A stretch of DNA of 64,000 nucleotides, from contig NZ_CP019640.1 in assembly GCF_001999905.1 (NCBI RefSeq), forward strand, positions 2,522,001 through 2,586,000. Direction: 5' to 3'. Position 1 is the stretch's first letter. Each line of letters starts with the position of its first letter. The notes below the pieces were generated by a model. That model was not told the origin of the DNA and searched no databases. It was given only the letters and a program-made list of their open reading frames with translations. This DNA is from Planococcus lenghuensis. Its GTDB lineage: Bacteria > Bacillota > Bacilli > Bacillales_A > Planococcaceae. This document shows positions 1 to 64,000 of the stretch, in pieces. A program made the position numbers and the translations under genes.

Positions 1-694
1 GCGGTATAAGTGCATTCCGAAAAGCATGTTTGAATGCAACTTCCGACCGGCTGGCTCCCTTGGCTCTTGCTAATGTAATATAATCAGAACTTAGCACTTC
101 AATCATTTCAGTTCGAATGAAACGGGCTGCAACAGCAAGCGGCGACATTGCAAGCGCAATAGTCGGCAAGACACTCGACATGAAGCCATCATCCCAAAGT
201 GCAACCGGGAACCAGCCAAATTTCATACCAAACCAGTACTGCAACCCAGCAGCAAACACGAATGACGGTATGGAGATCCCGAGAATCGCTGCGAATGTGC
301 TGGAATAATCAATCCATGAATTCTGTCTCAATGCTGCAATCATTCCCAGTAAAATACCGATGAATGTACCAAGAATCATTGCCTGAGCACCAATTTGGAA
401 TGACGGCCCAATCCGGTCAAGTAGAAGAGTTGTTACTTCCACACCCATGAACTGATTAATTGAAACGCCTAGATCGCCTTGCAAAAGACCAGTTATATAC
501 TCAAAGTACTGAACGGGCAGCGGTTTATCCAATCCATACTTTGCCAATACGATTGCCTCTTGTTCTGGGGACAGTTTTGAAGCGGCAGCAATTGGGGAAC
601 CAGGCAGAATTTTCATCAAGAAAAACGTGGCTGTCGCAATAAGATACAGCGTGATTAACATATAAATCAACCGCTTAGCAATATACTTTAACAT
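1..694 (-). CDS. oppB: Oligopeptide ABC transporter permease OppB (partial, runs off the left edge)
   Basis: Translating the minus strand from the ATG at 694 gives an open frame to the window edge (231 codons, 3' end missing). It begins MLKYIAKRLIYMLITLYLIA, a first membrane segment, followed by the binding-protein-dependent permease pattern. The EAA-type loop (TLARAKGASRSEV) that contacts the ATPase subunits is visible near the edge. A strong ribosome binding site (GGAGGTGC) precedes the start. It lies downstream of oppA on the same strand, the usual oppA-oppB order, so it should form the membrane channel of a peptide importer with OppC, OppD and OppF, which would lie beyond the window. Family and orientation are clear. 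Opp versus the closely related App/Dpp systems rests on the neighbouring trpS and fab genes. Confidence 0.93.
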   Translation of the reverse strand, partial: MLKYIAKRLIYMLITLYLIATATFFLMKILPGSPIAAASKLSPEQEAIVLAKYGLDKPLPVQYFEYITGLLQGDLGVSINQFMGVEVTTLLLDRIGPSFQIGAQAMILGTFIGILLGMIAALRQNSWIDYSSTFAAILGISIPSFVFAAGLQYWFGMKFGWFPVALWDDGFMSSVLPTIALAMSPLAVAARFIRTEMIEVLSSDYITLARAKGASRSEVAFKHAFRNALIP

Positions 695-830
695 TGTTGC
701 ACCTCCTGAAAGTTACTTCTATTATACAAGCATTCTTTTTGTTTAAAAAGAGGTTCTTCCGCTTTTCTAAATATATGTTCAAATTTTTAATGCGGTCATT
801 TAATTTTCTGTGAATTTTTCTCCATTAGAA

Positions 831-868
831 AAGAGAGTATACCGCGTAAACCTGCGATATACTCTCTT
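831..868 (-). terminator. Intercistronic hairpin between oppA and oppB
   Basis: An 11-bp perfect stem (AAGAGAGTATA at 831-841 with TATACTCTCTT at 858-868) lies 28 bp past the oppA stop. On the minus strand it is followed by only a short T-rich stretch, so partial termination or mRNA stabilisation is likely. Either would leave binding protein in excess over permease. Confidence 0.55.
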
Positions 869-895
869 CATTGTGTCGATCAATACAGTAAACTC

Positions 896-2632
896 TTACT
901 CTGCTCCATCGATGTAAGCCCATTTGTAGCTATAGTCGCCGCCAAATGGATGTGAAACGATGTTATGCACATAAGGTTTTTGCAGTGACATCAGACCGCG
1001 CTGATAGACTGGTGCAATAGCAGCGTCCTCGAGGAGGATGCGTTCTGCTTCAGCCATAGCAGCCCAGCGAGCTTCAGGGTCTAAAGCCAATTCGTTTTTC
1101 GCTGATTCAACAAGTGCGTCGAATTCAGGATTAGAATAGCTCATTTTGTTGTTCGGTCCGTCTGTAACGAACAAGTCGACGAATGTCATTGGATCCTGGT
1201 AATCAGGTCCCCAACCAGCAAACTGGATATCGTAGTCCTGTGCTTCATCAGCCTCAAGACGCACGCTGAATGGCACTTCTCTCAGTTCAAGAGTCAGGCC
1301 AGGAAGAGTTGTTTCAAGCTGCTGCTTCAAATACTCATCCATTTTCTTGGAAAGTTCTGTGTCTCCACCGAGCAGTTCAAGTGTGATTTCTTCAACGCCA
1401 AGCTCTTCAAGTCCAGTTTCCCATGCTTCAAGAGCAGCTTCCGGATCATAGCCGAGCAGATCGCCATTGATATCGCGGAAATCTTCGCCTTCTGCATTGA
1501 ACGCAAAGTCAGTTGGTACAAGGTAATCAGCAGGAAGTGATCCGTTAGCCAGGATTACAGTCGCCAAGTCTTCTTTGTTGAAAGCCATCGCAATTGCTTC
1601 GCGGATATTTTCATTAGCAAGCGGTGTTGGCTCGCCATTGCGTTCCTGATTGAATTTCAGGTAGAACAATGTTGGTTCCAGTTCAGACACGAGTTCAGGA
1701 TCACTTGCATACTGCATCGCGAATTCACCTGACAGAGCTGTGCGGTCTTTCTCGCCAGACTGGTAAAGGTTTACTGCAGTTGAAGTTTCTTTAACTACAT
1801 CGTAATTGATTTCTTCAAGGTTAACCGCTTCAGCATCCCAGTATTCAGGGTTTTTCTCAAGTGACCAACTCAGACCAGTTCCGTCCCAGTTTGTCAGAAC
1901 GAATGGTCCATTGTAAAGCAGGTTTTCAGAGTTTGTAGCATAGTCATCACCAGCGGCTGTTACGAATTCTTCATTCAATGGGTAGAATGTTCCGAAAGCC
2001 ATCAGTGATTCGAAGTAAGGAACCGGACGCTCCAACTGTACTTCGAGAGTTGAATCATCGACTGCAGTAACGCCGAGTTCAGATGGTTCCAGTTCACCGG
2101 CAGCGATTTCAGTCGCGTTGTCAATTACACCGGAGAACATGTATGGGCCGTAAGAAGATCCGGTAGCCGGATCGATCGCACGCTGCCATGCAAAGACAAA
2201 GTCATTAGCTGTGACAGGTGTACCGTTTGACCATACAGCATCCTCACGGATTTCAAATGTATAAGTCAAGCCGTCTTCACTGACTTCAGGTTCACCAGCA
2301 GCAACTGCTGGTACAGCAATATTTTCTTCATTCAGGCGGTACAGACCTTCGTTGACGTTGTTAAGCAGGTTAAATCCTACTGAATCTGTAACGAGTGATG
2401 AATCTAATGTTGGAATTTCTGCACTTTCAATCAGTTCCAACACCTGCGGCTCATCCAGTTCTTCTGGAACTTCAGCCACCACTTCTTCTTCGCCTTCAAC
2501 AGGCTCTTCCTCTACGACTTCTTCTTCATCCACGACTTCTTCTTCAGTTGCTTCTTCGCCGCCACAGGCTGCGAGGAACATGCCAAGAACAAGAACGAGA
2601 CCGAGAAGCCAGAAAATCTTGCTGTTTTTCAC
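896..2632 (-). CDS. oppA: Oligopeptide-binding lipoprotein OppA
   Basis: A 578-residue extracellular solute-binding protein of family 5 that captures oligopeptides and delivers them to the Opp permease. The N-terminus is a lipoprotein signal ending in the lipobox LAAC (Cys about residue 23). It is followed by a very acidic Glu/Val-rich linker and then the SBP_bac_5 fold (for example EIREDAVWSNGTPVTANDF). The start is GTG at 2632, with AAGGGGG about 8 nt upstream. It is first in the opp operon. A TATAAT -10 element at 2677-2682 and a CodY-like box at 2649-2663 lie just upstream, suggesting repression when branched-chain amino acids are plentiful. OppA versus DppA/AppA specificity cannot be read from sequence. 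Confidence 0.92.
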   Translation of the reverse strand: MKNSKIFWLLGLVLVLGMFLAACGGEEATEEEVVDEEEVVEEEPVEGEEEVVAEVPEELDEPQVLELIESAEIPTLDSSLVTDSVGFNLLNNVNEGLYRLNEENIAVPAVAAGEPEVSEDGLTYTFEIREDAVWSNGTPVTANDFVFAWQRAIDPATGSSYGPYMFSGVIDNATEIAAGELEPSELGVTAVDDSTLEVQLERPVPYFESLMAFGTFYPLNEEFVTAAGDDYATNSENLLYNGPFVLTNWDGTGLSWSLEKNPEYWDAEAVNLEEINYDVVKETSTAVNLYQSGEKDRTALSGEFAMQYASDPELVSELEPTLFYLKFNQERNGEPTPLANENIREAIAMAFNKEDLATVILANGSLPADYLVPTDFAFNAEGEDFRDINGDLLGYDPEAALEAWETGLEELGVEEITLELLGGDTELSKKMDEYLKQQLETTLPGLTLELREVPFSVRLEADEAQDYDIQFAGWGPDYQDPMTFVDLFVTDGPNNKMSYSNPEFDALVESAKNELALDPEARWAAMAEAERILLEDAAIAPVYQRGLMSLQKPYVHNIVSHPFGGDYSYKWAYIDGAE

Positions 2633-2648
2633 TCAGTTGACCCCCTTA

Positions 2649-2663
2649 AGTTTTCTGAAAAAT
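2649..2663. promoter_or_regulatory. CodY-like box upstream of oppA
   Basis: AGTTTTCTGAAAAAT matches the CodY consensus AATTTTCWGAAAATT at 13 of 15 positions. It lies just downstream of the oppA -10 element (TATAAT on the minus strand, 2677-2682), where bound CodY would block transcription. opp genes are established CodY targets in Bacillus. Confidence 0.6.
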
Positions 2664-2819
2664 TGGTACAATACTTATTATACAGATTCTGGCGTATATG
2701 TACAGACCTCCATAAAAAAACTTATATAAAAATGATATTTAGTTCACATACTTGTCATAAAAGCCTTAATCTTGTCACATTCCACAGTTCTAATTGCATA
2801 GCTGCCAGATAATTAATCT

Positions 2820-2848
2820 TTGATTTTACCATCCGGTTCTTTTACAAT
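2820..2848 (+). promoter_or_regulatory. SigA-type promoter of the DUF3899 gene
   Basis: TTGATT (2820-2825), a 17-bp spacer and TACAAT (2843-2848), 25 bp before the chosen start codon. Confidence 0.65.
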
Positions 2849-2872
2849 AAAAAGAAAATGAGGTGTATATTA

Positions 2873-3214
2873 TTGAAGAAGTTTTTACTGAGCGCCTTAG
2901 CTGTGCAAGCGATTATTTTGCTGACGATTTTGTTCCGTGAACAGCAGCTTAGCCTGCTGTCATATATTGATACTTCGTTTATCTATGGCGGTATTCTCTT
3001 TTTCATTGGGGCGACCATTTATGTCGTCCAGAGCGGATTTTTTGATATTTTCACAGTCAGTATGCGCAAAGCATTTGACCTCCGCTCCGGTTTTGACATC
3101 GATGAAATGCGCACGCCTTCTGAATTGATCGCCGTACCTTTTTTGCCGCTGCTGTCAGTCGGCACGGCAACAATCACGTTGATGGGTGTTGCTTTGTTCT
3201 CCTATTATATCTAA
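2873..3214 (+). CDS. DUF3899-family small membrane protein
   Basis: A 113-residue hydrophobic protein with three likely membrane segments: an N-terminal one, a central one (GGILFFIGATIYVVQSGFF), and a C-terminal one after the loop with RTPSEL. The length and pattern fit the DUF3899 family of unknown function, often found beside opp/trpS in Bacillales. I place the start at TTG 2873, because AGGTG (2861-2865) then sits 7 nt upstream as a ribosome binding site. The ATG at 2858 overlaps that site and has none of its own. The gene stands alone, divergent from oppA, with its own promoter. Function unknown. Confidence 0.75.
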   Translation: MKKFLLSALAVQAIILLTILFREQQLSLLSYIDTSFIYGGILFFIGATIYVVQSGFFDIFTVSMRKAFDLRSGFDIDEMRTPSELIAVPFLPLLSVGTATITLMGVALFSYYI

Positions 3215-3217
3215 AAC

Positions 3218-3246
3218 TTCACAAATGTTCAGTATTGTACTATACT
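3218..3246 (+). promoter_or_regulatory. SigA-type promoter upstream of the trpS leader
   Basis: TTCACA (3218-3223), a 17-bp spacer and TATACT (3241-3246). A TATAAT at 3327-3332 without a good -35 is an alternative closer to the T-box. Confidence 0.6.
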
Positions 3247-3404
3247 AAATTTCAGTTATTCCGATTACATGGTTCCGGCTGAATGACTTCCCGCTTCCAA
3301 TCTGCCGGGAATCAGCACCAGAACCTTATAATCTGATCGTGTACGGAGAGCAGCCGGGGAAGAATCATTGCTTCCTCTGCAGACCGCCGGGATGATCTGT
3401 CGAT

Positions 3405-4647
<1,243 letters not shown>

Positions 4648-4651
4648 AGTG

Positions 4652-4691
4652 AAAACCACCTTGCCTGTTTTCTGAGGCAAGGTGGTTTTTA
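4652..4691. terminator. Bidirectional terminator between trpS and fabF
   Basis: AAAACCACCTTGCCT pairs with AGGCAAGGTGGTTTTT around an 8-nt loop. The A and T tracts allow it to serve both converging genes. Confidence 0.9.
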
Positions 4692-5933
4692 TTATGCTTC
4701 GATTTTTTTAAATACGAGTGATGCGTTATGTCCCCCGAAGCCGAGTGAGTTACTCATAACATATTTCAAATCAGCTTTGCGGGCTTCATTCGGAATGTAA
4801 TCAAGATCACATTCCGGATCCGGGTCAGTGAGATTCATTGTCGGGGGCATGATTCCCTCTTGCAGCGCAAGAATTGAGAAGATTGCTTCTACTCCGCCGG
4901 CCGCTCCGAGAAGGTGCCCTGTAACCGACTTAGTGGAACTCATGCCGAGCTTATACGCATGATCGCCGAAAACAGATTTCACGGCCATCGTCTCGTATAA
5001 GTCGTTATACGCAGTGCTTGTACCGTGCGCGTTAATGTAATCGATCTCCTCTGTTTTTACCGCTCCATCTTCAAGCGCCTGTGCCATCGCCCGTGCAGCT
5101 CCCTCGCCCCCTGGAGCCGGTGCTGTGATATGGTGGGCATCGCCGGTGGAACCGTATCCGGTAATTTCCGCATAAATTTTAGCTCCGCGGGCCTTCGCAT
5201 GCTCATACTCTTCGAGAATGATAACCCCGGCCCCCTCCGCAATGACAAAACCATCCCGGTTCTTATCAAACGGCCGGGAAGCCGTAGCGGGGTCTGTGTT
5301 GGTTGTCAGCGCTGTATTCGAACTGAACCCGGCTACTGACAGACGGGTAATCGGTGCTTCTGCTCCTCCCGATATCATGACATCAGCGTCACCACGCTGA
5401 ATCACTTTGAAAGCATCGCCGATGGAATTTGTTCCGGATGCACACGCCGTTACCGTACAGGAGTTGATGCCCTTGGCACCAAAGTAAATTGAAACTTGCC
5501 CTGATGCCATATCCGGAATAATCATCGGCACAAAAAACGGGCTTGTCCGGCGATAACCGCGTTCATTCAGAATATCGTGCTGAGTTTCAATCGTTTCCAT
5601 GCCGCCGATTCCGGAACCGATCCAAACGCCTGTCCGAAGTGCAGTTTCATCATCCAGTTCCAATTCAGCATCTTTCATCGCCATAATGGATGCAGCCAGT
5701 GCATAATGCGTGAACCGATCCATTTTTCTGGCGTCTTTCCGGCTGATATAATCTTCTATAGAAAAGTCTTTTACTTCCGCTGAAACCTTTGCCGGGAATT
5801 CATCCGGATTCAGCCGGGTCATTGGTCCGATTCCGGATTTCCCCGTTTTTACCGCTTCCCATGAAGCTTCAGCAGAATTGCCGACCGGTGAAACTGCTCC
5901 TAACCCGGTGACTACTACGCGACGTTTTGTCAT
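4692..5933 (-). CDS. fabF: 3-oxoacyl-ACP synthase II (FabF)
   Basis: Condensing enzyme that elongates acyl-ACP with malonyl-ACP in fatty acid synthesis. It has 413 residues from ATG 5933, the usual length, with AAAGGACGG upstream. The start is [12 protein letters not shown]. The Cys-His-His catalytic set is visible: TACASGTN (nucleophile), NAHGTST and [12 protein letters not shown]. It lies 27 bp after fabH in one operon behind a FapR-like operator. A longer in-frame extension exists but its start lacks a better ribosome site. Confidence 0.97.
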
Positions 5934-5960
5934 TTCATTTCCGTCCTTTCGCATTTCCCC

Positions 5961-6896
5961 TTATTTCCCCCACTTCATAGCGATGGCTCCCCATGTGAGA
6001 CCGCCGCCAAATCCAACCATAACGATTACATCATCATCCTTGATCTTGCCGCTTTCCAGTTCCTCAACAAGTGAGATCGGAATCGACGCTGAAGATGTAT
6101 TTCCGTACTTATGCACAGTCTTCGACATTCTTTCCGGCGGCAGATCGAGCCGTGTGCGCGATGCCTCCATGATGCGGATATTAGCCTGATGCGGTATCAG
6201 CATATCGATATCGTCTTTTGTAAGCCCAGCTTTATTGATAACGCCTTCAGCTGACTCACCCATCTGACGCACGGCAAATTTAAATACTTCCCGGCCATTC
6301 ATCGAAATGAAGTCACCATCCTGCAGCAAGTATTTCCCGCCTGATCCATCAGTGCCAAGCTCGAAGGATAAAATACCCCGTCCCTCTGATACTTTCCCCA
6401 TTACAGCAGCTCCTGCTCCATCGCCAAAAAGCACAGCTGTGTTGCGGTCCTGCCAGTCAGTGATCTTTGATAATTTTTCAACACCGACAACCAGAATATA
6501 ATCGTAGACATTTCCATCAATGAATTGCTTGGCTGTCGTCAGTCCATACATAAATCCTGCACAGGCTGCAGACAAATCCATCGCTGCAGCATTCACTGCG
6601 CCAAGTTCCTGCTGAATCATACTGGCGACAGAGGGAAAACCGTAGTCCGGCGTCACTGTAGCAACTAAAATTAATCCGATTTTTTCAGGGGTGATACCTG
6701 AATCATCGATTGCCCGCTGTGCCGCCCTAAGAGCCATATGTGAAGTGTTTTCCTCGTCTCGGGCAATGCGCCGCTCTTCGATTCCTGTCCGGGTCCGGAT
6801 CCATTCATCTGAGGTATCCATCCGTTTTTCCAAATCTGCATTCGTCAGCACTTGTTCCGGAAGATGTCTTCCGATACCGATTATTCCAGCATTCAT
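5961..6896 (-). CDS. fabH: 3-oxoacyl-ACP synthase III (FabH)
   Basis: Initiates fatty acid synthesis by condensing acyl-CoA with malonyl-ACP and helps set branched-chain versus straight-chain primer use. It has 311 residues starting [15 protein letters not shown], with AAAGAGGT 5-6 nt upstream of ATG 6896. The Cys-His-Asn triad is present: [23 protein letters not shown] and [10 protein letters not shown]. First gene of the fabH-fabF operon. The promoter overlaps a FapR-like palindrome, so malonyl-CoA should induce it. Confidence 0.97.
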
Positions 6897-6926
6897 ATGA
6901 TGACCTCTTTTCATTAACATCAAATA

Positions 6927-6971
6927 CTATTACCTGGTATTAATTTTAGCCCATTTTTCGTTTTTTTACAA
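6927..6971 (-). promoter_or_regulatory. fabHF promoter with FapR operator
   Basis: On the minus strand the promoter reads TTGTAA (6966-6971), a 17-bp spacer, then TAAAAT (6943-6948). The -10/start region is covered by an interrupted palindrome (6927-6943) whose core TACCTGGTA matches the FapR operator core, with flanks that partly match TTAG/CTAA. FapR control of fabHF is established in Bacillus; here it is inferred from the motif. Confidence 0.75.
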
Positions 6972-7039
6972 CCATTGGACAAATTTTCGCCATATCAGGT
7001 ATGAAAGCTCAACTTTCATTCTCTTTGCCAACACTTTTA

Positions 7040-7048
7040 TGGTATGAT
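7040..7048 (+). promoter_or_regulatory. Extended -10 promoter of yjzD
   Basis: TGGTATGAT: a TGn extension directly before TATGAT, 34 bp before the GTG start. No good -35 is seen at the expected distance. Confidence 0.5.
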
Positions 7049-7081
7049 AAGATCAGAACTTTTATGCAGAGGTGAAACCGT

Positions 7082-7273
7082 GTGGCGTATATCATGACAT
7101 TTGTGTGGTCAGCATTGCTGATCTCAATGGTAAATTATGTAGTAAGCGCAATTCAAGGCGTTCCATTCGACTTCATGTGGGGTATTTACATGTCCCTTAT
7201 CGTATCAGTCCTTGTGTTCTTGATTGCCGCGTTAATTCCAGGCAATCTTGCCCCAGGAAAAGATCACCATTAA
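7082..7273 (+). CDS. yjzD: YjzD/DUF2929-type small membrane protein
   Basis: A 63-residue protein with two membrane helices: AYIMTFVWSALLISMVNYVV, and a second around MSLIVSVLVFLIAALI. The GTG start at 7082 is supported by AGAGGTGAAA 5-8 nt upstream. Size, sequence style and position next to fabHF match YjzD of Bacillus (DUF2929), whose function is not established. It has its own promoter and terminator. Confidence 0.78.
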   Translation: MAYIMTFVWSALLISMVNYVVSAIQGVPFDFMWGIYMSLIVSVLVFLIAALIPGNLAPGKDHH

Positions 7274-7320
7274 AAAAATGCCCTGAACAGCCGGTTATCC
7301 GGCTGTTCAGGGCATTTTAT
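7272..7320. terminator. Strong bidirectional terminator between yjzD and clpB
   Basis: A 20-bp nearly perfect stem (7275-7294 with 7299-7318) around a TTAT loop, flanked by A and T tracts on opposite sides. Confidence 0.92.
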
Positions 7321-7340
7321 GTGCTGCTTGGCATTACTGG

Positions 7341-9473
7341 TTAAACAGATGGGACATTAAGAATAGTTAAGTTTCCATTTTCCATCGTCAGCTGGAGAGT
7401 CGCGCCTTCCGTAACTCCGCCCTTGATCAGCTCCCGGGCGACCCGCGTTTCGATTTCACGCTGAATGAACCGCTTTAACGGCCGTGCACCAAATACGGAG
7501 TCTGTTCCGGCTTCAACTACATATCGGATCACACTGTCAGCGACATCCAGGCTGATGCCTTGCTGACTCACCCGCTGTTCAAGATCTTTCATCATTTTCT
7601 TGGCGATCCCATAAAAATGCGCATTGCCGAGTGAATGAAAGATGATGATGTCATCAATCCGGTTCAGCAGTTCAGGGCGGAAATGGTTGCGCAATTCAGC
7701 CATGACTAGATCTTCCGTTTCGTGTTCACTGCTATCAGCAATAAACGCCGATCCAATATTTGATGTCATAATGACTACCGTATTCGAAAAGTTCACCAGT
7801 CTTCCCTGACTGTCCGTAATCCGGCCGTCATCGAGCACTTGCAGCAGGATATTCGCCACATCGGGATGCGCCTTTTCAATTTCATCCAGCAGCACGACAG
7901 AATAAGGATTCCGGCGTACCGCTTCTGTTAGCTGGCCGCCCTCTTCAAACCCAATATAGCCGGGAGGGGCGCCGACGAGCCGGGAAACACTGTGTTTTTC
8001 CATATACTCCGACATATCGATACGGATGAAATGATCTTCGGAATCAAACAGATTCGCAGCAAGTGCTTTAGCAAGTTCTGTCTTCCCAACACCGGTCGGG
8101 CCAAGAAAAATGAATGAACCGATTGGCTTATTCGGATCTTTGATGCCGGCCCTCGCCCGCCATACCGCTTCAGTTACAAGCTGCACGGCATTGTCCTGAC
8201 CAATAACGCGTTCTTTCAGCGTATCATTGAGCCGGAGCAGTTTCTCCCGTTCTCCTTCAATGAGCTTGGTTACCGGGATTCCTGTCCAGCGGGCAACAAT
8301 CCCTGCAATTTCTTCTTCCGTCACTTCCTCGCGCAACAGACGCTGGCCGTCTCCCTGCTGCAGTGCACCTTCCAGTTTCACCAACTCTTTTTCCATTTGC
8401 GGAATCCGGCCGTGTCGGAGTTCAGCAGCCCGGTTCAGGTCATACTTGTTTTCTGCATCTTCCAACTGACGCCGGGCAGTATCCAACTGGCTGCGTTTTT
8501 CCTGAATGGCCTTCAAGGCTCTTTTTTCTTCATCCCAACGGGCCTTCATATCTTCTGTTGTTTCTTTCAGGACATTGATCTCTGCCTGCAGCTGGCTCAG
8601 CCGCTTCTTGCTCGCTTCATCTTTTTCTTTTAACAGAGCCTGTTCTTCGATTTCAAGCTGCATCAGACGCCGGGTTGTTTCATCAAGTTCCTGTGGCATG
8701 GAGTCGATTTCCGTCCGGATGAGTGCACAGGCCTCGTCGATCAGATCGATCGCTTTATCCGGCAGGAACCGCTCTGTGATATACCGGTCCGATAATGCAG
8801 CGGCTGCGATAATCGCCCGGTCATGAATCCGGACACCGTGGTGCAGTTCAAATCGTTCTTTCAAACCGCGGAGAATTGAAACTGAATCCTCCACAGAAGG
8901 CTCACGCACCATCACCTGCTGAAAGCGCCGTTCAAGAGCCGGATCTTTTTCGATATGCATGCGGTATTCATCAAGCGTTGTTGCTCCGATGCAATGCAAT
9001 TCACCGCGTGCCAGCATTGGTTTAAGCATATTGCCTGCATCCATGGCGCCTTCCGTCTTTCCTGCCCCAACAATTGTATGCAATTCATCAATGAACAGAA
9101 TGATGCGGCCGTCCGACTCCTTCACTTCTTTAAGGACGCCTTTCAGCCGTTCCTCGAATTCACCGCGGTATTTAGCGCCTGCGATAAGTGCGCTCATATC
9201 CAGTTCATACAGTATGTGATCTTTCAGACCTTCCGGCACGTCATTCTTTACAATCCGCTGAGCGAGCCCTTCAACGATTGCCGTTTTCCCGACACCCGGT
9301 TCACCGATCAGCACAGGGTTATTCTTCGTTTTCCGGGACAAGATTCGGATCACATTCCGGATTTCCTGATCCCGCCCGATGACTGGGTCCATCTTACCGG
9401 ACTGGGCTTGTTCAATCAGATTACGGCCGAATTGCTCCAATGGTGTTTTTTGTTCTTCATTAATATTCATCAT
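7341..9473 (-). CDS. clpB: ClpB-type disaggregase without an N-terminal domain
   Basis: An AAA+ unfoldase that with DnaK rescues aggregated proteins. It has 710 residues against about 860 for typical ClpB. It opens directly in the first ATPase domain ([18 protein letters not shown], then Walker A GEPGVGKT). A full-length coiled-coil middle domain (about residues 400-520, including [12 protein letters not shown]) and the second ATPase domain ([18 protein letters not shown]) follow. The missing part is the roughly 145-residue Clp-N substrate-binding domain. The long middle domain and lack of an obvious IGF/IGL ClpP loop favour ClpB over ClpC/ClpE. The start ATG 9473 has AGGAGG 9 nt upstream; an ATG at 9470 is next to it. 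A CtsR operator covers its promoter. Confidence 0.88.
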
Positions 9474-9508
9474 CTGCTCTCGCCTCCTAATCACTTAGCC
9501 TTTAATTA

Positions 9509-9525
9509 TTTGACCTTTTTTGACT
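9509..9525 (-). promoter_or_regulatory. CtsR operator of clpB
   Basis: On the minus strand AGTCAAA-AAA-GGTCAAA, matching the tandem heptad CtsR consensus (RGTCAAA NAN RGTCAAA). It begins at the expected transcription start, directly downstream of the promoter, so CtsR should repress clpB until heat or protein stress. Confidence 0.88.
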
Positions 9526-9531
9526 AATGTA

Positions 9532-9560
9532 ATTATATGACGCTTCAGACCCTTTTGCAA
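9532..9560 (-). promoter_or_regulatory. SigA promoter of clpB
   Basis: On the minus strand TTGCAA (9555-9560), a 17-bp spacer and a perfect TATAAT (9532-9537). Confidence 0.82.
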
Positions 9561-9572
9561 ATGAAAACTATA

Positions 9573-9720
9573 GGAAAAGCGCAAGCGCCCGGTAGCCCCG
9601 ACAAACGCTGGAGGGCGCGCCTGAGATGACGGTCTTTGTCATCGCGGGCGGGTCTGAAGCGACCTCGAGGGGCTGGGTGCTGGCGTCTGGACAAGCGGAA
9701 AAGCGCAAGCACCCCGGTAG
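9573..9720. repeat. GC-rich intergenic repeat element
   Basis: About 150 bp between clpB and yitW. It is bounded by two near-identical direct copies: GGAAAAGCGCAAGCGCCC at 9573-9590 and GGAAAAGCGCAAGCACCC at 9697-9714, both running into CGGTAG. The interior contains complementary segments (TAGCCCCGAC against GAGGGGCTGG; GATGACGGTC.TTTGTCATC). No convincing gene. It resembles the GCGCAAGCGCCC...GGGGCTGG...CTGGACA repeats scattered between genes in Bacillales; that resemblance is from memory. Confidence 0.6.
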
Positions 9721-9790
9721 AAGCGCTGACAGCTTTCACAATGAACACAAACAAAAAATAAGGCGATGGGCCATTATAATTTTTCCACGC

Positions 9791-9826
9791 AAAAACCGCA
9801 TCTTCCATTACTGGAAGATGCGGTTT
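9791..9826 (-). terminator. Terminator of the yitV-yitW operon
   Basis: A 15-bp stem AAACCGCATCTTCCA / TGGAAGATGCGGTTT with loop TTAC, followed by T residues on the minus strand. Confidence 0.88.
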
Positions 9827-9842
9827 CCTCATTCATTATCAA

Positions 9843-10151
9843 TTATCTTACGCCAAGTGCCATTTTTGCATAGCGGGACATGTGATCTTTCGACCATGCC
9901 GGCTGCCAGACGATATTTACTTCAACTTCATTCACTTCGGGAAGTTCTGATAAAGCTGTTTTTACCTGATCCACAATCATCGGACCCATCGGGCAGCCCA
10001 GTGATGTCAATGTCATCGTCACAACTGCTTTTCCTTCTTCCTGGAGCTCCACATCGTAGATGAGCCCAAGATTGACGATATCGATGCCAAGCTCCGGGTC
10101 AATAACCTGCTCCAATGCTCCCATCATGCTGTCGCGCATTTCCTGATCCAT
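9843..10151 (-). CDS. yitW: Iron-sulfur cluster assembly-type protein YitW (DUF59/MIP18 family)
   Basis: A 102-residue protein covering the whole DUF59 domain: IDPELGIDIVNLGLIYDV near the start, then TSLGCPMG with the conserved Cys, and a terminal WSKDHMSRYAK segment. Family members help mature Fe-S proteins (SufT-like role). It follows yitV by 59 bp on the same strand, as in B. subtilis, and ends at a strong terminator. The exact client proteins cannot be inferred. Confidence 0.87.
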   Translation of the reverse strand: MDQEMRDSMMGALEQVIDPELGIDIVNLGLIYDVELQEEGKAVVTMTLTSLGCPMGPMIVDQVKTALSELPEVNEVEVNIVWQPAWSKDHMSRYAKMALGVR

Positions 10152-10210
10152 TCAAGTTCCCTCCCTTTTCCGTATATCTTCAGTTTAGCAAATTTCATAA
10201 CTAAAAGAAA

Positions 10211-10990
10211 TCAGCGTGCTTCCTGTTTCATCAAATGAGCTGCCAGCCAAGAAGTGGCTTCAAGCATCCCTTCACGGGAAACGGCATGCCCGGCCTGCCG
10301 GTCACGGATGAATCGGATTCGTTCCGGGAACTCCGCGTAATCTTCAAGCAGTAATTGATAGAAACCAAATGTCGGCTCAAACGGCACCGTTACATCTTTC
10401 TCTCCATGCCAGAAGTAGACCGGCCGCCCTTCCAGTTTCTGGCGATTCTTCGTCAAGTCAAACTGCGCAAGCGATGTCATCATCGTCTCCCGTTCTTCTT
10501 CTGTAAGCGGCAGCTTGAATCCACGGGATTCGAATTGCTGCATTTGTGCTTCTGCAAATTGTACATACCCAGCCGATCCCATCATAATGGCCGCAGTTCG
10601 GATCCATGGATAAACTGTCAGTGCACCCAGTGCTGTAATTCCACCCATGGAAGTACCGGCAACGCCAATCTCGCTGTCTGCCAATCCCTCTTGCTGGACA
10701 TGTGTGTTAAGGAAAGCCAGTTCATCGATTGATGTCAGAACAGTTTCCCAGAATCGCATACTTTGCTGAACCTGATCGATTGGTTCCGTCCGCTCACCAT
10801 GGAGAATGGCATCAGGCAAGATTGTCCGGATGCCTTTTTCGGCTAATTGGTAAGCATAATGCAGATTATGTTCCTTTGCGCTTGTAAATCCATGAAGAAA
10901 AACGACGGTTGGCAGCGGCTCATTGAACTGCGCATCCGGCCCCGTGTGCAGCACAGGGATTTCTCCCCATTGTTCTTTTATCACTTTCAT
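10211..10990 (-). CDS. yitV: Alpha/beta-hydrolase YitV (esterase family)
   Basis: A 259-residue alpha/beta-hydrolase: oxyanion-side VVFLHGFTSAKEHN, nucleophile elbow GTSMGG (Ser about residue 128), an acidic residue in HGEKDVTVP, and a late His in RQAGHAVS. The length and motifs fit YitV. Substrate unknown. It begins MKVIKEQWGEIPVLH; the SD candidate AAAGGAG is rather far upstream (about 15 nt), so the start could be slightly different. It is upstream of yitW and divergent from yitU. Confidence 0.85.
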   Translation of the reverse strand: MKVIKEQWGEIPVLHTGPDAQFNEPLPTVVFLHGFTSAKEHNLHYAYQLAEKGIRTILPDAILHGERTEPIDQVQQSMRFWETVLTSIDELAFLNTHVQQEGLADSEIGVAGTSMGGITALGALTVYPWIRTAAIMMGSAGYVQFAEAQMQQFESRGFKLPLTEEERETMMTSLAQFDLTKNRQKLEGRPVYFWHGEKDVTVPFEPTFGFYQLLLEDYAEFPERIRFIRDRQAGHAVSREGMLEATSWLAAHLMKQEAR

Positions 10991-11062
10991 CTACTAATTC
11001 CAACTCCTTTCCATTATTTTAACGCCTGATTGCCCGAAAAACAGCTAAAACAACTGAAGTTT

Positions 11063-11090
11063 TTGACGCGGCAGGCTCTTTATCGATAAA
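11063..11090 (+). promoter_or_regulatory. Promoter of yitU-degV
   Basis: TTGACG (11063-11068) and GATAAA (11085-11090) with a 16-bp spacer, about 31 bp before the start codon. Confidence 0.5.
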
Positions 11091-11120
11091 CTGAAAGATA
11101 GAGAGAAAGGGGATACCGAC

Positions 11121-11927
11121 ATGAAACAGCATTTAATTGTCCTCGATTTGGACGGAACACTTTTAACAGATGAGAAAGTCATCTCGGCTAAAACGAAACG
11201 TATACTGCAAAAGGCCATGGCGGCTGGCCATCAAGTCATGATTGCAACCGGCCGGCCGTACCGGGCAAGCGGGATCTATTATGAAGAGCTTGAGCTGACG
11301 ACGCCGATTGTGAACTTTAACGGCGCATTCGTCCATCATCCGTCAGATGCCCGCTGGGGAGTACATCATTCCCCGATCAGCTTGAATGTGGTTCACGAAG
11401 TGGTGGAATCTCTGCATGACTTTGATTTCTATAATGTCGTCGCGGAAGTGAAGGATGATGTCTATGTCCACCAGCACGATGAAAAATTGCTGAACATCTT
11501 CAAGTTCGGTGATCCCGAAGTTACAGTCGGTGATTTGCGCAATTACTTGAAGGCCGATCCGACTTCCATGCTGATCCACGCACCAGTGGAGAAAGTTCCG
11601 CTGATACATGATCATTTGAACGCCGTCCATGCGGAAGCCATCGACCATCGGCGCTGGGGTGCTCCTTGGCATGTAATCGAAATTGTCCGCAGCGGGATGA
11701 ACAAGGCTGTCGGACTTGACCGCGTCGCCAAGTCGCTCGATATCCCCCGGGAGCGGATCATCGCTTTTGGTGATGAAGACAACGACCTCGAAATGATTGA
11801 ATATGCCGGGGTAGGGGTTGCGATGGATAATGCCATCGATTCATTGAAATCCATTGCCAATGAAATTACATCATCCAATAATGCGGACGGAATTGCCGAA
11901 TTGCTTGCTGACCGTTTAAAACTATAA
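11121..11927 (+). CDS. yitU: HAD-superfamily (Cof-type) phosphatase YitU
   Basis: A cytoplasmic sugar-phosphate or nucleotide phosphatase of 268 residues. HAD motif I is LDLDGTLL (nucleophile and acid/base Asp). Motif II is ATGRP, motif III an invariant Lys near VRSGMNKA, and motif IV GDEDNDLEMI. The C2-type cap lies between. Synteny with yitV/yitW supports YitU, which in B. subtilis can dephosphorylate a riboflavin-pathway intermediate; that role is transferred knowledge. AAAGGGG precedes the ATG. degV follows 19 bp later in the same operon. Confidence 0.88.
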   Translation: MKQHLIVLDLDGTLLTDEKVISAKTKRILQKAMAAGHQVMIATGRPYRASGIYYEELELTTPIVNFNGAFVHHPSDARWGVHHSPISLNVVHEVVESLHDFDFYNVVAEVKDDVYVHQHDEKLLNIFKFGDPEVTVGDLRNYLKADPTSMLIHAPVEKVPLIHDHLNAVHAEAIDHRRWGAPWHVIEIVRSGMNKAVGLDRVAKSLDIPRERIIAFGDEDNDLEMIEYAGVGVAMDNAIDSLKSIANEITSSNNADGIAELLADRLKL

Positions 11928-11946
11928 GGGAATCGGAGGAATTTTT

Positions 11947-12798
11947 ATGAAAATCTTTGCTGACAGTGCATCTGATTTACCGAAATCCTTTTTTGAACAA
12001 AACGGTGTGGGATTGTTTCCGCTCCGGGTACATATCGGAGAACAGGAATTCCAGGATATCCTGACCATCGATTCAAAAAAAGTCTATGAAGAAATCCGGA
12101 ATGGCCAACATCCGAAAACATCCCAGGCTTCTCCTGAAGATATGCTGGCTGCTTTTGAACAACTTGCCCAACAGGGTGAAACCGGACTTTACATCGCTTT
12201 TTCATCTGAGTTATCCGGCACACACAACACGGCTGTCATGGTGGCCGAGCAAGTGCGCGAAGAGCATCCGGAACTTCAACTGACGATCATTGATACGAAA
12301 TGCGCATCGCTTGGATATGGATTGATTGTAGAAGAAGCCGTCGATATGCTGCACGCCGGCAAGTCAGCTCAGGAAATTGAAGAACATACCCGGTTTATGG
12401 CAGCTCATATGGAACATCTTTTCACAGTGGAAGACCTCGACTATTTAGCCCGCGGCGGCCGGGTCTCCAGAGCCAGCGCTTTTGTCGGCGGGCTGTTGAA
12501 TATTAAACCGCTTCTTCATGTAGAAGACGGCAAACTGATCCCGCTTGAAAAGTTGCGGGGCCGTAAAAAAGTCATGAAGCGCATGCTTGATGTAATGGCA
12601 GAGCGCGGTGAAAAACTGGATGAACAGCGCATCGCCATTAGTCATGGAGACGATGAAGCGGTAGCGCTAGAAATGAAACAGGCGATCGAAGAACGATTTA
12701 ACCCGAAAACGGTTGAAGTCCACTTGATCGGTTCCGTAATTGCCGCACATACAGGTCCCGGTACCCTGGCTGTCTTTTTCTTGAACAAAGCGCTGTAA
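11947..12798 (+). CDS. DegV family fatty-acid-binding protein
   Basis: A 283-residue DegV protein starting MKIFADSASDLPKSFFEQ, the typical N-terminal pattern. Further along are SSELSGTHNTA and the RVSRASAFVGGLLNIKPLL lipid-pocket region. Members bind fatty acids for the FakA/FakB phosphorylation pathway in Firmicutes. AGGAGGAA lies just upstream and it is co-transcribed with yitU. In B. subtilis yitS is the DegV gene near yitU, and another degV sits beside comFA. At the comF locus of this window degV is absent, so this copy may be the YitS orthologue. Confidence 0.9.
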   Translation: MKIFADSASDLPKSFFEQNGVGLFPLRVHIGEQEFQDILTIDSKKVYEEIRNGQHPKTSQASPEDMLAAFEQLAQQGETGLYIAFSSELSGTHNTAVMVAEQVREEHPELQLTIIDTKCASLGYGLIVEEAVDMLHAGKSAQEIEEHTRFMAAHMEHLFTVEDLDYLARGGRVSRASAFVGGLLNIKPLLHVEDGKLIPLEKLRGRKKVMKRMLDVMAERGEKLDEQRIAISHGDDEAVALEMKQAIEERFNPKTVEVHLIGSVIAAHTGPGTLAVFFLNKAL

Positions 12799-12843
12799 AA
12801 GGTGTCAGCCGGCTAATATTTTTCAGAAGCTTTATATAGTGTT

Positions 12844-12886
12844 AAAAATACCCCTCCGAAATGACTTGTCGGAGGGATATTTTTAT
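12844..12886. terminator. Bidirectional terminator between degV and the GH13-like gene
   Basis: AAATACCCCTCCGA pairs with TCGGAGGGATATTT around a 9-nt loop, followed by a T tract. Confidence 0.85.
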
Positions 12887-12892
12887 TCAAAG

Positions 12893-14329
12893 CTATTGCT
12901 GAGCCGGTCGCTTGCCTCTGCGCCAGACAAGCCACAGAAACAGGACAAACAGGACGAAAACAAGTGCCAGTGCAACAAAATACCAGCTGTTCAGTCCCCG
13001 TTCTTCCATCACGGTATAAGCTTCTGCCAGTTCCCGGTTCAGTGTAATCTGGTAGTCCCCTTCGTCGTTCTGCCGGACGATATCACTTTCAAACAATCCC
13101 CGCATTTCCTGGCTGTTCCCAATTACTTCTCCCGGAATCGTCAAATGTTGCGTATCGGTCGTATTGTTGATCGCGATGATCCATGACTCTTCTTCATTCG
13201 ACCGCTTATATACGAACCAACCATCATCAGCTGCGAGCACTTCTAATTCACCGGTGCGGAGTGCTTCCGACTCATTGCGGAGAGAGGTCCAATCGCCGAT
13301 ATAGTTGATCAGCTCTTCATCCACGCGCAAATTGAGGATATCGTGTGATTCAGGCGGACCGGATCCAGTAACCGCAATTTCAGAGCCATACTGGACCACC
13401 GGTATTCCCGGCATCGACAGCAGCTGAGCAAATACCAGCTTCCACCGGGTAGGCGGATACATCGTTGATTCAAGCACACCCGCTGTAAACCGGGAACTTT
13501 CCAGTGAATCAATCCGGATGAGCTGCCCTTCGCTTCTCTCCATCAAGTCGATCAGCGCCGCAGTATCTGTATCCGCTGTCCGGTATGCTTCCCGAAGAAC
13601 TTCTTCAGCTTCAGGCAATACCGTCGCATCCAGGTCGATTGCAGCTTCCTCAGAAAGCGGACTGTCGCTTAGAATGTAAAGCGGCCGTACTTCTTTCAGC
13701 GAATCAGCAAATACGTTGATGAACTCTGGAGCCAATTCATCTGTATCCTGCAGTCTTAGTCCATCAACGTTATAGGTGTTAATGAATTCGCGAAATGCTT
13801 CAATCAGCGCTTTCTGTACATCAGGGTTCTCAGTATTAAGTGCGAATGTCCCATCTTCATTTTCTGTGGCCCATTCCGGATATTCCTGTATCCAAAGATG
13901 ATCTGCACTGAGTTTCTGTGTAGGAACGTCCACGATGATCCTGATTCCGCGGTCATGCGCTTCTTCAATCACCGCTTTCAGTTCTTCAGCTGTACCGAAA
14001 TGCCGCTCCAGCAAGCTATAATCCGAAACTTCTCTTCCGTCGTACGAATCTGTTGCAAATATTGGCCCGATGGACAACATCGTAAACCCAAGTTTTTCGA
14101 CGTGCTCCAGATTTTCAAGAAGGCCGGCAAAATCCCCGCCATTGAAGGCATTGGCATCCCGCGTGTCCACGTCATAATCATTCTGTACTTCCTTATTAAA
14201 AAAACGATCCACCAGTATATCGTAAACAGTTTCGTCTTCGATTGTGCGTTCTTCCGCCGCCTGCGCAGGCGTCATGACAGACAGCGCCAGCAATCCTGCG
14301 AGGAAACCCGTGATCCATTTCTTGCCCAA
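12893..14329 (-). CDS. Membrane-anchored alpha-amylase-family (GH13) protein with degenerate active site
   Basis: A 478-residue exported protein. Its signal peptide ends near PAQA-A (residue about 24), a GH13-like (beta/alpha)8 domain spans about 30-345, an all-beta domain follows, and one C-terminal transmembrane helix (about 450-470) ends in RRGKR. The fold markers are clear (DILVDRFFN, GGDFAGLLENLEHVEKLGFT), but each catalytic position is altered. Region II GLRLQ has Gln194 for the Asp nucleophile, region III has Asp222 where Glu is expected, and region IV SLESSR replaces NHDxxR (Glu277 for Asp, Leu for His). Hydrolysis is therefore unlikely. A carbohydrate-binding or structural role is possible. 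It has its own transcription unit. Confidence 0.85.
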   Translation of the reverse strand: MGKKWITGFLAGLLALSVMTPAQAAEERTIEDETVYDILVDRFFNKEVQNDYDVDTRDANAFNGGDFAGLLENLEHVEKLGFTMLSIGPIFATDSYDGREVSDYSLLERHFGTAEELKAVIEEAHDRGIRIIVDVPTQKLSADHLWIQEYPEWATENEDGTFALNTENPDVQKALIEAFREFINTYNVDGLRLQDTDELAPEFINVFADSLKEVRPLYILSDSPLSEEAAIDLDATVLPEAEEVLREAYRTADTDTAALIDLMERSEGQLIRIDSLESSRFTAGVLESTMYPPTRWKLVFAQLLSMPGIPVVQYGSEIAVTGSGPPESHDILNLRVDEELINYIGDWTSLRNESEALRTGELEVLAADDGWFVYKRSNEEESWIIAINNTTDTQHLTIPGEVIGNSQEMRGLFESDIVRQNDEGDYQITLNRELAEAYTVMEERGLNSWYFVALALVFVLFVLFLWLVWRRGKRPAQQ

Positions 14330-14465
14330 ATCTGTCTCCCCTTTCCATTCAAGACAATCAAAGCTGCTGGTATTATTTTAACAAACCCGATTGGCTACCG
14401 CTATGCACAATCCGGAAAATCAACCGGCACATCACCGGTATGCGTCAATCCTGTGAACTAATACG

Positions 14466-14494
14466 CAAAAAAAACAGACGCCGGAGCGCCTGTT
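14466..14494 (-). terminator. Terminator after yisL
   Basis: On the minus strand AACAGGCGC / GCGTCTGTT (one G-U pair) followed by eight T residues; it abuts the yisL stop. Confidence 0.8.
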
Positions 14495-14871
14495 TAAAAT
14501 GCTAGAAAATCGAGGTTCAGTGGAAGTCTGAATCCGTAGAACAATGTTACAAACAGGAAAACAGCAAACAGCAGCCAGAATAGCCCCGTTGATTTTCCTT
14601 TCTTGCCCCGAACCAGTACCATTTCCATCATACCGATCGTCAGCAGGCCGAATAGGAATTTCAGGCCATACTCCATCGCATTAATGGAAGAGAACTCGAA
14701 GAACAAGGCACCACCTGTGATGATGATCAGGATGTAGAACACCCGCAAAATCATCTGTGTAATTTTTCGGCCTTTTGAGTCCGCAGCCATGGCTGCCGCT
14801 GCAAAAAACAAAATCAGACCGACGACCCATGTTGTGATGTGCAAATGTGTTGATGCTGTAAGAAAGTCCAA
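14494..14871 (-). CDS. yisL: UPF0344 (YisL/DUF1516) membrane protein
   Basis: A 125-residue protein with four predicted membrane helices, starting MDFLTASTHLHITTWVVG; the early THLHI motif is typical of YisL. Its location next to yisK repeats the B. subtilis order. No function is established for the family. It lies 70 bp downstream of yisK on the same strand. Confidence 0.83.
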   Translation of the reverse strand: MDFLTASTHLHITTWVVGLILFFAAAAMAADSKGRKITQMILRVFYILIIITGGALFFEFSSINAMEYGLKFLFGLLTIGMMEMVLVRGKKGKSTGLFWLLFAVFLFVTLFYGFRLPLNLDFLAF

Positions 14872-14941
14872 ATTGTCACCCCATTACCAAGTATGTCGGT
14901 TTTCAGTATAGCACACCGGGTTGGGAGAGACACAAACAGCT

Positions 14942-15841
14942 TTATTCCAAATGTGTCACAAGTGTGCCGATGCCTTCAATCGAGATTTTAACTGTATCGC
15001 CGGCTTTCAGGAACTTCGGCGGATTGAATCCTTTGCCAACGCCGGCTGGTGTACCGGTCAACAAAATATCGCCTGGTTCCAAAGCAACATATTTGGATAC
15101 TTCACTGATCAGGTCATCTACAGCACGGATCATGTTCGCAGTCGTCCCGTTCTGCCGCACTTCATCATTCACTTTCGTGACGATGGATAGTTGCTGCATC
15201 GGGGCAATTTCATCTTTCGATACAAGATACGGTCCCATTGGACAGGAACCGGGCAGGCTCTTGCCAAGGAAGAATTGCTGGTGTTTTTTCTGCAGATCCC
15301 GGGCGGTCAGATCATTGGCAATCGTGTAACCGAACACGTGATCATACGCGAGCTGCTTGGGAATAGCTCTTCCTGCTTTCCCTATGACGACTGCCAATTC
15401 ACCTTCATAATCATATTGATCTGTCAGATCTGCATGAACGGGAACCGTTGCTTCATCGCCGGCTATAGTAGTCGGTGATTTTGTGAAAACCACCACGGCT
15501 TCAGGAACCGAATCGCCCATTTCTTTTGCATGATCTTCATAGTTTTTTCCAATGCCAATGATATTTTTCAACGGCCGCGGAATTGGTGCCAGCCATTCAA
15601 TATCCATAAAAGAGTGTTTGAATTGTTCAGGGTGATCTGACTGCTTTGCCGCTTCCGTCAATTTACGGACTTGTTCTACAAATTCCATACCGAGAGAAAC
15701 CCCTTCAATCAGGGTTTCCGGAAACGACTTCAACGGCTGCAGTTCCTGCTGGATTTTCAGAACATCCCATACTGCTTCTTCCTTTTTTACTTTCGGACCG
15801 AATCGCACTTCGCCTGAGTAGCGGAATGATAACAGCTTCAT
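14942..15841 (-). CDS. yisK: Fumarylacetoacetate-hydrolase-family protein YisK
   Basis: A 299-residue FAH-family enzyme. An N-terminal domain of about 90 residues is followed by the catalytic domain: IIGIGKNYEDHAKEMG, metal-binding YDYEGELAVVIGK (Glu-x-Glu type), and the late GDILLTGTPAGVG. In B. subtilis YisK is an oxaloacetate decarboxylase connected with Mbl in cell-shape control; this is knowledge of the family. AAGGAGTGTTTATTGA-type ribosome site precedes the ATG. Likely cytoplasmic. Confidence 0.88.
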   Translation of the reverse strand: MKLLSFRYSGEVRFGPKVKKEEAVWDVLKIQQELQPLKSFPETLIEGVSLGMEFVEQVRKLTEAAKQSDHPEQFKHSFMDIEWLAPIPRPLKNIIGIGKNYEDHAKEMGDSVPEAVVVFTKSPTTIAGDEATVPVHADLTDQYDYEGELAVVIGKAGRAIPKQLAYDHVFGYTIANDLTARDLQKKHQQFFLGKSLPGSCPMGPYLVSKDEIAPMQQLSIVTKVNDEVRQNGTTANMIRAVDDLISEVSKYVALEPGDILLTGTPAGVGKGFNPPKFLKAGDTVKISIEGIGTLVTHLE

Positions 15842-15886
15842 TCAATAAACACTCCTTCTGTTGTGATTGCTATTCATTATACACGT

Positions 15887-17059
15887 TCACGAACCGGATG
15901 GGGTGCTTTTTTTCGTTCCATACGTGACTTTGCGCCATAGCATTTCAAGCGGTCCCTGTTTGAACCGCGTCAGCCATAATTCCGCAAAAATCACAAGAAG
16001 CGCATAGATGCCAAATGCCATCCATGTACCGGTGACCACATCAATCTGTCCATACAGCCCGAATCCATACGAATAAAAGATAGTCGTCGCAATGACGGAT
16101 TCAGCGATGTATGTGGTCAGTGACATACGGCCGGTTTTTGCCAGCGGGCGAAGCAATTTATGAATGTATACATTCTGTGCAAGCAGGGCAATCACTGCGG
16201 CATACCCGACAGCAACGAGCGGCCCGCCGATGAAATCCTGTAAATATTGCGTGAAATAATCCGCCTGCCAGAGGAACGGCAGGAACTTCAGCAGCAAACC
16301 GGCACCTAGACCGATTACCGCAAGAGCTGTCCATAATTTCCATAGCCGCTTCGCCTGTTCAATGAGGCGTAACTTCCCGGCCGCGGCACCGATCAGCATA
16401 TACGGCAAAATGGTCACTGTGAAGAACAGAGCATTGCCTAAATTATTTGTGTTGTACCAATCAGCAAAGCGTTGCATGAAAATATCTGAATAAGACCCTT
16501 GTGCATATGCCTCATAGGAACTGATCACTTCTTCGATGCCGGTATAGAAAGGTGCCCCGGACGTTGCTGCCATGTAAGAAGCAAGCAAAAACATCGTATG
16601 CGGCACAGCATAGATAAGTATCGCACTGACGAGCAATGCAACGGCAGGAAGCCGCAGCAGAAAAATGAGCAAAAATCCGAGCAGCGCATATGTAATCAGA
16701 ATATCCCCATACCAGATGAGAAAGGCATGGATCATCCCAAATACGAGCAGCACAAGCAGACGGCGTACGGCAAGCGGCAAAAATGCCTGCCCCCTCTTTT
16801 CCGCCCGCATGAACTGAATCGCCAGTCCGTACCCGAACAGCATGGAAAACAACGGATAGAAACTGGTCTGTACAAACACATCAATGTATTTGAACGCCGC
16901 CCGGTCTGCTGGTGCTTCAAAAAAACTGTATGAATCGATATAAGAAAACGGGGTATGGAATGCGAGCATATTCACCACAAAAATGCCGAGGAGCGCAAAG
17001 CCCCTCATCATGTCAATCGCATCAATCCGTTCATCCAACGCTACCGGCTGCAATTTCAC
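15887..17059 (-). CDS. DUF418-domain multipass membrane protein
   Basis: A 390-residue protein with about ten membrane helices, an N-terminal RIDAIDMMRGFALLGIFVVN, and a C-terminal DUF418 segment (GRMSLTTYIAESV, then the FAELWLTRFKQGPLEMLWR end). This is the YeiB/YxaH type, proposed transporters or acyltransferase-like proteins without a firm function. I choose GTG at 17059: AGGAGG sits 6 nt upstream and overlaps the addA stop codon, so translation is probably coupled. The longer ORF starting at 17095 would run into addA. Confidence 0.82.
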   Translation of the reverse strand: MKLQPVALDERIDAIDMMRGFALLGIFVVNMLAFHTPFSYIDSYSFFEAPADRAAFKYIDVFVQTSFYPLFSMLFGYGLAIQFMRAEKRGQAFLPLAVRRLLVLLVFGMIHAFLIWYGDILITYALLGFLLIFLLRLPAVALLVSAILIYAVPHTMFLLASYMAATSGAPFYTGIEEVISSYEAYAQGSYSDIFMQRFADWYNTNNLGNALFFTVTILPYMLIGAAAGKLRLIEQAKRLWKLWTALAVIGLGAGLLLKFLPFLWQADYFTQYLQDFIGGPLVAVGYAAVIALLAQNVYIHKLLRPLAKTGRMSLTTYIAESVIATTIFYSYGFGLYGQIDVVTGTWMAFGIYALLVIFAELWLTRFKQGPLEMLWRKVTYGTKKSTPSGS

Positions 17060-17069
17060 GGCAATCCTC

Positions 17070-20000
17070 CTAAATCCTGACTTCCTGATCCGCATCGAAG
17101 AGATACAGCACCCGCTCTTTTACGTGTATCAGCAGAATATTTTCCACAGCTTCTTCATAAGCAGTAAGCTGCACACCGTAACGTTCGGCCATTTCCTTTG
17201 GAACATCCGCTATCTGGCGGGTCCGATCCGTTTTATAATCCAGCAGGACCCAGCCGTCTTCTTCCTCAAACAGGCAGTCAATGATCCCTTGGACAATCTG
17301 GTGATCACCATCCTGGTCTTCACGGCCGTAAGTGAACGGCACTTCCCGTTTGATGGCTTTTGCATTCCGGAGCCGCTTCCAGATATCGCTGTCATAGAAA
17401 CGGACAATGCCGGCGGGATCCACCGCATTCCCTTCATCGGGCGTCAATAGTTCACGACCAACCAGCTCATCGATAAATGCTTTTACTTCTTCCGCATTCA
17501 GTGACTTGTCCAGCGGCAAATGTTGCATGACAGCATGGACGGCTGTCCCGATATCTGCGGCTGTTAATCGGTCTTCCTGCATGAAATCCGGCCGGTGATA
17601 CAGCGTGGAACGCATCGGTACAGCGGGGCGCATGAAGATTTCCGGTTCCTCGAGCCGCTCAAGTGCCTGAAGGCGTTTCAGCTCGGTCACCGATTGCTTC
17701 GAACGCTTTTCCACTGCTTTCTGATGCGGATAGCGGAAATTGAACCGGTGCTCGATTTCAGCTGCAGCATCCTCCGGTTCACTTTCCTGCCCCTCTGTTT
17801 CTTCTGTCAAGACAAGTGTCGGCTTTAGATCAATAGCCTGTTCAACAGAAAGCCGGAACCGGGCTGGATGTGACAATGTTTCCCCATCCAATCCGAGTGA
17901 ATCCGCCACTTGTGGGTGGCGTGCAAGTGCCGGGCCGATCCAGTCCAGGAATCCCTTAGCCCGGGAACGCACGAAATCAGGCAATTGCTTTCCCGCTGTC
18001 ATGTGTCGCCATGATTCCGTGAGTTTATCCAGGTCCCGGACAGATGCCGACAGATACAGCCTTTCTTTTGCCCGGGTCATCGCCACATACAGCACCCGCA
18101 TCTCCTCTGCCCGCATCTGAAGCTGCTGTTTTTCTTTTACAGCCAGAAACGGCAATGAAGTATAAGCGAGCCGGGTATCCGGGTTGACTGCCTTGACGGC
18201 CAATCCGAATTCCTTATCCGATAAATAGGATTTTTTAAAATCCATTTCGTTGAACGACCGGCCCATCCCTGCCAGGAACACGACCGGAAATTCCAGCCCT
18301 TTTGATTTATGGACAGTCATAAGTCGGACGACATTTTCCCGCTCCGACAATGAACGGGCAGTTCCAAGATCATCCCCTCTTGCTTTCATCCGATCAATGA
18401 ACCGCAAAAAGCGGAACAATCCGCGGAATGACGTTTTTTCGTATTCCAATGCCCGGTCATGCAGGGCACGGAGGTTCGCCTGCCGCTGCTTTCCGCCGGA
18501 CATGGCACCTGCCATCTCCAAGTAATTCGTATCCATGTAAACCTGCCAGATCAGATCTGCCAATGAGCCTCTCCGGGCCAGATTCCGCCAGTCTTCCAGC
18601 TGTACCGTAAAACGGCGGAGTTTTTCTGCAGTATCAGGACGGATGCCGGTTCCGCCGCGTATAAATTCTTTTAACGCATCATAATACGTTCCTTGTGGAA
18701 GTGCAAGGCGGATTTGAGCAAGTTCGTTTTCCTTCAGACCAATGAAGGGTGCCCGGAGAACAGCAGCCAGCGGGACATCCTGGTATGGATTATCGATGAC
18801 ACGCAATGTATTTAGCATGATCATCACTTCCAGCGCGTCGAAATATCCGCCTGTCAATTCGGCATAGAGCGGAATACCGGCCTTTTTAAATTCATCAGCG
18901 ATATCCCCCGACCAGGTCATGGAACGCATCAGAATAACAATATCCCGGTATTCAAGCGGCCGGTTCTCGCCTGTCCATGGATCCTGCACTGTCGCTCCGG
19001 AGTCCATCAGCGCATTAACCTTATTAGCGATCAGCCGGGCTTCCCATTGTGATTTTTCTAATTCTTCGTCCAGTTCTTCTTTATCTTCTTCCAGATCAGG
19101 ATCATGGATCAGTGTAAGTTCAACCGGCATGCCATTACCGGTATATGGAGCTTGCGGCTTCAAAGCAGCCGCTTCATCATAGTCGATTTCACCGACCCGT
19201 TCACCCATGATCTGCGAAAAGATAAAATTTGTGCCATCCAGGATTTCTCTCCGGCTTCGGAAATTGGCATTCAGATCAATCCGGCGGCCTTCTTCTTTCG
19301 GGTCGCGCTGAAATTCGGCATACTTTCCAAGGAACAGCATGGGTTCAGCCAGCCGGAATCTGTAGATGGATTGTTTTACATCCCCGACCATAAATAAATT
19401 GCCGTTCCGTTCATCTCCGGACTTCACCAATTGCAAAATGGTCTCCTGCAGAATATTGATATCCTGATACTCATCCACCAGTACCTCTTTAAACCGCTTC
19501 TGATACTCTTCTGCAATCGCTGAAGGCCGTCCCTCTGAACGAAGGAGCTGCAATGCGTAATGTTCAAGATCCGCAAAATCGACAATTGCCCGCTCCATTT
19601 TCAAAAGACGGTACTGTTCTGCGAATTGCTTCGTCAACGCGGTCAATGTGCGCATCATCGGTGCCATCTCCCGCATTTCCTGAAGCAGCCGATCGGGCGG
19701 ACGGATAAAATAATCATCCCTGACTTCTTCCATTACCTTCTTCAGCTGCGCACGCTTTTTCTTGGCAGCTTCCGCAAGCTCCGGACTGCAGGAGTCTTTT
19801 CGGATAGCCGCCGCTTTCTCCAGCCGGAATCCGTTCATGAAACGAAACAGATTTTCCCATGATTCATCCAGCGCACCGAGCGCACTTTGAATCACATCTC
19901 CGTCCAGCCGGAACGTTTCTGCCAGCGGGGCAGGACCATCCGGTTCCTGGGCGAGACGGACCCCTTCTCCTGCAATCTGCAGCGCTTCTTCAAATGCATG

Positions 20001-20690
20001 GCGGATCGACAGTTTCAAGTCGGCTGCGAACTGCAGCTCATCCACCGTAAACCCTTCCGGCACATCGTACAGGGCCGGCACGCTGTCCAGCCAAATTTCA
20101 GGGTCCGGATGCACCCGTGAATAATCAAACAAATTGCTGATCAGTGTTTCCATCGCTGCATCGCTCCGATCAGACGTAAAACTGTCCGCAAGACGGTAAA
20201 CCCCTTCGGCATCTTCGCTATCATATGCCCGTTCAAGTACCGCTGCCATGACATCATCCCGCAGCAATGCTGCTTCCGTGTTATTGGCAATCCGGAAACC
20301 GGGGTCAATGTCCAGCAAATAAGCATACTGCCGGACAATCTGCATACAAAATGAATGCAGCGTGGAGATCTGGGCTTTATTGATCAGTCTGAGCTGTTTG
20401 CGCAGATGCTGGGATTTCGGATTGGCTGCAAGCGCTTTTTCAAGCGCTGCGGCCATCCGGTGCCGCATTTCTGCAGCAGATGCATTCGTGAATGTCACCA
20501 CGAGCAACTCATCCACATCCATCGGATCCAGTTCGTCCATGACCCGTTCGATCATCCGATTGATCAGCACCGCTGTCTTCCCGGAACCGGCGGCAGCGGA
20601 AACCAATGTGTCCTGCCCTTTTGCCCAAATCGCTTCCCATTGGGCATCTGTCCAAGTGGCATTGGCCGGTTTAGTCGGAATCATCTTCAT
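17070..20690 (-). CDS. addA: ATP-dependent helicase/nuclease AddA
   Basis: The 3'-5' helicase and nuclease subunit of the AddAB complex that resects double-strand breaks and loads RecA. It has 1206 residues. UvrD-type Walker A SAAAGSGKTAVL is near residue 30, with the DEYQDIN Walker B, VGDVKQSIYRFR, VMTVHKSKGLEFPVV region and Q-type motifs of SF1 helicases. A RecB-like nuclease domain is at the end (LLDYKTDR, then YGVQLTAYEEAV). It overlaps the addB 3' end by 20 bp, indicating coupled translation; a second ATG two codons in is also possible. The operon may be LexA-regulated. Confidence 0.96.
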   Translation of the reverse strand: MKMIPTKPANATWTDAQWEAIWAKGQDTLVSAAAGSGKTAVLINRMIERVMDELDPMDVDELLVVTFTNASAAEMRHRMAAALEKALAANPKSQHLRKQLRLINKAQISTLHSFCMQIVRQYAYLLDIDPGFRIANNTEAALLRDDVMAAVLERAYDSEDAEGVYRLADSFTSDRSDAAMETLISNLFDYSRVHPDPEIWLDSVPALYDVPEGFTVDELQFAADLKLSIRHAFEEALQIAGEGVRLAQEPDGPAPLAETFRLDGDVIQSALGALDESWENLFRFMNGFRLEKAAAIRKDSCSPELAEAAKKKRAQLKKVMEEVRDDYFIRPPDRLLQEMREMAPMMRTLTALTKQFAEQYRLLKMERAIVDFADLEHYALQLLRSEGRPSAIAEEYQKRFKEVLVDEYQDINILQETILQLVKSGDERNGNLFMVGDVKQSIYRFRLAEPMLFLGKYAEFQRDPKEEGRRIDLNANFRSRREILDGTNFIFSQIMGERVGEIDYDEAAALKPQAPYTGNGMPVELTLIHDPDLEEDKEELDEELEKSQWEARLIANKVNALMDSGATVQDPWTGENRPLEYRDIVILMRSMTWSGDIADEFKKAGIPLYAELTGGYFDALEVMIMLNTLRVIDNPYQDVPLAAVLRAPFIGLKENELAQIRLALPQGTYYDALKEFIRGGTGIRPDTAEKLRRFTVQLEDWRNLARRGSLADLIWQVYMDTNYLEMAGAMSGGKQRQANLRALHDRALEYEKTSFRGLFRFLRFIDRMKARGDDLGTARSLSERENVVRLMTVHKSKGLEFPVVFLAGMGRSFNEMDFKKSYLSDKEFGLAVKAVNPDTRLAYTSLPFLAVKEKQQLQMRAEEMRVLYVAMTRAKERLYLSASVRDLDKLTESWRHMTAGKQLPDFVRSRAKGFLDWIGPALARHPQVADSLGLDGETLSHPARFRLSVEQAIDLKPTLVLTEETEGQESEPEDAAAEIEHRFNFRYPHQKAVEKRSKQSVTELKRLQALERLEEPEIFMRPAVPMRSTLYHRPDFMQEDRLTAADIGTAVHAVMQHLPLDKSLNAEEVKAFIDELVGRELLTPDEGNAVDPAGIVRFYDSDIWKRLRNAKAIKREVPFTYGREDQDGDHQIVQGIIDCLFEEEDGWVLLDYKTDRTRQIADVPKEMAERYGVQLTAYEEAVENILLIHVKERVLYLFDADQEVRI

Positions 20691-23600
20691 TCAGCTCCTC
20701 TTTCATTAAATCAATTGATTCTTTCGGTGAGTTCGACGGAAGCCGCCGGTACTTCTGATCCGGGTCAGCCGGATCGAATTGGCACACAGGCCGGTAAGAA
20801 CAGAATTGACAAGGTGTTTTGTCCTTCAGCTTGTATGGATCGATACGGGTATCACCGCCAAGTATTCCATTTCCCGCCTGCTGGTGTTTATGCCGGGTGA
20901 ATTCACGGATCATTTGCATGTCCTCGAGTTCCACGGTCTTAGACTGGGAAGGAGAGACTTGGCCATCCTTTTTCAGATACACAGGGATAATTTTGGAATG
21001 GCCCTCCGCTTTTCCATCCATTGTCCGTATTACTTCCGGATCTTCAACGATCAATCCGTTCATTTTGTAAGCTTTTAACAATTCTGTCTCCAATTCCTCT
21101 GCTGTCAGTAATTTCGTCTGCTTCAGCATCGGATTGTGCATATGAAAATACAGGACACCTGCCGGTTCAGCTTCTGTGCCGAGCCAGCGGCCTGAATTTG
21201 TCAGCGCCACATCCAGATAAGTGAAAGTCTGCAGCGCGAGACCGCGGTACACTTCATTAAGATCCAGTCCATTCCCCGACATTTTGTAATCGAGCACCCG
21301 CATATATGGCTTTCCGTCGATTTCTGCAGAATCGACCCGGTCAATACGACCGCGGACATACATCTTTCGACCGCGCTTGAGATTGACTTCAAGCGGCGGA
21401 ACAGCTTCCTTCGGTCCGAATGCGACTTCCATTGCAATTGGCGAGAAACCTGTCACTTGCGCATGCTTTGACAGCATCGCGGCTGTCTGGCGAATCACAC
21501 CTTCTAATTTATGCTGAATGTAACGGTAGCGGGAGGAGCTGATCAGAATCTGATTCACGAAATAAGGAGACAGTTCCTCCATCGCCTGCTTCGCCAGGTT
21601 TCGGCACTGTTTCTTTGTAAGTGAAGCCCAGGATACCCCCAGTCTGCCTACCTCATCTGAAATCCATTTGATTGCCGCATGGAATAAATCACCTATCTGC
21701 GGTGATTCCAATTCATATCTGCTCCGGTCCTTCAGCTGTAGCCCGTGAGCTGCAAACTGAGCGAACGGACAGCTGAAATACTGCTCCACCCGGGAGACGC
21801 TCGAAGAGACTGGTGTCCCGTAAAGCGATTCTGTGAGTTCTTCATCAAGCTGCTCAGCTTCATTGGGCTTTATCGGTGCCAGGATCTTATCTACTACAGA
21901 TTTGTAAAATAAATCTTTCTTATAATAGTCGAGTACAGCCTGCCAGACGGGAGACAATTCCCCTTTCCTGACTTGACTCGTCAGATACATAAGCGTCGGG
22001 CGCGGATGAGAAATATATGCCAGCTGCGTCTGACCCTTCATGTCTTCAGGATCCATGACAGCCGGTTCCGGAGCAATCGAGAACATCTCCAATAATTGCT
22101 GAACGTACAAGGACGGCAGCAGCGCCCCGCCCTCTTCGTCCGCAATGGGATAAGAAACGGTTAACGTATCAGAAGCAGATGAGAATGCCCGGTAGACGAC
22201 ATAAGCCTCATCCAGTAGCCGCATCCGGGAAGTCGGTGCCAGTTCATAACCGACATTCATGAACCATTCCCGTTCACTGTCTGTCAGCAGCCCTTCTCCT
22301 TCAATCCGCTTTGGCAGCACCCCGTCCGTCGCACCGATCACATACACTGACCGAATGTTAATAAGACGTGCAATATCCACAGTCTGAACGGTCACCTGAT
22401 CGATTGATGGAGGGATGCGCGAAAATTCAAGGGTTTCAAACCCTTCATCCAGGATTTTGACGGCGGTCGTCAGTTCCAGTTCCTGACTGCCGAACATCAG
22501 AACGAACTGATCCAGCACTTCTATCCACCTGTCCCACGCCTGCTCGTGTTCTGTCGCCGCAAGCAGCCGATGTTCCTTTTCTTCACGTTCTTTCAGGCGC
22601 TGAATCTTTTCATACACGCCAAGATCCTCAATAAACACAAACAGCGCTTCTGCCACATCCCGACCGGTCCGGCATCCATCCAGTTTATCCCGCAGGCCGG
22701 CAAGCGGTGCCAGAATCATATCCCGGACAGCATGCAATTCCTCCTGCTGCGCTTTTTCTTCATCTGTCTGTAAAACTGTATGGAGTTCAAGCCCCCGGTA
22801 TTTTTTGTAGAACCACCGATTTTCGTCGAACCAGCGTTCTCCATAAATGCCATTTGCGATTATAAAATTCTCAAGTACGTCTCCCCGTTCACGCCATTCA
22901 TGTACGCTTTCTCCCGGAAAAAACAAATCCGTCTTGACCGCCCTGAAAACCGGTTCATAAGACAGGCCGCTCAAAACCGCTTCAAGGGCCGACCGGCTGA
23001 GTTCAATCAGCGGATGGTGAAGCATGGATTTTTTCCGGCTGATAAATACCGGAAGCTCATATTGGGCGAAAATCGTTTCGATCAGCTCATTATATGCTTC
23101 AGGCTGCCGGTATAAGACAGCCATATCCCGATAACGCATGCCTTGCATCGCCTGTTCCCGGATCTTTCGCGCCACTGCATGGATCTCAGCCCGCCGATTC
23201 GATGCCTCTGTAACGCGGACATATCCTTCTGACTCAGTCTGCACGACCGGCTGCATATCAAAACAGCGTTCAAGATGAGCAGTATCCCGATTATTAAAAC
23301 GGCGTGGTTCAGTCATGTGGACAGGTGGCTCCGATTCGATTCCATCCTGAGCTGCAAGTTCTGTCAATCGCCGGGCTGTACGGACAGGCTGGTAAAATAA
23401 TGACTGCTCTTCAATTGTTCCGGTAAGTTCATCCATCGGCAAGGCGATGGTTACTGACTTTGCATACTTCATGAGCTCCCGGATAATTTCATATTCCTGA
23501 GCAGTGAATGTCACAAATCCATCGATATAAATATCAGCCGTTTTTATCAGTTCAGAATATCGGACTTTCTCGGCGAGCATCCGCAGATGCCCCTCTGAAT

Positions 23601-24138
23601 CGACATAGGTCGTACCCAGACGGCTCTCGATTTCTGTGAGAATCAGTTCAAGGTCTCCGGCTTTATCAAGCAACGTTCGCGGAGCACCCGCTGAAGCGAG
23701 TGCATTCCGCAATTCCTTCAATTCTCCGCAATCTACGCAATAGCGGGCGAACTCCTTAAGCAATTCCTCGATCTGATCTGTAAATCCCCGTTTGCCCGCA
23801 GCCCGCCGGAATAGCTGAAAATCTTCCTTGTGTTCTTCCAGTAGGCTCCGGATCAGCATGCGGTAACCGAATGTATTGACTTCCTTCCGGCTGATCCCGC
23901 CTACTTCCTGAAGCACGCGCCATGCCAGCCGCTTGAATGTCACCGCCTGTGCCCGGATCAGGCCTTTCATGCTGTATCCGGTGGAGAGTCTGTACTCGGT
24001 CGAGAATGACATTTGATCAGGCACCACGAAAAAAATCGGGTCACCATCTGCATCATGTTCGAGCGTTTCTGCAATTTCCTCCTGGATAAAACGGGTTTTT
24101 CCGGAACCCGCGCGTCCGTATACGATTCGTAGCGACAC
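20671..24138 (-). CDS. addB: ATP-dependent helicase/nuclease subunit AddB
   Basis: Partner of AddA, 1155 residues, recognises Chi and cuts the 5' strand. N-terminal Walker A is YGRAGSGKTRF. The C-terminal nuclease domain has the VLDYKMSG motif and four cysteines expected to hold a 4Fe-4S cluster: one in YFSCPFAQFA and three in PCQFCSYRPVC. It is the first gene of the addB-addA-DUF418 operon. Its -10 element is overlapped downstream by a LexA-like palindrome. Confidence 0.95.
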   Translation of the reverse strand: MSLRIVYGRAGSGKTRFIQEEIAETLEHDADGDPIFFVVPDQMSFSTEYRLSTGYSMKGLIRAQAVTFKRLAWRVLQEVGGISRKEVNTFGYRMLIRSLLEEHKEDFQLFRRAAGKRGFTDQIEELLKEFARYCVDCGELKELRNALASAGAPRTLLDKAGDLELILTEIESRLGTTYVDSEGHLRMLAEKVRYSELIKTADIYIDGFVTFTAQEYEIIRELMKYAKSVTIALPMDELTGTIEEQSLFYQPVRTARRLTELAAQDGIESEPPVHMTEPRRFNNRDTAHLERCFDMQPVVQTESEGYVRVTEASNRRAEIHAVARKIREQAMQGMRYRDMAVLYRQPEAYNELIETIFAQYELPVFISRKKSMLHHPLIELSRSALEAVLSGLSYEPVFRAVKTDLFFPGESVHEWRERGDVLENFIIANGIYGERWFDENRWFYKKYRGLELHTVLQTDEEKAQQEELHAVRDMILAPLAGLRDKLDGCRTGRDVAEALFVFIEDLGVYEKIQRLKEREEKEHRLLAATEHEQAWDRWIEVLDQFVLMFGSQELELTTAVKILDEGFETLEFSRIPPSIDQVTVQTVDIARLINIRSVYVIGATDGVLPKRIEGEGLLTDSEREWFMNVGYELAPTSRMRLLDEAYVVYRAFSSASDTLTVSYPIADEEGGALLPSLYVQQLLEMFSIAPEPAVMDPEDMKGQTQLAYISHPRPTLMYLTSQVRKGELSPVWQAVLDYYKKDLFYKSVVDKILAPIKPNEAEQLDEELTESLYGTPVSSSVSRVEQYFSCPFAQFAAHGLQLKDRSRYELESPQIGDLFHAAIKWISDEVGRLGVSWASLTKKQCRNLAKQAMEELSPYFVNQILISSSRYRYIQHKLEGVIRQTAAMLSKHAQVTGFSPIAMEVAFGPKEAVPPLEVNLKRGRKMYVRGRIDRVDSAEIDGKPYMRVLDYKMSGNGLDLNEVYRGLALQTFTYLDVALTNSGRWLGTEAEPAGVLYFHMHNPMLKQTKLLTAEELETELLKAYKMNGLIVEDPEVIRTMDGKAEGHSKIIPVYLKKDGQVSPSQSKTVELEDMQMIREFTRHKHQQAGNGILGGDTRIDPYKLKDKTPCQFCSYRPVCQFDPADPDQKYRRLPSNSPKESIDLMKEELNEDDSD

Positions 24139-24158
24139 AGCTTTTCCCCCTTAAAACA

Positions 24159-24182
24159 AGAACATTTGTTCTATCAATTATA
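24159..24182 (-). promoter_or_regulatory. addB promoter -10 with LexA-like box
   Basis: TATAAT on the minus strand at 24177-24182 is followed by AGAACATTTGTTCT (24159-24172), with perfect AGAACA/TGTTCT arms. It matches the Bacillus LexA consensus CGAACRNRYGTTYC at 11 of 14 positions. It would sit on the transcription start. Confidence 0.55.
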
Positions 24183-24190
24183 CAACAAAA

Positions 24191-24228
24191 CATCCCTGCA
24201 TTCCACCGCTTCATGAAATGCAGAGATG
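24191..24228 (-). terminator. Imperfect terminator after the TVP38 gene
   Basis: CATCCCTGCATT pairs with AATGCAGAGATG with one mismatch; TTTTGTTG follows on the minus strand. Confidence 0.5.
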
Positions 24229-24229
24229 C

Positions 24230-24859
24230 TCATCGATTTTTTTTGTCCGGCTCCTTACTCATTTCCCTGAATTCCTGCTCGGCCTTCGCGTTCAGCCGTC
24301 TTTCAAAAAATTTACCGGCAACATACAATACAGCAATCACTGCCACAACTATCGCTGTCCGGAGAGGCTGTGTAATCAAAGCCCGCCAGTCATAACCGAC
24401 GAAACTCACAAACAGAATCATAACAAACTTACCGGCCAGGAGTGTCAGTAAATAATACTTCTTTTTAATATTTGAAAGTCCGGCCACCACATTAACAATC
24501 GACGAGGGCGTAAACGGAAAACAAAGCAGCAAAAACAGCGGACCGAAACCATTCCGTTCAACCCATAAAATCAGTTTCTGCACCCGTTCGTGCCGCGTCA
24601 TGAAATTCAGAAAGCGGGCTTGTCCATAATTCCGGACCACCAGGAATACGAGATAGCCCCCGGCCACTGTACCGGCCCATGACAGTAAAAATCCAAACCA
24701 CAATCCGTAGGCCGATGCATTGGCGACGACAAACACAAAAAGCGGTAAAAATGGAAGAAAGGCTTCCAGGAATGGGAGCAGAAAACTGATGAACGGTCCA
24801 AATGCTCTATAGGAAGCCATCAATTCTTCTATATTCTCTAGCGTGAAAAAATCGGTCAT
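24230..24859 (-). CDS. TVP38/TMEM64 (DedA-like) membrane protein, YhjE type
   Basis: A 209-residue protein with about six hydrophobic segments and the SNARE-associated/VTT domain signature: FLPLFVFVVANASAYG, then GTVAGGYLVFLVVRNYG and FTPSSIVNVVAGLS. Start ATG 24859 has AAGGAG 6 nt upstream. In B. subtilis yhjE lies near addBA, as here. VTT-domain proteins include lipid scramblase-like and DedA transport proteins; the precise role is unknown. Confidence 0.83.
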   Translation of the reverse strand: MTDFFTLENIEELMASYRAFGPFISFLLPFLEAFLPFLPLFVFVVANASAYGLWFGFLLSWAGTVAGGYLVFLVVRNYGQARFLNFMTRHERVQKLILWVERNGFGPLFLLLCFPFTPSSIVNVVAGLSNIKKKYYLLTLLAGKFVMILFVSFVGYDWRALITQPLRTAIVVAVIAVLYVAGKFFERRLNAKAEQEFREMSKEPDKKNR

Positions 24860-24887
24860 ACCGGACTCCTTTTGCAATAATGGAAGA

Positions 24888-24902
24888 AATTTTCATGAAA
24901 TT
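24888..24902. promoter_or_regulatory. CodY-like box upstream of azlCD
   Basis: AATTTTCATGAAATT matches the CodY consensus AATTTTCWGAAAATT at 13 of 15 positions, between the TVP38 gene and azlC. It fits with a branched-chain amino acid exporter being controlled by the BCAA sensor CodY. Confidence 0.55.
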
Positions 24903-24920
24903 GTTTATAAACACATGAAT

Positions 24921-24948
24921 CTTTGGTATTGTTTCTTTGGTATTGTTA
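24921..24948. repeat. Tandem 14-bp repeat in the azlC upstream region
   Basis: CTTTGGTATTGTTT (24921-24934) is immediately repeated as CTTTGGTATTGTTA (24935-24948), one mismatch. Might be paired regulator sites; purpose unknown. Confidence 0.6.
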
Positions 24949-25013
24949 TTTATCAGTTTACCGGACAATATTGCTGTCTGAAAGCATGAACACTCAGGAA
25001 AAGGAAGATGCCT

Positions 25014-25706
25014 ATGCAAGCGCGTGACTTCTCCGCGGGTCTGAAAGCAGGTACCAGCATTGCGATCGGCTATTTTCCAATTGCATTGACATTTGGGCTG
25101 CTTGCCAAGACAACCGGTTTAACCATTTTGGAAGCAACCGCCATGAGCATTTTCGTCTTCGCTGGTGCCGCGCAATACATTTCGCTGTCACTGATTGCCT
25201 CAGGAGTCAGCCCCACAGTGATTGTCCTTAATACGTTCATTGTCAATATCCGTCATTTTCTGATGACCGCTTCCCTGAACGAGAAGATGGAACCGGATTC
25301 GAAATGGAAAAAAGCGCTGTATGCGTTCGGAGTCACAGATGAAACTTTTTCAATCCTGGCCACTGGGAAGGGCAACCGGATTCCAACTGCGTTTGCCGCT
25401 GGTGTCATCTTGATTGCTTATGGCAGCTGGGTGACTTTCACGGCTGTTGGCCACCGGGTCGGTGCTAGTCTTCCCTTGTTTTTACAGGCGGCGATGTCCA
25501 TTGCGCTATATGCCATGTTCGTCGGTCTCCTTGTCCCTTCGATGCGCGGGAACCGGAAGGTCGTCATGCTGGCATTGACTGCCGCTCTGTTCAATTCTTT
25601 TTTTTATTTCACCGGATTGCTGGCAACCGGCTGGGCCATTTTGGTCGCCACCTTGGCTTCATCGATCTTCATTGAAATCGTCTATGCACGAAAGGGGAAA
25701 TCATAA
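25014..25706 (+). CDS. azlC: Branched-chain amino acid exporter large subunit AzlC
   Basis: A 230-residue inner-membrane protein that with AzlD exports branched-chain amino acids. The family pattern is plain: FSAGLKAGTSIAIGYFPIALTFG-type start, FAGAAQYISLSLI, NIRHFLMTASL and FGVTDETF. ATG 25014 is chosen because AAGGA lies 8 nt upstream; the ATG at 25008 would leave only 2 nt. Its stop overlaps the azlD start (TAATG). Confidence 0.92.
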   Translation: MQARDFSAGLKAGTSIAIGYFPIALTFGLLAKTTGLTILEATAMSIFVFAGAAQYISLSLIASGVSPTVIVLNTFIVNIRHFLMTASLNEKMEPDSKWKKALYAFGVTDETFSILATGKGNRIPTAFAAGVILIAYGSWVTFTAVGHRVGASLPLFLQAAMSIALYAMFVGLLVPSMRGNRKVVMLALTAALFNSFFYFTGLLATGWAILVATLASSIFIEIVYARKGKS

Positions 25707-26011
25707 TGGACGCCTGGTATTGGTGGATGATTTTAGGCATGGCCATTGTCACATACATCCCCCGCGCGATTCCGCTCACATTTTTAGAAGGGCGGGAACT
25801 TCCGAAACCGGTACAGAATGTACTTCGCAATATTCCTTATGCCGTGCTCGGCGCCTTAATTTTTCCGGCTATTTTTTTTATCCAGGAAAATATCTGGTTT
25901 GGTGTTATCGGGGCAACTGCAGCATTCGGACTGGCATTCAGCGGCGCAAATGTAATGATTGTCGTGCTGGGTTCGATTGCCGTCTTGGCCGGATTCAGTT
26001 TATTGCTGTGA
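25706..26011 (+). CDS. azlD: Branched-chain amino acid exporter small subunit AzlD
   Basis: A 101-residue protein with four membrane helices; MAIVTYIPRAIPLTFLEG and RNIPYAVLGALIFPA are AzlD hallmarks. It overlaps azlC by one base, indicating translational coupling. The downstream terminator is shared with csbA on the other strand. Confidence 0.92.
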   Translation: MDAWYWWMILGMAIVTYIPRAIPLTFLEGRELPKPVQNVLRNIPYAVLGALIFPAIFFIQENIWFGVIGATAAFGLAFSGANVMIVVLGSIAVLAGFSLLL

Positions 26012-26051
26012 AAAAAGCCGATTTTCAGTCAGTCCTGAAAATCGGCTTTTT
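26011..26051. terminator. Bidirectional terminator between azlD and csbA
   Basis: AAAAAAGCCGATTTTCAG pairs with CTGAAAATCGGCTTTTT. One arm encodes the last codons of csbA, so the signal overlaps coding sequence. Confidence 0.88.
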
Positions 26052-26280
26052 CGGCTCTTTTCACCATATTGGACGCATACCAAAATCCGGCTGTAAGTGA
26101 AAACGCATTGACGGCAAACAATAGCCAAGTGTTTGTATAGCCGGCGTAAACAGCAGCAGCAATAAGTGACACAGTCAAAATGAGACCGACAACATGGTGA
26201 TATGTCACACGGGTAAACAAGACGACCAACAGACCGGGAACGAAAAGCGACAGCATAAATTTGGTCAGCATGGATTCCAT
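26029..26280 (-). CDS. csbA: CsbA-like (DUF2198) small membrane protein
   Basis: An 83-residue protein with two or three membrane helices. LSLFVPGLLVVLFTRVTYHH and a following GYTNTWLL segment closely follow the CsbA pattern. AGGAGA 7 nt upstream fixes the start at ATG 26280, inside a longer open frame that overlaps the PLP-enzyme gene. It lies 22 bp downstream of that gene, so it is probably co-transcribed. In B. subtilis csbA is a sigma-B gene; no sigma-B motif was seen here. Function unknown. Confidence 0.78.
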   Translation of the reverse strand: MESMLTKFMLSLFVPGLLVVLFTRVTYHHVVGLILTVSLIAAAVYAGYTNTWLLFAVNAFSLTAGFWYASNMVKRAEKADFQD

Positions 26281-26302
26281 GTGTTCATCTCCTGTCTTTA
26301 GA

Positions 26303-27418
26303 TCAACCAGCCTGAAAAGCTGCTTCCAGCTGTTCAAGGATATCTTCAGCGCTTTCGATGCCCGCTGAAAGTCGGACAATCCGGCCGGTAATACCGAGTC
26401 GTTCCTTTTCTTCATGGGATAACGCCCGGTGACTCGTGCCGTATGGATAGGAGACTGTCGTTTCAACACCGGCAAGCGTAGGTACGATCAGGATCCAGCC
26501 AAGGGAAGAGAAAAAGCGGTCTACATCTGCTTCTTCTCCAAGTTCAAACGTCACCATGGCGCCTTTCCCTGGATACCAGACCTTCAAGCCTTTCGTTTCC
26601 AGAAACGCAGCAATCCGGCCGGCATTCCCTGTCTGTGCTTTTATGCGGAGTGCAAGTGTTCGGATTCCCCGGACAGCCAGCCAGGACTCAAACGGACTGA
26701 GATTCAGCCCCATGCCGGTAATCGTGCGTTCCGCTTCCGCGATCAGCTCTTCATGCCCAACGAGCACACCCGCAGAGACATCACTGTGACCGCCAAGATA
26801 CTTCGTGGCACTGTGCACGACAAGATCAGCGCCCAGCTCATACGGTCTGCTCTCACACGGAGTAGCAAAAGTGTTATCGATCATTAACTTAGCGCCATAT
26901 TGGTTCTTCAGCTGCACCAGTGCCGCAATATCTTCGAGGCGGAGAAACGGATTGGTGATGGATTCGCTGATCAGCAGTGAAATCTCAGGATAATCGATCA
27001 ATTTTTGTTCCACTGCATCGGGGTCCGCAAAATCCACAAAATGTCCCGTGATTCCCAGATTCTTTAATTCATTCTTCAATAATGCGACAGTGCCCCCGTA
27101 CACATCCTGAGCGGCCAGCACATGACTGCCAGCTGTGGCTGCCGTCAATATACCGGCCAGAATGGCGCCGGTACCGGAGGAAGCCGCCACGCCGCGCGGT
27201 GCATTCTCTAAATCCGCGACGGTCTGCGCAAGCAAATCGGTGTTCGGGTTGCCGTTTCGTGTATACAGATACGAACCATTGCCTTCATAATACCCGTTCA
27301 TTTCTTCCAGTGAATTAAAGGAAAACGCAGAGGTCTGATAAATCGGCTGGACAAGCGGCTGAATCTGTCGTTCCTTCAATGGTTTGCTGTGGACAGCCCG
27401 CGTTTCAATTGATTTCAT
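26303..27418 (-). CDS. Cys/Met metabolism PLP-dependent enzyme (cystathionine gamma-synthase/beta-lyase family)
   Basis: A 371-residue fold-type I PLP enzyme. YTRNGNPNTDLL is near residue 52, the glycine-rich phosphate-binding region is SSGTGAILAGI, and the Schiff-base Lys lies in SATKYLGGH. NTFATPCESRP and a C-terminal VRLSAGIES finish the family pattern. Trans-sulfuration between cysteine and homocysteine is likely. Gamma-synthase, beta-lyase and gamma-lyase cannot be separated by eye. Its start overlaps the upstream thioredoxin gene stop by 4 bp (ATGA). Confidence 0.88.
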   Translation of the reverse strand: MKSIETRAVHSKPLKERQIQPLVQPIYQTSAFSFNSLEEMNGYYEGNGSYLYTRNGNPNTDLLAQTVADLENAPRGVAASSGTGAILAGILTAATAGSHVLAAQDVYGGTVALLKNELKNLGITGHFVDFADPDAVEQKLIDYPEISLLISESITNPFLRLEDIAALVQLKNQYGAKLMIDNTFATPCESRPYELGADLVVHSATKYLGGHSDVSAGVLVGHEELIAEAERTITGMGLNLSPFESWLAVRGIRTLALRIKAQTGNAGRIAAFLETKGLKVWYPGKGAMVTFELGEEADVDRFFSSLGWILIVPTLAGVETTVSYPYGTSHRALSHEEKERLGITGRIVRLSAGIESAEDILEQLEAAFQAG

Positions 27419-28011
27419 TCGATTTCCTCCTCTGCTAGTCCGCTTACCAGTTCCTCCAGCATATCATTGCTGAGCGGGCCGCGGATCTGAGTCACAAGAC
27501 GCCCTTCTTCATTTATGAGAAACGTCGTCGGGATCGTCAGTATTCCGTATGCTTCCCGCACTTGCCCTTCTTCATCCAAAGGGATCGGGAATGTTAATCC
27601 GTATTCCTGTACGAAAGCATTCACTTTATCCAGGCCGCTGTCTTGGTCGGTTAAATTGACAGCCAGGATTTCCACATCAGCGTCCGCTGCTAATCCTTCA
27701 TAATAGTTTTGCATTTCAGGCATCTCTTTTTTACAGGGTTCACACCAGGATGCCCAAAAATTCAGCACGACAGCCTGTCCCCTGTAGTCCGATAACCGGA
27801 TGGTTTCTCCACCCAGGCTTTGGAGCCTGAAATCAGGCGCCGGTTCCCCGGCTGCCAGTCCCGCCCCGCCCGCTGCAGAAAATTCAACGACGGATCCGAG
27901 ATCATCCGCCGGAATCAATTCATTCTTTTCCAATCTGTCCTGTACGATGCCGACAATAAAATAAACGATCAGGCCGGCGAGCAGAAGCAGACCAAACACT
28001 TTTTTCGCCAT
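27415..28011 (-). CDS. Membrane-anchored thioredoxin-like protein (ResA/TlpA type)
   Basis: A 198-residue protein with one N-terminal membrane helix (KKVFGLLLLAGLIVYFIVG) and an extracytoplasmic AhpC/TSA-Redoxin thioredoxin domain. The active site is WASWCEPCKKEMPEM (CxxC about residues 97-100) and the cis-Pro is in TIPTTFLI. It probably reduces disulfides of exported proteins, for example during cytochrome c maturation, which suits the nearby cccB. It is translationally coupled to the PLP enzyme. Confidence 0.85.
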   Translation of the reverse strand: MAKKVFGLLLLAGLIVYFIVGIVQDRLEKNELIPADDLGSVVEFSAAGGAGLAAGEPAPDFRLQSLGGETIRLSDYRGQAVVLNFWASWCEPCKKEMPEMQNYYEGLAADADVEILAVNLTDQDSGLDKVNAFVQEYGLTFPIPLDEEGQVREAYGILTIPTTFLINEEGRLVTQIRGPLSNDMLEELVSGLAEEEIE

Positions 28012-28085
28012 AAGGACGCTTCACTCCAATCCCTACTATCATACGATACAAATCTCATCTAATCTACTGCCCATCAAGACAAATT

Positions 28086-28116
28086 AAAAACCGGGAAGCA
28101 AAAGCTTCCCGGCATT
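28086..28116 (-). terminator. Terminator of the ftsEX-M23 operon
   Basis: CCGGGAAGC / GCTTCCCGG with an AAAA loop, followed by TTTTTAA on the minus strand. Confidence 0.88.
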
Positions 28117-28123
28117 CGTTACA

Positions 28124-29578
28124 TTAAAATGATACATAATTCAATGGATTGACGAAATTCGTCCGCGCGCTGTTCCATGGTCCCACGTGCACTTCGAAGT
28201 GAAGATGCGGCCCTGTGGAACGCCCCGTGCTGCCCATACCACCGATGAATTGACCAGCCCCCACGGATTGACCCGGGCTGACCGCAATTGAGCTTAAATG
28301 CGCATACACAGTCGTATATACCTGACCACCGATCGAATGGGTCAGCATGATCATATTGCCATATGTCCCCATCGGTCCGGCATGAACAACTACACCATCG
28401 CGAGCTGCAACGATCGGTGTTCCGGAATTATTCGCAATATCGAGACCGATATGTGTCTCATAACCATCACCGATATCCCGGCCGCCAGCTCCGGAAGAGA
28501 TGTATCCGGTCGTCGGACGAACCCATCCCGATGAAGGAGATGAAGAACTTGATGCGACTTTGCTTTTAGCCGTTACAGTTGCAGTTTCTTCAACAGGTGC
28601 CGGTTCACTGGATGCCGATGATGCCGGTGTGCTGTTCTTTTCTGCGGCTGCCGCTCTTTCAGCTTCAGCCCGCTCTGCCGCGGCCTGTTCAGCAGCCGCC
28701 CGTTCAGCAGCCGCTTTCTCTGCAGCGGCTTTCTCTGCAGCGGCTTTCTCTGCAGCCAGTCTCCGCAGGCGCTCTTCTTCCTGCTTGCGCGCGACTTCTG
28801 CGAGTCGTGCCTGTTCTGCAGCTACCTGCTGTTCGAGTTCCGCACTGACTTCAACGGATTCAGCATGGGCTACTTCCAATGCCCCTTTTTCTTTTAGAAG
28901 CCGGGCCTGCTCTGTCTCCAACTGTTTGACAAGGCCCGCCTTTTCACTTTTTTGGTTATCAAATGATTGCTTTAAGCCCACCAGTTCCGCCCGCTGCAGT
29001 TCCTGCTCTGCCAGTTTCTTTTCGACAAGCGTTTTCTGTTCGCCAAGCAGTTTCTTGTCTTCTGCCTGTTGCCGCATGATTTCGCGGTCTGCTTCGATCA
29101 GTGTATTGACTGCAGAGAATCGGTCAATGAAGTCAATGAAGCTGTTTGCTCCCAAGAGGACATCGATGTATTCAACCGGACCGCCGCTTTTCTGAATGGC
29201 GCGTGCGCGTTCTTTCAGCAGCTCTTCGCGTTCAGCGATTTTCTTTTCAAGTTCAGCGATGGATTGCTGCAGTTCTTCAATCTCAGAGTTCGTCTGTACG
29301 ATTTCCCCTTCAACAATTGCAACCCGCTGTTCAGTCTCCCGGATCTTGCCGTCCAGTTCCTGGATCTGCGCCATGATCTGTTCCAGTACAGACTGATTCT
29401 CGCTGATCTGACTTGTTTTTTCACTGATGCCTGAACGAAGTTCACCTTGCTTTTGCTCCGCCTGTTCCTGGCGTTGCTTCAATTCGTCCAGTTTGCTCGC
29501 TTCTGCCGATGGAACCAGCAGACTTGCTGCGAGCAGAGAAGATAATCCAGTCATCATCCACTTTGACTTCACGCTCAA
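28124..29578 (-). CDS. EnvC-like murein hydrolase: coiled coil plus M23 peptidase
   Basis: A secreted protein of about 484 residues. A signal peptide ends near SAEAS and is followed by a long coiled coil (about 30-290) including an Ala/Glu/Lys repeat (AAAEKAAAEKAAAERAAAEQ). After a Ser-rich linker comes the LytM/M23 domain with zinc ligands in THIGLDI and HLHFEVH. It directly follows ftsX, matching the FtsEX-controlled hydrolase pattern (EnvC in E. coli, PcsB in streptococci): FtsEX would activate it through the coiled coil. The start is uncertain: TTG 29578 has AAAGGGG 10 nt upstream; GTG 29572 and ATG 29587 are alternatives. Confidence 0.85.
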   Translation of the reverse strand: MSVKSKWMMTGLSSLLAASLLVPSAEASKLDELKQRQEQAEQKQGELRSGISEKTSQISENQSVLEQIMAQIQELDGKIRETEQRVAIVEGEIVQTNSEIEELQQSIAELEKKIAEREELLKERARAIQKSGGPVEYIDVLLGANSFIDFIDRFSAVNTLIEADREIMRQQAEDKKLLGEQKTLVEKKLAEQELQRAELVGLKQSFDNQKSEKAGLVKQLETEQARLLKEKGALEVAHAESVEVSAELEQQVAAEQARLAEVARKQEEERLRRLAAEKAAAEKAAAEKAAAERAAAEQAAAERAEAERAAAAEKNSTPASSASSEPAPVEETATVTAKSKVASSSSSPSSGWVRPTTGYISSGAGGRDIGDGYETHIGLDIANNSGTPIVAARDGVVVHAGPMGTYGNMIMLTHSIGGQVYTTVYAHLSSIAVSPGQSVGAGQFIGGMGSTGRSTGPHLHFEVHVGPWNSARTNFVNPLNYVSF

Positions 29579-29615
29579 AATCCCCATTCCCCTTTCGCAA
29601 TCAACCATCTCTATT

Positions 29616-30500
29616 TTAGACTTTTAAGAATTTCCGTATTGACATAAAGCTGCCCCAGATACCGATAAAGACTCCCATGAGCAGGATCAATGCATTAACC
29701 TGATAAATAAATGGAGAGAACTCCAGCAGCTGGATCATCTCACCGCTGAGTCGGGGCTCTGCGTATAACGTGACATTATAGTAAAGCAACGTCACAAGAG
29801 CGACCGGCACAATTGCACCGAGAATACCGAGCCACATCCCTTCCAGAATAAACGGAATCCGTACAAACCAGTTGGTGGCTCCTACCAGTTTCATGATCTC
29901 AATCTCATGGCGCCTTGCCACAATTGTAATCCGGATTGTGTTTGAAATCAGGAACATTGCAGTAAACAACAACGCCAGAATCAGGCCAAGACCGATATTG
30001 CGGCTCAGGTTCAGGAAACTGAAAAGCTTTTCAATCTTGCCTTCTCCGTATTTTACATCTTCGATTCCCTGAAGGCTTGCCACTTGAGTTGCCACTGAAG
30101 CGGTCTGCTGAGGATCCGCAGCTTTGATATAGAAAACATCGTTCAAAGGATTGCTTTGATTGAACAGACTGAGTTCATCGCCATAATCCGTAATCAGTTC
30201 CTGCAACTCATCTTCTTTTGTAGCATATGCGACCGACTCAACTCCCGGAAGCTGACCGATTACCGTTTCCAGGTTGCCTGCTGTACTTTCATCGGCGGTT
30301 AATGTCACGAACGCTTTGATCTCCACATCGTTTTCCAGATCATCTGCCACTTTGTTTAAGTTCATCATAATGACCATAAAGACTCCGACGAGGAGCAGGG
30401 TGACAGTCACTGCGCTTACAGATGCGAAAGTCATCCATGCATTGCGGCCGAGGCTTTTAAAGCTTTCCCGGAAATGGCGGAATGTCGTTCTAGGCTTCAT
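29616..30500 (-). CDS. ftsX: Cell division ABC transporter permease FtsX
   Basis: A 294-residue membrane protein with four helices and a large extracytoplasmic loop between the first two. The start is MKPRTTFRHFRESFKSLGRN, the usual FtsX opening. ATG 30500 lies within the 3' end of ftsE (11-bp overlap), with GGAGGTGA 8-10 nt upstream. With FtsE it passes ATP-driven movement across the membrane to a murein hydrolase, here most likely the next gene. Confidence 0.94.
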   Translation of the reverse strand: MKPRTTFRHFRESFKSLGRNAWMTFASVSAVTVTLLLVGVFMVIMMNLNKVADDLENDVEIKAFVTLTADESTAGNLETVIGQLPGVESVAYATKEDELQELITDYGDELSLFNQSNPLNDVFYIKAADPQQTASVATQVASLQGIEDVKYGEGKIEKLFSFLNLSRNIGLGLILALLFTAMFLISNTIRITIVARRHEIEIMKLVGATNWFVRIPFILEGMWLGILGAIVPVALVTLLYYNVTLYAEPRLSGEMIQLLEFSPFIYQVNALILLMGVFIGIWGSFMSIRKFLKV

Positions 30501-31176
30501 AGCCGTAGTCACCTCCGGCTACATCCCGGACAACAAGCCCGTCTTCGATTGCTATGACTCTGTGCCGGATTGCATTTACAACTTCCCGGTTATGCGTCGC
30601 CATAATAATTGTTGTGCCGCGTGCATTGATCTGCTCAAACAGTCTCATGATCTCCCATGAGGTATCCGGATCCAGATTCCCGGTCGGTTCATCTGCAATG
30701 ACCACTTTGGGAATATTGACGATGGACCGGGCGATCGCTATGCGCTGCTGTTCACCGCCGGATAATTCTGCCGGCAGCATTTTCGCTTTATGTTCAAGTC
30801 CGACCATCTGTAGAACTTCCATTACCCGCCGCCTGATGGCTGCCGGTGATGTTTCGATGACTTCAAGGGCAAAAGCGATGTTCTCATAAACAGTCAGGCG
30901 CGGAAGAAGCTTAAAATCCTGAAACACAACGCCAATCTGACGTCGCAAGTAAGGAACCCGCTTGCTTTTCAGTTTTGCCAGGCTTAGGCCATTCACCATA
31001 ATCTGCCCGGCTGACGGTTTTTCTTCCCGGTAAATCATTTTGATGAATGTGGATTTCCCCGCACCGCTTGGCCCGACTACATATACGAATTCTCCCTGGT
31101 TGATTTCCAGGTTAACGCCGTTTAAGGAGACAATTCCATTCGGATACTTCTTATATACATTTTTTAACTGGATCAT
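30490..31176 (-). CDS. ftsE: Cell division ABC transporter ATPase FtsE
   Basis: A 228-residue ABC ATPase with Walker A GPSGAGKST, signature LSGGEQQR, Walker B VVIADEPTG and the H-loop ATHN. First gene of the ftsE-ftsX-M23 operon. An extended -10 (TGTTATAAT on the minus strand, 31235-31243) lies about 60 bp upstream. Confidence 0.95.
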   Translation of the reverse strand: MIQLKNVYKKYPNGIVSLNGVNLEINQGEFVYVVGPSGAGKSTFIKMIYREEKPSAGQIMVNGLSLAKLKSKRVPYLRRQIGVVFQDFKLLPRLTVYENIAFALEVIETSPAAIRRRVMEVLQMVGLEHKAKMLPAELSGGEQQRIAIARSIVNIPKVVIADEPTGNLDPDTSWEIMRLFEQINARGTTIIMATHNREVVNAIRHRVIAIEDGLVVRDVAGGDYGYEA

Positions 31177-31503
31177 GAATTTACCACCTATAAGTAATCA
31201 GCCGATTATTACTATATGTAAAACCGGCAGACTCATTATAACATTTGAATCCTCTTGAATTATTACATTTATGTATCAATTCTGCTTCATTCTTTCCTCC
31301 TTTTTGCTTCTATAGACTTATTTCTATAATCGGTTGTATGCCCTTTTTCACACTGCTCTTATTCTGTTCGACATATACCGGCTATCTCCTCTTTCCTTAG
31401 TCCAATTGACAGGCCTTTCTGAATTTTTTCTCGTTTATTGCAACCGGTCAACAACTCTCCTTTCTTTCGGGCTTGGTCATTGGCTGATGCTATGGCCGCA
31501 AAA
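31177..31503. other. Intergenic region upstream of ftsE
   Basis: About 330 bp. It holds the ftsE ribosome site, an extended -10 promoter on the minus strand (TGTTATAAT, 31235-31243) and pyrimidine-rich DNA without a convincing gene or repeat. Confidence 0.5.
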
Positions 31504-31548
31504 GAAAATGCAGAAAGCCTGTTAATTCAAGGCTGTCTGCATTATGAA
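31504..31548 (-). terminator. Terminator after cccB
   Basis: On the minus strand ATGCAGA-C-AGCCT pairs with AGGCT-T-TCTGCAT, followed by TTTTCTTTT. Confidence 0.75.
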
Positions 31549-31567
31549 TTTCAGCTATTATCAGGTT

Positions 31568-32044
31568 TTATTGGAGCGTTGATAAATATTCCGCCACTGC
31601 TTCCGCTTCTGCGCCGGTAATGATTTCAGCGGGCATGGCTCCCGGTCCTTCGTGAATCACAGTGAGAATTTCATCAGACGACAAGCGGGATCCGACGTCA
31701 TTCAGTGCCGGGATACCTCCGACTCCTGCTAAATCCGCTCCATGACACGATGAACAGTTTTGCTGAATAATCTGTTCAGCATCAACAGTTGCGACTCCTT
31801 CAGAGCCTGCATCCCCTTCCGCGTCATCTTCACCAATTGCATCATCCGGAGATTCAGCCACAATATCTTCTTCATCTTCCTCGACCACTTCTTCAGCTGC
31901 TTCTTCTGTATCTTCTTCAACCGGATCTTCTTCAGGAGCATCCTCTGTCAGTTCATCTGATTCTGTGAAATCCGCTTCTTCTTCGCCGCATGCCCCTAAT
32001 AAAAGTGCTGAACCAAAAACCATAGCCATCAAGTATTTTCTCAT
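31568..32044 (-). CDS. cccB: Cytochrome c551 lipoprotein CccB
   Basis: A 158-residue lipoprotein with lipobox LLGAC, an acidic Glu-rich linker of about 65 residues and a C-terminal cytochrome c domain. The haem site is CSSCH, and a Met axial ligand lies near GPGAMPAE. It carries electrons at the outer face of the membrane to an oxidase. ATG 32044 is fixed by AGGAGGAG 9 nt upstream. Its place between yvjA and ftsE is the same as in B. subtilis. Confidence 0.92.
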   Translation of the reverse strand: MRKYLMAMVFGSALLLGACGEEEADFTESDELTEDAPEEDPVEEDTEEAAEEVVEEDEEDIVAESPDDAIGEDDAEGDAGSEGVATVDAEQIIQQNCSSCHGADLAGVGGIPALNDVGSRLSSDEILTVIHEGPGAMPAEIITGAEAEAVAEYLSTLQ

Positions 32045-32082
32045 GATATACGACTCCTCCTGTCTGTTCTGTATATGCCAGT

Positions 32083-32955
32083 TCAAGCACGCGTGAAACC
32101 TTCCCCGAGCACTTCAGAGGCATCGGACACAATGACGAACGCCGTCGGGTCCACTCGCTTCACCAGTTGTTTCAGCCGGGAAAATTCTGTCTGATGCACG
32201 ACCACCATCACAACCGGTTTTTCCGTCTCCGTGTATCCGCCTGTAGCTGCCAGTTTCGTTACACCACGGTCAATGTCCTCATAAATCGCATCGCGGATCG
32301 CTTCTTGTCTATTAGTTATGATATACACTAATTTGGATCTTCCTAAACCGACTTGCACAAGATCGATTGTCTTTGTTGTTACATATAAACCGATAAGTGC
32401 ATACAGTCCTTGTTCAATATCGAAAACGGCGGCAGCCGCCAGCACAATCAGGCCGTCAATCAGCGCAACGCTCGTTCCGAGTGTGAAGCCGGTATACTTG
32501 GTGATGATTTGCGCGGCAAGATCCGTTCCGCCAGTGGAAGCATTCCCGCGGAATACAGCACCAAGTCCCAATCCGACCCCGATTCCGCCGAATAAGGCAC
32601 CAAGCAGCGGGTTAAGGGTCCATGGTTCCCATGAATCTGTCATGAATACAATAAACGGCAAAAAAATCGTCCCGACTGCTGTTTTAATCCCAAATTGCTT
32701 ACCAAGCAGGATTACTCCTGAAATGAATAATGGAATATTCATTGACCATTGGACAAACGCCGGTTCCCACCCCCACAAGCCATACAGAATGGTGCTGATT
32801 CCGCTGACTCCGCCGGATGCCACTTCATTTGGCAAGAGGAAAACATTGAACGCAATAGCGACACAGGCGGAACCCGCCAGTACCAGTATGTACTCTGTTA
32901 CGGCTGATAAGAGCGGATGCGGCTCTTTCTGAATTCGTTTATTTTTTCTTTGCAC
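32083..32955 (-). CDS. yvjA: YitT-family membrane protein YvjA
   Basis: A 290-residue protein with five or six membrane helices (DUF161: FNVFLLPNEVASGGVSGIS, GNASTGGTDLAAQI) and a C-terminal cytosolic DUF2179 domain (KLVYIITNRQEAI onward). GTG start at 32955. Synteny with prfB and cccB supports YvjA. Function unknown. It lies 38 bp upstream of cccB in the same direction. Confidence 0.87.
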   Translation of the reverse strand: MQRKNKRIQKEPHPLLSAVTEYILVLAGSACVAIAFNVFLLPNEVASGGVSGISTILYGLWGWEPAFVQWSMNIPLFISGVILLGKQFGIKTAVGTIFLPFIVFMTDSWEPWTLNPLLGALFGGIGVGLGLGAVFRGNASTGGTDLAAQIITKYTGFTLGTSVALIDGLIVLAAAAVFDIEQGLYALIGLYVTTKTIDLVQVGLGRSKLVYIITNRQEAIRDAIYEDIDRGVTKLAATGGYTETEKPVVMVVVHQTEFSRLKQLVKRVDPTAFVIVSDASEVLGEGFTRA

Positions 32956-33064
32956 GGTCCTGTTGCCTCTTTTCTTCTCTAGTTCGGTCCTGAACGAGTA
33001 TAGCAGACAGATCTGCAGATGTGAACTTCACCCGAATAAAGAAAAAAGCGCCCGAAGACGCAGT

Positions 33065-34169
33065 TTACTGCATCTTCGAACGCAAATAGGAATTGATGAA
33101 TCCGTCGATATCTCCATCCATTACGGCTTGGAGGTTTCCGGTTTCATGGTTCGTCCGGTGGTCTTTCACCATTGAATACGGATGGAATACATAAGAACGG
33201 ATCTGGCTTCCCCATCCGATCTCTTTTTGTTCTCCACGGATCTCCGCCATCTGAGCTTCCTGCTCTTCAATCTTCAACGCATACAATTTAGCTTTCAACA
33301 TATTCATGGCCTTTTCCCGGTTTTTGATCTGAGAACGTTCCTGCTGACAGGAAACAACTGCGCCCGTCGGGATATGCGTGATCCGTACAGCGGAATCGGT
33401 TGTATTGATATGCTGACCGCCTGCCCCACTGGCCCGGTACGTATCGACTTTCAAGTCTTCTGTCCGGATCTCGATTTCAATTTCTTCATTGAACTCGGGC
33501 ATAACATCAATCGATACAAACGATGTGTGCCGACGACCGGATGAATCGAACGGCGAAATCCGGACAAGCCGGTGAACGCCTTTTTCCGCTTTCAGATAAC
33601 CATACGCGTTATGACCTTTAAAACCCAAGGTAACGGATTTGATGCCGGCTTCATCACCCGGCAGGTAATCCAGTGTCTCTACTTTGAACCCGCGCTTTTC
33701 TCCCCAGCGGGTATACATCCGCAGCAGCATTGAACCCCAGTCCTGCGATTCAGTGCCGCCTGCTCCCGGGTGCAGCTCAAGGATCGCGTTGTTTTTGTCA
33801 TACGGTTCACTCAGGAGCAGCTGTAATTCAAAATCATCCAATTTCGCTGTGTACTCCTTCAGCTCGGTGCCGAGTTCCTCCTGCAGTTCTGTGTCCGCTT
33901 CTTCCCGGAGCAATTCAAGCGTCATTTCCAAGTTTTCCTGCGTCTCCTCGAATCCCCGGTAGGTGCCCACCAGATCCTTCAGACCATTTAATTCGGATAT
34001 AACGGACTGGGCGCTATCCTGGTCATTCCAAAAGTCAGGATCCAGCATCATTTCATCGAGTTCCTGTATGCGTGCCTCTTTGTTCTCTAAGTCAAAGAGA
34101 CCCCCTGTAGTCCGCCAATTTTCCGGCTGTATTGTCTAGCTCGTTACGTACTTCTGCTAATTCCATCAT
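33065..34169 (-). CDS. prfB: Peptide chain release factor 2 (PrfB), expressed through a +1 programmed frameshift
   Basis: Terminates translation at UGA and UAA. The first 25 codons (ATG 34169, [17 protein letters not shown]) end at an in-frame UGA (34092-34094). That stop is preceded by AGGGGG-TCT-CTT and followed by C, the classical autoregulatory frameshift site. The +1 shift continues through 342 codons to 33065, giving 367 residues, the usual size. The GGQ motif ([15 protein letters not shown]) that triggers hydrolysis is present. AGGAGGAT sits 8 nt before the start. It lies 55 bp after secA. Confidence 0.96.
34090..34106 (-). promoter_or_regulatory. Programmed +1 frameshift site in prfB
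   Basis: On the minus strand AGGGGGTCTCTTTGAC: an internal Shine-Dalgarno-like AGGGGG, the slippery CTT and the UGA stop followed by C. Low RF2 slows termination and favours the shift, closing a feedback loop. Confidence 0.95.
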
Positions 34170-34195
34170 GTGTGATGATCCTCCTCATAATAAGA

Positions 34196-34217
34196 CCGAA
34201 GAGCACTGGCTCTTCGG
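34196..34217 (-). terminator. Hairpin between secA and prfB
   Basis: CCGAAGAGC / GCTCTTCGG with loop ACTG; only a weak T-rich tail, so it may only attenuate read-through into prfB. Confidence 0.55.
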
Positions 34218-34224
34218 CTTGGTG

Positions 34225-36747
34225 TTACTGCTGGGCAGCTTCTGCCCCATGACAGTTTTTGAATTTCTTGCCGCTGCCGCAAGGGCACAGTGCATTGCGG
34301 CCGATGGTCATTGCTTTTCTGGCCGGCATGCGCTTTTTCTTTTCTGTCCCTTGTTCTTTCGGATTCACTGCCTGGCTCTTCGCTACTTCCTGACGCTCCA
34401 GGTTATCGCGGATTTCCGCCTTCAGTGCATATTTGGCAACATCTTCATCAATGGATTCCACCATCGCTTCAAACATTGCGAATCCTTCATTCTGATACTC
34501 ACGAAGCGGATCATTCTGTCCATATGCCCGCAGATGGATTCCTTGGCGCAGCTGATCCATTGCATCGATATGGTCTGTCCATTTTGTATCGATCGTGCGG
34601 AGCAGGACGACTTTTTCAAACTCACGCATGCGTTCGGGTGTCAGTTCCGCTTCTTTTTCATTATAGTACCGGATTGCCTCCTGCTGTACAAGGCTGATCA
34701 GCTCTTCCTGTGACTTCCCGTCAAGGTCCTGCAGCGACAGTCGGTCTTCAGGCAGAAGATTGGCATGGATTACATCAAGCAACGTCTTTAGGTGCCATTC
34801 CGCCTGGCTTTCCCCTTGCGTATACGACTGGACAGTGCGACGGATTGTGCGGCTGATCATATCTTCGACAAGCCCGCGCATGTTCTCTGTTTCCAGCACT
34901 TCCATGCGTTCCTTGTAAATGACTTCACGTTGCTGTCGCAGCACGTCGTCATACTGAAGCAGTCGTTTCCGCGCATCGAAGTTATTGCCCTCCACCCGTT
35001 TCTGGGCGGACTCGACTGCACGGGATACCATGCGGGACTGCAGCGGCTGGGAATCGTCCATGCCAAGCCGTCCCATCATTGTGCGCATCGAGTCAGATCC
35101 GAACCGGCGCATAAGATCATCTTCAAGCGACAGATAGAACTGAGTAACACCCGGATCTCCCTGACGGCCTGAACGGCCGCGAAGCTGATTATCGATCCGG
35201 CGGGATTCATGCCGCTCGGTCCCGATGACAGCCAGACCTCCGGCTTCGGTGACCCCTTCTCCGAGCTTGATATCGGTTCCGCGCCCCGCCATGTTGGTCG
35301 CGATCGTAACGGCACCTTTCTGTCCGGCATCCAGAATGATTTCTGCTTCTGTGCCGTGGTTCTTGGCGTTCAGCACGCTATGCTTGATGCCATACTTCGT
35401 CAGGTAATTCGAGATGATTTCCGATGTCTCGATTGCGACTGTACCGACGAGCACCGGCTGACCGTTCTTGTGCCGGTCCCGGATATCTTCTGCAACGGCT
35501 TTATATTTGCCTTCGATGGTCGCAAAGATTAAGTCCGGGTGATCTTGACGGATTACCGGTTTGTTCGTCGGAATAGACACAACATTCATATTGTAAATAT
35601 TGCGGAATTCCTCTTCTTCCGTTTTCGCTGTACCTGTCATACCGGACAGTTTGTCATACCGGCGGAAGTAGTTCTGGAACGTAATCGTGGCCATTGTCAT
35701 CGATTCGTTCTGAATTTCGAGTCCTTCTTTCGCTTCGATCGCCTGGTGCAGTCCATCAGAGTAGCGGCGCCCTTTCATGAGGCGTCCGGTGAACTGGTCA
35801 ACAATAATCACTTCTTCTTCCTGCACAACGTAATCAACGTCCTTATGCATGGTGACATGCGCTTTAAGTGACTGGTTAATGGCATGATTCAGCCGAACAT
35901 GGGCAATATCGAACAGGTTATCGATTCCGAATGCCTTTTCAGCCTTTTCGATGCCATCTTCCGTCAACACTACACCTTTTGTTGTTTCATCATAGGAATA
36001 ATCAGTATCCTTGTTCAGCATGCTGGCGAACTGGTTCGCCTGCACATAGAGCTGGGCTGCCTTGGCTGCAGCGCCGGAAATGATCAGCGGCGTCCGCGCT
36101 TCATCGATCAAAATCGAGTCCACTTCATCAATGACGGCATAATGAAGCGGGCGCTGCACCATATGCTCTTTATAAAGCACCATATTATCCCGCAAATAAT
36201 CGAACCCAAGTTCATTGTTCGTGCTATACATGACATCCGTCTCGTAAGCAGCCCGCTTTTCTTCTTTCGTCAGTCCGCTTTGATTTAAGCCGACCGTCAG
36301 TCCGAGCCACTGATACAGCTGCCCCATTTCCTCAGCATCCCGGCTGGCAAGGTATTCATTGACTGTAACGACGTGGGTGCCTTTTTTCGTCAGAGCATTC
36401 AGGTAGATTGCGAGCGTCGATGTCAGCGTCTTCCCTTCACCCGTCCGCATCTCGGCGATATTACCGCCGTGAAGCGCAGCAGCACCCATAAGCTGAACGC
36501 GGAAAGGATAAAGGCCAAGCACGCGCTTTGCCGCCTCCCTTACAGTCGCAAAAGCTTCCGGCAGGAGGTCATCCAGTGACTCTCCTTTTTCATGGCGTTC
36601 CATGAATTCCGCTGTTTTTGCCTGCAGTTCCTCATCAGACAGCGCCTCAAATTGCGAGGCGAGCGCTTCAACACTGTCAGCTGTCTTTTCCAGTTTCTTC
36701 AGATCACGTTTATTTGGATCAAATACTTTATTTAAAACTCCAAGCAT
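34225..36747 (-). CDS. secA: Preprotein translocase ATPase SecA
   Basis: The motor of the Sec pathway, 840 residues from ATG 36747 ([15 protein letters not shown]), the standard length. Walker [10 protein letters not shown], the [19 protein letters not shown] segment, and the C-terminal zinc motif [14 protein letters not shown] that binds SecB-like partners or lipids. A promoter lies upstream (36794-36823). prfB follows, as in B. subtilis. Confidence 0.97.
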
Positions 36748-36793
36748 GTATAACCGCTCCCTGCTTAATTTACCTCGATAAGTTTCAACGTAC

Positions 36794-36823
36794 ATTTTAC
36801 CACTTTCACTTGATGTGAAGCAA
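36794..36823 (-). promoter_or_regulatory. secA promoter
   Basis: On the minus strand TTGCTT (36818-36823), an 18-bp spacer and TAAAAT (36794-36799), with a TGG extension before the -10. Confidence 0.65.
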
Positions 36824-36834
36824 ATAGTTGACCG

Positions 36835-39219
36835 CTAGTTCTTGCGGGCAGCCAGGAACCGCAAAAGGTCATTAAACGGAAGCGGGCGGCTCACCAGGTA
36901 TCCTTGCACCGATTCAGCCTTCCAGCTTTTCAAAAGGGCCAGTTCCTCATCCTGTTCCACCCCTTCAGCCACGACTTTCATATCAAGTGCCTTTGCAAGC
37001 TCGATAACCGTATGGACAATTGCCTGCATATGCGGTTCTTCTGCCATCCGGCTAATAAATGTGCGATCGATTTTCAAGCGGTCAACCGGAAGTATCCGCA
37101 AGTAATTCAGTGATGAATAACCTGAACCGAAATCATCCAATGCCACTTTGATGCCGATTGCCTTCAGTGCATAAAGTGTCCGGCGCGCTTCATTGATACG
37201 GTCAACAATAACCGATTCCGTAATTTCAATTTCAAGCGCTTCAGGAGGGTAGCCATAAAAAGCGAGAAGCCTTTCGATTTTCCGGGGCAAATGGTGGTCA
37301 TGCAATTGCCGCACATTCAGGTTGACAGATACCGTTCCGATTTCAGGATGCTGTCTCAGCAGATCACTTCCCAGCCGGATGCTCTCCTCCATAACCCATT
37401 CATCAATACTTGTAATTTGCCCGCTTTGTTCTGCCACAGGGATGAATTCACTCGGACTGATTAATCCCTGTACCGGATGATTCCACCGAAGTAATGTCTC
37501 CACCCCATTCAGCCTGCCTGACGCCAGATCAAGCTGCGGCTGAAAGTGCAGCACCAGCTCGTCGTTGTCAATCGCAGTCCGCAGACCCCGTTCAATCGAA
37601 TTTCGCGCGGCAACTTTCTGTTTCATATCATCGCCAAAAAATAAAATGCGGTCCCGGCCGGCTTCTTTAGCCTCAGACAGAGCCGTGTCGGCAGCAGCCA
37701 GCAACTCTTCTTTATTGGCTGCATCGTACGGATATACCGAAACTCCGATTGTCGCTGTCATATACACCAATTGTCCTCGCACCTCGTAAGGCTCTGTCAG
37801 CCGGGCATGCAATTCTTTCATATGCAGATGAAGCAGCGCAATATCTTCAACTGTCGCCCGGAGCACAAGGATGAATTCATCTCCGCTGAAGCGCCCGATG
37901 AAAGTTTCATCTGTCATAAACTCATTGCGCAGCCGCTGACTGAATTGCACCAGCAGCTCATCCCCGAATGTGTGTCCGCTGATATCATTGATCTGTTTGA
38001 AGCGGTCAAGGTCAAGAAAAGCGATGGCGACCACTTGATCTGACTCTTCCGCTTTCCGTATAGCTGCAGTGATCACTTCTTCCGTATGGTAGCGGTTTGG
38101 CATGTCTGTCAGATTGTCATACAGCGCCTGATAATTCATCTCGGCAACCTGCTCATGAATCCGCTCGGCAAGACGCTTCACCGCTCTGGCTATCGCTCCG
38201 ACTTCATCGCCCCGGCTGAGCGCTGCAGAAATCTGATGGCCCGGAACTTCAGCCTTGCTTATGTCATGAAGCAGCACCGGGATTTCCCGCAGCAAATATT
38301 TTAATACTGCAAGGATTGTCAGGAGAACCGCCACCACGCCCACCAGCCAGACCAGAAGGGAAAACGACCGGAGTTCCTCGATCGGCTCAAGCGCGACTGA
38401 TGCCGGAATTGCGCTGATCACAGACCAGTTCAATGTCGGAACCTGGACTCTCTCTGCAAGCAGCAAGCCATTTGCCGTGGAGATCTGCTGCACCTCTCCT
38501 ACAGGTAAATCCTCATTGTTCAGCACTTCTCCCAAACGGGCGGGATCATAAATCACGTCCCCTTCCTCTGACAGAATCAGCAGTTGCTGATCGAATGACT
38601 GAATCGAATCAAGGACAGGCAGAATTGCTTCCAGGTATATATCCAGCCCGACAAAACCGAGTCGTCCTTCTTGGTCTATCACTGGATGTATGACGCTGAC
38701 TGTCGGTTTCGATGTCAGCAGATCCGTGTAAGGCCGCGAATATGTAGTGTCGAGGCTATTTGTCGCCTCTTCAAACCAAGGCCGTTGGAGCGGCGCAGTT
38801 TCGACAAGCTGTTCTCCATGATCAGCGATCAAAAATCGTTCTTCAGTATGCGATACCCAGACCGAGCCGATTCCTTCACTGCTTTCCTGAATCTTCGTTA
38901 CCGCTTCATTCAGCTGAGAATAATATGGATTTGCTGCTATGCCGTTTCCATCTGCAACAGCCAGGAAATCAGCTGTCAGCGGCCGCTTTGCCAGTTGACG
39001 GGCAATTTCCCCATTCAACTCCAGCTGTTTTGAAATATCCAGCGCTGTCAATTCACTTTTCAGCAGCAATTCATGTTCAATATGTTCCAGTAGGTAATTC
39101 TCATAGCGTTCTGTTGAGACAGCGGCCAGTAATAGCAGCACTACCAGTACGGCAACCAGCATTACGACCGCCACTTTTCCCGTCAGCCCCGTCTTTACGT
39201 CTTTCACTTTCCTTCCCAT
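36835..39219 (-). CDS. Membrane-bound dCACHE-HAMP-GGDEF-EAL cyclic-di-GMP protein
   Basis: A 794-residue sensor for c-di-GMP turnover. A first membrane helix is followed by an extracytoplasmic CACHE-type domain (about 40-270), a second helix, a HAMP-like segment, then GGDEF and EAL domains. The GGDEF loop reads SGDEF and no inhibitory RxxD is seen at the usual spacing. The EAL motif reads ETL, but DDFGSG, KIDRTFI, AEGVE and QGYLVSRPLP are intact, so phosphodiesterase activity is plausible. The ligand is unknown. ATG 39219 has AAGGAGG 5 nt upstream. Confidence 0.9.
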   Translation of the reverse strand: MGRKVKDVKTGLTGKVAVVMLVAVLVVLLLLAAVSTERYENYLLEHIEHELLLKSELTALDISKQLELNGEIARQLAKRPLTADFLAVADGNGIAANPYYSQLNEAVTKIQESSEGIGSVWVSHTEERFLIADHGEQLVETAPLQRPWFEEATNSLDTTYSRPYTDLLTSKPTVSVIHPVIDQEGRLGFVGLDIYLEAILPVLDSIQSFDQQLLILSEEGDVIYDPARLGEVLNNEDLPVGEVQQISTANGLLLAERVQVPTLNWSVISAIPASVALEPIEELRSFSLLVWLVGVVAVLLTILAVLKYLLREIPVLLHDISKAEVPGHQISAALSRGDEVGAIARAVKRLAERIHEQVAEMNYQALYDNLTDMPNRYHTEEVITAAIRKAEESDQVVAIAFLDLDRFKQINDISGHTFGDELLVQFSQRLRNEFMTDETFIGRFSGDEFILVLRATVEDIALLHLHMKELHARLTEPYEVRGQLVYMTATIGVSVYPYDAANKEELLAAADTALSEAKEAGRDRILFFGDDMKQKVAARNSIERGLRTAIDNDELVLHFQPQLDLASGRLNGVETLLRWNHPVQGLISPSEFIPVAEQSGQITSIDEWVMEESIRLGSDLLRQHPEIGTVSVNLNVRQLHDHHLPRKIERLLAFYGYPPEALEIEITESVIVDRINEARRTLYALKAIGIKVALDDFGSGYSSLNYLRILPVDRLKIDRTFISRMAEEPHMQAIVHTVIELAKALDMKVVAEGVEQDEELALLKSWKAESVQGYLVSRPLPFNDLLRFLAARKN

Positions 39220-39256
39220 GCCGCCCTCCTTACCACTAGCCATGTTTTCAAGAACA

Positions 39257-39290
39257 AAAAAAGCCTCTCCGGGTTTAAGAGAGGCTTTCA
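39257..39290 (-). terminator. Terminator after hpf
   Basis: AAAGCCTCTC / GAGAGGCTTT, followed by a T tract on the minus strand. Confidence 0.85.
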
Positions 39291-39296
39291 ACTTCG

Positions 39297-39860
39297 TCAG
39301 CTTGTTTCAATCAGCCCGTATGTGCCGTCTTTCCGTTTGTAAACAATATTCGTGCCATTGGAATCTGCATCTGTAAAGACGTAAAAATTATGACCCAGCA
39401 TGTTCATCTGAAGCACAGCTTCCTCTTCGTCCATTGGCTTCAGATCAAACTGTTTTGTCCGGACGATTGTCAGGTCTTCTTCATCTTCTTCAGCGATCCG
39501 CTGCTGCTGCGCTTCGTTTTCAAGCGCTGCGAAAGCAACTCCGATTCCGTCGCGGTCACGGAACTTACGATTTACCCGGGTCTTGTATTTGCGGATCTGC
39601 CGTTCAAGTTTATCAACAATCAAATCTACTGCCGCATACAGATCATTGTGGCGTTCTTCTGCGCGCAGTGTTAGATTTTTCATCGGAATCGTGACTTCCA
39701 CTTTTGTTTGAGCGTTATTGTATGTTCGCACGTTCACGTTCGCTGTAGCGTTTGTGCCCTCTGGAAAATAACGTTCGACTTTTTCTACCTTCCGTTCAAT
39801 ATGTTCACGGATTGCCGGTGTAACGTCGATGTTTTCTCCTCGGATGTTATATTGTAACAT
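39297..39860 (-). CDS. hpf: Long-form ribosome hibernation promoting factor
   Basis: A 187-residue protein starting MLQYNIRGENIDVTPAIREH. The S30AE domain (about 1-100) binds the decoding region, and the C-terminal domain (FDLKPMDEEEAVLQMNMLGH onward) drives 100S dimer formation in stationary phase. The start is fixed by AAAGGAGG before ATG 39860; the longer open frame upstream is not coding. A sigma-B-like promoter lies 44-69 bp upstream, consistent with stress induction of yvyD in Bacillus. Confidence 0.95.
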   Translation of the reverse strand: MLQYNIRGENIDVTPAIREHIERKVEKVERYFPEGTNATANVNVRTYNNAQTKVEVTIPMKNLTLRAEERHNDLYAAVDLIVDKLERQIRKYKTRVNRKFRDRDGIGVAFAALENEAQQQRIAEEDEEDLTIVRTKQFDLKPMDEEEAVLQMNMLGHNFYVFTDADSNGTNIVYKRKDGTYGLIETS

Positions 39861-39903
39861 ACAAATTCCTCCTTTATTAAATGCATACTGTACCATTCTA
39901 TTT

Positions 39904-39929
39904 TTCCCCACCGACCTCCTGCATGAAAC
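39904..39929 (-). promoter_or_regulatory. Possible sigma-B promoter of hpf
   Basis: On the minus strand GTTTCA (39924-39929), a 14-bp spacer and GGGGAA (39904-39909); one mismatch to the GGGTAA -10 form. Confidence 0.42.
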
Positions 39930-39936
39930 ATAAAAA

Positions 39937-39962
39937 GTTTTAGCCTGCGATGTAATAGGTAA
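39937..39962 (+). promoter_or_regulatory. Possible sigma-B promoter of the SDR gene
   Basis: GTTTTA (39937-39942), a 14-bp spacer and AGGTAA (39957-39962), 26 bp before the start codon; divergent from the hpf promoter. Confidence 0.4.
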
Positions 39963-39987
39963 ACTGACATCAAGGAGGGGACAAATT

Positions 39988-40695
39988 ATGTTCGAGCAAA
40001 AGACTGTGATTGTTACAGGTGCCGCACAAGGCATCGGCCGAAGTGTAGCTGAGCACTTCGCCGAAAAGGGGGCCCGGGTCATCGGGCTTGATATTGAAAG
40101 TGCGTCGGCTGCGTCCATCGATTTCTGGAAATGTGATGTCGGGGATTTTGAAGACGTGACCCGGACGTTTATGGAAATCAATGAAGAATACGGAGCCATC
40201 CACGCACTCGTGAATAACGCCGGAATTTCTGAATTTAAATCGCTCTGGGAAGTGAGTGAAGCAGACTGGGACCGTGTGCTCGATACCAATTTGAAAAGTG
40301 TCTTTATCTGCAGCCGTGAAGCTGCCCGTTATATGACGGAAGACGTACGGGCTATCGTCAATATGGCATCAACCCGGGCATTCATGTCCGAACCGGACAC
40401 TGAAAGCTACGCCGCATCCAAAGGCGGCATTTTCGCACTGACCCACGCCCTTGCCGCCACACTCAGCGAAAGGAATATCCGCGTAAATTCCATCGCGCCG
40501 GGCTGGATTCATAATGGAGATCCTGATGACCTGCGCCCGCAGGACCATTCGCAGCATTGGAGCGGACGCGCCGGCCGACCGGATGATATTGCGCGGGCCT
40601 GCCTCTTTCTATGCAATCCAGATAATGAGTTTATCACTGGAGAAAACCTGCGGATCGATGGCGGCATGACCAGAAAAATGATTTACGAACATTGA
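39988..40695 (+). CDS. Short-chain dehydrogenase/reductase
   Basis: A 235-residue classical SDR: nucleotide-binding TGAAQGIG at residue 11, NNAG, catalytic Ser in VNMASTR, and YAASKGG. AAGGAGGGG precedes the ATG. It occupies the place between comFC and hpf where B. subtilis carries its flagellar genes. The substrate is unknown. A sigma-B-like promoter suggests a stress role. Confidence 0.87.
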   Translation: MFEQKTVIVTGAAQGIGRSVAEHFAEKGARVIGLDIESASAASIDFWKCDVGDFEDVTRTFMEINEEYGAIHALVNNAGISEFKSLWEVSEADWDRVLDTNLKSVFICSREAARYMTEDVRAIVNMASTRAFMSEPDTESYAASKGGIFALTHALAATLSERNIRVNSIAPGWIHNGDPDDLRPQDHSQHWSGRAGRPDDIARACLFLCNPDNEFITGENLRIDGGMTRKMIYEH

Positions 40696-40703
40696 GATTC
40701 CCG

Positions 40704-40728
40704 CCCGCCACCTGGCTGGCGGGTTTTT
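40704..40728 (+). terminator. Terminator after the SDR gene
   Basis: CCCGCCA / TGGCGGG with loop CCTGGC and TTTTT. Confidence 0.82.
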
Positions 40729-40773
40729 CTGAATTGATTTCACTTTAATTTGCTGTCCTGCCATCAGAATCAT

Positions 40774-41427
40774 TTATCCGCGAATCAGCGTGAAAACAAG
40801 AATCTCTTCAGCACCGGCTTGCCGCAACACTTTTGCTGCATGACGCAATGTCGTGCCGGTCGTGTATAAATCATCAGCAATCGTTACACGTTTCGGCACT
40901 TCCGCTCCATTCCATTTGAATAGAAGAGGTGAAGCCAGCCGTTCCTGTCTCGTCTTTTTCCCTTGGATGCCGCCCTCCTTCACAAGGGTTTGCAGATACG
41001 GCAGCCTTGCAGCATCGAGCATGCGCTCCACTTGCGGAAAAGTTCGTTCCCGTTCGCGTTCTTCATTCATCGGCACCGGTACGATGAATCGTCCTTTCAA
41101 CGCGTCATGAAGCACAGGAGCGAAAACAGCAGCGAGCGCTTCATCTTTAAGAAATTTATATTGATGCAAGTAACGTTGCATCGCTTCGTTATACATAAAG
41201 AGACTCTTGCCGCCGGAAATCAGTCCGGCATATTTCGTCCGCTCCCACATCCGGCACTCCGGACATAAATTAGCTGATGAAATTCCGCAAACAGGACAGA
41301 CCGGTCCTGTGATCCGGCTGAATCCCTGTTCACAGCGGGCACAAATGACTTTGCCGATATCCCGGCAGAACATCGTCCGCCAGGAGACCTGCATAGCCAT
41401 CCGGCGGTCACAGAGCAGGCAATTCAT
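40774..41427 (-). CDS. comFC: Competence protein ComFC (phosphoribosyltransferase-like)
   Basis: A 217-residue protein with an N-terminal cysteine-rich zinc region (CLLC, CARC, CPVCG, CPEC) and a PRTase-type PRPP loop (TIADDLYTTGTTL). It is needed for uptake of single-stranded DNA together with ComFA. Its start overlaps the comFA stop by 4 bp. comFB, present between them in B. subtilis, is missing, as in many relatives. Confidence 0.92.
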   Translation of the reverse strand: MNCLLCDRRMAMQVSWRTMFCRDIGKVICARCEQGFSRITGPVCPVCGISSANLCPECRMWERTKYAGLISGGKSLFMYNEAMQRYLHQYKFLKDEALAAVFAPVLHDALKGRFIVPVPMNEERERERTFPQVERMLDAARLPYLQTLVKEGGIQGKKTRQERLASPLLFKWNGAEVPKRVTIADDLYTTGTTLRHAAKVLRQAGAEEILVFTLIRG

Positions 41428-42749
41428 GAAAAGCCCTCCGTATTGTAGAGCCGGATCAGCCGTCGGGCACTGTCCATTTTCCGGGAAATTCCGTTATGGA
41501 AAAAAAGCACATCCCCGGTCGGCTGCTCTGCCGACCGACCAGCCCTCCCTGCAATCTGAATAAGCGCGGCCGCCGTAAAAATCGCTTCATCCGCTCCAAC
41601 GACAGCCACTTGAACGTTGGGAATTGTAATGCCGCGTTCCAGAATGGTCGAAGTCACCAATCCTGGCACCTCCTGATTCCGCAGCTGCAGTACTTTCTGT
41701 TTCCGGTCCGGGTCTTCCGCATAAACTGCCTGAATGCGCGGATCAAGTGCCTGGAATAGCGGAATCGTTTCTTCGATGAGTTCAATGGTCGGCAGGAATA
41801 GCAGGAACGGCTGCCGGTTTCGCAATTTTTCTTCCAGCCAGGATTTGAGTTTCGGCGGAATGGTTTTTCTGCGGAACGCTTTCCGGTAATTCCATAGAGA
41901 CCGGTACTCCGATTCAGGAAGCGGATGGCCATGATAGCGCCTGAAGATGCGGGACTGATTTCGAACCGATCGTAGCATTGCATTTGACGGTGTGGCAGTC
42001 ACATACGCAACCGGGGCATCCGGCTTTTTCGCTTTCTGTACGGCATACTGCAATGCCTGATCGGCGGAGTAAGGAAATGCATCGGCTTCATCGACTATCA
42101 TGAAACCAAAAGCCTCTTGAAACCGGTACAATTGATGGGTCGTAGCGATGACGAGCTGGGCAAAACCGGTTTCTTTTGGTGCATCGCCGTACAGCGTATG
42201 TATGACAGTACCGGGAAAAGCCTCTTTCAGCCGCGGGGCAAGTTCAAGAACGACATCCGTGCGGGGAGCTGCCAGGCATACCCGCTTGTTTTTCAATAAT
42301 GCCGCATAGATCGGCGGAAACAAAAGCTCGGTCTTACCAGCACCGCATACTGCGTAGATCAAATGGTCTTCGTTCCGTTCAAGACTGGCAAGCAATTCAT
42401 CAGAGGCCTGCTTTTGAGGTGAAGTGAGCGTGCCATTCCATGCAAATGAATGGACGCATGAAGGGGATAAAGAAGGATCTGCCCAGGTAATCAGTTCGGT
42501 GCAGGAACTGACCCGCCCCATGGTAAGACAATGCCGGCAGTACAAACAATCTGCCTGGCACCGGGCACAGCGGAATTTCACAATGTGCCGGGTATTTTTT
42601 TCGAGGCAGCGGGCACATTGCTTATCCGTAATTCCAGGAATAACCTTGATTTTTCCGCTGAGGATCAGTGCATCTATCTCATCAGCAGGAAATGGTGTAT
42701 GTTCACGAAGCCAAATCCGCCCTGTCAGAAACACTTCTATTTCATCCAT
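41424..42749 (-). CDS. comFA: Competence DNA translocase ComFA
   Basis: A DEAD-box ATPase of 441 residues that pulls transforming DNA across the membrane. An N-terminal four-cysteine zinc finger set (CARC, CARCQADCLYC) is followed by Walker A CGAGKTE and the DEAD box IVDEADAFP. TATPS and a C-terminal helicase motif (QIAGRAGRS) complete it. ATG 42749 has AAAGGA 8 nt upstream; the in-frame TTG two codons earlier is too close to it. Confidence 0.93.
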   Translation of the reverse strand: MDEIEVFLTGRIWLREHTPFPADEIDALILSGKIKVIPGITDKQCARCLEKNTRHIVKFRCARCQADCLYCRHCLTMGRVSSCTELITWADPSLSPSCVHSFAWNGTLTSPQKQASDELLASLERNEDHLIYAVCGAGKTELLFPPIYAALLKNKRVCLAAPRTDVVLELAPRLKEAFPGTVIHTLYGDAPKETGFAQLVIATTHQLYRFQEAFGFMIVDEADAFPYSADQALQYAVQKAKKPDAPVAYVTATPSNAMLRSVRNQSRIFRRYHGHPLPESEYRSLWNYRKAFRRKTIPPKLKSWLEEKLRNRQPFLLFLPTIELIEETIPLFQALDPRIQAVYAEDPDRKQKVLQLRNQEVPGLVTSTILERGITIPNVQVAVVGADEAIFTAAALIQIAGRAGRSAEQPTGDVLFFHNGISRKMDSARRLIRLYNTEGFS

Positions 42750-42798
42750 TCGCAAGTTCCTTTCTTTTTATAGTAGGTTCTGTTAAAGAATAATGTTG

Positions 42799-42969
42799 TT
42801 TTTTACTACAAAAAATCTGGAGCAAAAAGCGGAAACGCCTGCAGAAAAGCGAGGCGCTGAAATCCACTCGGGCTTTTAAGTCCGAGTTAGTTCAGTGTAA
42901 GCCCGCGGCAAGTGGAGCTATTTTGCGGAAAATCAACAGAGATATTTAACATAGCTTTGTAGTAAAAAA
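42799..42969. repeat. Structured element flanked by 14-bp inverted repeats
   Basis: TTTTTTACTACAAA (42799-42812) and its exact inverse TTTGTAGTAAAAAA (42956-42969) enclose 143 bp. The interior folds readily: ACTCGGGCTT with AAGTCCGAGT, and outer TCCACT with AGTGGA plus GGGCTT with AAGCCC. No open reading frame. It could be a MITE-like remnant or a structured RNA; the right arm also forms the T tract of the next gene's terminator. Confidence 0.55.
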
Positions 42970-42991
42970 TCTCCCGCCATTGCAGGAGATT
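42961..42991 (-). terminator. Terminator of the lipoprotein gene
   Basis: AATCTCC / GGAGATT stem around a 10-nt loop, with TTTTTT on the minus strand. Confidence 0.75.
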
Positions 42992-43548
42992 CACTGGTTA
43001 CCGATAAAATGAAGGGCCGATACGCGCCACTCGCCATCTTCTTTTTCAAATACAACAACTTGTCTGCCCGTCTGCTCGATCGTGTTATCCGTTTCTGCAT
43101 CAACCATCGTAACATCAATAACAGCGAATACTTCCGCCCGATCTTCTTCGTACTTCACAATTGTCATATCACTCGGTTCATATGTTGTTTCATACTGTTC
43201 AAATGTATCCAGCAGCAACTCTTTATCCGCTTCCCGGTCAAATCCTTCCGGGTCATCGGCGAGTACGTTCATGAACGCATCAATATCTTCAGCATTGAAG
43301 GCGTTAATGTATGCGTTATAAGCTTCAAGAAGTACTACTTCTTCTCCTGCCGGCACATCCGCGGCAATCGGTGTCCCGTCTTCATCGAGCGTAAACCCGA
43401 CCGTATCATCTTCCACGCCGTGACCTATGGCATCATTTGTATTTTCATACCCGGCTTCAGCTGTATCTGCATTCTGTGTTTCTTCATCTGCTGAACAGCC
43501 GGCTAATAAACCCATTGCGCCTGCAGCAAGCAACCATTTTTTCATCAT
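42991..43548 (-). CDS. Acidic lipoprotein with an NTF2/SnoaL-like domain
   Basis: A 185-residue exported lipoprotein (lipobox LLAGC at residue about 18), an acidic spacer, then an alpha+beta domain from about residue 75. The domain pattern (AYNAYINAFNAEDIDAFMNVL; ending EKEDGEWRVSALHFIG) fits the NTF2-like/DUF4440 fold, usually ligand binding without fixed catalysis. ATG 43548 has AGGAGGAATGC nearby. Function unknown. The 17-copy repeat array lies upstream of it. Confidence 0.72.
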   Translation of the reverse strand: MMKKWLLAAGAMGLLAGCSADEETQNADTAEAGYENTNDAIGHGVEDDTVGFTLDEDGTPIAADVPAGEEVVLLEAYNAYINAFNAEDIDAFMNVLADDPEGFDREADKELLLDTFEQYETTYEPSDMTIVKYEEDRAEVFAVIDVTMVDAETDNTIEQTGRQVVVFEKEDGEWRVSALHFIGNQ

Positions 43549-43650
43549 GCATTCCTCCTGCGGTTATTTTTGCACAACCGGAGCCCCTATTCAACTTGCA
43601 TGCGGCTGGAATATGCAATGTGTGGCAGGATTGTGGCGCAGTTTGGGTAT

Positions 43651-43990
43651 GTTACTTGCGAATTTTTCACAGTTACTTGCGAATTTTTCACAGTTACTTG
43701 CGAATTTTTCACAGTTACTTGCGAAAGCGGCTTCGTTTCTTGCGAATTGGAAAACACTTGCGATACTCCCCCGGTTACTTGCGAATGCGCCGGATTTACT
43801 TGCGAAAACGGCTTCGTTTCTTGCGAATTGGAAAACACTTGCGATACTCCCCCGGTTACTTGCGAACATGCCGCATTTACTTGCGAAAACAGCTCAATTT
43901 CTTGCGAATCGGAAAACACTTGCGAAATTCCCCCCGGTTACTTGCGAACACAGTACATTTACTTGCAAATGCAGCTCAGTTTCTTGCAGG
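43651..43990. repeat. Array of 17 CTTGCGA motifs at two-helical-turn spacing
   Basis: CTTGCGA (last two CTTGCAA and CTTGCAG) begins at 43655, 43676, 43697, 43718, 43739, 43757, 43778, 43799, 43820, 43838, 43859, 43880, 43901, 43919, 43941, 43962 and 43983. Spacings are 21 bp with an 18-bp step after every fourth, giving an 81-bp superunit. All copies have the same orientation. Linkers are partly conserved (AATTTTTCACAGTTA; GAATTGGAAAACA; CTCCCCCGGTTA). The array fills the gap between the NERD gene stop and the lipoprotein gene. Because spacings are multiples of three, several frames stay open, but none has a ribosome site. Confidence 0.9.
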
Positions 43991-43991
43991 T

Positions 43992-44924
43992 TCATCTTTT
44001 CAATAAATACTTACTATCCCTGAATGTTCCGATGCGTTCCAGATCCATGCTCCGCAATAATCTCCCTGCTGCATGCACACTCGTTAATCCCAGCATTTCC
44101 CGCGCGTCCCGGTTTGTTATCGGTTCCCCTGTAATCAGCAGCCAATCCCGCACAGTCCGTTCGTGCGCAGCTTTCTCTTTTGCTCCGCATCCGCAAATCC
44201 AGCAGCCATGCAACCGCTTCATGCCAAGCCGGCCGCACGCATTACACCACACACCTGTTTTCATCCTTGAAATGGGAAACCTCTTATCCAAGTGAAACGG
44301 CGGATGCACAAAAGGCCGATGGAACCTGATTAGCTCATCTGCAATTTTTTGCATTTCAGCTGGATGCATCATCCAGGCTTCTTCCGCCAGACGACTCATA
44401 AAAAGGGGTAGCTGGTGGGAGAATAACACAACCTGCGAAGATGGAATATTTTCCGGAATTTGTTTCGCATAGGAAAACACGAGGATGGACCGGAGCGGCA
44501 CAATGAGTTTATGGCGCATGAGCCATTCCTCGAAGAGCCACGAATGTGTTTCCATTTGCTCGAGCGGGCTCTTTATGCCGGCTCTTGAACCATCTTCTTT
44601 TAACTGAACCGCCTGTTGTGGATTTTGTCTGATCTGCGTGCGGCCACCCAGGTTTTTCACTTCAAATACATAGATGCACCACGGCGTAATCATGACGGAG
44701 TCCAGCTGGAACGGAAATACAGATTCCAGCGATACATCATGCAAAATCAGATGCGGAAACTTCGGCTCACACTGCTCCATGTAATAATCGAACCGTTCTT
44801 CCCCACCCACACCGGCGCAGACACTCTGGTACTCTTTTTCGAGAGCATCGCTTCCAGGAAATCTGCGCATCAGCACTTCCAGCCGTTCTTTATCCGCCGG
44901 CTCACCTCTCATCTTTACAAGCAA
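43992..44924 (-). CDS. NERD-domain protein with zinc ribbon and winged-helix tail
   Basis: About 310 residues. The N-terminal nuclease-related domain (about 35-150) contains EKEYQSVCAGVGGEERFDYY, then LDSVMITPWCIYVFEVKNLGG-type core residues (D, E-x-K). The middle is alpha-helical. A zinc ribbon near residue 230-255 (WCNAC, CWICGCG) and a winged-helix-like C-terminus follow. The start is TTG 44924 by alignment with NERD N-termini, with GAGGGAGG just upstream; ATG 44912 and ATG 44981 are alternatives. DNA processing is likely but unproven. The CTTGCGA array begins at its 3' end. Confidence 0.78.
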   Translation of the reverse strand: MLVKMRGEPADKERLEVLMRRFPGSDALEKEYQSVCAGVGGEERFDYYMEQCEPKFPHLILHDVSLESVFPFQLDSVMITPWCIYVFEVKNLGGRTQIRQNPQQAVQLKEDGSRAGIKSPLEQMETHSWLFEEWLMRHKLIVPLRSILVFSYAKQIPENIPSSQVVLFSHQLPLFMSRLAEEAWMMHPAEMQKIADELIRFHRPFVHPPFHLDKRFPISRMKTGVWCNACGRLGMKRLHGCWICGCGAKEKAAHERTVRDWLLITGEPITNRDAREMLGLTSVHAAGRLLRSMDLERIGTFRDSKYLLKR

Positions 44925-45091
44925 TAGCCTCCCTCTTTTCCGCTCTAATGTAGCACGCCGCTTATCATTCGCCAATAGCATTCAGCAAACCCGTATTTTC
45001 AAGCTATCTATGCCGGCAAATCGGTATTTTCAGACACTTCCATCTGCTTTCCCCACACTTTCTGAATTAAAAAGCCGATATTTTTCCATGC

Positions 45092-45120
45092 AAAAACCCG
45101 CAGCACGATGCTGCGGGTTT
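45092..45120 (-). terminator. Terminator of the degSU operon
   Basis: ACCCGCAGCA / TGCTGCGGGT with loop CGA; TTTTTG follows on the minus strand. Confidence 0.88.
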
Positions 45121-45129
45121 ATGAAAACT

Positions 45130-45804
45130 TTATCGAACTTCCACCCAGCCATTTTTGATTGCTGTAACAACGGCTTGCGTCCGGTCATTCACCTGCATTT
45201 TCTGCAAAATGCTTGAAACGTGGTTTTTTACGGTTTTCTCAGAAATAAATAACGTTTCCCCAATCGCCCGGTTGCTTTGGCCATCCGTCAGCAGCTGAAG
45301 CACTTCACTCTCACGTTTCGTGAGCAAATGGTAAGGACGTCGGATTTCCGACTGGTGGAATGACCCCTTATTTTCCCGCTCGCTCAATCGCCGGAACTCC
45401 GCCACGAGGTTGCGAGTGACTTTCGGGTGCAGGTAAGAGCCGCCCCGTGCGACAACTTTGATCGCTTGGACAATCGCTTCTGCATCCATTTCCTTCAGCA
45501 TGTAACCCAGTGCACCAGTCTTGAGAGCATGCGTTACATACGATTCATCGTCATGAATGGACAGGATGATGACTTTCGCATCGGGGTGCTGTGCGATCAG
45601 TTCACCGGTTGCTTCCACGCCATTTTTCTGTGGCATGTTAATGTCCATCAGGACTACATCCGGCTGGTGTTCTTCGTATAATTTACTGACTTCTGTGCCG
45701 TCGCCGCCTTCCGCTACTACATCAAACGAATCCTCGAAATCCAGGATTCGCTTAACTCCCTCACGGAACAGCTGGTGATCGTCCACTATGATTATTTTTG
45801 TCAT
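45130..45804 (-). CDS. degU: Response regulator DegU
   Basis: A 224-residue NarL/FixJ regulator. The receiver domain has the acidic pair VDDH and phospho-Asp in VLMDINMP (about residue 56), with Lys in MLKEM. A LuxR-type HTH follows ([26 protein letters not shown]). It controls exoenzymes, competence and biofilm genes in Bacillus. It lies 33 bp after degS with GGAGGAGGATG upstream. Confidence 0.96.
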
Positions 45805-45837
45805 TCAGTCATCCTCCTCCACTCCAAAAAATCTATT

Positions 45838-46980
45838 TCACTTATCTGTCGGTATTTGAAACATCAGGACCGTTCCTGCTCCGGGCGCTGAGTTAATAAA
45901 CATTTTACCATCAATGAGGTCAACCCGCTCCCGCATGCCGATCAAGCCGTATGATTGCTGTTTAACCGCATTTGGATCAAAGCCGGTCCCGTTGTCTTTC
46001 ACGATGAAGGTCACTTTGTTTTTCTCCCATTCAGCTGTCACCTGGATTTCACTGGCTTTTCCGTGACGAACGGCATTTGACACTGCTTCCTGCACCATGC
46101 GAAAGACCGGAACTTCCCTTTCTGCCGGCAGCCGCCTCTCCCTGCCTTCTGACTGGAAACTGATCCGGCACCCAGGGTTATAATCTTCAATTGTGGCCAA
46201 GTATTTTTTCAATGTCGGCACCAGCCCAAGATCATCGAGCGCCATTGGCCGCAAATCATAGATGATACGCCTAACCTCAGTGAGCGCGTCCCTTACCATC
46301 TCTTTCAACGACGTTATTTCCTGGAAAGCCTGAGCTGCCCCTTTTTCGCGGTATGTCCGCTCAATCAAATCGGATCGGAGAAGCACATTGGCCATCATCT
46401 GGGCTGGTCCATCATGGATTTCACGGGAAACCCGCTTTCGTTCCTCTTCCTGTGCTTCAATAATCCGAAGACTGTAATCTTGTTTCAATTGCGTATTTTC
46501 CAGTTCTGTTCTGTCCGACTTTTGATTGGATGTCATATAATTAATGACGAAATTCACCTGATTAACGAATAACTCAGCACGCTCAATCGTCCGCAGCAAA
46601 TGCTGCAGCCGCTGTTCCAGCTCATCCCGTTTTTGCCGGAGCTGCTTTTCTTCAGAGCGGTTCACTGACAACTGAATTTGAAGATCATTGGCCTGCTCAT
46701 ACACTTTACGCACTTCGGTTTCAGTGTATATACTATTGTCCCGTGACACTTCCGCCAGCCGCCTGCGGGAGACTTGCGCTTTTTCTTCCAGCACATCCCC
46801 TTCCGCTATGGCCCGGGAAATATCTGTCCGGATCTTCTCCAGTTCCACATGCAGTTCTTCATAACTTTGGCGGCTCTGTTCACTTATAATGAAAATATCC
46901 TTCTTGGACTGGTTCATTGTCTCCATCATTCGGCCGAAAATGAAATCCAGTTCCTGGAAATTCGACTTCTTGGAAGCCAT
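45838..46980 (-). CDS. degS: Sensor histidine kinase DegS
   Basis: A 380-residue cytoplasmic kinase with no membrane helix. A long coiled-coil N-terminal part (DegS sensor domain) precedes the HisKA_3 phosphoacceptor REIHDGPAQMMANVL and the ATPase N-box/G-box (EAVSNAVRHGKA, DNGTGFD). It phosphorylates DegU. I choose ATG 46980; a TTG two codons earlier is possible. Extended -10 TGCTATACT lies on the minus strand at 47073-47081. Confidence 0.95.
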   Translation of the reverse strand: MASKKSNFQELDFIFGRMMETMNQSKKDIFIISEQSRQSYEELHVELEKIRTDISRAIAEGDVLEEKAQVSRRRLAEVSRDNSIYTETEVRKVYEQANDLQIQLSVNRSEEKQLRQKRDELEQRLQHLLRTIERAELFVNQVNFVINYMTSNQKSDRTELENTQLKQDYSLRIIEAQEEERKRVSREIHDGPAQMMANVLLRSDLIERTYREKGAAQAFQEITSLKEMVRDALTEVRRIIYDLRPMALDDLGLVPTLKKYLATIEDYNPGCRISFQSEGRERRLPAEREVPVFRMVQEAVSNAVRHGKASEIQVTAEWEKNKVTFIVKDNGTGFDPNAVKQQSYGLIGMRERVDLIDGKMFINSAPGAGTVLMFQIPTDK

Positions 46981-47072
46981 TTGCAACCCGCCTAATCTGT
47001 GCTGAAAATAATTCCTTAGCCATCTGGACAGCAGCTATGCAGAGGTTAATCCTAACTGCCTAGAACTTCTTT

Positions 47073-47081
47073 AGTATAGCA
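47073..47081 (-). promoter_or_regulatory. Extended -10 promoter of degSU
   Basis: TGCTATACT on the minus strand, about 93 bp before the degS start; no clear -35. Confidence 0.45.
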
Positions 47082-47153
47082 TGAAGTATATAGGTATATA
47101 TTAAGAAACCATTACAAATTGTCTGATTATATTCTACAACAGGAGGTCATAAA

Positions 47154-47786
47154 ATGCGAGCCAATTACAAAACCATCAAAGGTTTTGCCACTGCAGAAAT
47201 CATCATTCAGAAATCCCGATTCATCGGACACGCAGCGCGCGCAGAAACGGAACAGGAAGCGCTGGGCTTCATCGAATCCATCAAAAAAGAACACAGCAGC
47301 GCCACACATAACTGCTCTGCTTACCTGATCGGCGAAAACGACCAGATCCAAAAAGCGAACGATGACGGAGAACCCAGCGGGACTGCCGGTGTCCCTATGC
47401 TCGAAGTCCTGAAGAAGCAGGGACTAAAAGACACTGTTATTGTTGTTACCCGTTACTTCGGCGGGATTAAACTTGGCGGAGGCGGATTAATTCGCGCTTA
47501 TGGCAAGTCTGTGACCGAAGCCTTAGACGCCGCAGGCATTGTGGAGCGCCGGCTTCACCATTTGATGGACGTTTCAATCGATTACACATGGTTGGGGAAA
47601 GTAGAAAATGATGTCCGGCAATCCGTGTATCCGCTAAAAGAAATCAGCTATACGGAAAGCGTTAATCTCTTTATTTATGTACCGGCCACTGAAGTGGAAT
47701 CCTTTACAGCCTGGATGCTGGAACTGACAAACGGTCAGGCGGAAATCGAACAGACTGATTCTGAATTCCTGGAGTTTCCTGGCTGA
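47154..47786 (+). CDS. yvyE: IMPACT/YigZ family protein YvyE
   Basis: A 210-residue protein. The UPF0029 N-terminal domain has KSRFIGHAARAETE, CSAYLIG and DDGEPSGTAGVPML, then VTRYFGGIKLGGGGLIRAY; a DUF1949 ferredoxin-like C-terminal domain follows. Function is unclear, perhaps nucleic-acid binding. GGAGG precedes ATG 47154. The gene is divergent from degS, as in B. subtilis. Confidence 0.92.
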   Translation: MRANYKTIKGFATAEIIIQKSRFIGHAARAETEQEALGFIESIKKEHSSATHNCSAYLIGENDQIQKANDDGEPSGTAGVPMLEVLKKQGLKDTVIVVTRYFGGIKLGGGGLIRAYGKSVTEALDAAGIVERRLHHLMDVSIDYTWLGKVENDVRQSVYPLKEISYTESVNLFIYVPATEVESFTAWMLELTNGQAEIEQTDSEFLEFPG

Positions 47787-47796
47787 ATTCTTTTAT

Positions 47797-47825
47797 TTTA
47801 CTCGCCTTTTCAACCGTTGTATAAT
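47797..47825 (+). promoter_or_regulatory. Promoter of the LCP gene
   Basis: TTTACT (47797-47802), a 17-bp spacer and a perfect TATAAT (47820-47825). Confidence 0.6.
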
Positions 47826-47896
47826 GGAGTGTAGGAATAAAATTGCCACATGACCGAGTTATGGACCACTTCATTTATGCGGAGGCAGATAAACTG

Positions 47897-48898
47897 ATGA
47901 ATAGAAAAGAATACCGGCGGCAGACAGGCGGCGGGAAGAGAACCTGGCTTAAATGGATCATCACTATTGCTGTTACATTGCTGCTTGCCGTTTCTGCATA
48001 TGGTATTTTCTTGATCAAGCAGGCGGAACAGGCCGCAAATGACTCGTTTGAAAGTCTTGAAGGCCGTGATATCTCTGACTTGCGGACGGAAGAAGTTGAA
48101 CCGCTCGACGATAATGTATCAGTCCTGTTCATGGGACTGGACAACAGTGAAAAACGGAATCAGCAGGACAACAATACCCGGACCGATGCATTGATCCTTG
48201 CGACACTGAATAATCAGGATAAATCAGTGAAATTGGTGAGTATTCCGCGGGATTCCTATGCTTATATCCCTGAAATCGGTACGGAGGATAAAATCACACA
48301 TGCGTATGCCTACGGAGGAGCCGAATCGACAATCGAAACAGTGGAAGAACTCTTCGATGTACCGGTGGATTATTATGTGAAAATGGATTTCAATGCATTT
48401 GTGGCCTCGGTGGATGCTCTAGGTGGAATCACAGTTGAAGTTCCATACGCTCTTGATGAAGCGAATGAGAATGATCAACAAGATGCGATTCAACTAAGGC
48501 CCGGGATCCAGAAAGTTAATGGTAGCGAAGCGCTCGCTTTAGCAAGAACCCGCTATTACGACAATGATATTGAACGGGGAAAACGACAGCAGATGATTCT
48601 CGAAGCAATTTTAAATAAGGTGTTATCTGTTAGTTCCGTTTTCAAATATGGTGATGTTATAGACGCTGTCGGAGAAAATGTAAAGACAGATCTTACTTTC
48701 AAGGATATGCAGGCTTTCATTGAATATGCACAAGGTGGCCACTTGGACATAGAGAATTTCTCGCTGGCGGGTTATGATGATATGTCAACCGGAACCTATT
48801 ACTGGAAGTTAGATGAAGATGCTCTTATCGATGTCTCCAATACTCTTCAGAAACATCTGGAGTTCCAACCGAATCCAGAGAATACATCTAGCAGTTAG
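47897..48898 (+). CDS. LytR-CpsA-Psr family cell-wall polymer ligase
   Basis: A 333-residue membrane protein: short cytosolic basic stretch, one helix (WIITIAVTLLLAVSAYGIF) and an extracytoplasmic LCP domain. Its motifs include RTDALILATL, SIPRDSYAYIP, KITHAYAYGG, VDALGGITVEVP and ALARTRYYDNDIERGKRQQ. It attaches teichoic acid-type polymers to peptidoglycan. tagO, the first enzyme of that pathway, lies nearby. ATG 47897 follows GGAGG by 11 nt; an in-frame start at 47843 lacks a site. It corresponds to the TagT/U/V group. Confidence 0.92.
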   Translation: MNRKEYRRQTGGGKRTWLKWIITIAVTLLLAVSAYGIFLIKQAEQAANDSFESLEGRDISDLRTEEVEPLDDNVSVLFMGLDNSEKRNQQDNNTRTDALILATLNNQDKSVKLVSIPRDSYAYIPEIGTEDKITHAYAYGGAESTIETVEELFDVPVDYYVKMDFNAFVASVDALGGITVEVPYALDEANENDQQDAIQLRPGIQKVNGSEALALARTRYYDNDIERGKRQQMILEAILNKVLSVSSVFKYGDVIDAVGENVKTDLTFKDMQAFIEYAQGGHLDIENFSLAGYDDMSTGTYYWKLDEDALIDVSNTLQKHLEFQPNPENTSSS

Positions 48899-48979
48899 GC
48901 ATATTCCAAAACTGGAAATTGAACAAAAACTGATAGCGGAATTTAGAGCCACTCAGCAAAATGAGATAAGGAAAAGAAG

Positions 48980-49028
48980 CACTCCCAACGTCGTATGTAG
49001 TAAAGACGACAATTTGGGGGTGTTTTTT
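48980..49028 (+). terminator. Terminator after the LCP gene
   Basis: CACTCCCAACGTC and GACGACAATTTGGGGGTG form an interrupted stem, followed by TTTTTT. Confidence 0.75.
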
Positions 49029-49084
49029 CTGTAGGTGATCAAAAAAGGGATCATCAAAGCGGTTCTAACAGGAAGAAATCAAAC

Positions 49085-49484
49085 CAGAGGTTATCCGGAC
49101 AAAGCTCAGCGACGACTATACTAGTGTAAAATCATGTAACTTCCCCACGAGGAAAGGATGCTTTATCTGCCAACCATTCTAAACTTCTATAACAACGAAG
49201 TGATTGTTTATCAAATCAGCAAGCCCAGCTCGTACTGGATACGCTGGCAATCGCTTGTCAGAAGAATAGAATATAGCCGGCCGGCATTATTCTGCAAGTT
49301 ATCCAGGTTCCTCATACATATCCAGCGCTTTTCGGTGACGACAAAAGAAAAAGGCATTATCACTGGCATATTCCAAAAAGGAAACTGCTTTGATAACGCC
49401 GTCATCGAATCCTTCCACTCCCCACTAAAGTCGCAAGAACTCCCTGCCCTGAAAAGGGTATACTTAACTAATGCCTTTGTATAA
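49085..49484 (+). pseudogene. Degenerate IS3-family transposase remnant (OrfB C-terminal part)
   Basis: The open part (49158-49484) translates to pieces of an IS150-like OrfB: LYLPTILNFYNNEVIVYQIS resembles the segment after the first catalytic Asp. KEKGIITGIFQKGNCFDNAV, then IESFHSPLKSQEL, carries the final catalytic Glu. The region holding the second Asp (normally HSDQG) is scrambled, and the 5' part is interrupted by stops. No terminal repeats were found. With flanks, 48899-49628 holds the LCP terminator, this relic and the tagO terminator. Confidence 0.75.
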
Positions 49485-49542
49485 TGAAAATCGGAAGATT
49501 AAATGTACTACTACAACTACATTGGACCATTTTAAAAGTTAA

Positions 49543-49577
49543 ACTGCCATTCCCCGATTGATTATCGGACAATGGCA
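49543..49577 (-). terminator. Terminator after tagO
   Basis: CTGCCATT-CC-CCGAT / ATCGG-AC-AATGGCAG, followed by TTTAACTTTT on the minus strand. Confidence 0.7.
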
Positions 49578-49628
49578 GCCTCGGTGTTTTCTTATATCTC
49601 AAATTACCGGGTTAATTCATTTTTTGCC

Positions 49629-50687
49629 TCAGTGTTTTTCAGTTGCTTTACGATTTGCACGAAATAAGTTTAACAATGGCCGGTAATTCTGTCCTGCCAG
49701 TCCTATCACCTCAACAAATAACTCAATCACGATAAGCATGACCGTCACTAATAAGACAGCTCCCCAGACTGTTGCTTGTGAGAACAACAGTGCAGCTAAG
49801 CCAAAAAGTGCAGCAATTCCATAAATAATCAAAACTGTCTGGCTATGAGAAAAACCTGTTCGTAGCAAACAATGATGCAAATGTGATTTATCTGCAGCTG
49901 ATAAAGGCTGTTTTGCTCGAAGCCGACGCACGATTGCGAAAAAAGTATCAGAAATCGGCACTCCCAAAATAATAATTGGGATAATAAGCGCAACTGCTGT
50001 TACATTTTTAAAACCCATTAGTGCCAACACAGAGATGATGAAACCCAGGAACAGAGCCCCTGTATCACCCATAAAAATCTTTGCCGGGTGAAAATTATAA
50101 AACAGAAAACCAAGTGTACTTGCGATCAGCAATGAAGCCATCACTAAGACAAACATATCCCCCATAATGAAGGCCATGCCGGCAAGTGAAATCATTGCAA
50201 TTGTCGAAACACCTGCTGCCAGCCCATCAAGTCCATCAATTAAGTTGACTGCGTTTGTAATAGCGATGATCCAGACAATTGTCAGCGGAATGCTCAGATA
50301 GCCAAAATCCAATTGACCGCCGAATGGCAGATTAATAAATGTTATCTGTAAATCTCCCCACACAACGACAATCCCTGCAGCCAAAAACTGTCCCAAGAGC
50401 TTTGCCTTGGCAGTTATTTCTCGCATGTCATCGAATACGCCTGTTATTACAATTACTAATGCTCCGATCAACAGCGGAACAGCAGCCGGATTGTCTGGCC
50501 TTGCAACTAAATAACCGATTAAAAAAGCACAGAAAATGGCCAGACCGCCTAAACGAGGCATCACTCTTGCATGTACTTTCCGGTAGTTCGGACGGTCAAC
50601 AGCACCAACCCGGAAAGCGAGTCGCTTAACTAATGGGGTTAAAACTATTGAGCCGATAAATGCTACTACCAATCCCAGGTAAAGCAT
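49629..50687 (-). CDS. tagO: Undecaprenyl-phosphate GlcNAc-1-phosphate transferase TagO
   Basis: Starts wall teichoic acid synthesis by moving GlcNAc-1-P onto the lipid carrier. It has 352 residues and about ten or eleven membrane helices. Family motifs: YRKVHARVMPRLGGLA, GVFDDMREI, NAVNLIDGLDGLAAG, FHPAKIFMGDTGALFLG, and SHLHHCLLRTGFSHSQ. ATG 50687 follows CCTCCTC (GAGGAGG) closely. A strong terminator is downstream. Confidence 0.95.
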   Translation of the reverse strand: MLYLGLVVAFIGSIVLTPLVKRLAFRVGAVDRPNYRKVHARVMPRLGGLAIFCAFLIGYLVARPDNPAAVPLLIGALVIVITGVFDDMREITAKAKLLGQFLAAGIVVVWGDLQITFINLPFGGQLDFGYLSIPLTIVWIIAITNAVNLIDGLDGLAAGVSTIAMISLAGMAFIMGDMFVLVMASLLIASTLGFLFYNFHPAKIFMGDTGALFLGFIISVLALMGFKNVTAVALIIPIIILGVPISDTFFAIVRRLRAKQPLSAADKSHLHHCLLRTGFSHSQTVLIIYGIAALFGLAALLFSQATVWGAVLLVTVMLIVIELFVEVIGLAGQNYRPLLNLFRANRKATEKH

Positions 50688-50986
50688 GTTGTTCCTCCTC
50701 TGGCACCTCTTGTGCACGTAAATCAATTCACTAATGATAACACAATTCCTCTACCTGCCGGAAGAGAAATTTATTACTTTGAGAATATAGACGCAGTGAT
50801 TCTGCTAAGGTTTCAACCATCAGTAGAGTTTGCAGGTGAAGTTTGTTAAAATATATGACAGTGGTGAATTCAGCAGCGAGAATGAGCAAAAGACTGAATC
50901 AATGCTTTTAAGAAACGAAAACAGGAATTAAAATGCGATGGTGTTCATTCACGTTAAGTATACCCTGAACAGGAGGAATTATTCCT
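50688..50986. other. Intergenic region between tagO and the SLAP gene
   Basis: Holds the ribosome sites of both genes and a weak candidate promoter on the plus strand (TTTGCA 50829-50834, 17 bp, TATATG 50852-50857). No gene or repeat recognised. Confidence 0.4.
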
Positions 50987-51925
50987 ATGGCAGACTTTTC
51001 ACCTTTCAATAAATATGAAAAAAACGGCGAAGATTCAATTGTAGACTCCAACAAAATTACAGAAGGCACTTCTGCAGCTGAAGAGCAAACGGAGCCAGCT
51101 GAAGAAGTGAAAACGACTTTATCCATCCATCCTGACTGGGAAATGACAGAGGAACAGGAGCAGTCGCTCGAGATGCTCGGTTCTTTTTTACCTAACCTGA
51201 AAGCCGGGCAGCTCTCGCTGTCAGGCATCGAAATCGAGGAAGATGAAGAAACAGGTGATTGGCAGGTCGAAGCCTTTTTCCGGTCTTCTCTTCCAAAAGA
51301 GATCAAGCTAGGAAAAATGGAATTGCTGGTCCTTGATGACAAGGGACAGCCGATTGCTGCCCAAGTGTTCGATATGTCAGAGCTCGGCACACTCCCGCCC
51401 CGGTCGGACCGCCCTTGGGTTTTCCGTTTTGATAAGGCGAATATCCGGGCAGATAAGGCACCAGAAGAAGGCTGGAAGCTCACTTTCAATTTACGGTCCC
51501 TTATGCCCCACCGGCTTGATTTTGATGAAACCTGGAAAGACGCACTGACAGACGAGCAGAAAAAAGTTCTGGTAAAGGCTGTAAGCACACTTCCGGCCCT
51601 GAAACCCGGCGAAGTAAACGTTACCGGTTTTCAGATCCGGCCGCTTGAAAACGGCAATCTTGCCGTTTCCCTGCTGATCCGCAACGGTCGGAAGCGGAAT
51701 CTGGTCATCGAGAAAATCCCGCTGGAAGTGCTTGATGCCCAGCGCCGGCGTGTCGCTGCCGGCTCATTCAATTTAAATAAACTGACAGTGAAGGCCAACA
51801 CGACAAAACCTTGGAATTTCATCTTTCCAAAACAAATGGTTTTAGTCGATGATCCTGACTTCTCGAAATGGACTGTGCGGGTTGTGCAGCCTAAGAAGCC
51901 TGATCAGCAGCCACCTGTCCAATAA
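50987..51925 (+). CDS. SLAP-domain protein (accessory Sec/S-layer assembly type)
   Basis: 312 residues, no signal peptide. After an acidic leader come two related domains (about 45-165 and 180-305). Each begins with a helix and a LxxGxxxxxG strand pattern (LGSFLPNLKAGQLSLSGIEI; VSTLPALKPGEVNVTGFQI) and ends in a W-x-F/L strand (RPWVFRF; KPWNFIF). This duplicated layout fits the SLAP family, often linked to SecA2 and S-layer export. No secA2 is next to it here. AGGAGGAAT precedes the ATG. Function inferred from family only. Confidence 0.75.
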   Translation: MADFSPFNKYEKNGEDSIVDSNKITEGTSAAEEQTEPAEEVKTTLSIHPDWEMTEEQEQSLEMLGSFLPNLKAGQLSLSGIEIEEDEETGDWQVEAFFRSSLPKEIKLGKMELLVLDDKGQPIAAQVFDMSELGTLPPRSDRPWVFRFDKANIRADKAPEEGWKLTFNLRSLMPHRLDFDETWKDALTDEQKKVLVKAVSTLPALKPGEVNVTGFQIRPLENGNLAVSLLIRNGRKRNLVIEKIPLEVLDAQRRRVAAGSFNLNKLTVKANTTKPWNFIFPKQMVLVDDPDFSKWTVRVVQPKKPDQQPPVQ

Positions 51926-51929
51926 TTAC

Positions 51930-51970
51930 AAAACGGACTTGCAGCATTTTGCCTGCAAGTCCGTTTTTTT
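51930..51970 (+). terminator. Terminator after the SLAP gene
   Basis: ACGGACTTGCAG / CTGCAAGTCCGT with an 8-nt loop and a T tract. Confidence 0.9.
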
Positions 51971-52037
51971 GTGAATAGGAATTTCCTTGTCCCGGACAGA
52001 TCAGCTGAAACCTGTCGGCAGTAGTGCCCGCAATCTC

Positions 52038-52988
52038 TTAAAGCTTTTGCAGCACAGATTCCTGTTTGTCAGACAGCCCCGTCTTCAGTTCACGGGATTC
52101 TTCACTGAACCACTTCCGGGTGTCTGCCGCCAGTTCGGCAAGCGGTGTAAATTCCAATCCGGCTTGTTTGGCCCGCCTGTTATCTGCCAACAGAAAACCT
52201 TCCGGATACTCAGGTGATACGGGAATCCATAACGGAATCTCAAATGGCTGGATGTTTCTTTCCTTCAGTGCTTCATCGGACACCCATATTTTTTCTGCTC
52301 CTCCTGTATCGAGTGCATCCACGAATTCACCCATTGCTACAGGATCAGCGGTCACGTTGAACGTCCCTGTTGTGCCGGCTGCTGTTTGAGTGACCGTAAA
52401 TTGCGCAAGATCCCGGGCCGCGATCCATTGGACTTTCCGGTCCGCACTTCCCGGTATGATGACAGTTCCCTTCTCTGCCAGCTTCACTGCCCAGTAAGTG
52501 AAACGGTCTGTCGGATCAAACGGACCTGCAACAATGCCTGGACGGATAACGAGCGCTTTCTCTCCGAATTCTTTCCGGATCAGTTCTTCACACATAATTT
52601 TCAGCGGACCGTACGTCTCGCCTGTTACCTGATCGCTGTCCGGTCGGGTTTTATGCAGAGAAGCATCTTCCCCGGCAGGTCCTCCGGAAAAGTCGTCATA
52701 TACTGAAATAGTGGAAATGAACGTATAGCGATCGGTTTCCACATGCCGGAGCACAGGTTCTAAATCAGCGGGACTGTATGCACTTACATCGATGACGGCA
52801 TCCCATTTTTCCCCTGCCAGTTTATTTGCATCCATGCGCCGGTCTCCGGTGATCCGCCGAAGTTCCGGAAATGCATTCGGCTGGCTCTTCCCCCGGTTAA
52901 ACAGTGTGATATCATGCCCCTGTTTCACTGCTGTTTCCGTAATATGCCGGCCAACGAATGAAGTTCCGCCAAGTATTAAAAGCTTCAT
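52038..52988 (-). CDS. NAD-dependent epimerase/dehydratase-like protein
   Basis: A 316-residue extended-SDR protein: MKLLILGGTSFVGRHI gives the GxxxFxG nucleotide loop, and RPGIVAGPFDPTDRFTYW is the typical mid-domain stretch. The catalytic YxxxK appears as YGPLK (GETYGPLKIMCE). The C-terminal domain ends near ADTRKWFSEE. The substrate, perhaps a nucleotide sugar, is unknown. GGAGGG precedes ATG 52988. Monocistronic. Confidence 0.82.
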   Translation of the reverse strand: MKLLILGGTSFVGRHITETAVKQGHDITLFNRGKSQPNAFPELRRITGDRRMDANKLAGEKWDAVIDVSAYSPADLEPVLRHVETDRYTFISTISVYDDFSGGPAGEDASLHKTRPDSDQVTGETYGPLKIMCEELIRKEFGEKALVIRPGIVAGPFDPTDRFTYWAVKLAEKGTVIIPGSADRKVQWIAARDLAQFTVTQTAAGTTGTFNVTADPVAMGEFVDALDTGGAEKIWVSDEALKERNIQPFEIPLWIPVSPEYPEGFLLADNRRAKQAGLEFTPLAELAADTRKWFSEESRELKTGLSDKQESVLQKL

Positions 52989-53098
52989 CAAAAATCCCTC
53001 CATAGTCACAAGTGTTTATAGTTTCCTTTTCATAAAAACGTGGTATGATAATTCAAATTCTATAAATAGACTTTAAAAACAGAGGTGCACAAACTAAT

Positions 53099-53398
53099 AT
53101 GAACGACGAATTTCGCGAGTATGCCATGAAGACGCAATGGTCACCGGCCGATGAAGCAGCTGTCCTCCGCATGGAATGGCTGAAACGCGCAGAACTGGCT
53201 AAATCCATCACCTGCCCGGGATTGCTTGTCGATTTGTCACTTGATCAACATGCAGAAGTACGGGAAGGCGCTGCACACAATCCTTATACACCGTTGCCCA
53301 CACTTCGCCGTCTGGCAGACGAGGATCTCTGCAGCAGCATCCGGAACGCCGCCAGACTGACACTTTCATCACTCGCCGCATCTTCTTCCACAGGATAA
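53099..53398 (+). CDS. Small HEAT/leucine-rich-variant-repeat protein
   Basis: A 99-residue helical protein. After an N-terminal helix it carries two or three short repeats of the type ITCPGLLVDLSLDQHAEVREGAAHNP, that is TPxxxLxxLAxDxxxxVRxxAAxNP, typical of leucine-rich-variant or HEAT-like scaffold repeats. AGAGGTGC lies 11 nt upstream of the ATG. No function is suggested. Confidence 0.6.
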   Translation: MNDEFREYAMKTQWSPADEAAVLRMEWLKRAELAKSITCPGLLVDLSLDQHAEVREGAAHNPYTPLPTLRRLADEDLCSSIRNAARLTLSSLAASSSTG

Positions 53399-53417
53399 TA
53401 ATATAACTAAGCCAATT

Positions 53418-53444
53418 GCCTCCAGCTGCTCTGCTGGAGGCTTT
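53418..53444. terminator. Bidirectional terminator between the repeat protein and the exonuclease
   Basis: GCCTCCAGC / GCTGGAGGC with loop TGCTCT. Confidence 0.8.
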
Positions 53445-54043
53445 CAATTTTGGACAGCACAGAACTGGTAAATCGCTGCGGCAGCCAGGCAATCACCAAG
53501 TGCATCATGAGCGTGATGTTCCAGCTCGAGAAAGGCTGACAACGTCGTCAGCTTGTAATCCGGGATGTTCCGTAACGTCTGTTTGGCAAGCCGGACGGTA
53601 TCGATGACGGTATATGCCGGAATAGACGCTATGGAATCCAGTGCATACAGAAATCCCATATCGAACGGGGCATTATGGGCGACAATCGGATAATCTCCAA
53701 TGAATGCGATTAAATCATCGATGACTTCTTCAATGACCGGTGCCCCTGCCACGTCTTCATTCCGGATGCCAGTGATGGAAGTGATGGTCCTGGAGATATG
53801 GCATTGTGGGTCCACCAGCAGGTAGAAGGTATCCGTACGGCGATGATTTTCATACTTAACCGCCCCGATTTGAATGATCTTATCTTTCCAGGCACTCAAA
53901 CCGGTTGTTTCAAAGTCGAGAACGACATAATTTTTGACCACTTCCATGCTGAGTGAATATTTCTGTTGCCGGTTTTTCCGGCTGCCGCTGTATTGCATTT
54001 TTTTCTTTTGTTTAAGTAATTGTTCCGCACTCCGCTTTTCCAT
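53444..54043 (-). CDS. DEDDh 3'-5' exonuclease (DNA polymerase III epsilon-like)
   Basis: A 199-residue protein. A basic leader of about 45 residues precedes the exonuclease fold: ExoI VLDFETTGLSAWKDKIIQIG, ExoII VAHNAPFDMGFL, and ExoIII HHAHDALGDCLAAA, giving the D-E-D-D and His set. It probably proofreads or trims DNA. Standalone epsilon-like enzymes are common in Firmicutes, where PolC carries its own exonuclease. ATG 54043 (MEKRSAEQLL) follows a G-rich site; the ORF extends further upstream without a site. Confidence 0.87.
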   Translation of the reverse strand: MEKRSAEQLLKQKKKMQYSGSRKNRQQKYSLSMEVVKNYVVLDFETTGLSAWKDKIIQIGAVKYENHRRTDTFYLLVDPQCHISRTITSITGIRNEDVAGAPVIEEVIDDLIAFIGDYPIVAHNAPFDMGFLYALDSIASIPAYTVIDTVRLAKQTLRNIPDYKLTTLSAFLELEHHAHDALGDCLAAAAIYQFCAVQN

Positions 54044-54220
54044 CGGTCCCCGCCTTCCTGAACAGTTTTTATTGTACATGAAAGAGTTTGGAATTTCCGG
54101 CAAAAGAAAAATGCCTGCACATTTTTCTTTTGTACTCCTTTCTATACCGAGCTGACCAATCAGTCAGCAAAGCCGAAAGAAACTGAACGCTCCGTCATCA
54201 ACAGACCTTGGAATTGCCAT

Positions 54221-54252
54221 AAAAAAGCTGCCCCACAAGTTTGCAGGGCAGC
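54221..54252 (-). terminator. Terminator after the first YflT-domain gene
   Basis: GCTGCCC / GGGCAGC stem with TTTTTT on the minus strand. Confidence 0.8.
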
Positions 54253-54338
54253 CTTCGATGTTTCTTCTGCATCTCCATAATTATACCGCAGAAGCATTCA
54301 AGTCATACAGCGGTCTTACCTTCAATGGCGCATGTCGT

Positions 54339-55442
54339 TTAGAATGGCCGGGATGAAGGCGGTAAATCGTCATTGCGGATACTGCGGCGATTTCGCCCAT
54401 CATCCGGCAGGTCGTCTTCACGATCGCTGCGTTCCCGCTTGTCAGTGACCACTCGTTTTTCCCGCTTTGTTTCCGCAAGATGCTGTTCCTCTGAATCCCG
54501 CCCGAATGGTGCCGGACCGAGATTCGGATCGTTGCCGGGTGAAAATTCATCGTCACTGCGGTTCACCCCATCATTGCGGTCTTCATACGGATGATCTTGA
54601 TGACGGTCGGCTTCTTGTTCTGTTTCCCGCAGCAGACCTGGTTCATGGTTAGTACGGGCACTCGATCGCGGTTCAATATCATCCTTACTTGATGATGGAT
54701 GAATCGGAGAACCATGCTCTTCTTCATTATTGCTTGCTTTATGTGCGGCTCTCTCACCTTTTTGCACGTCCTTGTCAATGATTCGGGCATCAGGATGCCG
54801 CACATCGTCTCCCCGCTCTTCGTGGCGGTCAAACAAAGCATATGCCGTATTGCGGCCATGGATACCGTCATCGTCTTTAATATGCTTCCCTTCGATATAC
54901 CGGTCATCAACATAACGGGAATCATTCTGCGTCTGTTCCGCTTCTGGTGTGGGCCGGCTTGTATTATCTTCTGCCCGGCGTGTTTCCGTTCTGTTATCAG
55001 TTGAATCAATCACGATGCGTTCTGCCGTATAGTCGGTCTCACTGGTCTCATCTTCTTCAAAATTCGTTCCGGCTGCGATCACCCGGCCATCATCGAATTT
55101 ATCCCCCACCGTCGTTCCCGTATCGTTGATCCTATCACGGCGCGGTACTCCGTGATCCGCATAAATTACTGCTCCACCGCGGTTAAGCCCATCCTTGAAC
55201 TTTCCCTGATCCGTTTCTGTCAGGTTCAATTCGCGGAAGCGTTCTTCGTTTAAGTCCCTGTCTGTGTAGAAAGATTTGAATCTCTCTGTTCCATCTGAGA
55301 CGTGTTGAATCAATTCGCTTTCATTGCTTGCAAGTATATGCAAATCTCTTTCGTTATAACCCTGCAACTTCAGCTCTTCCACTTTCCGGTCCAGTTCATC
55401 CGGTGTATAAATCACTTCTACTAAACGTTCATTTGACTTCAT
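54339..55442 (-). CDS. YflT-domain general stress protein with long disordered tail
   Basis: 367 residues. The first about 100 form a YflT-type domain (VEVIYTPDELDRKVEELKLQGY, then RDLHILASNE, and a GGAVIYADH strand). The remaining about 260 residues are extremely hydrophilic (Asp, Glu, Arg, His, Asn, Ser) with no predicted fold, hydrophilin-like. A clear sigma-B-like promoter lies upstream (55481-55507), so induction by general stress is expected. It is a paralogue of the protein at 57055-57735. Molecular role unknown. Confidence 0.78.
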   Translation of the reverse strand: MKSNERLVEVIYTPDELDRKVEELKLQGYNERDLHILASNESELIQHVSDGTERFKSFYTDRDLNEERFRELNLTETDQGKFKDGLNRGGAVIYADHGVPRRDRINDTGTTVGDKFDDGRVIAAGTNFEEDETSETDYTAERIVIDSTDNRTETRRAEDNTSRPTPEAEQTQNDSRYVDDRYIEGKHIKDDDGIHGRNTAYALFDRHEERGDDVRHPDARIIDKDVQKGERAAHKASNNEEEHGSPIHPSSSKDDIEPRSSARTNHEPGLLRETEQEADRHQDHPYEDRNDGVNRSDDEFSPGNDPNLGPAPFGRDSEEQHLAETKREKRVVTDKRERSDREDDLPDDGRNRRSIRNDDLPPSSRPF

Positions 55443-55480
55443 AGTTAGCCTCCTGTCTTCAAAATATGTCTACTTTCTAT

Positions 55481-55507
55481 GTACCCGGTGCCCCAGAACC
55501 ATTAAAC
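55481..55507 (-). promoter_or_regulatory. Sigma-B promoter of the first YflT-domain gene
   Basis: On the minus strand GTTTAA (55502-55507), a 15-bp spacer and GGGTAC (55481-55486), 38 bp before the ATG. Confidence 0.72.
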
Positions 55508-55540
55508 CATCCTGTGGCGGTGTGAATGACAGATAAATGC

Positions 55541-55570
55541 AAAAAACTGCCCCCCGTTCGGGAGCAGTTT
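55541..55570 (-). terminator. Terminator after mleA
   Basis: AAACTGC...GCAGTTT with inner CCCG/CGGG pairs, TTTTTT following on the minus strand. Confidence 0.85.
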
Positions 55571-55575
55571 CAGCG

Positions 55576-56895
55576 TTATTTGGCTTTGATTGAAGCGACA
55601 CGTTCCACTGCTTCTGCGACCGCCTGATGTACCGCGGGGTTCAGCGCATTCGGCACAAGATCGCCCGGTCTTGTATTATCCACGATCGCTTCTGCTGCTG
55701 CGATCAGCATCGCATATGTGATTTCCTTAGCTTCCGCATTCAATGCGCCGCGGAATATTCCCGGGAAGCCCAGCACGTTATTGACGAGACGTCCGTCAGC
55801 AGCAAATGCAGCACCGGCCTCAAGCGCATCTTCCGGTCGGATTTCCGGATGTGGATTGGACAAGGCCAGGATGACTTGCCCCTTTTTCACCATTTCCGGT
55901 TTTATGAGCCCTTGTACGCCTGTTGTCGCAATGACGATGTCACATGTATCCATCAAATCATTGAGCGAATCCATTGTTTTTCCGCCATAACCTTTTAGTC
56001 GGTTTACTGCTTCTTCGTTCAGATCAATGCCGAATACATCCTTCACTCCATATGCCATGAGCATTCTGCAGATTGCAATGCCGGCTGCCCCCAGTCCGAT
56101 CTGTCCCACTACCGCCTTTGCAGGATCAATCTCCGCCGCTTTGCAGGCTGTCAGAAATGAAGCAAGTGTCACGACAGCTGTTCCGTGCTGATCATCATGC
56201 ATGACCGGAATCGGCAGCTCCGCTTTCAGCCGTTCTTCAATTTCAAAACAATGAGGGGATCCGATATCCTCAAGCAAGATTGCACCGTAGCTCTGATGGA
56301 TGTGTTTCACTGTCTCCACTACTTTGTCCGGATCGCTCGTGTCCAGTAAAACCGGTACACCGCTGATACCTGCAAACTGGTCAAACAGAACAGCTTTCCC
56401 TTCCATGACGGGCATACCTGCGACCGGCCCGATGTTTCCCAATCCCAAAACCGCAGTACCGTCAGTCACAATGGCCACTGTATTGCCGATGCTTGTGAAG
56501 TAGCGGGCCTTTTCCGGATGCCGCTGGATCTCTTCGCACACATTCGCTACTCCAGGCGTATAAACCCGGCGCAGGTCACTCAGCGACCGGACGTCCGTCT
56601 TGCTCTTCATATGAATTTTGCCGCCCTCATGCGCCTTTAGCACATCATCAGTCACAGCAAGGATTTTCACACCATTACCAAGTGCTTCCACTTCACTAAC
56701 AACCGCATTCAGTTCATCGTCGTCTTCACAGACAACTGTAATATCACGCACCGTTGAAAGCGTGCCGATTTTAATTGTTTTAATGTCACCGATATCGCCG
56801 CCGACATTTCCAATAGCCGTCGCCACTTTTGCAAAACTGCCGGGTGCTGATGGGATTTCTACGATCAATGTCCGAATAACTTGTCTTTCTGTCAT
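55576..56895 (-). CDS. mleA: NAD-type malic/malolactic enzyme with ACT domain
   Basis: 439 residues, the same length as B. subtilis MleA. The N-terminal ACT domain (about 5-80) is followed by the malic N-domain (RRVYTPGVANVCEEI; DGTAVLGLGNIGP; DDQHGTAVV). The NAD-binding part includes QIGLGAAGIAIC, and a C-terminal LSNPHPEIRPEDAL. It decarboxylates malate. The matching antiporter gene mleN lies upstream with only a stress gene between. AGGAGGGTC precedes the ATG. Confidence 0.92.
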   Translation of the reverse strand: MTERQVIRTLIVEIPSAPGSFAKVATAIGNVGGDIGDIKTIKIGTLSTVRDITVVCEDDDELNAVVSEVEALGNGVKILAVTDDVLKAHEGGKIHMKSKTDVRSLSDLRRVYTPGVANVCEEIQRHPEKARYFTSIGNTVAIVTDGTAVLGLGNIGPVAGMPVMEGKAVLFDQFAGISGVPVLLDTSDPDKVVETVKHIHQSYGAILLEDIGSPHCFEIEERLKAELPIPVMHDDQHGTAVVTLASFLTACKAAEIDPAKAVVGQIGLGAAGIAICRMLMAYGVKDVFGIDLNEEAVNRLKGYGGKTMDSLNDLMDTCDIVIATTGVQGLIKPEMVKKGQVILALSNPHPEIRPEDALEAGAAFAADGRLVNNVLGFPGIFRGALNAEAKEITYAMLIAAAEAIVDNTRPGDLVPNALNPAVHQAVAEAVERVASIKAK

Positions 56896-57003
56896 AAAGA
56901 CCCTCCTCTGGAATATGCTCTTCTATGTTACGTTATCCCCTTTAAATGGTACAGCAAAAACAGCAAAGAATCCCTTCAGACAATAAGATATCACCTATGA
57001 ACA

Positions 57004-57037
57004 TAAAAAAATCATCATGCAGCTGTTGCTGCATGAT
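57004..57037 (-). terminator. Terminator after the second YflT-domain gene
   Basis: ATCATGCAGC / GCTGCATGAT with loop TGTT, T tract on the minus strand. Confidence 0.85.
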
Positions 57038-57054
57038 AATTCTGATTCAGCTTC

Positions 57055-57735
57055 CTATTGTTCAGGATTGGAATTTGTCTCTGTCTTGCTCATTCCAGCG
57101 CGGGGTCGCTGAACAAATGGTTTTTCTCCTTCAGTGAACGAGTAATGATTGATATCCTTCAGCAGGATTGGGAATACCATGAAATCACCTGTTGGGATGA
57201 AGGTTTCTCCTTCGGCGAACCGCTCTTCCTGCTGGCCGTAATTATTATCAACTGAATTGACATACTGATTCGTTGACGGCGAAATATGGGCATCTGGCGC
57301 GTCTGCACCGGCTGCGGATCGGTCCTTGAAGTCACCGTCCCGGACTGCATCAACCGGTCCTCGGTCATGTCCGGTTTCTGCTGCAGCCGCTGCAGTTCCC
57401 GCTTCTTCTTCCACATAAAGCAAAACGCCGCCGCTTCGAATAGCTTCCCGGCACTTCTCACGTTCAGCATCGGTCAGATGGAGTGCATTCAGTCCTTCAT
57501 CGGCCTGATCCCGGCCACTTAAAAAGTTTTTGAATTTATCTGCAAACGAAGAATTGCTATGATCTGATTCCACTTGAATTCCCATCCCTTGTTCCCAGGA
57601 CCGGAATTTCTTTTCGTCATCCGCAATTACATGAATATCGTGTGCGCGATACCCCTTTTTCTCCAGGTCAAGAATCCAGTTTCTTGCTTCGGCATCAGAA
57701 AACGCGATACCTGCCAGTTCTTTATTCACGTGCAT
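57055..57735 (-). CDS. Second YflT-domain stress protein
   Basis: 226 residues. The N-terminal about 110 form a YflT-like domain (ELAGIAFSDAEARNWILDLE, KKGYRAHDIHVIADDEK, then a GGVLLYVEEE strand), followed by an Ala/Asp/Asn-rich disordered tail. The sigma-B-like promoter upstream has the same 15-bp spacer as the first YflT gene. It is inserted between mleN and mleA, which are adjacent in B. subtilis. ATG 57735 has GGAGG about 10 nt upstream. Function unknown. Confidence 0.75.
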   Translation of the reverse strand: MHVNKELAGIAFSDAEARNWILDLEKKGYRAHDIHVIADDEKKFRSWEQGMGIQVESDHSNSSFADKFKNFLSGRDQADEGLNALHLTDAEREKCREAIRSGGVLLYVEEEAGTAAAAAETGHDRGPVDAVRDGDFKDRSAAGADAPDAHISPSTNQYVNSVDNNYGQQEERFAEGETFIPTGDFMVFPILLKDINHYSFTEGEKPFVQRPRAGMSKTETNSNPEQ

Positions 57736-57774
57736 AGTGAAAACCTCCATTGAGTCTGATAGTATTATTCATCT

Positions 57775-57801
57775 TTACCCGACTCCCGAGAATCCCTAAA
57801 C
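57775..57801 (-). promoter_or_regulatory. Sigma-B promoter of the second YflT-domain gene
   Basis: On the minus strand GTTTAG (57796-57801), a 15-bp spacer and GGGTAA (57775-57780). Confidence 0.75.
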
Positions 57802-57805
57802 ACAA

Positions 57806-57837
57806 CAGCCTCTCAGCATGAAGAAACTGAGGGGCTG
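57806..57837 (-). terminator. Hairpin after mleN
   Basis: CAGCCTCTCAG / CTGAGGGGCTG; only a short T-rich tail, so termination may be incomplete. Confidence 0.6.
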
Positions 57838-57848
57838 CGCACTGTTTA

Positions 57849-59255
57849 TTATTCAGGCTGGACAGTATCCGGTGTATAATCGTCTGACTGTTGTTTCGTT
57901 ATCGTAAAACCGGTCAGTCCGTAGATGATGGAAATGAGCGGCACAGTGTAATTGAAGACCGCAAACGCCGCATATTCAAACGCACTGACACCAAGTGTTC
58001 CGAGAATAAAGACACCACATGTATTCCAAGCAAAGAAAACAGAAGTCAATGTCCCGCCGTCTTCAAGGGCGCGGGATAAGTTTTTAGAGGCCAAGTTCTT
58101 TTCCTTGTACGAACTCGCATACATCCGGGAGGGGACTACGATCGAAATGTACTGCTCGGCGCACATAGCATTCGTTGCAGTCGCTGATAACACAGTGGAA
58201 GCAACAAGCCGGCCGCCGGTTTTGGCCATTTTCAAAATCTGGGCCATGATTGCCTTCAGCATTCCGGTATATTCAAGAATACCGCCAAACGACATTGCCA
58301 CGAGAATCATGGAAACGGTATACATCATTGAATCGAGGCCGCCCCGATTGAACAGATCATCCACGAGAATGTTACCTGTTTCAATAACATATCCGCCCTG
58401 CAGAACACCGACCGCTTCCGAAAGCGATCCACCCTGCACGAAGATCTGCGCAACAAAACCAAGGAGCACACCGACCAACAATGCCGGGATGGCAGGAACT
58501 TTAAAACCGACCATTACGAAAACAGCCAGCGGAATCAGGAGCAGCCATGGCGAAATAACGAAGCTGTCCTGCAATACAGCCATCGTCGTTGCGATATCTG
58601 CTGTGTCAGTACCTGCAGCTGAAAAATCCCGGCCCAAAAACCAGAAAACAGCGAGCGCAATGATGAAACCAGGCACCGTTGTCCACCACATATGCTTAAT
58701 GTGAACGAATAAATCCGTACCGGTCAACCCGGCTGCTAAATTGGTCGTATCTGAAAGCGGTGACATTTTATCCCCAAAATAAGATCCGGAGATGACCGCT
58801 CCCGCAATCATCGCAGGAGGAATTCCCATGCTGAGTCCAATGCCCATTCCGGCAACTCCGATTGTCCCCATCGTTGACCAGGAGCTTCCAATGGCCAGCG
58901 AAACCACTGCACAAATTACAGCGATTGACACAAGAAAGAGGGCCGGTGTTAAAATATTCAGCCCATACAGGATCATGGTAGCCACTACACCGCTTCCGAT
59001 CCACGAGCCGATAATAAGACCGATTAAGATAATGATGATGATGGCCGGCAAAGCAAGCCGGATGCCTTTGTACATCGCTTCTTCAATGTCTTCCCATTTA
59101 CTTCCGGACCGCCAGGCAACCAGCGCTGCAACAGCCGTACCGAACAGAAGCGGCATATGTGGCCCCTGTTCCAGGTATACGATGGTGATGAGCATAGCTG
59201 CAATCATTGCAATCAGCGGCACAATCGCCCACCAGAAAGATATCCGATTTTCCAT
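57849..59255 (-). CDS. mleN: NhaC-family antiporter, MleN type (malate/lactate, H+/Na+)
   Basis: 468 residues, equal to B. subtilis MleN, with about eleven membrane helices. The NhaC motifs are present: SSWSTMGTIGVAGMGIG, SGSYFGDKMSPLSDTTNLAAG, and FAWNTCGVFILGTLG. Expected to exchange malate for lactate coupled to proton and sodium movement. mleA is its metabolic partner. A promoter lies upstream (59296-59324) and AAAGGGG precedes the ATG. Confidence 0.9.
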   Translation of the reverse strand: MENRISFWWAIVPLIAMIAAMLITIVYLEQGPHMPLLFGTAVAALVAWRSGSKWEDIEEAMYKGIRLALPAIIIIILIGLIIGSWIGSGVVATMILYGLNILTPALFLVSIAVICAVVSLAIGSSWSTMGTIGVAGMGIGLSMGIPPAMIAGAVISGSYFGDKMSPLSDTTNLAAGLTGTDLFVHIKHMWWTTVPGFIIALAVFWFLGRDFSAAGTDTADIATTMAVLQDSFVISPWLLLIPLAVFVMVGFKVPAIPALLVGVLLGFVAQIFVQGGSLSEAVGVLQGGYVIETGNILVDDLFNRGGLDSMMYTVSMILVAMSFGGILEYTGMLKAIMAQILKMAKTGGRLVASTVLSATATNAMCAEQYISIVVPSRMYASSYKEKNLASKNLSRALEDGGTLTSVFFAWNTCGVFILGTLGVSAFEYAAFAVFNYTVPLISIIYGLTGFTITKQQSDDYTPDTVQPE

Positions 59256-59295
59256 TCATGTTCCCCTTTTCGTCTATTTTTAATAAAAACCTGCC

Positions 59296-59324
59296 ATTTT
59301 AATATTCTCTCCATATTCCGACAA
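59296..59324 (-). promoter_or_regulatory. mleN promoter
   Basis: On the minus strand TTGTCG (59319-59324), a 17-bp spacer and TAAAAT (59296-59301). Confidence 0.65.
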
Positions 59325-59448
59325 GAAATCAAGCCTATTTTTTATACAGTACTGAATATTTAATTAGATACCAACGGACTACAAGATCGAACGAACTAGT
59401 TTGATTTCGAGACTTTCATACGCAAAAAGTTTCATTTTAGGAATTTTC

Positions 59449-59489
59449 ACAAAAAACGTTAATTCATTTTTTGTAAAAAGTGGTAGTAT
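59449..59489 (+). promoter_or_regulatory. Promoter and inverted repeat upstream of the RRNPP regulator
   Basis: ACAAAAAA (59449-59456) and TTTTTTGT (59467-59474) form an 8-bp inverted repeat with a 10-bp gap. An extended -10 TGGTAGTAT (59481-59489) follows. The repeat covers the -35 position, a natural place for autoregulation. The rest of 59325-59643 is AT-rich leader with no separate gene; 59610-59617 can pair with the regulator's ribosome site. Confidence 0.5.
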
Positions 59490-59643
59490 GAAAAATAGAA
59501 AACTCTTCGCTGAAACGGAGGCGGATCTCATCGTATTAGGCAGTCGTTTAACCACGTCGGTTACAAAACCATCCGGACGTGTCCTGAATGGAAAACCCAG
59601 AATTGCCAGCTTCCTCCCCGCCGGTCCTGAAAGGAGAAGTCGA

Positions 59644-60933
59644 ATGGAAACTGGAGCCCGCATCAAATATCATCGAATAAAACAGCAGCTGGAACTGAGC
59701 GACCTGGCAGCAGACCTTCTGCTTCCAGCTGAGCTAAAAAAAATCGAGTTAGGCGAAATTACCCCTTCACCTGAAGTATTAAAAGCGTTATGTGAAAAAC
59801 TTAAAATCCCGTTAAATCCAATTGAAAATCCGATTGGACAAGAATTGATCGAGCAATTCAAGGAAATGCTGCTGCATCCGCAAGAACGAATCCGGATCAG
59901 AGAGCATTACTATTTCATTTTGCAGCACCCTCTGCTCAACATTGATGAAGAAGTAGAGCTGGAATATAGCATTCAATTGATTCGTTTCTTCGTCATCACA
60001 GGAGACTTAGATGGCGCTGGAGAAAAGATTCAAGAACTAGAAAAATTCAAAGAATTTATGAACCAAGAGCAGTACTATCTATTCCATAAATATTGCGGGA
60101 ACCATAATTACATGATAAAGAATTTTGATGAAGCGCTGAATTTATACTTACTTGCAGAAAAAATCGCTCCATCTTCTGTATTACCAACTGAATGTGGTGA
60201 CCTGTATTATTCTATAGCTATATCTGCTGCACAGTTGCACAAAAATGAAGTAGCTGATAAATATTCTCGAATGGCACTTGCTATCTATGAAGAAGAATTC
60301 GTACCTAAACGTATCGTTGAGTGTCATATTAACCTTGGTATTACGCAGCAGCGTTTAAAAAATTTCAAAGCATCACTTGACCATTTAAAAATCGCTTTAA
60401 AAATCGGCAAAAAGTTGAATATTAATAATTTACTATATATTTCTGAGTTTAATTGTAGTATTTTCTACTACGCCCACCGAGATTTCAACTCTTCAATTCA
60501 TCACATGGAAAATTGCCTCAACTATATACCTGATGAATATATTGCTGATAAATTGGCCGCGTACTGTTTACTTGTAAAATGCTGTTTCGAGAAACAAGAT
60601 TATATAGGACTTCAGAAATGGATGAAGACAGGAAACAATTTAGTAATCGATAATAATATTGATCTTAACTCTCCAACTAATCAAAAGTTTAGCGAAGCCT
60701 ATTACGAATTCCGGTGTCTACAAAATCTCTATGAAGAAAATTACACTGCATTCGAAAAAGATGCGCTAAAAAGCCTAATTCCGGTATTAGAAACCGATAA
60801 AAATTTTCACGATCTGGCATATTATTATGGACATTTGGGTAATGTATACTTGAAATTAGGAAAATTCAAGAAGTCTGCTATAATGCTAAGTGAGGCTCAA
60901 GAAGCTCTTAAAAAATTCAATAGTTTTCATTGA
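59644..60933 (+). CDS. RRNPP-type quorum-sensing regulator (XRE HTH plus TPR)
   Basis: 429 residues. N-terminal XRE helix-turn-helix (about 1-60: ARIKYHRIKQQLELSDLA, LKKIELGEITPSPEVLKALC), then about 370 all-helical residues. These show TPR-like units (YCGNHNYMIKNFDEALNLYL; INLGITQQRLKNFKASLDHL; YYGHLGNVYLKLGKFKKSAI). This layout is that of PlcR, NprR, Rgg and AimR-like receptors, which bind imported peptides and change DNA binding. ATG 59644 has AAAGGAG 7 nt upstream; the in-frame stretch from 59401 lacks a site. The gene is AT-rich against its surroundings, suggesting acquisition. A peptide precursor follows 12 bp later. Not assigned to a named subfamily. Confidence 0.88.
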   Translation: METGARIKYHRIKQQLELSDLAADLLLPAELKKIELGEITPSPEVLKALCEKLKIPLNPIENPIGQELIEQFKEMLLHPQERIRIREHYYFILQHPLLNIDEEVELEYSIQLIRFFVITGDLDGAGEKIQELEKFKEFMNQEQYYLFHKYCGNHNYMIKNFDEALNLYLLAEKIAPSSVLPTECGDLYYSIAISAAQLHKNEVADKYSRMALAIYEEEFVPKRIVECHINLGITQQRLKNFKASLDHLKIALKIGKKLNINNLLYISEFNCSIFYYAHRDFNSSIHHMENCLNYIPDEYIADKLAAYCLLVKCCFEKQDYIGLQKWMKTGNNLVIDNNIDLNSPTNQKFSEAYYEFRCLQNLYEENYTAFEKDALKSLIPVLETDKNFHDLAYYYGHLGNVYLKLGKFKKSAIMLSEAQEALKKFNSFH

Positions 60934-60945
60934 AGGAGGATTCTT

Positions 60946-61284
60946 ATGAGAAAAGCAAGCATTTTTGTTCTACTAACAGGTGTTTTTTTTACCAGTTTAG
61001 TTTCTCACCCTAGCACACTTGATAGCACTAATACAATTGCAGCTCGGGAGATTATCCCGGAGCCTTGGAGCTCGAAGCATGAAATCGCAGCTCGGGAAAT
61101 CATTCCGGAACCTTGGAGCCCGAAGTATGAAATCGCAGCTCGGGAAATCATTCCGGAACCTTGGAGCCCGAAGTATGAAATCGCAGCTCGGGAAATCATT
61201 CCGGAACCTTGGAGCCCGAAGTATGAAATCGCAGCTCGAGAGATTATCCCAGAACCTTGGAGCTCTAAATACACATCGGTGTAG
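60946..61284 (+). CDS. Candidate multicopy peptide pheromone precursor (five tandem 16-residue repeats)
   Basis: 112 residues. The N-terminus MRKASIFVLLTGVFFTSLV looks like a Sec export signal. A short spacer (to residue 30) is followed by five head-to-tail 16-residue units: IAAREIIPEPWSSKHE, three copies of IAAREIIPEPWSPKYE and IAAREIIPEPWSSKYT, then SV. IAAREIIPEPWS is invariant. GGAGG lies just after the regulator stop, and the start is 12 bp downstream, so translation is probably coupled. The natural reading is a secreted precursor cut into up to five signals read by the upstream regulator. No bacteriocin or enzyme motif. Function inferred. Confidence 0.8.
   Translation: MRKASIFVLLTGVFFTSLVSHPSTLDSTNTIAAREIIPEPWSSKHEIAAREIIPEPWSPKYEIAAREIIPEPWSPKYEIAAREIIPEPWSPKYEIAAREIIPEPWSSKYTSV
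61036..61275 (+). repeat. Five 48-bp tandem repeats inside the precursor gene
   Basis: Units at 61036-61083, 61084-61131, 61132-61179, 61180-61227 and 61228-61275. Units 2-4 are identical over 48 bp. Units 1 and 5 differ from them mostly at third codon positions. Confidence 0.98.
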
Positions 61285-61300
61285 AGCATAACCTTACATA

Positions 61301-61336
61301 AAGAGCACTGTCAGTATTCGTGACAGTGCTCTTTTA
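61301..61336 (+). terminator. Terminator of the regulator-pheromone operon
   Basis: AAGAGCACTGTCA / TGACAGTGCTCTT with a 7-nt loop and TT-rich tail. Confidence 0.88.
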
Positions 61337-61449
61337 ATATCCACTTATCCTTAACTGCAATTGCTGGCTCGTAGGTTTTCGGAACAGGCTAAGCGACTGC
61401 TTTGCACCTTGCCTAAAAAATGAGGCATAACTGATTCCTACCTTTACAG

Positions 61450-61728
61450 CTACCGGTTAATCGGATCATGATAATATATGTATGCTAAAATGTCTTCCCC
61501 TTCTGCGGATTGCCATTCCTTCCACTGCTCTGATTCTTCATCAAAATATTCAAATCCAAAAATGTAATTGGATTTACGGTCCTGCCGTTCGAATTCCATG
61601 ATGAAAATTTTAATTACTTTTGCCGCCGTTTCGACTGAATCGACCTCATAGTCCCGGAAATGCTCTTTTCGGTTATCCAAGAAAACAGCAAACCAGACAC
61701 GGTATTTTCCTCCCGCTTCTTTTCGCAT
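61450..61728 (-). CDS. Hypothetical protein (92 aa)
   Basis: I do not recognise the family. It is a soluble, charged protein rich in aromatics (KYRVWFAVFLDNRKEHFRDYE; FGFEYFDEESEQWKEW), probably a small alpha/beta fold. No signal peptide or membrane helix. A purine-rich ribosome site (GGGGAGGGCTGGAGG) precedes ATG 61728. It is 52 bp downstream of the glycosyltransferase-like gene on the same strand. Confidence 0.55.
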   Translation of the reverse strand: MRKEAGGKYRVWFAVFLDNRKEHFRDYEVDSVETAAKVIKIFIMEFERQDRKSNYIFGFEYFDEESEQWKEWQSAEGEDILAYIYYHDPINR

Positions 61729-61780
61729 GACCTCCAGCCCTCCCCTTTTTTACGTGGCCAGTCAGCCGCCAATCGCAAAA

Positions 61781-62416
61781 TCAGATCCCGCATAGTTCCA
61801 TTGCCCGTCGCCGGCCGTTGCCTCCGAACTGCTTTCTGATATCCGGGTGCTTCATAAACCACTCGCAATAATCGGCAATCATGTCAGCAGCATTTGCCGG
61901 CACAACCATCCCGGCCGGCCCATGTTTATCACCTGCTTTTCCAAACAGCAATTCCACAGCCTCGGCCTCTCCCACCGCAATCCATGGCACGCCTTCAGCC
62001 ATTCCTTTTAATATACTTAATGGATACTTGTTTGCCTTTCCCATCCACAGGCATACATCCAATTTTTGAAAATGGGTGCCTCCTTCTGCTGTTACCCCCA
62101 ATTCAACAACTTGCTGCAATTGCTGGCAGTCTTTCTCTTTCTGAAGCCAGCTACTTACCTCTGCTGTCATCCCTTCCTCCAACACTACAATTAACTGGAA
62201 CCGGCACTGTCTGGACAACAGAATTCGAGCGACTTTAAAGATAGTCAGAATAGCATCGGTTTCTAACCGGTCATGAACCGATCCGATCCTGAACCGGTTA
62301 ACCTGCTGCTCAACGCCGGCCTTGCCACTTTCTACGACAATGGATTGAAGCAGTTGATCCGGCGGTTTAATCATTTCCGGAATATTACCTTTTCCATTGA
62401 TCACTGCAGCTGCCAT
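61781..62416 (-). CDS. Stand-alone C-terminal glycosyltransferase (GT-B, family 1/4-like) domain
   Basis: 211 residues matching only the nucleotide-sugar-binding half of GT-B enzymes: RFRIGSVHDRLETDAI (usually VGRL..KG), RFQLIVVLEEG, then LDVCLWMGKANKYPLSILKG, where the E-x7-E motif has changed (normally REGFPLSLLEAM). It ends MVVPANAADMIADYCEW and a RKQFGGNGRRRA tail. The acceptor-binding N-domain is absent and only 85 bp separate it from the next gene. It is either a degenerate fragment or a partner subunit. Confidence 0.6.
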   Translation of the reverse strand: MAAAVINGKGNIPEMIKPPDQLLQSIVVESGKAGVEQQVNRFRIGSVHDRLETDAILTIFKVARILLSRQCRFQLIVVLEEGMTAEVSSWLQKEKDCQQLQQVVELGVTAEGGTHFQKLDVCLWMGKANKYPLSILKGMAEGVPWIAVGEAEAVELLFGKAGDKHGPAGMVVPANAADMIADYCEWFMKHPDIRKQFGGNGRRRAMELCGI

Positions 62417-62501
62417 AATTACCAGCCCTTTCCGCTTAGATGAAATTATAAAAACCTGCAGTCCGCCCGATGATCAATGGCATATAAATTATTCCGCCTT
62501 T

Positions 62502-62729
62502 TCATAAACGGATTGTCTCTAATTCCTTCACTGCTCTATCAAACAATTGCTGTTTTGGCTCCAGTCTGTAATAACGTCGCCAGGCGATAAAAATCTCTTT
62601 TACCACGCCAAGCTTCTTTGCGCCTTCCACAGCGTTTTTTTGTTCAATTACACAAGTTTCATACATGATTTGCTTGAGTGGTTTGTCAAAATTCCGTTCT
62701 ACGACTCCTTTATACTGTACATAGCGCAC
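62502..62729 (-). CDS. Small HTH-like protein, paralogue of the next gene
   Basis: 75 residues if started at GTG 62729 (MRYVQYKGVVER), aligned to the paralogue's MKYGQYRKVVER. It shares the core EGAKKLGVVKEIFIAWRRYYRLEPKQ, which reads like a helix-turn-helix followed by a basic patch. It lacks the paralogue's C-terminal 80 residues. A longer start (GTG 62738) is possible. Family not recognised. Confidence 0.55.
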   Translation of the reverse strand: MRYVQYKGVVERNFDKPLKQIMYETCVIEQKNAVEGAKKLGVVKEIFIAWRRYYRLEPKQQLFDRAVKELETIRL

Positions 62730-62790
62730 GTTTTTCACCCGCTTTCAATTTTTAGCAGATTCATTTCCCCCGTCGCTGATTTCTCTCTGT

Positions 62791-63252
62791 CTATTTATTC
62801 TCCGGATCATCCGTCGCCTTTTTCCGATACTCGTCCACAAGCTCCGCTGTGAATTCATAGAACGGCAAAAGTCCTGCTTCCGGGTCCAACCCTTCACTTT
62901 GATAATGGACTGATTTACAGCAAGCAATTCTGCGGTCAATCATTTCAGCAAACCCGCGAAGAGATACTTCATCTCCATATTGAAGCGGCCGGTCCAAGTT
63001 CTCCTCCTGCAGGTCCTGGCTGAATTTCTCTTTCCGACCGGTCAATTCATCTACCGCTTCATCAAAAGCAATTTGCTTAGGTTCCAATCTGTAGTGATGA
63101 CGCCAATATATAAATATTTCCTTTGGAACTCCCAGTCGCTTTGCGCCTTCTAAAGCACTGACTTTTTCTTCTTTGCATAGTTTATACATCAATTCTCCCA
63201 GGGATTGTTCATATTCCCGTTCCACTACTTTTCTGTACTGTCCATACTTCAT
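62791..63252 (-). CDS. HTH-like protein of unknown family (153 aa)
   Basis: N-terminal about 65 residues match the neighbouring 75-residue protein (ELMYKLCKEEKVSALEGAKR, LGVPKEIFIYWRHHYRLEPKQ), probably an HTH. A charged C-terminal part follows (about 75-153, with EMIDRRIACCKSVHY). AAGGAGGG precedes ATG 63252. I know of similar short uncharacterised Bacillales proteins but no function. The two genes look like a tandem duplication with loss of the tail in one. Confidence 0.6.
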   Translation of the reverse strand: MKYGQYRKVVEREYEQSLGELMYKLCKEEKVSALEGAKRLGVPKEIFIYWRHHYRLEPKQIAFDEAVDELTGRKEKFSQDLQEENLDRPLQYGDEVSLRGFAEMIDRRIACCKSVHYQSEGLDPEAGLLPFYEFTAELVDEYRKKATDDPENK

Positions 63253-63512
63253 CGCTACCCTCCTTGCTGACGCAGGATGATAATAAAATTCAGTTTAAAA
63301 GTACTAAATTTTTAGAATAGTTTATCACAAAAACCGTGATTTAAAAAGCCTTAATAGCAGTGTTTCAAGTACGTTTTATCTATAAAAAAATCTAAAAAGG
63401 TATTTTAAATGAATTAAAAGACCGTACTGACGCTTCATTTACTAGGAATAAAGGTATTTTTAATTATATGTAACGAATACATTTATATTTAAAAAATGAA
63501 TAATTTGAACTA
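63253..63512. other. AT-rich intergenic region
   Basis: About 260 bp of very AT-rich DNA between two minus-strand genes, probably holding the promoter for the HTH-like genes. No gene, repeat or clear promoter pair could be fixed. Confidence 0.4.
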
Positions 63513-63550
63513 AAAAAAGAACTCGGAAGCTATAGCTTCCGAGTTCTTTT
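63513..63550 (-). terminator. Terminator after the winged-helix gene
   Basis: AAGAACTCGGAAGC / GCTTCCGAGTTCTT with loop TATA and T tract. Confidence 0.9.
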
Positions 63551-63560
63551 ATGCATCTCC

Positions 63561-63860
63561 TTACTTCTTCCATAAACCGATGATTCCATTTCTGCGATAG
63601 ATCAATTCATTATTCTCAAGCACTTTCAAAATTTTGGTCAATGTCTGATGGGGCATATTCAATTCTCGGGTCAATTCCTGGATAGTCCGGAACAATACTC
63701 CTTCTTTCGTCGAGTTTGACTGGAAGTATTCAAGGAACCGTTCTCCTTTATCATTTAAAGACGGAGAAGCAGTTTTCAAACAATTCCTGCATTCCTGAAT
63801 AATCAGCTGCTCCGGGTAATAATTTTTTTCATTATTTTTGTAGCTCGTGGAAGACGCCAT
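63561..63860 (-). CDS. Small winged-helix DNA-binding protein
   Basis: 99 residues. The C-terminal half is a winged helix: TIQELTRELNMPHQTLTKILKVLENNELIYRRN forms HTH plus wing (helix 3 with PHQTLTKILK). It resembles MarR/RepL-type domains; the short size and lack of other domains do not settle which. A CRNC pair of cysteines lies at residues about 25-28. AGGAGG precedes ATG 63860. Likely a transcription regulator; target unknown. Confidence 0.6.
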   Translation of the reverse strand: MASSTSYKNNEKNYYPEQLIIQECRNCLKTASPSLNDKGERFLEYFQSNSTKEGVLFRTIQELTRELNMPHQTLTKILKVLENNELIYRRNGIIGLWKK

Positions 63861-64000
63861 GCAAAAACCTCCTAACAAAGTGAGAGTAATTCTCCCTTCT
63901 TACTAAACATTATACCCATTTCAGTGCTAACTGCTCAATGAATTTTCAAATTTTTTGATAGTTCTATTTAATTATTCTTCTTCAAGTATTTTTCGTATTT

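Follow-up and report, generated by a model that had tools for sequence, protein, structure and literature searches.

Two adjacent genes in the window (the whole 64,000-nt stretch analysed here) encode a helix-turn-helix regulator and a short repetitive protein, which raises the question of whether they form a peptide signalling system and whether the number of repeats matters to it. The first gene (P0001, 59644..60933 from ATG to stop, + strand) encodes an RRNPP-type receptor of 429 residues when read from the ATG at 59644, and the second (P0002, 60946..61284, + strand) a 112-residue putative multi-copy pheromone precursor, whose ATG lies 12 nt beyond the receptor stop and is preceded by the ribosome-binding site aaggagg (60933..60939, + strand). 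Downstream of the precursor gene is a hairpin resembling an intrinsic terminator (61300..61334, + strand), with a perfect 14-bp stem and a folding energy of -22.1 kcal/mol (z -6.6; none of 200 shuffles was equally stable). A consensus scan listed no terminator, probably because its rule requires a T run outside the stem; the same scan reported 13 promoter-like sites against 6.4 expected, and an Rfam scan of positions 58500-62500 gave no match up to an E-value of 1.

A reading made from the letters of the window (hereafter the sequence-only reading) had described this layout as an HTH and TPR regulator followed after 12 nt by a 112-residue protein with five 16-residue units and one terminator, and the open reading frames, Pfam, a tandem-repeat scan and the hairpin agree with it. 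Its assignment of an RRNPP-type receptor beside a multi-copy, export-like precursor is likewise supported by the HTH and TPR domains, the modelled superhelix, the array and the export-like starts of 49 of 50 related precursors. We therefore consider it very probable that the locus is a chromosomal RRNPP-type quorum-sensing pair. Of seven window genes searched against Pfam, two had no match; the others were a YflT stress protein, a Na+/H+ antiporter, weak matches to a glycosyltransferase and to MarR, and an SBP_bac_5 protein that lies far from the pair. The neighbourhood is partly conserved: most Planococcus loci have YflT-like stress genes on the upstream side and, on the downstream side, a gene of the 62502/62791 family. 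Among the loci compared the antiporter adjoins the receptor only in the window and in G001, the sister genome that, with the window's own 4.15-Mb genome, made up the two genomes compared for its genus.

Domains and predicted fold of the receptor

The receptor begins with an XRE-type helix-turn-helix (HTH_3, residues 7-58, 59662..59817, + strand; Pfam E-value 2e-5), which the AlphaFold model resolves into helices at residues 3-13, 18-22, 28-35 and 43-52. A TPR superhelix follows at residues of about 63-426 (59830..60921, + strand), delimited by the AlphaFold helices, with best structure matches covering residues 60-429 and a TPR_12 match at 2.6e-12 (Pfam). The model has a pLDDT of 91.6 and a pTM of 0.87, and its superhelix, nearest to RapI and NprR, is what the sequence-only reading had anticipated for the C-terminal part. 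RRNPP receptors are recognised by a length of 250-500 residues with TPRs of the peptide-binding type and by an adjoining propeptide gene; the window protein has 429 residues (472 or 481 if read from an upstream ACG or ATG), and its neighbour lies 12 nt away, an adjacency kept in all 46 Planococcus/Planomicrobium genomes.

Structure comparison with VIA-align gave three tied top matches, RapI (Z 31.5, rmsd 4.1, 351 residues aligned), apo-NprR (30.9, 3.5, 351) and RapJ (30.9, 4.4, 351), so that the NprR-like fold is not specific to NprR. Most peptide-bound Rap and NprR chains scored 28.2-30.9 and the Rap of pLS20 24.7, while LGN was the best chain outside the RRNPP class (24.2); since several true RRNPP chains scored below LGN (RapF-ComA 23.3, RapH-Spo0F 23.2, AimR 19.8 and PlcR 18.5), the fold ranking alone is no proof of class. 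When a profile of 69 receptors was searched against the PDB, NprR (4gpk) matched at an E-value of 1.7e-38 over profile positions 65-414, corresponding to the whole TPR domain, followed by Rap proteins; PlcR matched at 5.3e-9 over positions 2-173. The sole match better than NprR was an engineered consensus TPR protein, matched via its repeats, and NprR is thus the closest natural solved relative of the window receptor by profile.

Four residues, R114, L212, R223 and N270, are invariant in all 69 receptors, and N270 aligns with an NprR asparagine that we take to be a peptide contact. Residue 266, one helical turn from N270, is mostly Thr in 40 orthologues whose core has an acidic residue and is Asp in four sequences with KxPQPW or KHPHPW cores; these four belong to one clade, so the observations are not independent. 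An HTH joined to an NprR-like TPR domain (4gpk at 1.7e-38, apo-NprR at Z 30.9) is one mark of the NprR subfamily and is present here. A second is a DNA-binding tetramer induced by the peptide. A third, the NprX-binding residues R126, W167 and H201 of NprR (available text of PMC4970707), is absent: by hand mapping with an inferred numbering offset they correspond to G120, F161 and Q197. We therefore rejected an NprR orthologue, and the NprR binding mode cannot be assumed for the window receptor. By its modelled fold and its gene layout, the receptor is of RRNPP type and is not an NprR orthologue.

Conservation of the pair and constraint on the array

The N-terminal region of the window precursor (residues 1-30, 60946..61035, + strand) is basic and then hydrophobic, which makes it export-like in sequence and hydropathy; when the 50 precursors of the clade were checked for hydropathy, 49 had a basic residue among their first 20 residues together with a strongly hydrophobic stretch of 12 residues close to the N-terminus. 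Five 16-residue units follow (61036..61275, + strand; protein reading and tandem-repeat scan), each with the core IIPEPW, the first at 61051-61068 and the later ones at 48-nt steps. In DNA the array reads as 4.8 copies of 48 bp with 93% matches, and the units consist of IAAREIIPEPWS followed by SKHE, PKYE (three times) or SKYT. A single-sequence model of the precursor has low confidence (pLDDT 52.8) and says little.

In the family, 110 of 261 genomes contain a receptor relative by six-frame search at an E-value of 1e-10; an order-level search covered the same 261 genomes and added nothing. A contig scan with a single receptor protein as query found no relative, and one with an alignment as query found 37 loci. 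A receptor orthologue (45-53% identity) is present in all 46 Planococcus/Planomicrobium genomes, and a precursor lies directly downstream in each. The receptor is also present in both genomes of the window's genus, with its frame broken in G001. A multi-copy array could be read in 43 of the 46 genomes; in one of the other three (L038) the precursor start is followed by masked bases, and in two (L029 and L036) the contig extends just 140 and 149 nt past the receptor, far enough to show one unit and about two units. The 43 arrays hold 2-14 units, most commonly seven (12 genomes) and then six (eight genomes), with numbers that differ also between close relatives. None is reduced to a single copy, and the two copies counted at L028 are a minimum because its array is split over two contigs. 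Conserved pairing with a varying repeat number, as the sequence-only reading had proposed, is thus what these genomes contain, and neither a repeat protein lacking the regulator nor the reverse arrangement, which it had named as evidence to the contrary, was found in the Planococcus genus.

The core is RVPEPW or RIPEPW in most Planococcus. When the 261 genomes were searched at the DNA level for a pair of PEPW codon blocks spaced by 30-48 nt, 39 had a match, namely the window's genome, 36 of the 46 Planococcus/Planomicrobium genomes and two of another genus; the matches in the latter two appear by eye to be a different short repeat and lie on contigs other than those of the receptor relatives. 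The ten Planococcus/Planomicrobium genomes lacking the pattern have PDPW, PQPW, PHPW or TEPW cores, or cut or masked arrays. For 36 of the 37 genomes formed by the window's and the 36 Planococcus/Planomicrobium genomes, the genome-wide PEPW count equals that of the array beside the receptor (the exception, G089, has its array split over two contigs), and within the Planococcus genus this pattern search found no PEPW array away from the receptor.

Constraint on the core was assessed on internal units only, taken from those precursors that have two or more of them (45 of 50 precursors and 212 of 315 units, drawn from orthologues, second pairs and the window precursor), using 491 within-precursor pairs and equal weight per precursor. 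Within precursors, pN/pS was 0.004 at core positions -2 to +3 and 0.21 in the flanks. Over positions -3 to +3 around the first Pro, pN was 0 at every site but the x of PxPW (0.0042), and pS ranged over 0.11-0.52 (none definable at Trp); between orthologues, pN/pS of the PxPW core was 0.10. The mean 27-nt distance between units was 0.073 within a genome and 0.288 between genomes, indicating that the array recombines, and 179 of 288 units had their strictly closest relative in their own precursor whereas the other 109 did not. Together, the likeness of units within a genome and the nearly frozen core show by sequence comparison that the units are kept alike by homogenisation and the core is kept by selection. 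By this analysis the putative pheromone is approximately R-[VI]-P-E-P-W-[SA] in Planococcus, and approximately I-I-P-E-P-W-S in the window.

Several individual loci depart from this pattern. In G001 (L004, contig C3), the precursor beside the receptor has two VPPPF units, with Phe in place of Trp, and the receptor frame is broken near residue 285, where draft error and decay cannot be separated. At L043 (G106), the six units of the precursor are shifted by one base from the frame set by its ATG. In one Planococcus (L074), a gene at 7702-8313 directly downstream of the precursor appears by eye to encode a membrane zincin-like peptidase, which is possibly a processing enzyme.

A second, divergent pair is present in five Planococcus genomes, its receptors 30-32% identical and its precursors holding 3-6 units with a WPQPWS or HPNPWS core. 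In another genus, a receptor match in G070 (L051) starts at residue 54-55 and is adjoined by a precursor of six YPPPWS units; the HTH part of this receptor may be missing or out of frame. Receptor matches in the family outside g1, Planococcus/Planomicrobium (g12) and G070 were inspected by eye at 16 loci; a short single-copy precursor lies downstream in 15, and the remaining one (L072) has several PLDEVPEIAF-like units. Among 398 genomes sampled from the class, 27 had a receptor match at 1e-30; of the 15 loci that lie outside the family, seven have by eye a single-copy precursor, three a three-copy and one a nine-copy precursor, with none seen at four. The three-copy SEPDHPKIV precursors (L164, L165 and L167, in G446, G429 and G310) all come from a single genus of a different family and adjoin distant RRNPP-type receptors; the nine-copy SDNSPGIKSL precursor adjoins another such receptor in G612 (L173), also outside the family. 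Because multi-copy precursors occur beside such distant receptors, they seem to have arisen more than once. In a quick tree of 69 receptors, limited to the loci retrieved, receptors with PxPW precursors form one clade (53 rows, SH-aLRT 100) with long branches; alignments A1 and A2 exclude G001 because of its broken receptor frame. Eight plasmid records hold distant receptor relatives (23-26% identity), and none was found in phage records or viral contigs.

The region upstream of the receptor ATG

The open reading frame proposed by the sequence-only reading for the regulator stands, but its start at 59644 is in doubt. In all 48 upstream regions compared (G001 included), the receptor frame is free of stops over the 132 nt preceding the ATG, whereas the other frames have a stop in 32-48 of them. 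In the window this frame contains a conserved extension of 43 codons begun by ACG (59515..59643, + strand; stop-free frame and codon-position differences), with an in-frame ATG further upstream at 59488. A GG[AG]GGCG motif lies 130 nt from the receptor ATG in 46 loci, 127 nt in one and 133 nt in one, always in frame, and a non-coding interval just upstream takes eight different lengths in 44 loci. Across 162 close pairs, differences at codon positions 1, 2 and 3 number 393, 332 and 830 in the extension and 341, 111 and 1130 at the receptor start. The last 18 codons of the extension have a pN/pS of 0.53 in frame, 0.90 and 0.99 out of frame, against 0.18 for the receptor, and their low pS (0.27 versus 0.78) indicates that the nucleotides are constrained too. 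The open frame in 48 of 48 loci and the coding-like pattern of change suggest that the true start of the receptor may lie upstream of 59644.

The codon at the head of the extension is GTG in 37 loci, ATG in five, TTG in two and ACG in four, including the window; the four ACG heads argue against a fixed start at this position. A -10-like hexamer 4-8 nt before the head codon is found in 32 of 48 loci, compared with 224 of 960 random places, and is absent in the window. A longer receptor form appears likely; in most Planococcus this long form may begin at a leaderless start and could perhaps exist beside a short form led by a Shine-Dalgarno sequence.

Alignment of the 48 regions also revealed an upstream box, TTTTTTGTAAAAAGTGGTAGTATGA in the window (59467..59491, + strand), a candidate operator or promoter element. 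It aligns with a box, TTTTGAAAATTGATGATATCAT, that precedes the receptor gene in Planococcus. In each of seven Planococcus genomes searched, the best or sole match to the Planococcus box lies upstream of the receptor. No convincing second target was found in these seven genomes, as matches elsewhere had three mismatches, for example, in two species, a match between the genes for EF-Tu and an aminotransferase and, in one species, a match next to a gene for a membrane protein. The consensus structure of the leader RNA is weak (-6.5 kcal/mol over 48 sequences), and several single-sequence folds pair CTCTCCT with the Shine-Dalgarno region.

Proposed signalling, copy number and known systems

As an RRNPP-type pair, the two genes would work as follows. 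The precursor would be exported, and extracellular cleavage would release as many as five short, nearly identical peptides around IIPEPW(S), as the selection on the core suggests. By the pathway known for the family, a peptide would be re-imported by an oligopeptide permease and would then bind the groove of the modelled TPR superhelix of the upstream HTH regulator. Binding would alter the regulator's interaction with DNA, probably first at its own promoter, where the conserved box is found. A peptide switches the regulator on in NprR and PlcR and off in AimR and Rap; we lean slightly towards on rather than off here. Tandem copies would yield more signal per translated precursor, in which case copy number could act as a gain setting.

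One extension of this model, which we regard as possible but doubtful, is a vertically inherited, genus-wide system in which the array is homogenised, copy number (2-14) is an evolvable gain setting and the receptor is made in two forms, a long one from an upstream GTG-type start, possibly leaderless in most Planococcus, and a short one from the Shine-Dalgarno-led ATG. The same pair might instead carry a copy number with no signalling role, the units multiplying by neutral slippage or recombination while one or two are enough, a reading that is also possible but doubtful. The spread from 2 to 14 within one genus, reaching even close relatives, and the recombination evident from the within- and between-genome unit distances are what such drift would produce, but internal units retain the core and not one of the 43 readable arrays has fallen to a single copy.

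Two further explanations dispense with signalling by the repeat protein. It would be a secreted structural or cell-surface protein, merely co-operonic with the regulator, according to one that we find very improbable: an export-like, repetitive protein containing Pro and Trp fits such a role, as does a weak Pfam match to Cornifin (24.9 bits, below the cut-off of 34.8), whereas the strict pairing with an RRNPP-fold receptor, the focusing of selection on 6-7 residues while copy number is free, and the short single-copy counterparts seen by eye downstream of 15 of 16 distant family receptors do not. Multi-core precursors are known among RiPPs, and the gene might accordingly encode a bacteriocin or modified peptide under the regulator's control. 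This reading is more improbable still, since no modification enzyme was found among the Pfam-scanned window neighbours, none was recognised by eye among the ORFs of four Planococcus loci, and the window precursor has no Cys.

The signalling pair that we prefer resembles several described systems. To our knowledge, the window core is unlike the known pheromone sequences, in agreement with the sequence-only reading, which had set it apart from PapR, NprX, Phr, SHP/XIP and arbitrium peptides. NprR-NprX of the Bacillus cereus group likewise has an HTH and TPR receptor with the precursor gene directly downstream (available text of PMC4970707; main text of PMC9765709), and NprR systems also include multi-copy propeptides (PMC9765709, main text). 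The NprX octapeptide SSKPDIVG, however, differs from the IIPEPW/RVPEPW core of the window and Planococcus, and the Planococcus arrays reach 14 copies. In the Rap-Phr systems of phages phi3T and phi105, a TPR receptor is likewise paired with a propeptide that carries multiple pheromones and whose processing has been studied experimentally (PMC11343458, main text), and Rap has the same superhelix fold in VIA-align. In contrast to the window receptor, Rap proteins lack an HTH and act on protein targets; the phi105 propeptide holds two pheromones, that of phi3T has a different duplication, and their sequences differ from the window pair. AloR-AloP of Paenibacillus polymyxa, another genus, combines an HTH-TPR receptor with a downstream exported peptide, and no repeat arrays are seen in its description (PMC7425212, main text), by which, rather than by sequence comparison, we set it apart. 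AimR of the arbitrium system also pairs an HTH-TPR receptor with a small peptide (available text of PMC6536502) and reaches a fold Z of 19.8, but is a phage lysogeny switch, whereas the window receptor has no relative in phage records or viral contigs.

The novelty that the sequence-only reading implied for several copies per precursor is not supported. Up to six copies of one mature peptide are reported in AimR, NprR, PlcR and Rap systems, with repeats in all 17 of the NprR-associated propeptides that were unusually long (PMC9765709, main text), and up to eight copies per propeptide in the main text of PMC11343458, which presents experiments on two duplicated Phr propeptides and gives propeptide size as 50-120 residues; the multi-copy principle is thus already known. 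Its suggestion of an undescribed family fares better: the open-access main texts searched yielded no description of the Planococcus-clade RRNPP pair and no match to words from the core sequence, the papers naming both Planococcus and NprR look unrelated by title and opening of the abstract, and Planococcus is not named in the main text of PMC9765709, PMC11343458, PMC10075063 or PMC7425212. The interesting new parts are the array length, the genus-wide conservation and the copy-number series. Planococcus and its sister genus, for which the literature searched describes no RRNPP system, gain a lineage-wide signalling pair, and the published maximum of eight copies (PMC11343458, main text) rises to 14. 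Forty-three related species with differing copy number and nearly the same core provide a natural series for the question of quorum-sensing gain. RRNPP_detector accepts propeptides of 10-100 residues, the upper limit being a default search setting (PMC10075063, main text); the window precursor, at 112 residues, lies outside it, as would 40 of the 50 precursors, which exceed 100 residues, suggesting that multi-copy systems are hidden from such searches.

Two other features of the window were recorded. At 896-2632, about 57 kb from the pair, is a gene for an extracellular solute-binding protein (SBP_bac_5, Pfam E-value 1.4e-78), of a family of oligopeptide-binding proteins. At 43427-44295, the ORFs overlap and contain short repeats on both frames, suggesting that the DNA there is tandemly repeated.
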